Origin: a virus
Reading direction: 5' to 3' (one strand)
Length of the DNA stretch: 26,467 nt
IMG/VR virus record: IMGVR_UViG_3300047457_000269
Coordinates: 1-26,467 of that record
Under the pieces are notes generated by a model. The model worked only from the letters and a program-made list of their open reading frames with translations, was not told the DNA's origin and searched no databases. A program made the translations under genes and the position numbers. Below, in pieces: positions 1 to 26,467 of the stretch (its first letter is position 1; each line of letters opens with the position of its first letter).

Positions 1-2
1 CA

Positions 3-1385
3 GCAAACACTGCACAGATAGATTTTACAAACAGCAACGCCGGTCTTACAGGTAATGGTAAGACCTTCTACAACGTTAGCTTCACAAACGTGGGCGCAGG
101 CACCGTCACCATCAACGGAGTTAACAGCTTCAACAACCTGTCCTTCACCGGCATCACCTCTGCTGGTCTGAAAATCATCAGCGTCACAGCCAACCAGACC
201 ATCACCGGCACCTTCACCTGCTCAGCAGGCACCAACGCCACGATGCGTCACTTCGTTCGCTCCAATACGCTCGGCACCACGCGCACGATGACCTGCGCTG
301 CCGTTTCCCTGACGGACGTTGACTTCAGAGACATCACCATAGCCGGTGCAGCAGCGCCAGCAACAGGCACGCGCCTGGGAGACTGCAAGGGCAACAGCGG
401 CATTACGTTCACGGCTGCGGCAAACAAGTATTGGAACCTTGCTGCTGGCGGCAACTGGGGCGGTGCTATTGGTTGGGCTACAGGCAGCGGCGGCACGCCC
501 GCGATCAACAACTTCCCATTGGCGCAAGACACATGCTTCTTTGAAGCTACGGGATTGAACAGCGGCGCTACCGTCACCATCAACGCAGCCTACAACATCG
601 GCACCATCGATATGTCGGCGCGAACGGCCAACACGATGACGTTGTCAAACTCTAGTAACAATATTAGCATTTACGGCAACTGGATTAATGGAACCGGAAC
701 AGGCATAACAGGATCTGGCAGTTTAAATTTTGTTGGCAGAACAACACAAACAATCACTAGTGCAGGTAAAACCTTTACGCAAAATAATTTTATAGAGAGT
801 CCTAGTGGCTCCGTAACTCTACAAGATGCGTATACAAGCAGTAGTAATGGTGCTAATGCTATTAGCTTAACATCAGGAACATTTGACGCAAATGGGTATA
901 ACGTAACTTTTACAAATGGAGGTGGTGTTACTGTATCTGGAATATTGACCAAGTCTATTGCTGTTGGTTCTGGTACGTGGTTGGTATCGGGGATCACCGC
1001 ATGGAATTTAAGCGGGCCTACAAACACTACCGTCACCGGCACTGGCACCATAAGTCTCACCTCCGCATCAGCTAAGACCTTTGAAGGTGGTAACGTCTCC
1101 TACACCAACATCACCCTCAACCAAGGCGGCGCAGGCACGCTCACCATCAGCGGCAACAACACCTTCGCCAACATCACCAACACCTACAAAGCTACTGGTG
1201 CCACTACCATCAACTTCGGCACCACAACGCAGACGGTGGGCAACTTCACCGCTGCTGGTGAAGCAGGGCGTCTTTTGACGCTGACAGGCTCTTCTGCGTC
1301 TTCTCCATGCACACTCGTCCATTCCGGCACAGGTACGGCAGCTAACGTGGACTACCTCGTCATTACAGGCGTGCGAGCGTACTGA
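3..1385 (+). CDS. Tail-fibre-type beta-repeat protein (5' end cut by window)
   Basis: The reading frame is open from the first complete codon at position 3, so the true start lies left of the window and 460 residues are visible. The protein is rich in Thr, Ser, Gly and Asn with alternating hydrophobic residues, as in beta-helical phage tail fibres. Its middle carries a module beginning ANKYWNLAAGGNWGG and continuing to DTCFFEATG, a pattern I recognise from beta-solenoid fibre proteins of uncultured phages. A module of the form GAGTVTINGVNSFNN near the start reappears as GAGTLTISGNNTFAN near the end, so the protein is built from repeats. The likely role is an external tail or receptor-binding fibre. 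The stop codon shares its last base with the next gene's ATG (TGATG). The stretch 661-960 is much more AT-rich than its surroundings. Coding status is certain; the exact role is inferred. Confidence 0.85.
   Translation, partial: ANTAQIDFTNSNAGLTGNGKTFYNVSFTNVGAGTVTINGVNSFNNLSFTGITSAGLKIISVTANQTITGTFTCSAGTNATMRHFVRSNTLGTTRTMTCAAVSLTDVDFRDITIAGAAAPATGTRLGDCKGNSGITFTAAANKYWNLAAGGNWGGAIGWATGSGGTPAINNFPLAQDTCFFEATGLNSGATVTINAAYNIGTIDMSARTANTMTLSNSSNNISIYGNWINGTGTGITGSGSLNFVGRTTQTITSAGKTFTQNNFIESPSGSVTLQDAYTSSSNGANAISLTSGTFDANGYNVTFTNGGGVTVSGILTKSIAVGSGTWLVSGITAWNLSGPTNTTVTGTGTISLTSASAKTFEGGNVSYTNITLNQGGAGTLTISGNNTFANITNTYKATGATTINFGTTTQTVGNFTAAGEAGRLLTLTGSSASSPCTLVHSGTGTAANVDYLVITGVRAY
661..960. 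other. AT-rich patch inside the first fibre gene
   Basis: A hand count of 721-960 gives 88 G or C in 240 bases (about 37%), and 661-720 gives 26 of 60 (43%). Flanking lines give about 48% (121-180) and 60% (1081-1140). The reading frame stays open throughout. The patch encodes the middle of the fibre's beta-rich region, which suggests a segment acquired from a lower-GC source. Confidence 0.7.
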
Positions 1386-2167
1386 TGAGCAACTGGTACG
1401 CAGGTAATAACTCAACGAACAACGGTTCGTTCGGGTGGATATTTGCGTCCGGTGGGGGGACGGCGTACACCATCAACGCAGAGTCTGGCGCATACGCCAT
1501 CACGGGCCAAGACGCCACGCTGTCGATCCCCAAGTCCATCAACGCAGAGTCTGGCTCCTACGCCATCACGGGCCAAGCGGCCACGCTGAGTCGCGGCCAA
1601 CAGATCAACGCCGAAGCAGGCGCCTACGCCATCACGGGCCAAGCGGCGACGCTTCTTGCAGCCAGATCAGTCAACGCCGAGTCCGCTGCCTACGCCATCG
1701 ACGGGCAAGCCGCCACCCTGGCGATCTCCAGGACTGTCAACGCTGCGGCGGGCTCCTACGCGGTCACGGGCCAAGCGGCAGCGCTCCTGGCTACGCGCAC
1801 GGCGAGTGCCGATGCGGGGCTGTACGCCATCGCGGGGCAGGCCGCTGCCCTTTTCGCAGAGAAGGTGATCAACGCCGAGGCGGGCTCATACGCCATCTCG
1901 GGCCAGGATGCAAGCCTTTTTGCAGCCAGACAGATCTCTTCCGACGCCGGAACGTATATCATCACGGGGCAGGCCGCGACGCTGGACTACGTGCGCGCGC
2001 TTTCCGCAGGAGCCGGGTCGTATCTCATCAACGGACAGGACGCAACGCTGATCAGAGCCACGCTGTTCCCTGCGCCTTCTGATGTCCGCGCAGGCGTGAT
2101 CTACGGCCCTGGCGGTATCTACGTCGGCACGATGGCCCCCGGCGCTCTCTTTGTGTTTGATGACTGA
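1385..2167 (+). CDS. 22-residue-repeat tail protein
   Basis: A 260-residue protein made almost entirely of nine tandem 22-residue repeats with consensus SGSYAITGQAATL followed by a variable spacer and then INAE. It begins MSNWYAGNNSTNNG...GWIF, which looks like the continuation of the conserved module that closes the preceding gene. It ends with DVRAGVIYGPGGIYVGTM, a C-terminal sequence type I recognise from phage fibre and appendage proteins. The regular beta-type repeat suggests a fibrous or solenoid shaft, with the ends as attachment or capping parts. The start is the ATG overlapping the previous stop by one base, so translation is probably coupled. It may be the split-off C-terminal part of the upstream fibre. 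No enzymatic motif is visible. The family resemblance is from memory; the repeats are seen directly. Confidence 0.85.
   Translation: MSNWYAGNNSTNNGSFGWIFASGGGTAYTINAESGAYAITGQDATLSIPKSINAESGSYAITGQAATLSRGQQINAEAGAYAITGQAATLLAARSVNAESAAYAIDGQAATLAISRTVNAAAGSYAVTGQAAALLATRTASADAGLYAIAGQAAALFAEKVINAEAGSYAISGQDASLFAARQISSDAGTYIITGQAATLDYVRALSAGAGSYLINGQDATLIRATLFPAPSDVRAGVIYGPGGIYVGTMAPGALFVFDD
1472..2065 (+). repeat. Nine tandem 66-bp coding repeats
   Basis: Nine in-frame copies of a 66-base unit encode 22 residues each, starting at ATCAACGCAGAG. Copies 1-3 and 7 are most alike (INAESGAYAITGQ, INAESGSYAITGQ, INAEAGAYAITGQ, INAEAGSYAISGQ). Copies 8 and 9 are the most diverged. The phrase TACGCCATCACGGGCCAAG recurs nearly unchanged in the early copies. 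Such an array can expand or contract by recombination in whole 66-base steps without losing the frame. Confidence 0.95.
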
Positions 2168-2174
2168 GGTCAAC

Positions 2175-2429
2175 ATGGCAAAAACCCCTGCATGGCAACG
2201 CAAAGAGGGCAAGTCTGAGTCCGGTGGACTCAACGCCAAAGGCCGCGCCAGCTACAACAAAGCCAACCCCGGAAAGCCTGGGTTGAAGGCACCGCAACCG
2301 GAAGGTGGCCCCCGTCGTGACTCCTTTTGCGCCAGGATGAAAGGGATGAAGGCAAAGTTGACGTCAGAAAAGACGGCAAAGGATCCGAACTCCCGTATCA
2401 ACAAAAGCCTGAGGGCCTGGAATTGTTGA
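2175..2429 (+). CDS. Small basic conserved phage protein (DUF6321-like)
   Basis: An 84-residue basic protein starting MAKTPAWQRKEGKSESGGLN and containing LNAKGRASYNKANPG, RRDSFCARMKGMKAKL and a C-terminal DPNSRINKSLRAWNC. I recognise this pattern as a small family widespread in phages, which I believe is DUF6321; its function is unknown. An upstream in-frame ATG at 2151 would overlap the previous gene. I chose 2175 because family members begin MAKxPAWQRKEG and a GAGGT motif lies just upstream. It is the first of a run of seven tiny genes between the fibre genes and the adaptor gene, so a virion or assembly role is plausible but unproven. Confidence 0.85.
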   Translation: MAKTPAWQRKEGKSESGGLNAKGRASYNKANPGKPGLKAPQPEGGPRRDSFCARMKGMKAKLTSEKTAKDPNSRINKSLRAWNC

Positions 2430-2430
2430 C

Positions 2431-2676
2431 ATGGAAGCGACGTTCATTTGGAATACCGTCTTGACGTTGCTGATCGGCGTTGTGGGGTTCTTCATGTCAG
2501 CCAAGTTCAAAGAACTCGACCGTATCAGCATTCTGCTCAACAGAACGCGAGAGGAAGTGGCCCGGGATCACATCACCCGCTCAGAGTTCCGTCAGGACAT
2601 GAAAGAACTGCTGGAGAGGTTTGACAGGATTGAGTCGAAGATCGACAATCTACGAAGCAAGCCCCATGCCGTATAG
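2431..2676 (+). CDS. Single-TM coiled-coil protein
   Basis: An 81-residue protein with one membrane segment near the N-terminus (about residues 6-23, WNTVLTLLIGVVGFFMSAKF). A charged helical region follows, ending LLERFDRIESKIDNL, a good coiled-coil heptad pattern. The layout of short N-terminal anchor plus helical tail resembles the protein at 8269-8544 and many small phage membrane proteins annotated as holin-like or unknown. It lies one base after the previous stop and overlaps the next gene by 11 bases. It could be an accessory lysis or membrane protein, but it sits about 5.6 kb from the lysis cassette, so I do not assign a function. Confidence 0.8.
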   Translation: MEATFIWNTVLTLLIGVVGFFMSAKFKELDRISILLNRTREEVARDHITRSEFRQDMKELLERFDRIESKIDNLRSKPHAV

Positions 2677-2971
2677 TTCTCCCAAGCAAGAGCGGCTCAT
2701 GCGGGCCGTCGCGCACAGCCCAGGCTTCGCCAAGAAGGTGGGCATCCCCCAGGCCGTTGGCCTGACGTTCGAAGCCCATAAGGCCGAAGGAGGCCCCGTG
2801 AAAGAATCTCCCAAGATGGTCAAGAAGGAACTCGCCTTCATGAAGGCTAAGGGTGCGCCCAAGGCCATGATCAAGCACGAGAAGGAAGAAGCCAAGGGCA
2901 AGCCCAAGGGCAAGCCGTTTGCCAAGGGTGGCGCGGCGAAGAAGATGGCATACGGCGGCAAAGCCTGCTGA
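2666..2971 (+). CDS. Small Lys/Gly-rich phage protein
   Basis: A 101-residue basic protein starting MPYSSPKQERLMRAVAHSPG, followed by FAKKVGIPQAVGLTFEAHKA, a long Lys-rich helix and a tail containing FAKGGAAKKMAYGGKAC. The N-terminal pattern is one I recognise as a recurrent small-protein family in uncultured tailed phages with no known function. The start at 2666 overlaps the preceding gene by 11 bases. A longer in-frame form from 2621 would overlap it far more and lacks the conserved MPYSS beginning. The Lys/Gly tail is similar in style to those of the neighbouring small proteins. The high positive charge could indicate nucleic-acid contact or an internal virion location, which is inference. 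Confidence 0.82.
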   Translation: MPYSSPKQERLMRAVAHSPGFAKKVGIPQAVGLTFEAHKAEGGPVKESPKMVKKELAFMKAKGAPKAMIKHEKEEAKGKPKGKPFAKGGAAKKMAYGGKAC

Positions 2972-2977
2972 GGAGAG
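2971..2977 (+). promoter_or_regulatory. Ribosome binding site AGGAGAG
   Basis: A strong Shine-Dalgarno-like AGGAGAG begins at the last base of the preceding stop and lies four bases before the ATG at 2982. It supports that start over an in-frame ATG at 2919 inside the previous gene. Confidence 0.7.
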
Positions 2978-2981
2978 AAAG

Positions 2982-3242
2982 ATGGCGACGCAAAATCCCA
3001 CGAAGGCTCCGGCCCCGGCGCCGGCAATTCCGGCTGCAGTGCGCATGGCGATGGAGTCGGCGGCGAAGCAGAAGGCCAGCGATGCGGCGGAGAAGCACTT
3101 CCCCAAGAACATCGATCCGGAAGGCATGCTACCGCCCAAGAAGAAGGCGATGGGCGGCATGACCAAAAAGTACGCCGATGGCGGCTCTGTGCGCGGCGCA
3201 GGCGTCGCCCAACGCGGCGTCAAGCAGTGCAAGATGGTGTGA
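2982..3242 (+). CDS. Small protein with YADGGSV tail
   Basis: An 86-residue protein with an Ala/Pro-rich start (TKAPAPAPAIPAA), an Ala/Lys-rich helical middle, and a Gly/Lys-rich end. From residue 64 the tail reads YADGGSVRGAG, then VAQRG, then KQCKMV. The same kind of tail, with the same 23-residue length, closes the next gene. Start choice rests on the AGGAGAG just upstream. It is separated from the next ATG by one base. Function is unknown. The conserved tail looks like a short sorting or binding tag rather than a folded domain, which is inference. Confidence 0.83.
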   Translation: MATQNPTKAPAPAPAIPAAVRMAMESAAKQKASDAAEKHFPKNIDPEGMLPPKKKAMGGMTKKYADGGSVRGAGVAQRGVKQCKMV

Positions 3243-3243
3243 C

Positions 3244-3870
3244 ATGGCTACCGATGACGACGTCGAACACGAAGAGCGTGTAAGGCGCGGGGCTGCACGC
3301 CACCGCGCCGAGCAGGCGTTCTTGGACGCGCGCGACGAAGCTGATCGGCTTGCCGAGACGGGCAGGCAGTACAAAGACAAAGAGCGCGAGATCCAAGCAA
3401 AGATGACGCTCGACAGGATGCGGCGCCCCACGCCGTCTTACCGCTCCTCCTACACCGGCCCCGTGCGCAACCGTCAAATTATTGACGGTAAAGCGATTGT
3501 CAGCCGGGAAGAGCTTGCGGACTTCCAGAAGCGCTTTGGCGCGAACAAGACGCTGCGCGATCTGCTGAACGCAGACAAGACGGGGAAACTGCCCACGCCA
3601 GCGGCGCGGGGTAGCGCTACTGACACGCGTGCTCGCGGTGTTCAGGGAGCGAACATTCTTCCCAGGACGGAAGAGAACTACCCCGCTTGGCGGGATATGC
3701 AGCTTGGCAACCTGCAGTACTCACCCCGGGAAGTGGAGCGCAACACCCAGATCATGCGGGACGAAGAGAAGTACCGCAAGGGCGGCAAGGTCAAGGCCTA
3801 CGCCAAGGGCGGCAGCGTCAAGGGCTCGGGCTGTGAACAGCGCGGCCTGAGGAAGTGCAAGGTGTACTGA
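3244..3870 (+). CDS. Hypothetical protein with YAKGGSV tail
   Basis: A 208-residue charged protein. Residues 1-75 form a predicted long helix rich in Glu, Arg and Asp (EHEERVRRGAARHRAEQAFL and onward). A middle region contains DGKAIVSREELADFQKRFG and LRDLLNADKTGKLPTP. The C-terminus reads YAKGGSVKGSG, CEQRG, RKCKVY, matching the tail of the preceding protein in length and in 13 of 23 positions. I do not recognise the body as a named family, though the IVSREELADFQKRFGAN stretch resembles small phage proteins I have seen next to adaptor genes. The start ATG at 3244 follows the previous stop directly. The stop overlaps the next ATG by one base (TGATG). Confidence 0.82.
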   Translation: MATDDDVEHEERVRRGAARHRAEQAFLDARDEADRLAETGRQYKDKEREIQAKMTLDRMRRPTPSYRSSYTGPVRNRQIIDGKAIVSREELADFQKRFGANKTLRDLLNADKTGKLPTPAARGSATDTRARGVQGANILPRTEENYPAWRDMQLGNLQYSPREVERNTQIMRDEEKYRKGGKVKAYAKGGSVKGSGCEQRGLRKCKVY

Positions 3871-4115
3871 TGCGAGCCTCACGCGGCATGGGCTGCATCC
3901 GCCCGGAACTCAAGAAGCCCAAGGCATACGCCAAGGGCGGGGAGAGCCGCGTGAACGAGGCGGGCAACTACACCAAGCCTGGGATGCGCAAGAGTCTCTT
4001 TGAGAAGATCAAGGGGCAGGCTACGCAAGGTACGGCGGCAGGCCAGTGGAGTGCCCGCAAGGCGCAGCTTCTGGCGAAGCAGTACAAGTCCAAGGGCGGC
4101 GGGTATCGTGACTAA
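3870..4115 (+). CDS. Small conserved protein, WSARKAQLLAKQY family
   Basis: An 81-residue basic protein. It opens with MRASRGMGCIRPELKK and the shared AYAKGG motif. The conserved region is then NEAGNYTKPGMRKSLFEKIK, followed by AGQWSARKAQLLAKQYKSKG and GGYRD at the end. This second half is a motif I recognise in many phages and, from memory, in some large eukaryotic DNA viruses; its function is not known. The start overlaps the preceding stop by one base, and the end overlaps the next GTG start by eight bases, so the two are very likely translated together. The basic helix could bind nucleic acid, which is speculative. Confidence 0.83.
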   Translation: MRASRGMGCIRPELKKPKAYAKGGESRVNEAGNYTKPGMRKSLFEKIKGQATQGTAAGQWSARKAQLLAKQYKSKGGGYRD

Positions 4116-4344
4116 GGCCCCGCAGCAGTCCCTGAAGGACTGGACCGATCAGAAATGGCGGACCAAGTCAGGGAAGCCGTCTTCAAAGACGGGGGAGCGG
4201 TATCTGCCCGAGGCTGCGATCAACGCTCTGTCTCCCGCTGAGTACGCGGCCACGACCCGGGCGAAGCGGGCGGGCAAGGCCAAGGGCCAGCAGTTCGTCA
4301 AGCAACCGCCGAAGGTGGCATCGAAGACAGCGAGATTTAGATGA
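4108..4344 (+). CDS. Small conserved protein, SLKDWTDQKWRTKSGK family
   Basis: A 78-residue basic protein with GTG start (MTKAPQQSLKDWTDQKW), then RTKSGKPSSKTGERYLPE, ALSPAEYAATTRAKRAGKAK and a Lys/Pro tail KQPPKVASKTARFR. The family is widespread in tailed phages without assigned function. I chose GTG 4108 because the conserved family sequence begins immediately after it; the upstream in-frame extension to 4000 is shadow sequence of the overlapping gene. It overlaps the gene on each side (8 and 4 bases), so it is a tightly coupled partner of the protein at 3870-4115. The motif GERYLPEAAINALSPAEYAA is the best handle for a search. Confidence 0.83.
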   Translation: MTKAPQQSLKDWTDQKWRTKSGKPSSKTGERYLPEAAINALSPAEYAATTRAKRAGKAKGQQFVKQPPKVASKTARFR

Positions 4345-5081
4345 CCACATCAGGGACCACCACCTTCAACCTCGACCTCAACGACGCGGTCGAGGAGGCG
4401 TTTGAACGCTGCGGGGCGGAGCTTCGCACGGGCTACGACCTGCGCACTGCGCGGCGGTCCCTGAACCTGCTGTTCGCAGACTGGGCGAACCGTGGCATCA
4501 ACATGTGGACCTTCAACCAGGGCATGATCCCCTTGGTGCAGGGCACGAACACCTACACGCTCCCGTCTGACACCGTCGATCTCCTTGAGCATGTCATCCG
4601 CACCGGTGCGGGCAACGTCTCGACCCAGGTCGATCTGACCATCACGCGCATCAGCGTCAGCACGTACTCTTCCATCCCGAACAAGCTGCAACAGGCTCGT
4701 CCGATCCAGGTGCTGGTCAACCGGAACTCCAACGCGACGTACCCGGCGGCGAGCAGCTACTCCCCGGGCGCAACGGCAGCGCCCAGCATCACCGTGTGGC
4801 CCACGCCTGACCAGACGGGCGTCTACCAGTTCGTCTATTGGTACTTGCGGCGCATCCAAGATGCGGGTGCTGGTGGGGAAGCCACGCAGGACATCCCCTT
4901 TCGCTTCATCCCTTGCTTGGTCTCTGGTCTGGCGTACTACCTCGCCATGAAGCTCCCGGGTGGCATGGAGCGTCTCCAGATCCTGAAGGCGCAGTACGAC
5001 GAAGACTGGGACCGGGCATCGAGCGAAGACCGTGAGAAGGCTGCGGTACGGTTCGTACCCCGGCAGATGTTCATCAGCTAA
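4341..5081 (+). CDS. Head-tail adaptor / tail accessory protein (gp4-like)
   Basis: A 246-residue protein starting MTTSGTTTFNLDLNDAVEEA, then FERCGAELRTGYDLRTARRS, LNLLFADWANRGINMWTF and TYTLPSDTVDLLEHVI. This is the pattern I know from phage adaptor proteins that join the portal to the tail (P22 gp4 / T7 gp11 type): N-terminal helices followed by a beta region, with a C-terminal helical part DEDWDRASSEDREKAAVRFVP. It would sit below the portal ring at the head-tail junction. It starts by ATGA overlap with the preceding small gene. A second, shorter adaptor-type protein follows at 5874, in keeping with a podovirus-like neck made of two layers. Confidence is high for structural, moderate for the exact position. 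Confidence 0.8.
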   Translation: MTTSGTTTFNLDLNDAVEEAFERCGAELRTGYDLRTARRSLNLLFADWANRGINMWTFNQGMIPLVQGTNTYTLPSDTVDLLEHVIRTGAGNVSTQVDLTITRISVSTYSSIPNKLQQARPIQVLVNRNSNATYPAASSYSPGATAAPSITVWPTPDQTGVYQFVYWYLRRIQDAGAGGEATQDIPFRFIPCLVSGLAYYLAMKLPGGMERLQILKAQYDEDWDRASSEDREKAAVRFVPRQMFIS

Positions 5082-5083
5082 TC

Positions 5084-5509
5084 ATGGCCAACAGGTTTGC
5101 AAACGGCGCAAAAGCGTTCGGGTTCTGCGACGTCTGTGGATTCCGTTTCGACCTGAAGAAGCTCAAGAACCTCGTCGTCAAGACCAAGCAGACGCAGATC
5201 AAGGCGTGCCCTCAGTGCTGGACTCCGGACCAGCCGCAGTTGCAGTTGGGCATGTACCCTGTGGCCGACCCCCAGGCCATTCGTGACCCCCGTCCGGACA
5301 CAAATACGTGGTATCAGTCCGGTACGAACGGCCTCCAAACTGACACGGTGTCGGGCACCGGCCCGGACCAAGAGGGCTACCCTGGCGAGGGCATGTTGGT
5401 CATCCAGTGGGGTTGGAACCCCATCGGTGGCGCCAGGGACTTTGATGCTGTACTCACGCCAAACACCTTGGTCGGCGTGGGTGAAGTTGGTACAGTAACG
5501 TTTACCTGA
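5084..5509 (+). CDS. Zinc-ribbon-type structural-cluster protein
   Basis: A 141-residue protein. C15-x2-C18 (FCDVCGFRF) and C42-x2-C45 (ACPQC) form a four-cysteine zinc-ribbon signature spanning about 30 residues, joined by a Lys-rich link (KKLKNLVVKTKQTQIK). The rest contains DPQAIRDPRPDTNTWYQSG and IQWGWNPIGGARDFDAVLTP, a beta-rich tail. Proteins of this layout are common between the two adaptor genes in uncultured phages, in my recollection, and are usually left unnamed. The single ribbon could be structural, holding a virion part together, or could bind nucleic acid. No catalytic motif is seen. Translation begins two bases after the preceding stop. Confidence 0.8.
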   Translation: MANRFANGAKAFGFCDVCGFRFDLKKLKNLVVKTKQTQIKACPQCWTPDQPQLQLGMYPVADPQAIRDPRPDTNTWYQSGTNGLQTDTVSGTGPDQEGYPGEGMLVIQWGWNPIGGARDFDAVLTPNTLVGVGEVGTVTFT

Positions 5510-5510
5510 C

Positions 5511-5516
5511 AAGGAG
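5511..5516 (+). promoter_or_regulatory. Ribosome binding site AAGGAG
   Basis: AAGGAG lies five bases before the ATG at 5522 and directly after the preceding stop. This strong site supports translation of the 56-residue gene that follows. Confidence 0.7.
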
Positions 5517-5521
5517 TCAAC

Positions 5522-5692
5522 ATGGACGCAATGAAGGCCCTCCGGGCACATGCCAAGAAGCCCGCCAGTGTGGCGCATGGTCCCGGCGCCAAGCTCGCCA
5601 AGGGTGGCGTGACCACCGAGATGTCCCAGAAGATGGGCCGCAACATGGCTCGTGTGGCGAACCAAGGCCCGGTCGGGCGCAAGGGGAAGTGA
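5522..5692 (+). CDS. 56-residue basic protein
   Basis: A very short gene encoding MDAMKALRAHAKKPASVAHG, then PGAKLAKGGVTTEMSQKMGR and NMARVANQGPVGRKGK. It is supported by AAGGAG just upstream, by exact fit between neighbours (stop at 5692, next ATG at 5694) and by the recurring LAKGG motif. I recognise this small family from phage contigs; the pattern AKKPASVAHxGxAKGGVTT is characteristic. Function is unknown. It is strongly basic and Gly-rich like the small proteins at 2666-4344. It is short enough to be missed by standard length cut-offs. Confidence 0.8.
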   Translation: MDAMKALRAHAKKPASVAHGPGAKLAKGGVTTEMSQKMGRNMARVANQGPVGRKGK

Positions 5693-5693
5693 C

Positions 5694-5870
5694 ATGATGA
5701 AGGCCAAGCCTGTTCCGACTCCGGTCGTGAACGCTGACGCGCCTATGCCGCGCATGGTGGTGGGCAATATTGCCTCCGCTGCAACGCCCCCGGCCAAGAC
5801 CTCGGGGATCAAGATCCGTGGAACCGGTGCAGCCACCAAGGGCACCATGGCCCGGGGGCCGATGGCGTAA
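5694..5870 (+). CDS. 58-residue protein with RGTGAATKG end
   Basis: A short gene encoding MMKAKPVPTPVVNADAPMPR, a low-complexity Ala/Pro middle, and the C-terminal IKIRGTGAATKGTMARGPMA. The ending is a motif I have seen repeatedly closing tiny proteins of uncultured tailed phages. Two adjacent ATG codons (5694, 5697) are possible starts; the first is given. It sits one base after the previous stop and three before the next start, as expected for a real operon gene. Function is unknown. The RGTGAATKG ending recalls the +GxGxxxxG layout in the tails of the 2982 and 3244 proteins. Confidence 0.75.
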   Translation: MMKAKPVPTPVVNADAPMPRMVVGNIASAATPPAKTSGIKIRGTGAATKGTMARGPMA

Positions 5871-5873
5871 GCT

Positions 5874-6527
5874 ATGGACTACACCGCACTGAAGGTCGCC
5901 GTCGAGGACAGCACCGAGAACACGTTCTCGTCTGTTGACTTTGCCACGCTCACCAAGCTGGCAGAGCAGAAGATCTATCAGACGGTGCAGCTTCCGATCC
6001 TTCGGAAGGACGCGACCCTGGCGCTGACCAGCGGCGCCCAGAACGTCAACCTGCCGTCAGACTTCCTGGCGGCGTACAGCGTGGCTGTGTACTCGACGCT
6101 CTTGGGCGGTGGTGACCGTGCGTTCCTCCTGAACAAGGATGTGAACTTCATGCGGGAAAGCTATCCAAATCCCGCAACCACTGGCACGCCTCGGTACTAC
6201 GCCCTGGACGGTACGTCAACTGCGTTGATCCAGAAGATCATCCTCGGCCCGACGCCTGGGGCGAACTTCAGCCTTGATCTGAACTACTTCTACCAGCCGC
6301 AGAGCATTGTCGCGGCGGGCAACACATGGCTTGGTGACAACTTTGACACCGTGCTGTTCAATGCTGTCATGGTGGAAGCTGCTCGGTTTATGAAGGCTGA
6401 GCAGGACATTGTTCAGTTGTACATCAGCCAGTTCAACGATTCGATCCTCCTGCTGAAGAACCTGGGCGACGGCAAGAACCGTACAGACGCCTACCGCAGC
6501 GGTCAAGTCAGAAACCCGGTGAAGTGA
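5874..6527 (+). CDS. Phage adaptor/stopper-type neck protein
   Basis: A 217-residue protein: MDYTALKVAVEDSTENTF, then DFATLTKLAEQKIYQTVQLP, LPSDFLAAYSVAVYS, PRYYALDGTSTALIQKI and a C-terminal helix MVEAARFMKAEQDIVQLYIS. The order (helix pair, LPsDF strand, YxLDG region, final helix carrying an E-A-R-x-M motif) matches a family of phage head-tail connector or stopper proteins that I recognise from podovirus-like contigs. It would form a ring in the neck with the adaptor at 4341-5081. It starts three bases after the preceding stop. A structural role is well supported by family pattern and context; the precise ring is inferred. Confidence 0.75.
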   Translation: MDYTALKVAVEDSTENTFSSVDFATLTKLAEQKIYQTVQLPILRKDATLALTSGAQNVNLPSDFLAAYSVAVYSTLLGGGDRAFLLNKDVNFMRESYPNPATTGTPRYYALDGTSTALIQKIILGPTPGANFSLDLNYFYQPQSIVAAGNTWLGDNFDTVLFNAVMVEAARFMKAEQDIVQLYISQFNDSILLLKNLGDGKNRTDAYRSGQVRNPVK

Positions 6528-6528
6528 C

Positions 6529-6954
6529 ATGGCAATCCTCCAGGGAATGTGCTCCTCGTTCAAGCAGGAGTCTTGGCTAGGTATCCATGATCTGGACACC
6601 GACACGCTGAAGCTGGCGCTCTACACCGCATCAGCAGACCTCAGTCAAGCCACCACAGCGTACAGCGTTTCAACGCCCGGGCAAGTACCCCTTGGATCAG
6701 GATACACCACTGGTGGTGTGACGCTTACCAACGTCCAAGTCCTTCTCTCGGGGACCACCGCCTACGTCACGTTCGACAATCCGGTCTGGTCAGGCGCGTC
6801 TTTTACTTGCCGTGGCGGTTTGATCTACAACGCATCCCAGGCCGACCGCGCCATCGCTGTGTTGGACTTTGGTGCTGACAAGACGGCGTCGGGCACGTTC
6901 ACAATCCAGATGCCCGCAGCAACTGCAACAACGGCGCTGCTGCGCTTTGCTTGA
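6529..6954 (+). CDS. Small beta-rich virion protein
   Basis: A 141-residue protein starting MAILQGMCSSFKQESWLG, with DTLKLALYTASADLSQATTA, GYTTGGVTLTNVQVLLSG, CRGGLIYNASQADRAIAVLD and FGADKTASGTFTIQMPA. This is a frequent family in tailed-phage contigs next to tail-fibre genes, with a compact beta-sandwich-like pattern. I take it to be a minor tail or capsid-decorating protein. The start follows the previous stop by one base, with GGTGAAG upstream. The next gene is a tail fibre eight bases downstream, suggesting joint tail assembly. No enzyme motif is seen. Confidence 0.75.
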   Translation: MAILQGMCSSFKQESWLGIHDLDTDTLKLALYTASADLSQATTAYSVSTPGQVPLGSGYTTGGVTLTNVQVLLSGTTAYVTFDNPVWSGASFTCRGGLIYNASQADRAIAVLDFGADKTASGTFTIQMPAATATTALLRFA

Positions 6955-6962
6955 GGTAACCC

Positions 6963-8258
6963 ATGCCTTCTTCATACACCAGCCTGCTGAAGTTCGAACT
7001 TCCTGTTCAGGGCGAACTGTCGGGCACCTGGGGCAACGTGGTCAACACGGCCATCACCACGCCCGTCTCTGAGGCCATCGCAGGGACGACCAGCATCACC
7101 GTTGGAGCCACAGACTACACCCTGACGAACGGGGATGGATCTACGTCCAACGAAGCGCGGCGTATGTTCATCACGGCCATCGGCTCGCCCGGTGCGGCGC
7201 GGAACGTGATCTGCCCTGCCACCAGCAAGCTTTACGTCTTCACCAACAGCACGTCAGGCGGCTTCGCTATGACGCTGAAGACCTCGGCAGGGTCTGGCAT
7301 CGCCGTCCCCGCTGGGCAAAGCAGGCTGCTGTACTGCAACGGCACCGACGTTGTCGAGGCGGTGAACGGTTTCGGCAGCATCTCCCTGACCACCGCCCTG
7401 GCAGCGACCTCTGGCGGCACGGGGCAGTCCAGCTTCGCGGTTGGAGATCTTCTCTACGCCTCCAGCACCACTGCGATCAGCAAGCTGACGGTGGGCGCAA
7501 CCAACGCTGTCCTGACGGTCGCTGCGGGCATTCCTTCGTGGGTGGCCACGCTTCCTGCTGTATCTGGCGGCACGGGGCTGTCGTCTCCCGGCACTGCGGG
7601 GAACGTGCTGAGTTCAAACGGAACGACATGGCAGAGTACGGCGCTTCCACAAGCAGTCCCCGCGAATTATCTCGGCCCAGGATCTCCTGCTGTAATTGGG
7701 GTTGTAAATCAAGCATCTTCTGCAGAAGTAAGGACAGGCACAGATGAACTTAAAGTAGTAACTCCGGCAAGCCTGCGTGGCGGGGCTCTGGTGCGCGGCA
7801 CGGTGCAGAACAGCACCAGCGGTACGTCAATCGATTTCACCGGCATCCCGTCGTGGGCTAAGCGCGTCACGATCATGTTTAGCGCTGTAAGCATCAGTGG
7901 ATCTTCATCGGTACTGATCCAGATTGGAGATTCTGGTGGTATCGAAACAACGGGCTATGACAGCTACGCCCTTTATAGCGTTTCTGCTGGGCAATTCATT
8001 TCATCCACCGCAGGGTTTGTTTTGGAGCCGACCGGTAGCGCTGGCCCCGCAATTTCTCGGTACGGGACGATAGTGTTGGTAAACGTCACAGGTAACGTTT
8101 GGGTATCGTCATCGGCGATATTTGGGGCATCTGGTGGCGTTGTATCTACCGGCGCTGGCGGGAAGACGCTTTCCGATGTGCTGGACCGCGTGCGTGTGAC
8201 TACCGTCAACGGCACTGACACCTTCGACGCGGGTCAGATCAACATCCTGTACGAGTGA
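6963..8258 (+). CDS. Tail fibre protein
   Basis: A 431-residue protein. The N-terminal attachment-like part is MPSSYTSLLKFELPVQGELS followed by GTWGNVVNTAITTPVSEAIA. The middle carries the repeat ATSGGTGQSSFAVGDLLYAS and later AVSGGTGLSSPGTAGNVLSS, the classic GGTG repeats of phage tail fibres. A short NQASSAEVRTGTDELKVVTP segment follows, a type common at shaft-to-tip joints. The C-terminal 180 residues are a beta-rich tip ending DVLDRVRVTTVNGTDTFDAGQINILYE. It probably binds host surface sugars or proteins. The DNA for the joint (about 7660-7760) is more AT-rich than the shaft, consistent with tip exchange. The start follows GAGGTAACCC. Confidence 0.85.
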   Translation: MPSSYTSLLKFELPVQGELSGTWGNVVNTAITTPVSEAIAGTTSITVGATDYTLTNGDGSTSNEARRMFITAIGSPGAARNVICPATSKLYVFTNSTSGGFAMTLKTSAGSGIAVPAGQSRLLYCNGTDVVEAVNGFGSISLTTALAATSGGTGQSSFAVGDLLYASSTTAISKLTVGATNAVLTVAAGIPSWVATLPAVSGGTGLSSPGTAGNVLSSNGTTWQSTALPQAVPANYLGPGSPAVIGVVNQASSAEVRTGTDELKVVTPASLRGGALVRGTVQNSTSGTSIDFTGIPSWAKRVTIMFSAVSISGSSSVLIQIGDSGGIETTGYDSYALYSVSAGQFISSTAGFVLEPTGSAGPAISRYGTIVLVNVTGNVWVSSSAIFGASGGVVSTGAGGKTLSDVLDRVRVTTVNGTDTFDAGQINILYE

Positions 8259-8268
8259 CGGAGTCATC

Positions 8269-8544
8269 ATGGCCTGGACCGACGTTCTCAAAGCAGTCAT
8301 CCCCATCGTCGTCATGTGCCTCGCATGGCTGCTGGGGCAGGTCAACTCCTTCTCTGAACGTCTGACCAAGATCGAAGGGCACATGCCCGCCTTGATCACC
8401 AAGGAAGGGATTCCTACCGACAGCCCGCTTTCTGCCGAGCGCAGGGCCGCGTTGAAGGAGCAGTTGATGCTGCACATCAACGACCTCCAGGTCAAGGTCA
8501 AGCTCCTTGAGGAGCGCGAGAAGTTCGCAAAGGGATCCAAGTAA
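8269..8544 (+). CDS. Single-TM coiled-coil protein of the lysis region
   Basis: A 91-residue protein with an N-terminal membrane segment (about residues 6-23, VLKAVIPIVVMCLAWLLGQV). A conserved link follows (SFSERLTKIEGHMPALITKE, GIPTDSPLSAERR), then a helical tail LHINDLQVKVKLLEEREKFA. It sits directly before the holin with a one-base stop/start overlap (TAATG), so it is very probably part of the lysis operon. It might be an inner-membrane spanin-like or holin-modulating protein. No lipoprotein partner is visible, and i-spanins normally follow the endolysin, so I leave the function open. GGAG lies upstream of the ATG. Confidence 0.78.
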   Translation: MAWTDVLKAVIPIVVMCLAWLLGQVNSFSERLTKIEGHMPALITKEGIPTDSPLSAERRAALKEQLMLHINDLQVKVKLLEEREKFAKGSK

Positions 8545-9047
8545 TGCTGTCGCTTCTGTCTACCCTCGGTGGTCTGCTGATCAGCGGTCTCCCAAAGCTG
8601 CTGGAGTTCTTCCAGAACAAGAGCGACCAGAAGCACGAGATTGCCCTGGCGCGTCTTCAGACCGAGCGTGAACTCCAGCTTGCAGCCCAGGGATACGCCT
8701 CCCAGGCCAAGATGGAGGAGATCCGCGTCGAGCAGGTTGCGATGCAGACTGAGGCGCAGATGACCGAGGCTGCGCTCAGGCACGACGAGAAGGTATTGGA
8801 AAAGGCCAGCCGCTGGGTTGCCAACTACGTCGGCACCGTGAGGCCGACAGTCACCTATATTTTCATCATCGAGTTGGTGCTGATCAACGCTGCGCTGACG
8901 CTGTACGTCTGGAAGCATCCGGGTCTGATTCAGTCGGTGGACGACCTGATCCGTGTTACCGCGATCATCTTCAGCGAAGACGAAATGGCCATGCTGGGCG
9001 GGATCATTGGGTTCTGGTTCGGCAGCAGGCAGTGGAGCAAGAAGTGA
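8544..9047 (+). CDS. Holin, 3TM GTA-type
   Basis: A 167-residue protein matching, by pattern, the family called holin of 3TMs (GTA_holin_3TM). The N-terminal hydrophobic stretch is LLSTLGGLLISGLPKLLEFF. A long Gln/Glu-rich cytoplasmic-type helix follows (residues 25-90), then RWVANYVGTVRPTVTYIFII with a second segment IELVLINAALTLYVW, and a third, MLGGIIGFWFGSRQWSKK. The VRPxxTY and GFWFGSRxxxK pieces are the family hallmarks. It would form lesions in the inner membrane that let the endolysin reach the wall. The next gene, an endolysin, starts by GTGA overlap, making a classic lysis pair. Confidence 0.87.
   Translation: MLSLLSTLGGLLISGLPKLLEFFQNKSDQKHEIALARLQTERELQLAAQGYASQAKMEEIRVEQVAMQTEAQMTEAALRHDEKVLEKASRWVANYVGTVRPTVTYIFIIELVLINAALTLYVWKHPGLIQSVDDLIRVTAIIFSEDEMAMLGGIIGFWFGSRQWSKK
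9034..9037 (+). promoter_or_regulatory. Ribosome binding site GGAG for the endolysin
   Basis: GGAG at 9034-9037 lies six bases before the GTG at 9044, the spacing expected for efficient initiation. This decides for GTG 9044 over the in-frame GTG at 9032, which would overlap the site. Confidence 0.65.
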
Positions 9048-9547
9048 AGCTCAGCCCCGAGGGCGCTGCGCTGATGCACAGGTACGAGGGCTACAGAACC
9101 CGGCCCTACTTGTGCCCTGCGCACATCTGGACCGTCGGGTACGGGCACGTCCTGTATCAGGACCAGATCCAACTGCCCATGGTTCGCAAAGAGGGCTACA
9201 CTGGGTTCATCCGCATGAACTACCCGCTACGTCCGGAGCACAACTGTGTCTGGTCCAAGAAAGAGATCGATGCGCTTTTCGACGCTGACGTCGCTGCTTT
9301 TGAACGAGGTGTTCTTCGTCTGGTTCCCGGCTGTGCTGGTCATCAAGGGCGCTTCGACGCTCTGGTCTCTTTTGCGTACAACGCAGGGCTAGGGAATCTG
9401 CAGCGCAGTCAGATCCGCATGAAGGCCAACCGTGATGACATCGAGGGGGCCGCAGATGCGTTCATGCAGTGGACCAAGGCTGGCGGCAAGGAACTCCCTG
9501 GTCTTGTCAAGCGGCGCAGAGATGAGCGTGCGCTGTTTCTGAGGTAG
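9044..9547 (+). CDS. Endolysin, GH24 muramidase with E-C-T triad
   Basis: A 167-residue lysozyme-type protein that would cleave the peptidoglycan glycan chain between MurNAc and GlcNAc. The active-site region reads YEGYRTRPYL then CPAHIWTVGYGH. The spacing E15-x8-C24-x5-T30 is that of T4 lysozyme's E11-D20-T26, but Cys stands in place of Asp, as in P1 Lyz. A segment of about 30 residues after GYGH (VLYQDQIQLPMVRKEGYTGF, IRMNYPLRPEHNCVW) is longer than in common lambdoid muramidases. The C-terminal lobe has FDALVSFAYNAGLGNLQRS and GLVKRRRDERALF, typical of GH24. No signal peptide or SAR segment is seen, so release should need the upstream holin. GTG 9044 overlaps the holin stop (GTGA). Confidence 0.88.
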   Translation: MKLSPEGAALMHRYEGYRTRPYLCPAHIWTVGYGHVLYQDQIQLPMVRKEGYTGFIRMNYPLRPEHNCVWSKKEIDALFDADVAAFERGVLRLVPGCAGHQGRFDALVSFAYNAGLGNLQRSQIRMKANRDDIEGAADAFMQWTKAGGKELPGLVKRRRDERALFLR

Positions 9548-9550
9548 ACC

Positions 9551-11434
9551 ATGCCACTGAAAAAGCTAGTACTGAAGCCCGGTGTAAACCGAGAGAACAC
9601 TCGCTACACCAACGAGGGCGGCTGGTATGACTGCGACAAGGTCAGGTTCCGCTACGGCACCCCGGAGAAGATTGGCGGCTGGGCGCGTGTCTCGGTAAAC
9701 ACCTTCCTGGGCATCTGCCGCTCTCTGTGGCCCTGGGCCACGTTCTCCGGCGCAACGTACCTCGGGACCGGCACCAACCTCAAGTACTACATCGCGTTCG
9801 GCGGGGCGTACTACGACATCACGCCTCTTCGAACCACCACGACGCTTGGCACTGATCCGTTCACCGGCAACGGCACCACAACCGTTACCGTCAGTGCGCC
9901 TGCACACGGCTGCACCAGCAACGATTTCGTGACGTTCAGCGGCGTCACGGGCACGTATGCCGCGCTGCTCAACGGAGAGTTCCAACTCACGTACATCGAC
10001 GCCAACAGCTACACCATCACCACGAGCAGCGCCATTCCTGCGGGCGCGACGGGCGGCACCACGGTGTCCGCTGCATATCAGATCGGTATCGGCGGAGAGA
10101 TAGAAAGCCCAATTTCAGGCTGGGGTTCTGGTACGTGGGGCAGCGGCACCTGGGGCTCGGGGTCGGTTGGCTCGCAGCCGCTGCGGATCTGGAACCACCA
10201 GAACTTCGGGCAGAACCTGATCTACGGCCCCAAAGGGGGTCCGCTGTACTACTGGGATGCAACCGTAGCCAACCCGTTGACCACGCGGGGCGTGGCGCTG
10301 TCGGGCATTTCAGGGGCAACTGACGTACCGTCTTCCGTCAACCTGTTCATGGTGTCGGATGTGTCGCGCATCGTCATGGCGTTTGGGTGCCCTGACTACG
10401 GCAGCACGACGCTTGACCCCATGCTGATCCGGTGGTCTGACCAAGAGAGCGCGATCAATTGGTCTCCTTCGATCACTACCCAGGCGGGCAGCATTCGGCT
10501 GTCCCACGGCAGCTTGATCCAGGCCGCGCTTCAAGTCCGCCAGGAGATCTTGGTCTGGACAGATACGTCGCTGTACTCGATGCAGTACCTGACGGGCGAG
10601 CCGTGGTGGCAGGCGCAGCTTCTGGCCGACAACATCAGCATCCTCAGCGACCGGGCGTGCGCCGTTGCGGCGGGCGTTACCTACTGGATGGGTAACGAGA
10701 AGTTCTACATATACGACGGGCGCGTGCAAGCGCTCCCCTGCGACGTCCGGGAATACGTGTTCCGCGACTTCAACTACAGCCAGAAAGAGTTGATCTTTGC
10801 CAGCACCGTTGACCAGTTCAACGAGATCTGGTGGTTCTACTGCTCTGCTGACTCGACGGTCGTGAACAAGTACGTGGTGTACAACTACGCTGAAAGGGTC
10901 TGGTACTACGGCACGCTAACCCGCAGCGCGTGGGTTGATGCAGGCCTGATTGGGGACTACCCGGTGTCCGCAGGCACGAACACCTTGATCTACCAAGAGT
11001 TCGGTGTTGACAACAACGAGACGGGCACTGCGGTGCCCATCACTGCATACATCACGTCGGCGGAGTTCGACATAGACGACGGGCACAACTTTGGGTTTGT
11101 CTGGCGGGTCATTCCTGACATCACCTTCCGGGGCTCGACCGCTGCGGCGCCTCAAGCTACGCTGAGCCTGTTCCCGCTGCAAAACTCGGGCTCAGGCTAC
11201 ACGCGCGGTACGGTCCCTGTGAACAGCACAAGCGCGGACATGTCTGTGGCGGGAGAGAACGCCTACCCGATCATCCGCAGCGCTACGGTGCCTGTGGAGC
11301 AGTTCACGGGCCAAGTGAATATCCGGGTCCGTGGGCGACAGATGTCCATGAAGATTGCCTCTGAAAACCTGGGCGTCCAGTGGCAGCTAGGTGCGCCGCG
11401 TATCGACATCAGGCCGGATGGGCGCAAGTCGTGA
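9551..11434 (+). CDS. Large tail protein (nozzle/tail-tube-like)
   Basis: A 627-residue protein beginning MPLKKLVLKPGVNRENTRYT, NEGGWYDCDKVRFRYGTPEK and IGGWARVSVNTFLGICRSLW. This beginning is that of a large structural family in podovirus-like contigs that I associate with the tail nozzle or tubular B-like part (beta-propeller fold). Residues about 95-180 are an inserted beta domain with PAHGCTSNDFVTFSGVTGTY and LNGEFQLTYIDANSYTIT. A Gly-Trp-Ser repeat follows (residues 191-205). Later blocks such as MLIRWSDQESAINWSPS, ILVWTDTSLYSMQYLTGEPW and NEIWWFYCSADSTVVNKYVV look like propeller blades. It would form the distal tail through which DNA leaves. It directly follows the endolysin, so the lysis genes are embedded in the tail gene block. 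Confidence 0.8.
   Translation: MPLKKLVLKPGVNRENTRYTNEGGWYDCDKVRFRYGTPEKIGGWARVSVNTFLGICRSLWPWATFSGATYLGTGTNLKYYIAFGGAYYDITPLRTTTTLGTDPFTGNGTTTVTVSAPAHGCTSNDFVTFSGVTGTYAALLNGEFQLTYIDANSYTITTSSAIPAGATGGTTVSAAYQIGIGGEIESPISGWGSGTWGSGTWGSGSVGSQPLRIWNHQNFGQNLIYGPKGGPLYYWDATVANPLTTRGVALSGISGATDVPSSVNLFMVSDVSRIVMAFGCPDYGSTTLDPMLIRWSDQESAINWSPSITTQAGSIRLSHGSLIQAALQVRQEILVWTDTSLYSMQYLTGEPWWQAQLLADNISILSDRACAVAAGVTYWMGNEKFYIYDGRVQALPCDVREYVFRDFNYSQKELIFASTVDQFNEIWWFYCSADSTVVNKYVVYNYAERVWYYGTLTRSAWVDAGLIGDYPVSAGTNTLIYQEFGVDNNETGTAVPITAYITSAEFDIDDGHNFGFVWRVIPDITFRGSTAAAPQATLSLFPLQNSGSGYTRGTVPVNSTSADMSVAGENAYPIIRSATVPVEQFTGQVNIRVRGRQMSMKIASENLGVQWQLGAPRIDIRPDGRKS
10121..10165 (+). repeat. Three 15-bp Gly-Trp-Ser repeats
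   Basis: Three in-frame units encode WGSGT, WGSGT, WGSGS inside the large tail protein. Synonymous codon differences between copies show the peptide is kept rather than freshly duplicated. It forms a flexible aromatic/glycine link between the inserted beta domain and the main body. Confidence 0.85.
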
Positions 11435-12804
11435 GTATTTTCTACAGCATCGTCAAGCGGTTCACAGCACCTTCGCTGCCGAAACCGACACAGACGTATG
11501 ATCAAAGGTACTTTGACGCGCTAGTCAACGTCCTGCGGCTGTACTTCAACCAACTTGACGACCTTCTGGGGCGCATCGTGGCAGTAACTTCGGCAACCGT
11601 CCCGGTATCAATCGGCGGCACCAACGTCGATGCGTTTGGCCGTCTTCGTACCAGCGCACCCTACACGCTCTTCGACAGCCAGAACCGCTACGCCGCAGAC
11701 AATCAGTTTGACACAAACAGCACAGGTGCTATCAACTACCTGCCGAACGAAGCGTCGGTGAGTCTGGATGTGACAGGAACGCTAGGCGCGGAAACGGTGC
11801 GACAGTCTTTCCGATCCTTCCCTTATCAACCGGGCAAGGGTCTTTTGGTGTTGGCCACGTTCGTGATGAACGCCGCCAAGTCTGGGCTTCGCCAGCGCAT
11901 AGGGTATTTCAACACACAAAACGGCGTGTTCTTCCAGCAGAACGACAGTGCATTAGCGTTTGTGCTTCGGTCCAACTCTATCCCCACCCCCGGTACGCCC
12001 AGTGATGCTCGCACAGTGACTCAGGCGAACTGGAACGGAGACAAGCTCGACGGCACCGGAGTGAGCGGATACACGCTCGACCCGACCAAGGCACAGATCC
12101 TGTGGATGGACTTCGAGTGGTTGGGTGTAGGTTCGGTGCGGTGTGGGTTCGTCATCAATGGTGAGTACATCGTCTGCCACACGTTCAACAATGCAAACGA
12201 TATCGCCAGCGTTTACATGACGACGGCGATCCTGCCGGTGCGCTACGAGATCACAAACGTCACAGGCACGGGCAGTAGCTCATCGTTGAAACAGATCTGT
12301 TCCACGGTCATTTCCGAAGGTGGGTACGAGCAGTACTCCCCGGGCCATGTAGCAAGGCGCACCACAGCATTGGCTACGATTGGCACTACTTTCCTGCCGT
12401 TGGTGTCTATCAGGCTGTCTTCCTCGGCGCTGGGTGCAGTTGTCCTGCCGCAGCGTGTTCAGGTGCTGCCCACCACCAGTCAGAATTACGAAGTGGCACT
12501 GGTCAAGAACCCCACGCTTACTGGCGCTTCATGGACATCAGTCCCCACTGACTCCAACGTCCAGTACGACGTGTCGGCCACGGCGGTGACAGGCGGCTCC
12601 ATCGTTCAAACGGACTACGTCACATCTAGCGGTAGCGGCGGCACAAACCCCCTAGCAGATCCTTCGGGGTACAACTGGGACTTGCAGCTTGGCACCTCCC
12701 TCGCGGGGACAAGCGATATCTACACCGTGCAGATCCGCACGGTCTCCGGGGCGACCACAGGCGATGCCGTGGGCTCGCTGTCGTTCTGGGACTTGACTCA
12801 GTGA
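11431..12804 (+). CDS. Tail appendage / virion structural protein
   Basis: A 457-residue protein with GTG start overlapping the previous stop (GTGA). Residues 1-50 contain QTYDQRYFDALVNVLRLYFN QLDD, a short helical attachment motif common in tail proteins of this phage type. From about residue 55 a second domain starts with VDAFGRLRTSAPYTLFDSQN, then VRQSFRSFPYQPGKGLLVLA, a pattern I recognise from structural proteins of marine and freshwater phages. The C-terminal region is beta-rich (YEVALVKNPTLTGASWTSVP, SSGSGGTNPLADPSGYNWDL). It may be a fibre adaptor or appendage. The in-frame ATG at 11380 would overlap the preceding conserved gene by 55 bases, so I prefer the GTG. Confidence 0.78.
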   Translation: MSIFYSIVKRFTAPSLPKPTQTYDQRYFDALVNVLRLYFNQLDDLLGRIVAVTSATVPVSIGGTNVDAFGRLRTSAPYTLFDSQNRYAADNQFDTNSTGAINYLPNEASVSLDVTGTLGAETVRQSFRSFPYQPGKGLLVLATFVMNAAKSGLRQRIGYFNTQNGVFFQQNDSALAFVLRSNSIPTPGTPSDARTVTQANWNGDKLDGTGVSGYTLDPTKAQILWMDFEWLGVGSVRCGFVINGEYIVCHTFNNANDIASVYMTTAILPVRYEITNVTGTGSSSSLKQICSTVISEGGYEQYSPGHVARRTTALATIGTTFLPLVSIRLSSSALGAVVLPQRVQVLPTTSQNYEVALVKNPTLTGASWTSVPTDSNVQYDVSATAVTGGSIVQTDYVTSSGSGGTNPLADPSGYNWDLQLGTSLAGTSDIYTVQIRTVSGATTGDAVGSLSFWDLTQ

Positions 12805-12814
12805 GGTAGGACAC

Positions 12815-13678
12815 ATGGATCCAGGCGAAATTAGCGGGGCGATGGACGCTGCGGCGAATGCTGCTGATTCCGGTCCTGGTGGCTCTGACACGAGAAACGA
12901 AAACTGGTCAGACTATGCATCCGGGTACGGCCTAAATGACGCCATACCGGGTCTTGGTCCTTCGCAAACGGGGCCAATGCACTCCCCGGGGCTTAGCTAT
13001 GCTACGCTCAATGTGCTCAATGATATCGGCCTCGGGAAGATGGGCATCCCAGGCTTCACCCAAAACGTAGAGCAAGCTCTCGCTGCACAGAACGTCCACA
13101 ACGTCCTCAACTATGCCGCTCCCGCGCTTGCCAGTCTGGTTCCTGGCTACGGCACGGTGTCCGCGCTTGGCAAGGGCATTGCAAACATCCACGGCCTGAT
13201 GACTGGCAGGCTGAGCGCTGAGGAAGTTGTGCCGGGGCTGGCTGCGGGATTGATCGGTGCGAGGACGGGGATTCCTTCCGGTATCCTCGAAGGCATCTTC
13301 ACTGGAGACCTCGGCAAAACCGTAGGCTCCGGTGCGCAAGCAGGGCTTGGCGCTCTCGTAAGCGGCATCACGGGTAACCCATTGGCCGGTGCTCTGGCAA
13401 GCTCAACGCTTGGCCCCGCAGTCGGCAGGGCAGCGTCAGACGCTGTAGGCGGGTCGAAGTCTGGCGGTTTGGGCGCAGCCCTCGGTCTGTCTTCGGCACC
13501 GTCTCAGGGGTCATCTCCCACAGGCAACACCTACGGCGACGCAGGTGTCAACGCAGACGCCTATTCTGTCCTGGCAGCGATAGAACAGGCAGCGCAAGAA
13601 CCCAAGCAGCCCGCGTGGTCCTCGCAGATGACTGCAGGACGCTACGGCCCCCTGATGGAATATGAGTTTGGAGCGTGA
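12815..13678 (+). CDS. Gly/Ala-rich internal virion protein candidate
   Basis: A 287-residue protein with a polar start (MDPGEISGAMDAAANAADSG) and a Gly/Ala/Leu-rich core, roughly residues 95-225, such as ALASLVPGYGTVSALGKGIA, VVPGLAAGLIGARTGIPSG and GALVSGITGNPLAGALASST. A variable Ser/Gly link and a C-terminal QPAWSSQMTAGRYGPLMEYE follow. The hydrophobic, glycine-zipper-like core could insert in membranes. Together with its place at the head of five genes of similar composition, this fits an ejected or internal virion protein. No named family is recognised. AGGTAGG lies just upstream of the ATG. Function is inferred from composition and position only. Confidence 0.72.
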   Translation: MDPGEISGAMDAAANAADSGPGGSDTRNENWSDYASGYGLNDAIPGLGPSQTGPMHSPGLSYATLNVLNDIGLGKMGIPGFTQNVEQALAAQNVHNVLNYAAPALASLVPGYGTVSALGKGIANIHGLMTGRLSAEEVVPGLAAGLIGARTGIPSGILEGIFTGDLGKTVGSGAQAGLGALVSGITGNPLAGALASSTLGPAVGRAASDAVGGSKSGGLGAALGLSSAPSQGSSPTGNTYGDAGVNADAYSVLAAIEQAAQEPKQPAWSSQMTAGRYGPLMEYEFGA

Positions 13679-13679
13679 T

Positions 13680-14405
13680 ATGAGCGACGTAGATACCAGT
13701 TCATACGAATGGATGTTTGGGTCTCGAGACAATTGGAATACTTCAGTCTCTGACGCAGATGTAGAGGCGGCCATGGGCCACGACATCGGCGCCCCATCGT
13801 CGTATTTTCTTCCGTCGTCCGGAGCTAATGCTGATAGCAGTGGGCTCGCGGATCTCTTCAGCGCTGCCCTTGGCGGTGCCAAAACCCTCGGTACGTCTTT
13901 GCTGACGACGCCGCGTGGCATTGCGACGCTGCTGGCGATGATCTATGGTGCACGCAATACGAGACCTGACAGCGGGGGCATCAACCTGAACCTCTCCCCG
14001 TCCAAGGTCACACGCACCATCGTCCCGGGCAAGTACGGCCCCGTTGCGAAGACCTCGTTCGCCGCTGATGGTGGACTCATGCAGGCATACGCTGCCGGTG
14101 GCATGGTCACTGGTACGCCGCAACGCCCCCTGCCCATGGAGGACGGAGGCTTCGTCATGACGAAGAAGGCTGTAGACGGTGCAGGCGGGCCGCAGGGCCT
14201 CGCGCAAATGCTGCCTGGGGCCAAAATGATCCACGGCCCAGGTGATGGGTCTGGTCGAGATGACCGTGTCCATGCCAGAATCGGTAACACGACTCCGGCC
14301 AGGGTTTCCAGCGGCGAAGCCTACGTTCCGAAAGCAGTTGTGGATGAAGCAGGTGGGGCCAAGACGCTCTATGCCATGATGAACCGGCTTCAAAGGAGCG
14401 CATGA
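13680..14405 (+). CDS. Internal virion protein candidate with duplicated GEYV-type motif
   Basis: A 241-residue protein. Residues 137-141 read YAAGG, the motif shared with small proteins in this window. The C-terminal 90 residues hold two similar lobes: EDGGFVMTKKAVDGAGGPQG with LAQMLPG, and SSGEAYVPKAVVDEAGGAKT with LYAMMNRLQ. They are joined by a GPGDGSGRDDRVHARIGN loop. This SxGExxVPxxVV pattern occurs in many phage virion proteins of unknown role. The start at 13680 is preferred because GGAG (13670-13673) lies six bases before it and it follows the previous stop by one base; an in-frame ATG at 13662 would remove that site. Part of the block of likely ejection proteins. Confidence 0.75.
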   Translation: MSDVDTSSYEWMFGSRDNWNTSVSDADVEAAMGHDIGAPSSYFLPSSGANADSSGLADLFSAALGGAKTLGTSLLTTPRGIATLLAMIYGARNTRPDSGGINLNLSPSKVTRTIVPGKYGPVAKTSFAADGGLMQAYAAGGMVTGTPQRPLPMEDGGFVMTKKAVDGAGGPQGLAQMLPGAKMIHGPGDGSGRDDRVHARIGNTTPARVSSGEAYVPKAVVDEAGGAKTLYAMMNRLQRSA

Positions 14406-15232
14406 TGAACACCAATGTGAGCCCAACTGGCACCGTCGCCCCCGGCTTTGAGGGCTATCTCACGGACATGCTCAACCGTTCGTGGGGGTTGGCGCAGCAG
14501 GAGTACACGCCCTACACCGGCCAGCGGTTTGCCTACGAGACGCCTGAAGGTGCACCGGGTTACTCCCCGCTGGAGCAGAAGGCATTCACCAGCTTGGGCG
14601 GTATCGGCTCGTATCAGCCGGGGCAGTTCAACACGGGCCTTGGTCCGGTCGGGTCCGTTCAGGACTACATGAACCCGTACCTGCAGAATGTCGTTGACAT
14701 CCAGGCCCGGGAAGCTCGCAGGCAGGCCGACATCAGCCGCAACACCGAGCAGGCTCGCCTCGCCCAGGCCGGGGCCTACGGCGGCAGCAGGCAGGCCATC
14801 ATGGAAGCCGAGCGTCAGCGCAACCTGGGGACCCAGATCGGGGACATCCAGGCCAAGGGCCTCATGGCTGCGTATGAGCAGGCTCAGAAGCAACGCCTCG
14901 GAGAGGCAACGCTCGGGCTCGAAAGTCAACGTCTGGGTGAAGCCTCGCGTCAGTTCGGTGCTGGTCAGGACCTGAAGACCATCGCGGATCAGATGAAGGC
15001 TGGTACGCTCCAGCGTGGCATCGCGCAGGAACCCCTGGACTTTGGCTACAAGGAGTGGTCCGAGTCCATGAATTGGCCGTACAAGCAGCTTGGTTTCATG
15101 CGTGACATCGTCAGCGGCATGCCTATCAATTCGCAGCCCTATCAGCCAGGGACGTCGTCATTCGGCTCCGCTATCCAAGGTGGGCTGTTTGCGAATAGCA
15201 TCTACGACATGATGTTTGGGAAGAATAAATGA
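14402..15232 (+). CDS. Internal virion / ejection-type protein
   Basis: A 276-residue protein starting MMNTNVSPTGTVAPGFEGYL with YTPYTGQRFAYETPEGAPGY. The central long helix includes VQDYMNPYLQNVVDIQAREA, RRQADISRNTEQARLAQAGA, YGGSRQAIMEAERQRNLGTQ and IGDIQAKGLMAAYEQAQKQR. The C-terminal part is aromatic and Gly-rich (EWSESMNWPYKQLGFM). The pattern YMNPYxQxVxDIxxREA...GAYGGSRQAIxEAExxRN is one I recognise from phage proteins placed before giant ejection proteins. The Gln/Ala-rich helices could form a tube or bind DNA during delivery. The start overlaps the previous stop (ATGA) and the end overlaps the next start (ATGA). Confidence 0.78.
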   Translation: MMNTNVSPTGTVAPGFEGYLTDMLNRSWGLAQQEYTPYTGQRFAYETPEGAPGYSPLEQKAFTSLGGIGSYQPGQFNTGLGPVGSVQDYMNPYLQNVVDIQAREARRQADISRNTEQARLAQAGAYGGSRQAIMEAERQRNLGTQIGDIQAKGLMAAYEQAQKQRLGEATLGLESQRLGEASRQFGAGQDLKTIADQMKAGTLQRGIAQEPLDFGYKEWSESMNWPYKQLGFMRDIVSGMPINSQPYQPGTSSFGSAIQGGLFANSIYDMMFGKNK

Positions 15233-16830
15233 TGTTCAATCCTGGGCAGTCTCAGTCTGGTGGGCTTGGCAGTGCGCTGGCCCAGGGATCCGGCGTGCCG
15301 GATGATCAGTTTGCGCGTTTGGCTACGCAGTCCATGCAGCAGACCGGCGTGACGCCGATTGCCATGCTTGCGGATCTGGCTCGAAGGATCACGGCCAAGA
15401 AGAACGCGATGATGAACCAAGGGCTCCAGGCAGGTGCCCAGATGGCCCGCAAGCCTGCGACTCTCAAGGACGAGATCAACCAAGAAGCTCTGGCTCTAGG
15501 GATCGGATCTCAACCGTATGGCTACGCCGGTGGCGGACTTGTCGCGTTCGAATATGGTGGTAAGGCAGAAGAAGAGCCTCTGACCATAGAGGACGTTGAG
15601 TCCGCAGATCTAGCGGACTTGATGGCGCAAGCCGCTGACGCTTTCCCAGCGGACTCTCAAGAAATTGCGCGGCTTGGACGACAGTTTGGGATTGATCTGA
15701 GCCCACGCGATTCCGCCGAAGTTCGTGCAAGAAAAATCGCTGAGATCAGGCAACAAGCGGAGATCCAAAGAGCTTTCAATCCACAAGGGCAACTCAGTCG
15801 TGTCCGTGAGGGCGCTGCCGCTGCCGCTGCCGCTGCCGCTGCCGCCGCTCGTCCCCCCGCTGCCGCTGCTACTCGCTCTCTTGCTACTGGTCCCTCTTCT
15901 ACTGGTAAAGGCGACCAAACTCGCACCAGACAAGGCACTCCTTCCCCCGCCGCTGCACCTGCCGTCCCGGCTGACATCGCGGAGTACACAAAAGCCGCTA
16001 ACGCGGGAATCGCTGGCATGGAAGGTAGGGGCAAAGTGACCCCCGAAGAACTGCAGCTTCGTGAAGCACTGCTTGCCGCGCAACAAGCGGAGCGTCAGCA
16101 GCCTGTGGAGTACAAGGAGCCCGAAGGGCTGACCACTCGGGAGATGCTCCAGCTTGCGTCCTTCGACCCCACAAAGGGTAAGTGGATGGGTAGCCTTGCA
16201 GAGAAGGCTGCTGGTGTCATGAGCGCTCGGGAAGCCAAAGCGGAAGAAGCCAAGAAGGCCAACCGCGAGATTGACGCTGCAAACCGCAAGCTCAACACGG
16301 CTTTGGCACAACAGCGTCTGGCGTACTCTGTTGGAGATAGACAAGCTCGTGAAGCTGCAGATCAGGCGGTCCTCAACGCCAGGATCGCACTGCGGGAGAA
16401 GGTCATCGAGTTCGGCTTCAAGTCAAGCGACACCGAGTCGAGGCGAATTTCGGCGGAAGCGGCGAGGACCAGTGCTGGGGCAGCGGTTACGGCTGCAGGA
16501 CAACGCGCCCTAGGGGACACTTTCCGCAAAGATAAGGAACTTGGTGATGCTATCCAAGAAGCGGAAACCAAGATAACCAACGCGTCTATGTTGCAAGGAC
16601 CTAGGGCAACAGAGTACATCAAAGCCGACACCGCTACAAAAGAGCGCATGCTCAAGGAAGAGCGGCTCAGGTACGTTCTCACACGCGCTGGTATGTTTGC
16701 TTCAGAGGCTGAAATTAGGCAACGTATGGGCTTTGGCGCTGCCTCCGGTGCTGGTGCTGCTCCCGGCGCTGCTCCCGGTGCCGGAACACGGGTAATCCGT
16801 TACGATTCCTCCGGAAACGAGATCAAGTGA
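15229..16830 (+). CDS. Ala-rich coiled-coil virion protein
   Basis: A 533-residue protein. The N-terminal part is Gln/Met-rich (FARLATQSMQQTGVTPIAML). YGYAGGGLVAF at residues 97-107 is followed by EYGGKAEEEPL, a motif of internal virion proteins in related contigs. A run of 12 alanines starts at residue 196, with a Pro/Ser link after it. From about residue 255 there is long charged helix (EELQLREALLAAQQAERQQP, AREAKAEEAKKANREIDAAN) consistent with coiled coil. The C-terminus is a Gly/Ala/Pro link ending TRVIRYDSSGNEIK. Two ATGs (15229, 15232) are possible starts; the first overlaps the previous stop. It precedes the giant protein and probably travels with it in the virion. Function is inferred. 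Confidence 0.76.
   Translation: MMFNPGQSQSGGLGSALAQGSGVPDDQFARLATQSMQQTGVTPIAMLADLARRITAKKNAMMNQGLQAGAQMARKPATLKDEINQEALALGIGSQPYGYAGGGLVAFEYGGKAEEEPLTIEDVESADLADLMAQAADAFPADSQEIARLGRQFGIDLSPRDSAEVRARKIAEIRQQAEIQRAFNPQGQLSRVREGAAAAAAAAAAAARPPAAAATRSLATGPSSTGKGDQTRTRQGTPSPAAAPAVPADIAEYTKAANAGIAGMEGRGKVTPEELQLREALLAAQQAERQQPVEYKEPEGLTTREMLQLASFDPTKGKWMGSLAEKAAGVMSAREAKAEEAKKANREIDAANRKLNTALAQQRLAYSVGDRQAREAADQAVLNARIALREKVIEFGFKSSDTESRRISAEAARTSAGAAVTAAGQRALGDTFRKDKELGDAIQEAETKITNASMLQGPRATEYIKADTATKERMLKEERLRYVLTRAGMFASEAEIRQRMGFGAASGAGAAPGAAPGAGTRVIRYDSSGNEIK
15814..15849 (+). repeat. GCTGCC hexanucleotide microsatellite (poly-Ala)
   Basis: Five perfect GCTGCC units followed by GCCGCT encode twelve consecutive alanines. 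Gain or loss of a unit changes the protein by two alanines without breaking the frame, so length variation between related phages is expected. Confidence 0.95.
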
Positions 16831-16838
16831 GCTAGTAG

Positions 16839-19800
16839 ATGCCGATCCAAGCACAACTTCATGACGGGCGTATCCTAGAGTTTCCTGACGGTACCAATCC
16901 GCAGGTTATTCAAGCTACGGTGAAGAGAGTTCTGGGGGTTCCACCTTCCACAGAACGTACTTGGGGGGAGGCTGCTGGAGATGTCGGTGCGGCTGCTATC
17001 AGGGGCACTGGGCAAGTGCTTCAGTTCCCGGGTGAACTTGTCGGTTTGGTTCCCGGACTGCGCGGGTTCGGTGAGGCCCTCGCTACCCCTGGTGAGTTCA
17101 TCGCGGGCTTCGGTGAACGGCTCAAGTCTTCTGGCCTGAAAGCTCGTGAAGCTCTCAGAAACCAAGCTCTGAGCGAGGCGGAAAAGGAAGGGGTGCTGGC
17201 GGAGTTCGCTACCGCTATCAAGGAAACGATCAAGGACCCAGCCCTACTGTCTACGTTCCTGACGGAGCAGGTACCGCAACTTCTTGGCCCCGGCGCCGCA
17301 GTTAAGCTCGTCAGATCGCTTGGGCGCGAAGCTGTAGAAGCTACAGCCCAGGGCGCTGCCCGGGAAGCTGCTGAGAAGGCCCTCCGTGAACGTGCTGCTG
17401 CCGCTGCTGTGGGCACTGGCGTGGCTATGCAAGGGGCTGATGTAGGGAACGATACCTACAAGGCGGTCTACGACCTTGCCATCAAGCAAGGTATGTCCGA
17501 GGAAGAAGCTCGGGCCTTGGCAGCGTCGAAGGCACGGGTAGCTGCCGCTGAGGCGGCGGCGATCTCTCTGGCAACAGCGCGTCTCCCTGGCGGTTCAGCA
17601 ATTGAACGGCGCATGGCGGGGCTTCCTGGCGGAAGCCGGGTGGGTGCGGGGCTGCGGGAAGCTGGCACTGAGAGCCTTGAAGAAGCTGGTGGTGCGTTCG
17701 CCAAGGGCGTCGGCATGGCCGAGGTTGACCCCTCGATCTCTCCCTTGACCGGTGTGGGCACTGCCGCAGGTTTCGGGGCCTTGGGTGGCCTCGGGCTTGG
17801 TACTGTCGTCGGTGGAGCGCCCGTCAAGCCGCCCGGTGCTGAGCCTTCTACCGGCGAGCTTGCGCCCATCGATGTCCGCCGTCAGGAAGCTGCCAGGGCT
17901 GAGGCTGAGAAAGCCGCCAAGGCTGCGAAAGCTGCCCCTCCCCCTGTACCTTCTACCCAGGCCATCATTGACGAGACGCTGACCAAACCGGTCAGCCAAG
18001 CGTCCGCACAACTCACGCTGGCTATCGAGCGACTGAAGGAGCAGCCTGCTTCCCCGCAGCGCAATGCGGCGATCAAGGAGCTTGACGACGAACTTAAACG
18101 TAGAGAACGCGAAGACGCGGAACGTGTCCAGGCAGGGAAAAAAAGGGCCGAAGGGTTTCTGACAGCAGGGCAGGCCGCTGCACAGGGAGTGACGCCCCGG
18201 GAGGAGTTCGACCCGACCCAAGCACGCCGCGAAGAGATCGAGCGCTTGCGTGAACGTCGTGAATCCATGCTGGTGAAGGGGAAGCCCCCAGCACGTAAGA
18301 GCCCTGCACGGCGTGAGTTCGATGAGCTTGATGCTCGTCTGGTCGAGATTGGCGGTGGACGTTGGACTCCGCCTATAGAAGCTACGGAACCCACGGCGCC
18401 TACGGTAGAAGAACCGACAGTACGAAGTCCTACGCCTTTGCCGGATGTGCTGGACAGCGTTACGGTTAGGACTATTGGGTTTACCAAGGGTGGCGTCCAC
18501 GATGCACTGGTTGGGAAAGCTATCACCGACCCCGAGATTCGTTCGGTACTGGAAGAGTACAAGAATAGGCCCAAGGCGAACGCAAAAACCGTAGCCAAGA
18601 TTGACGCGTTTCTTGCTCGCCTTCCTGAACCCACACCGCCTGAAGCGGCTGCGTCTGTTGAACCTACTACGCCCTACGGAAGCACCGAGTTCCCAGCCGC
18701 ACCAACCCCACCGGAGACCCCAAGTGCGTCCAATGTTCCAACTGAGCCAGAGCCAAGTGGAGCAGGCGTTCCAGTGGCTGGCGGACCCGCTGCCGTCAGC
18801 CCCGCCCAAGGAACTGGAGCCACTGAGCCAGTACGAGTGGTTCCTCCTGTCGAGGATGTTGGACAGCCTGCTGCAGGAGAAGGACAGCAGCCCCCTGCAG
18901 TAGCGCCCCCCGCCCCTGCGCCTAGCGGTAATAACACTCCCGAATCTGACGCCTTGATGGACGAAATTCGGGAGCTACAAAAACAACAACAAGCACTACT
19001 GACCAAAGCTGGACGAGCACCTGCGGTCAACTCGCCTGCGCGTAAAAAGTGGGACGAACTGGGCGAGCAAATTGCGAGTAAGAAAGCGCAATGGGCGGAA
19101 ATGACACGCGCCCCTGCTCCCGCTCCTGCACCGAAGGCTGCTGCTCCTGCCCCTACTCCTGCTGCTCCCGCTCCTGCACCGAAGGCTGCTGCTCCCGCGC
19201 CCGCTCCCGCACCTCAGGTAAAGCTCACTCCCAACCAACGCGCTGAGCTTGCGCAGCGGATTGACCAGATCGCTGACCGTATCCCGCAGAAGGAGTACGA
19301 CGACTTCGTTGACAACCATCTCAACGACTCAGGCACCAAGGTCAGGCCGGAAGCCGAGCACATCCAAGCTGCATTGGATCTGCTCAAGAAGTACGGCCCA
19401 GCGGAGAAGCCTGCGGAGCCGCCGAAGCCGCCGAAGGCCGTGAAGCCTGCGGAGCCGCCGAAGCCGCCGAAGGCCGTGAAGCCCGCAGAACCGCCGAAGC
19501 CACCTGCGCCTCCTGCCAGGACGCTGCCCCAGCCCAAGTTCCGACAGACACGGTTTGAAGAAGCGAGCCTCCCCAACTCCCGAGAGATGGATGACGCCCT
19601 TCGTGGCGCATCATTTACGGAAGCTCTCGACTACGCTATTGAGAACGCTCGTGACGATCTTGACCGTGCGGTTATGGTCAAGGTAAAGCGCCGTGCAGAA
19701 GAGTTGGCGAACCTAGGGGTCGAGTTTTCATTTGAACTTACACCGCGTGGTGTGACACTTTCTGGTGCTCGTGGTGTAGCGACTACTAGCTTTGCAGGGC

Positions 19801-22800
19801 TTGGTGAATCGCTGAAGGTAAACGTACAAATCAACGGATACACCGGCAGCACAAACAATACCCTTAGGCAGGAGACCCTTGTCCATGAAATGATTCATGC
19901 GGTTACTGTTGCGCAGATAAGGTATGCGCCTCAGAGTTCCGCAGCGATGAAACTGAAAGCGCTCCAAAAAGAGCTTCTATCGAAGTACAAGCAGCAAGAG
20001 AAAAACGGTCAGTTTAATCCAAACCAAAAGCAACTGCTTGGGAACGCTTTAGAAAACCCGTACGAGTTGATAACCTACGGGTTGGTAAACGCCGACGTCC
20101 AAAATTGGCTTGCGTCTACACCAAGTCCAACTGGGGGCACCTTCCTCGGTAGGTTCTTCGACCTTGTGTCTCAGATACTGAACCTCAAAGGGAAGGAAAC
20201 TTCAGCACTTGCTGAACTGATGACTATCTCTGAGAGCGTACTCGATGAGTCTCTCCAGCTTACTGTTAAAGAAGCAAACAAACAGTACGCGTCCTTCGGT
20301 AAGCAGCCGAACACTACGGGGTTCCCGTCATGGGTTTTGCGCCATGGCCTGAAGCCTGCATGGGTTGACGGCCCAACGGGCAACATAGCGTTGGTGGAGT
20401 CAGTAAGTAAGTATGGCGTTCCTGTGTATCTTGGGGTGAACAAGAACGAGAACAGGATCACTTTTGTAGACGTCCGTGACTACACTGGCACTGCGTTTAC
20501 ACAGAGTGAATTGCAACGTCTGAAAATCGCCGCCAACAATCTCGCTAATGCGGCTAAGCAAGCTGGCACTACAACTACCCCAGAGTTGGTAGAACCAGAA
20601 CTGGAACTCCGTGACACCGTCACCCCCCAGACCGAAGCTGCAACGGCGGGTGTCAACGCTATCGGTAAGGAGTCCAAGAAGAGCCTTGCGGATTTCCTCA
20701 GGCGCAACCCTGCCCTGGCTGCACGGATCAAAGCGACGGACTACCTTGCAGGGCTGGATGACATCTTCACCAAGGCTTACGCAGGGAAGGTGCGCGACGC
20801 TACGGGCAACCTGAACCCCATGGTGCTGATCTCCCGGGCGCTTGACCATGGGCGTGTCAGCCTCGAAGCTATGCGTACTGGGGGTTTGAAGATCAAGGAC
20901 GGGCTTGTCCAAGCTGCTGAACTGACGGTGCCTGAGGACTCGAAGGAGTTCCCGCTCGTCGCTGGCAAAACCATCAGCTACCAGAAGGATGTCATCGAGC
21001 GTCTGGCGAAGGAAGCTGAGAAAGCTGGGACGACCTACGAGAAGTACCGCACCCAGGTGGACACCGTGCTCTATGGGCACCGCGAGTACTACCTCCGTGA
21101 GCACAACCGTGAGGTTGAAAAGCAGGCACTGGCACTGGAAGCAGCGGGCAAAACCAAGGAAGCTGATCAGCTACGTGAAGATCAGACCATTGAGTTGCTC
21201 ATCAAGGATGACGCCAAGCTGGATGCGCTTGAAGCGGAGTTCCAGAGAAACAAGGACATCCAAGAGATCTCCCAGACCCTGGATGCAATCCGCTTCAACA
21301 ATCTGGATGTGCTGGTCGAAACCAACCGTCTGTCGCCTGAGAAAGCCCAGGAGTACAAGGACAACATCGGCTATATCCCGTTCAAGCGGATTGTTGAATA
21401 CGAAGCAGGGTTCGACACTGCTAGGGGCGGCAACCGTGGTATTGCTGCACTGAAGAACATTCGGAATCTGGAAGGTAGCAGCCGCGAATCGTTGTCCGTC
21501 ATTGAGAACTTCGCAGGGTTCATGGACTGGTCAACCCGCGAAGCCATGCTCAACAATGCTTCCCTGTCTGCGTTGAAGGACATGGAACTGCTGAAGCTCG
21601 CCAAGAAGGGAGCCAACAACGAAGTCGGTGCTACCGGTGCAAACGTCAAGGTGTACGACAAAGGGGAGAAGGTCGAGTACTACGTCCCCGATCCGGCGCA
21701 TGTGATCGCGTTCACTTTCCAGCCGCCGGAACTGTCGTCTGTCTTCAAAAAGATGCAGACTGCTTCCAACATCCTGCGTGCTGGCGTCACCTCGATGCCG
21801 CCTTTCGCTGTCAAGCAGATCTTTGACGACATCGCACGGGCATATGCTTATTCCGGGGTGAAGAACCCCATGCAACTGACGGCTCGTATCCTTACCAGTT
21901 TCCCTGCGAACTGGTACCGCGAAGCGTTCGGTAAGAAACAGAATGCCACCGTCCGGGAGATGGCGAAGCTCGGTATCTTCGGCACGTTCGATTTCACCAA
22001 AGGTGGGAACCTTAGGGACATCCTGCAAGAAGCTGGGGCCGAGGGCAGATCTATTGGTAAGACCATCATGCGATTCATGGAGGCCGGTGCCAAGGCTTCC
22101 GACGTTTCTGTACGCCAAGCTATCTATGAGCAGGTGTTGAAAGAAACCGGAGATGCCGCAGCGGCGGAGTCTCGTGCCCGAGAGATCATCAACTTCTCTA
22201 GGCGGGGCGCGTCTAACTTCATGAACACGATGATTGCTATCGTGCCGTTCTTCAACGCATACGCCCGTGGTATGGACAAGCTGGCGGTAGCTGGTGCAGG
22301 TAAAGTAGTCGGGCAGTCGGCAGGGCAAGCTAGGTCGATGTTCTACAAGCGTATGGGTGTGATGACAGTCATGGGGGTTGCCTACGCCATGATGATGTCT
22401 GATGATGACGAGTACAACGCACTGCCTGACCATGTGCGGGACACGAACTGGATCCTTCCCTACGGCAAATACCTCGGCTTTACTCCAGCGATCCCAATTC
22501 CTGCCGAACTCGCGTTCTTCTTCAAAGCTATTCCTGAGCGTGTTGTGCGGTACTACAAACTGCAAGGGACGGATGAAGAGAAAGCAGCTATCGAGGTCGT
22601 GGGTAATTTGCTGAAGCGTGGGGTGGATGTGTTTTCGTCCCCCAACGTCACGGCGCAGTTGCTTCGTCCGTTCGTCGAGAACATCACGAACTACTCGTGG
22701 TTCCTCGGTCGCCCGCTTGAGTCGCAGGGCCAGCTTGCACTGGACCCCTTCCAGCGCTTCGGCACCGGCACATCTGACACCGCGAAAGAAGCAGCCAAGA

Positions 22801-23348
22801 AGCTCGAAGATCTGTACCAGACAACTGGTGTGGAACTGTTCCGCGTCTCTCCGATCAAGATCGAGAACGCCATTCGGGGGATCCTGGGCACGACCGCAGG
22901 TGTAGCGCTGGCTATTTCAGACGCGTTCGTCAACCCCACGCGAACTGACCGCCCCCTGCACCAAATGCTCGCTGCCCAACTCACAGGTGCGTCGGCTGTG
23001 ATGAAGGACCCTGTCGGTACGAGGTACCTCGACGAGGTCTATGATCTGGAAAAGGATGTCAACCGCGTCAACTCAACATACAACCGTATGTTGGAGCGTG
23101 AGCCTGAGAACGCTGACGAGTACCTGCGTAAGAACGTAGGCTTGTTCTCCATCCGCCCTGCAGTGTCGTCCTTGATGAAGACAATCAAGGAACTCAACGA
23201 CGAAGCTGCTTTGGTTGACCGTACTACGGAGATCAGTAGGGCAGAGCGCCGCACGCTGATCAACCAGCTACGTGCCCAACAGAACCAGATCGCGCAACAG
23301 GTAGGGCTGTTGCGTACCCAGGCTCGGAAGATCCAGCAGGGGATGTAA
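16839..23348 (+). CDS. Giant polyvalent ejection protein with metallopeptidase-like domain
   Basis: A 2169-residue protein, by far the largest here. The N-terminus (QAQLHDGRILEFPDGTNPQV) is a small domain common on phage ejection proteins. Residues about 60-330 are Ala/Gly-rich amphipathic helix ending in a glycine-zipper stretch (GFGALGGLGLGTVVGGAP). Residues 340-900 are low-complexity with two related helical hairpins (465-506 and 704-752) and Pro/Ala/Lys links. Residues about 900-1170 hold H1016-E-M-I-H1020 in ETLVHEMIHAVTV, with E1076 (NPYELITYGLVN) as likely third zinc ligand, so a zinc metallopeptidase-like domain. From about 1275 to the end it resembles LPD38-type phage polyvalent proteins (RAGVTSMPPFAVKQIFDDIA), with hydrophobic segments near 1800-1900 and a final coiled coil. 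It is probably packaged and injected with the DNA. The start lacks a clear Shine-Dalgarno site. Confidence 0.82.
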   Translation: MPIQAQLHDGRILEFPDGTNPQVIQATVKRVLGVPPSTERTWGEAAGDVGAAAIRGTGQVLQFPGELVGLVPGLRGFGEALATPGEFIAGFGERLKSSGLKAREALRNQALSEAEKEGVLAEFATAIKETIKDPALLSTFLTEQVPQLLGPGAAVKLVRSLGREAVEATAQGAAREAAEKALRERAAAAAVGTGVAMQGADVGNDTYKAVYDLAIKQGMSEEEARALAASKARVAAAEAAAISLATARLPGGSAIERRMAGLPGGSRVGAGLREAGTESLEEAGGAFAKGVGMAEVDPSISPLTGVGTAAGFGALGGLGLGTVVGGAPVKPPGAEPSTGELAPIDVRRQEAARAEAEKAAKAAKAAPPPVPSTQAIIDETLTKPVSQASAQLTLAIERLKEQPASPQRNAAIKELDDELKRREREDAERVQAGKKRAEGFLTAGQAAAQGVTPREEFDPTQARREEIERLRERRESMLVKGKPPARKSPARREFDELDARLVEIGGGRWTPPIEATEPTAPTVEEPTVRSPTPLPDVLDSVTVRTIGFTKGGVHDALVGKAITDPEIRSVLEEYKNRPKANAKTVAKIDAFLARLPEPTPPEAAASVEPTTPYGSTEFPAAPTPPETPSASNVPTEPEPSGAGVPVAGGPAAVSPAQGTGATEPVRVVPPVEDVGQPAAGEGQQPPAVAPPAPAPSGNNTPESDALMDEIRELQKQQQALLTKAGRAPAVNSPARKKWDELGEQIASKKAQWAEMTRAPAPAPAPKAAAPAPTPAAPAPAPKAAAPAPAPAPQVKLTPNQRAELAQRIDQIADRIPQKEYDDFVDNHLNDSGTKVRPEAEHIQAALDLLKKYGPAEKPAEPPKPPKAVKPAEPPKPPKAVKPAEPPKPPAPPARTLPQPKFRQTRFEEASLPNSREMDDALRGASFTEALDYAIENARDDLDRAVMVKVKRRAEELANLGVEFSFELTPRGVTLSGARGVATTSFAGLGESLKVNVQINGYTGSTNNTLRQETLVHEMIHAVTVAQIRYAPQSSAAMKLKALQKELLSKYKQQEKNGQFNPNQKQLLGNALENPYELITYGLVNADVQNWLASTPSPTGGTFLGRFFDLVSQILNLKGKETSALAELMTISESVLDESLQLTVKEANKQYASFGKQPNTTGFPSWVLRHGLKPAWVDGPTGNIALVESVSKYGVPVYLGVNKNENRITFVDVRDYTGTAFTQSELQRLKIAANNLANAAKQAGTTTTPELVEPELELRDTVTPQTEAATAGVNAIGKESKKSLADFLRRNPALAARIKATDYLAGLDDIFTKAYAGKVRDATGNLNPMVLISRALDHGRVSLEAMRTGGLKIKDGLVQAAELTVPEDSKEFPLVAGKTISYQKDVIERLAKEAEKAGTTYEKYRTQVDTVLYGHREYYLREHNREVEKQALALEAAGKTKEADQLREDQTIELLIKDDAKLDALEAEFQRNKDIQEISQTLDAIRFNNLDVLVETNRLSPEKAQEYKDNIGYIPFKRIVEYEAGFDTARGGNRGIAALKNIRNLEGSSRESLSVIENFAGFMDWSTREAMLNNASLSALKDMELLKLAKKGANNEVGATGANVKVYDKGEKVEYYVPDPAHVIAFTFQPPELSSVFKKMQTASNILRAGVTSMPPFAVKQIFDDIARAYAYSGVKNPMQLTARILTSFPANWYREAFGKKQNATVREMAKLGIFGTFDFTKGGNLRDILQEAGAEGRSIGKTIMRFMEAGAKASDVSVRQAIYEQVLKETGDAAAAESRAREIINFSRRGASNFMNTMIAIVPFFNAYARGMDKLAVAGAGKVVGQSAGQARSMFYKRMGVMTVMGVAYAMMMSDDDEYNALPDHVRDTNWILPYGKYLGFTPAIPIPAELAFFFKAIPERVVRYYKLQGTDEEKAAIEVVGNLLKRGVDVFSSPNVTAQLLRPFVENITNYSWFLGRPLESQGQLALDPFQRFGTGTSDTAKEAAKKLEDLYQTTGVELFRVSPIKIENAIRGILGTTAGVALAISDAFVNPTRTDRPLHQMLAAQLTGASAVMKDPVGTRYLDEVYDLEKDVNRVNSTYNRMLEREPENADEYLRKNVGLFSIRPAVSSLMKTIKELNDEAALVDRTTEISRAERRTLINQLRAQQNQIAQQVGLLRTQARKIQQGM
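19111..19215 (+). repeat. Pro/Ala-rich coding repeat
   Basis: Repeats of PAPAPAPKAA, including two near-identical copies of CTCCCGCTCCTGCACCGAAG about 48 bases apart. It encodes an extended, disordered linker between the second helical hairpin and the next domain of the giant protein. Confidence 0.85.
19409..19500 (+). repeat. 36-bp tandem repeat encoding PAEPPKPPKAVK
   Basis: Two exact 36-base copies (19409-19444 and 19445-19480) are followed by a diverged partial copy with GCCCGCAGAACC. The encoded unit PAEPPKPPKAVK forms a stiff polyproline-like link just before the metallopeptidase-like domain. Exactness of the first two copies suggests a recent duplication. Confidence 0.9.
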
Positions 23349-23386
23349 AAAATTGCCCCCGGGGAGCGAACTCACCCGGGGGCCAA
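23347..23386 (-). terminator. Rho-independent terminator for the minus-strand transcript
   Basis: A perfect 9-bp inverted repeat (GCCCCCGGG at 23355-23363 and CCCGGGGGC at 23375-23383) encloses an 11-base loop. On the minus strand it is followed by AATTTTTT, the U-tract of an intrinsic terminator. On the plus strand the bases after the stem are CCAACTAGG, with no U-tract, so it is mainly directed at the leftward replication transcript. Its tract overlaps the stop codon of the giant protein gene. Confidence 0.88.
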
Positions 23387-23426
23387 CTAGGAGGGAGACC
23401 GACTCAGGAGCAATCGGCGGGGCGGA

Positions 23427-23666
23427 CTATACCTCACGCCAGACGCGAATGCCAAGCATCCCGTCCTCGATCCGTTCTGCCCATGTGATCTTGAACCCCA
23501 CGCGGCTGTAGCGGTGCACCAGCACCCACGCCATGGACCGTGCTTCCAGGCACGGCACGAAGAAGCTCTGACCCGGCTCAAGCCACTGCGGCAACCGGTA
23601 CCTGACGCCCCTGATCGTGGCAACCTCAGGCAGTTCATGCGGGAGCCGACGATCCATCGAGGTCAT
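23427..23666 (-). CDS. Small conserved phage protein downstream of primase
   Basis: A 79-residue protein on the minus strand. It contains IRGVRYRLPQWLEPGQSFFV, PCLEARSMAWVLVHRYSRVG, FKITWAERIEDGMLGIRVWR. The PGxSFFVPCL motif followed by a helix and a final GxRVWR strand is one I recognise in small proteins near phage replication genes; its function is not established. The start overlaps the end of the primase-helicase gene by 32 bases, so it is co-transcribed and probably translationally coupled. A second in-frame ATG at 23657 would give a slightly shorter form. Transcription then ends at the hairpin about 45 bases downstream of its stop. Confidence 0.8.
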   Translation of the reverse strand: MTSMDRRLPHELPEVATIRGVRYRLPQWLEPGQSFFVPCLEARSMAWVLVHRYSRVGFKITWAERIEDGMLGIRVWREV

Positions 23667-26433
23667 CGAGGTTCATCAGACTGCGGGCGTTCTGGAACTC
23701 CAGCACATCGACCGCCCCCAGGTCGGTACGCCAGCCAGCGCCCATGCGCTTCTTGGTGACGTTGACCGTGCCTCCGGTTTCTTGCTTGAACAGCGGACCT
23801 ATCTCCTTGGCGTTGATGTAGTTGGTGGCGCACCACTTGGTGAACTCCCGCTTGTTGATGAACAACGTATCGGTATCAGGTTCGTACCTGATGATCAGTT
23901 CAGCCTGAGGTTCCACCCTAGGTGCTTCCGGCAAGCCGCTGGGTCCAGTCTTCCTGTTGACGATCAGGATGTTCCTGATGTTCTTGTTGATGAACGACGA
24001 CACCGTGCTGGATGCAGTAGTGCTGACAGCCTTGAGTTCATCACGCAGGTCGCGCACCTTGTTGACGAGCTTTTTGGCGATGCGACCGATGTCGTATCTA
24101 GTCAGCCCCAGGTGGTTTGTCACCAACCCTGCCGAGACCATGCAGATCACAGCGTTCAGCTTGTACCGTTCGGTCTGGGTCCAGCGCTCCATACCGTAGA
24201 TCTTATCCCTGGTGTTTTCCCAGATCCGCTTCACTTCATCAAGATGCGGGATGACATAGCGCATGAATATGTCACCGGCCAGACCGTAGTTGTCCAGAAT
24301 CTTGTTGAACGTCAACTGTGCACCGAGCACATCGTCAGGTAGGGGGGTGTCCAGGCGGATCTCCAATGACCGTGCAAGTTCCCCCTGAGGATCAGACTTA
24401 ATCGTTGACAGCCTATCTTCGAGGGTAGTGTTGCTCGACATGATAGTGATCTGCTTCCAACGGGTATTGTTCACACGCTCCGCGTTGGTGTTCGCCTGCA
24501 TTCTATCTCTAGCACGGCCTTGCGTAGAGTTGTAGAGCAGGTCAGAGATCTCCATGGGATCCGCGTTGGTCATCTCGTCGATGGTGACGATGATGCCGTT
24601 CATCAAGCCCATGCGGTGTATCTTCGTGAGCTTCGTATCCTGCGCGTCCTTCATCAGGTTCACAGGGTCTCCGAAGATCGAGTTCGCGATCCGCAGGATG
24701 GTGGTCTTGCCCGTGCCTGACTTCTTCGAGTAGTAATTCAGCACAGCCCCGCTCTCGGGAGACAGGTGCATGAACACGCTTCCGAAACCAGCTAGCACAC
24801 CCGCTGCGTGCATATCCATCTCGGGCTTGTTGTACAGATCGACTACGCTCTTCCAGTCATCGATATTGCCTTTGGGTGTGAACCAGTTTACGTAGTTCTC
24901 TAGGGGCTTGGACGTTGGGCTGTGAATGACGCCGTTGTGCGTGTATTCACGATTACCGATAACGAAAGTGTTATCAGCGGTCCAGCCAAACTTGACTCGC
25001 ATGTTGTCGGCTTTCTCAGCTTTTTGCAGTTCTTCGATCATTTTGCTGAACAGCAACTGCAGGCCACTCAGTTGACGATCCTCAAACGCAATGACCCCCT
25101 CACGGTTTACGCAGTCCCGGAACTTGTCCTTGGATGCGACTTCGCTTTGTTGTATCGTGAACTCACGTACATCGTTGTGCGGAAGATGGTGCCTGACCCA
25201 GAGCGTGTCGCCACCACCATGGTTGTCGCGCATCCGCCGGTAGATATAGATGTCGTAGGGGTTGACCAGCACGGTCTTGTCCCCCTGCGGGTTGTACTGC
25301 TTCATGTACACGCCGCCAGTAGCGCCACGCACGAAGGGTGCCGGGTAGGCCGGGATCGTCTCTTCGCGGTCTTCGACCTTGACCGCCACCGGTTCAGTCG
25401 TTGTCTTGATCTCTGCCCCAAGCTGGATCGGGGACGTGATCTTGCCCAGGTGCGGGCACTTCTCACACAGCGGCCCCTCGTCCAACCCCCTGAACGTCTC
25501 ACAGGTGTACGGCCCCTTGGTCAGCGAAGCCTTGGCCTCGGTCTCCTCAGGGCTGTAGTTGGGGTGATTCTTCGAGATCTCGTGTATGGCCCAGTCCCTG
25601 TCCTCGCAGTGCTGTGCAATCGACAGCACGCCACGCCACAGCGGCTCGGCAAGGGTCTCAGGGTTGCGGATCGCGTTGTTGATCTGCTCGCAGCCGAAAC
25701 TGCCAACAGACTTCATCCAGATGGTGTGAAACTTGTTGGTCTTGTTGGGGTCAACGAAGAGCTTCTTTGTCTCCTCTATCGAGCCCTTGGACAGCGCCCG
25801 CGCTTTGGCGAACATATCCGCTTGAAATACTTCGACGCCAATGATCTCGCGTAGCGTGTTGAAATCATGGTGCTTGATCGGCGTGAGTAGCGCGACGGTA
25901 GCACCGTTCTTGGTGTTGACCGTGCCCGGAATACGCAGTACCCGGACGTAGTCCGCAGTGCAGGCACCGTCAACCTTGAAATTCTCAGCGACACACCTGT
26001 GCTTCAGAGCCTCAGCTACCGCATGCCACTCATGCAGTGCGACGCTGTCGTTGAAGATCCAGTGTGCATGGATACCGTTACCCGAGTCGATGAGCGTGGG
26101 TCTTGGCAATCCAACGGAAGTGCAGAATGTACGCAGGGCTCCTAGCCCTTCTGCTTTGTCTTTGTATGGTTTTTTCTCTCCGCAGTCTATGTCTATGTAC
26201 AGTTCGCGCTTCGCTACGGCGTTCTCTGCGTTCGCTTTTTTCTGTGCTCCAAACCCTGCTGTTGCGTAGTAGAGGTCGAGTCCACTATGAACAAGCTGCT
26301 CCGCTTGTTCCGCCATCTCCTCGAATGATGACGAGAAGACATTGCGACGCTTGTCCGTGGGTTTGTGGATTAGCCGTAGTACATAACGCGTGCCTTGTGG
26401 GAGGATGCTTCTGAAGAAGTCTGTGAAAGCCAT
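23635..26433 (-). CDS. PrimPol-helicase fusion replication protein
   Basis: A 932-residue protein on the minus strand. The N-terminal third is an archaeo-eukaryotic-type primase (PrimPol) by motif: D81-x-D83 in LYIDIDCG, SGNGIHAHW (H122, H124), and DYVRVLRIPGTVNTK. A cysteine cluster follows (YTCETF, then LCEKCPHLGKITSP), a probable zinc site. The C-terminal half is a P-loop ATPase: Walker A SGTGKT at 572-577, Walker B acidic pair D619-E620 (IIVTIDEMTN), and a sensor-like ITIMSSN, resembling DUF927/SF3-type phage helicases. It would make primers and unwind DNA at the fork. ATG 26433 matches the usual family start (MAFTDFFRSILPQGTRYVLR). A TTG start at 26460 is possible, and the frame stays open to the window edge. 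Confidence 0.86.
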   Translation of the reverse strand: MAFTDFFRSILPQGTRYVLRLIHKPTDKRRNVFSSSFEEMAEQAEQLVHSGLDLYYATAGFGAQKKANAENAVAKRELYIDIDCGEKKPYKDKAEGLGALRTFCTSVGLPRPTLIDSGNGIHAHWIFNDSVALHEWHAVAEALKHRCVAENFKVDGACTADYVRVLRIPGTVNTKNGATVALLTPIKHHDFNTLREIIGVEVFQADMFAKARALSKGSIEETKKLFVDPNKTNKFHTIWMKSVGSFGCEQINNAIRNPETLAEPLWRGVLSIAQHCEDRDWAIHEISKNHPNYSPEETEAKASLTKGPYTCETFRGLDEGPLCEKCPHLGKITSPIQLGAEIKTTTEPVAVKVEDREETIPAYPAPFVRGATGGVYMKQYNPQGDKTVLVNPYDIYIYRRMRDNHGGGDTLWVRHHLPHNDVREFTIQQSEVASKDKFRDCVNREGVIAFEDRQLSGLQLLFSKMIEELQKAEKADNMRVKFGWTADNTFVIGNREYTHNGVIHSPTSKPLENYVNWFTPKGNIDDWKSVVDLYNKPEMDMHAAGVLAGFGSVFMHLSPESGAVLNYYSKKSGTGKTTILRIANSIFGDPVNLMKDAQDTKLTKIHRMGLMNGIIVTIDEMTNADPMEISDLLYNSTQGRARDRMQANTNAERVNNTRWKQITIMSSNTTLEDRLSTIKSDPQGELARSLEIRLDTPLPDDVLGAQLTFNKILDNYGLAGDIFMRYVIPHLDEVKRIWENTRDKIYGMERWTQTERYKLNAVICMVSAGLVTNHLGLTRYDIGRIAKKLVNKVRDLRDELKAVSTTASSTVSSFINKNIRNILIVNRKTGPSGLPEAPRVEPQAELIIRYEPDTDTLFINKREFTKWCATNYINAKEIGPLFKQETGGTVNVTKKRMGAGWRTDLGAVDVLEFQNARSLMNLDDLDGSSAPA

Positions 26434-26467
26434 GGGGGCACGGGAGTAGCCCAGGTGCAACGAGCAC

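Follow-up and report, generated by a model that had tools for sequence, protein, structure and literature searches.

A shared C-terminal tail on fast-swapping basic proteins, mostly of uncultured aquatic phages, is probably a virion address label

Introduction

Encapsulin cargo-loading peptides are short, usually C-terminal sequences carried by unrelated cargo proteins, and an HK97-fold shell recognizes them. In bacteriophage T4, the internal proteins are small, basic, and poorly conserved between relatives, and they have in common a short capsid targeting sequence that is sufficient for packaging (PMC9026906). One of them, IPI, inhibits a host restriction enzyme after injection, and the targeting sequence was proposed to be an evolutionary means of loading various proteins into the capsid (PMC9026906).

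For most small genes of aquatic phages, the function is not known. We analyzed a virus record of 26,467 bases (the window), in which two adjacent genes, A and B, encode basic proteins with a common C-terminal tail. As in T4, a short constant peptide is found here on several small, basic, and poorly conserved proteins of tailed phages.

Results

Genes A and B have only their C-terminal tails in common

Translation bore out the two ORFs of the first-pass annotation (Table 1), each with a tail of 23 residues counted from Tyr (YADGGSVRGAGVAQRGVKQCKMV and YAKGGSVKGSGCEQRGLRKCKVY) and 13 positions identical. When the last 24 residues of the two proteins were compared, 13/24 were identical, which was matched by 0/2000 shuffles. 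The local alignment of the whole proteins scored 96 (shuffle mean 28.7, maximum 53, 0/2000), while the bodies without the tail scored 25 (shuffle mean 25.9). The body alignment was thus at shuffle level, in agreement with the first-pass claim that the bodies are unrelated. In the profile-profile comparison of the two families by hhalign, only the last 33 residues aligned (52% identical, E=1.2e-13). This result put the length of the homologous unit at about 33 residues; the count of 23 from Tyr stood, but "exactly 23" as the length of the shared unit did not.

We considered whether genes A and B could be diverged full-length duplicates, or whether their likeness came from chance or low complexity, since the genes adjoin and both proteins are basic. 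The check for full-length paralogy was run with the shuffles and hhalign, and the two proteins are not paralogues end to end. The bodies align at shuffle level, the tail lies beyond all 2000 shuffles, the profile comparison is confined to the last 33 residues, and the same bodies are found elsewhere with other tails. This explanation was thereby ruled out, and we leave it next to no probability.

Pfam and PHROG scans of proteins A and B gave nothing significant. In a whole-protein tblastn search of 50,697 phage records, gene A gave no match and gene B one non-significant partial match. The AlphaFold models were of low confidence (mean pLDDT 52.5 and 63.6 for the two), with the tails mostly at pLDDT <50. 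Gene A was predicted to be almost wholly disordered, with one weak helix besides; for gene B a long N-terminal helix and a small ordered region (76-117) were predicted, again with low confidence. A Foldseek search with these models returned no significant match.

Table 1. Positions of the features of the window, with the basis of each assignment
Feature	Position	Strand	Basis
DUF6321 gene, conserved upstream neighbor	2175..2429	+	PF19846 E=5e-19; position in relatives
Small gene with N-terminal hydrophobic stretch, conserved upstream neighbor	2431..2676	+	ORF; position in relatives
Third member, 101 aa, shortened tail KPFAKGGAAKKMAYGGKAC, virion-protein-like N-terminal module	2666..2971	+	Translation; relatives with full tail; PHROG 16759, 25121, 22033
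Gene A, 86 aa, basic, pI 10.1, shared tail at end	2982..3242	+	ORF and translation
Gene A tail, 33-residue homologous unit	3141..3239	+	hhalign; tail profile E=9.9e-15
Gene A 23-residue tail counted from Tyr	3171-3239	+	
Gene B, 208 aa, basic, pI 9.9, shared tail at end	3244..3870	+	ORF and translation
Gene B body, exchangeable cassette	3256..3777	+	blastn blocks; absent or largely replaced in L017, L025, L028, flanks 86-93% identical
Gene B tail, 33-residue homologous unit	3769..3867	+	hhalign; tail profile E=1.8e-15
Gene B 23-residue tail counted from Tyr	3799-3867	+	
Small basic gene MRASRGMGCIRPELK..., conserved downstream neighbor	3870..4115	+	phrog_17747 E=9e-27; position in relatives
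SU10-type neck adaptor, neighborhood anchor	4341..5081	+	PF24175 E=9e-11
Second SU10-type adaptor	5874..6527	+	PF24175 E=1e-20

A third tailed gene and other genes of the window

The pair was correctly recognized, but speaking of two adjacent proteins understated the cluster, because a third tailed neighbor, encoded at 2666-2971, had been missed. Where this protein ends in KPFAKGGAAKKMAYGGKAC, its relatives have KPFAKGGVTRADGCVTKGHTKGTMVKMAMGGKAC. The relatives read KPFAKGG-VTRADGCVTKGHTKGTMV-KMAMGGKAC and the window reads KPFAKGG-AAK-KMAYGGKAC; since the relatives carry the fuller stretch between the two flanking motifs, the tail copy of the window is a shortened one. The N-terminus of the same protein holds a SKKQxxFM...AKKxGIPQ module (phrog_16759, E=1.6e-12). 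This module of PHROGs 16759, 22033 and 25121, known from phiKZ-like and other jumbo phages, is common to the third member and 6/112 tagged proteins, and is absent from genes A and B. PHROGs 22033 and 25121 are described as virion structural protein. The module sits at the protein end opposite to the tail, and has no likeness to it.

The interval 2175-5870 has genes for seven small proteins that are strongly basic (pI 9.9-11.8). Of the head and neck proteins, those tested (scaffold-like, portal, capsid and adaptor) had pI 4.7-5.5. Basic bodies and tails of charge +5 are set against acidic head and neck proteins.

Several other genes of the window were noted. The small basic protein of 5694-5870 ends in SGIKIRGTGAATKGTMARGPMA, a C-terminus of RGxGxAxKG type that was also seen between the two adaptor genes of relatives; this end could be a remote variant of the tail, or the likeness could be convergent. 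The 56-aa protein of 5522-5692 ends in KLAKGGVTTEMSQKMGRNMARVANQ..., a different C-terminal stretch that opens with the same AKGG element. The protein of 1385-2164 is built of many near-identical repeats of ~22 residues (SYAITGQAATL...), which also align out of register with relatives. Downstream of the virion genes, 16839-23348 is a single reading frame of 2169 aa, and a 941-aa protein with DUF927 (PF06048) is encoded at 23635-26460 on the minus strand, opposite to the virion genes.

The tail is C-terminal, found in viruses only, and constrained as a protein

Viral contigs were searched with a degenerate DNA pattern of the window-type tail (type 1), GG-[ST]-V-[RK]-G-x-G-x-x-Q-R-G, which is blind to stop codons, and at least 119 viral contig stretches matched. 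Among the matches listed, the stop codon lay exactly 20 residues past GG in 88/93 distinct frames. In 85k bacterial and archaeal genomes, a slightly longer type-1 pattern matched once; this single match (L149) was judged to be chance, as it was non-C-terminal and in a repeat-like frame. The pattern of a sister tail (type 2), GG-x-T-R-A-D-G-C-x-x-K-G-x-T-[KR]-G, matched at least 120 stretches. Among the 110 distinct type-2 genes in the matches listed, the end comes 20 residues after GG in 54, and 28-29 residues after GG, with a KMxxGGKxC-like extension, in 51. The tail is thus not strictly at the C-terminus in every case, since 8-9 further residues follow it in many type-2 proteins. In one locus (L155), the protein of 5343-6089 was seen to combine the jumbo-phage N-terminal module with an internal second tail-like stretch (KYAKGGFTRAADGVAQKGKTKAKHFAMGG), and therefore tail copies need not be terminal.

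The tail consensus was K-G-G-x-x-K-x-Y-A-x-G-G-S-V-R-G-x-G-x-x-Q-R-G-x-x-K-x-K/R-x-x, with a charge of +5 and a length of ~20-33 residues, where conservation at the pattern positions comes partly from the construction of the search. Outside the pattern of type 1, GG is preceded by Y/F/M/L and A/K, positions 20 and 22 are mostly K/R, and position 24 varies widely (V, Y, C, I, M, R). Position 21 is C in 53/88 tails and G in 26/88. The first-pass annotation had suggested that a conserved Cys could allow attachment or metal binding. This idea is not supported, because many tails have Gly at that position; the Cys is limited to one tail subtype and absent from large subtypes. Across the tail set, fixed Gly residues are encoded by each of the four Gly codons and fixed Ser residues by codons of both blocks, which indicates constraint on the protein.

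No significant match was found in Pfam and PHROG scans of the tails alone (best PHROG E=0.25), and none in the PDB with the tail profile. Pfam gave no match in 112 tagged proteins, and PADLOC defence models, a library that does not hold counter-defence proteins as such, matched 0/112. No description of a shared C-terminal phage tag was found in the literature searched, but coverage was partial, and this absence is therefore weak evidence of novelty.

Tail types and bodies are exchanged

The 231 distinct tagged genes among the matches listed fell into 67 body clusters, so the earlier expectation that the tail stands on many unrelated bodies held. A first loose clustering (22 groups) had joined bodies via residual tail sequence and was replaced by the stricter one. 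Among the matches listed, type-2 tails were found on 27/67 body clusters, and 14 of the 28 multi-member clusters had more than one tail type. The gene A body (MATQNPTKAP...) carries a QRGVKQCKMV tail in the window and a TRADGC...KGHTKGRMV tail in L006 and L024. The gene B body carries a GCEQRGLRKCKVY tail in the window and GCE[TS]RTKKTKYV in L004-L007, and the bodies MARNYRTP... and MYTKEMG... were each seen with both tails. Conversely, 72/72 tail nucleotides were identical on unrelated bodies. The tagged bodies are basic (median pI 9.9, 93% above 9, median length 126), and hydrophobic residues make up 19% of them versus 33% of the adaptor.

The swapped units were body cassettes with their edges at the tail. 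When the window was compared with relatives L017 and L025, nucleotide identity was kept to ~3255, just past the gene A stop, and resumed at 3778, the start of the gene B tail region, the gene B body before it being absent or largely replaced. In L028, both bodies were replaced, and the gene A tail stretch 3152-3255 was kept at 98%. Between phages with ≥95% identical adaptor proteins, ~30% of tail-gene bodies had a homolog versus 90% of downstream ORFs, in a comparison made with uncurated ORFs; the corresponding figure for upstream untagged ORFs, 63%, is not to be relied on because spurious calls were included. A first comparison of hypervariability, in which 68% of tail bodies were without homolog, had a biased control, since homology to window genes had been the criterion for choosing the control genes.

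Tagged genes lie between capsid and neck genes

In long regions, the gene order was major capsid, decoration-like genes, DUF6321, small genes, 1-3 tagged genes, small basic gene, SU10-type adaptor, and second adaptor; overall, groups of 1-4 tagged genes were found between capsid and neck genes. Because the loci had been collected with the tail pattern and not with the adaptor, the adaptor count is a fair test of the neighborhood. Among the matches listed, the neck adaptor was present in 98/100 non-redundant type-1 loci, and type-1 tagged genes were on the adaptor strand in 170/170 cases, 161 of them within 0-3.2 kb upstream. Type-2 tails among the matches listed were at 241-2037 bases upstream of the adaptor on the same strand in 97/97 cases; all type-2 loci that extended far enough downstream contained the adaptor, and the loci without it end within 3 kb. 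In contigs of up to 66 kb, confident tail matches were confined to a single locus. The restriction of the tail to virion-gene neighborhoods, which the first-pass annotation had put forward as a check, was thus observed for both types among the matches listed.

A tail query of the window type had no match in phage records. With a variant tail query, the Planktothrix phage Pag-Yong1 group was found at E=0.03 and confirmed by profile: UMO75986 of Pag-Yong1 is a protein of 308 aa that ends in YASGGMIGRDGCAKRGRTKGRFI (tail profile E=5.6e-12). In Pag-Yong1 and the related MinM2 and Pra-JY27, the tagged gene lies between the capsid and portal-adaptor genes, as in the window type. The group differs in having one tagged gene only, and the body of UMO75986, annotated as hypothetical protein, is unrelated. 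A match in Mycobacterium phage Shandong1 was rejected as chance, because the genes annotated there are on the other strand. HTVC023P, HTVC027P, CRP-902 and DSL-LC04, which have the same adaptor, showed no clear tag, and small Gly/Arg-rich motifs were present. The tag is therefore not essential to the adaptor architecture.

Discussion

We suggest, at a little short of an even chance, that the tail serves as a C-terminal targeting tag and takes unrelated, small, basic, and rapidly swapped proteins to a shared site on or in the assembling virion, most likely inside the head. The first-pass annotation had proposed a targeting, packaging or processing tag. Targeting is plausible, as both the variety of bodies and the virion-gene neighborhood came out as predicted, while nothing specific was found for processing. 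Location among head genes alone is no proof of presence in the head. The tail would be an unstructured, basic peptide that probably binds in extended form to an acidic component, for example the scaffold, the portal, the capsid or a neck adaptor. One assembling part of the virion, probably inside the head, would read the tail as an address, and the bodies would be exchangeable cargo under host-driven selection. Cargo entering with the DNA would likely adapt the phage to different hosts, as T4 IPI does.

The position of the genes between capsid or decoration genes and the neck adaptor would also suit a tail that docks accessory proteins outside the virion, as capsid decoration or at the neck or collar, with variable bodies acting in attachment or protection; fast variation equally suits surface proteins. 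We consider this unlikely, as the bodies differ from folded fibres or decoration domains in their small size, strong basicity and low content of hydrophobic residues, and gene A is predicted to be almost wholly disordered. Still less likely is a general basic, RGG-like nucleic-acid-binding peptide for DNA condensing or RNA binding, without a specific address. Such a peptide would fit the Gly/Arg/Lys-rich composition, the +5 charge, the basic bodies and the predicted lack of structure. RGG tracts, however, are usually variable in length, and the fixed spacing from GG to the stop (type 1) and the conserved Tyr-Ala and Gln-Arg-Gly exceed the needs of charge alone.

The tail might instead act mainly as DNA, a recombination anchor whose homologous 3' ends permit body exchange while the peptide does little. 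The 72/72 identical tail nucleotides on unrelated bodies and the coincidence of exchange edges with the tail point this way, and the same codon is used at 10/13 shared residues of the two window tails versus 5.3 expected. Across the set, however, amino acids are kept while codons vary (both Ser blocks, four Gly codons), and the layout is common to several diverged tail types, which makes this less likely again. A stability or degradation signal recognized by a host protease, or a proteolytic processing site, would agree with the C-terminal position and the fixed length in type 1; we regard it as very improbable, since the last residues vary widely (position 24), and the tail occurs only beside neck genes, whereas a stability tag would be free to occur on phage proteins of any kind.

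The targeting tag can be taken one step further, to a large group of mostly uncultured aquatic short-tailed phages that may load an exchangeable set of small basic proteins into the capsid via their own C-terminal peptide, distinct from that of T4, for delivery with the genome; this extension is doubtful as a whole, though a real possibility. If it is true, the cassette exchange would be a record of phage-host arms races. If the tag loads particles, it would point to phage-delivered proteins in an abundant phage group, and this is testable in a cultured carrier. The carrier group is related via the neck adaptor to the HTVC023P-type pelagiphages and to a freshwater cyanophage group.

As judged from sequence, the tail is a widespread and interchangeable tag on fast-swapping basic proteins, mostly of uncultured aquatic phages, and it is probably an address label for the virion. 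It marks, from sequence alone, a class of small genes with one location, extreme variation and one address. It is also a clear natural example of gene bodies shuffled before a constant 3' end.

The tail has a layout like that of the encapsulin peptides, short, C-terminal, and on unrelated proteins; encapsulins differ in being cellular nanocompartments. With the T4 system the tagged genes have in common small basic proteins (median pI 9.9, median length 126), hypervariable bodies, and the same short peptide on several unrelated proteins (67 body clusters among the matches listed, and an hhalign match confined to the last 33 residues). The peptide itself is placed differently. The T4 signal is N-terminal, has ~10 residues, and is removed by the gp21 protease, whereas the tail is at the C-terminus, has 20-33 residues, and is unlike that of T4 in sequence. 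Without claiming membership in the T4 type, we propose by analogy that the tail may work like the T4 capsid targeting sequence.
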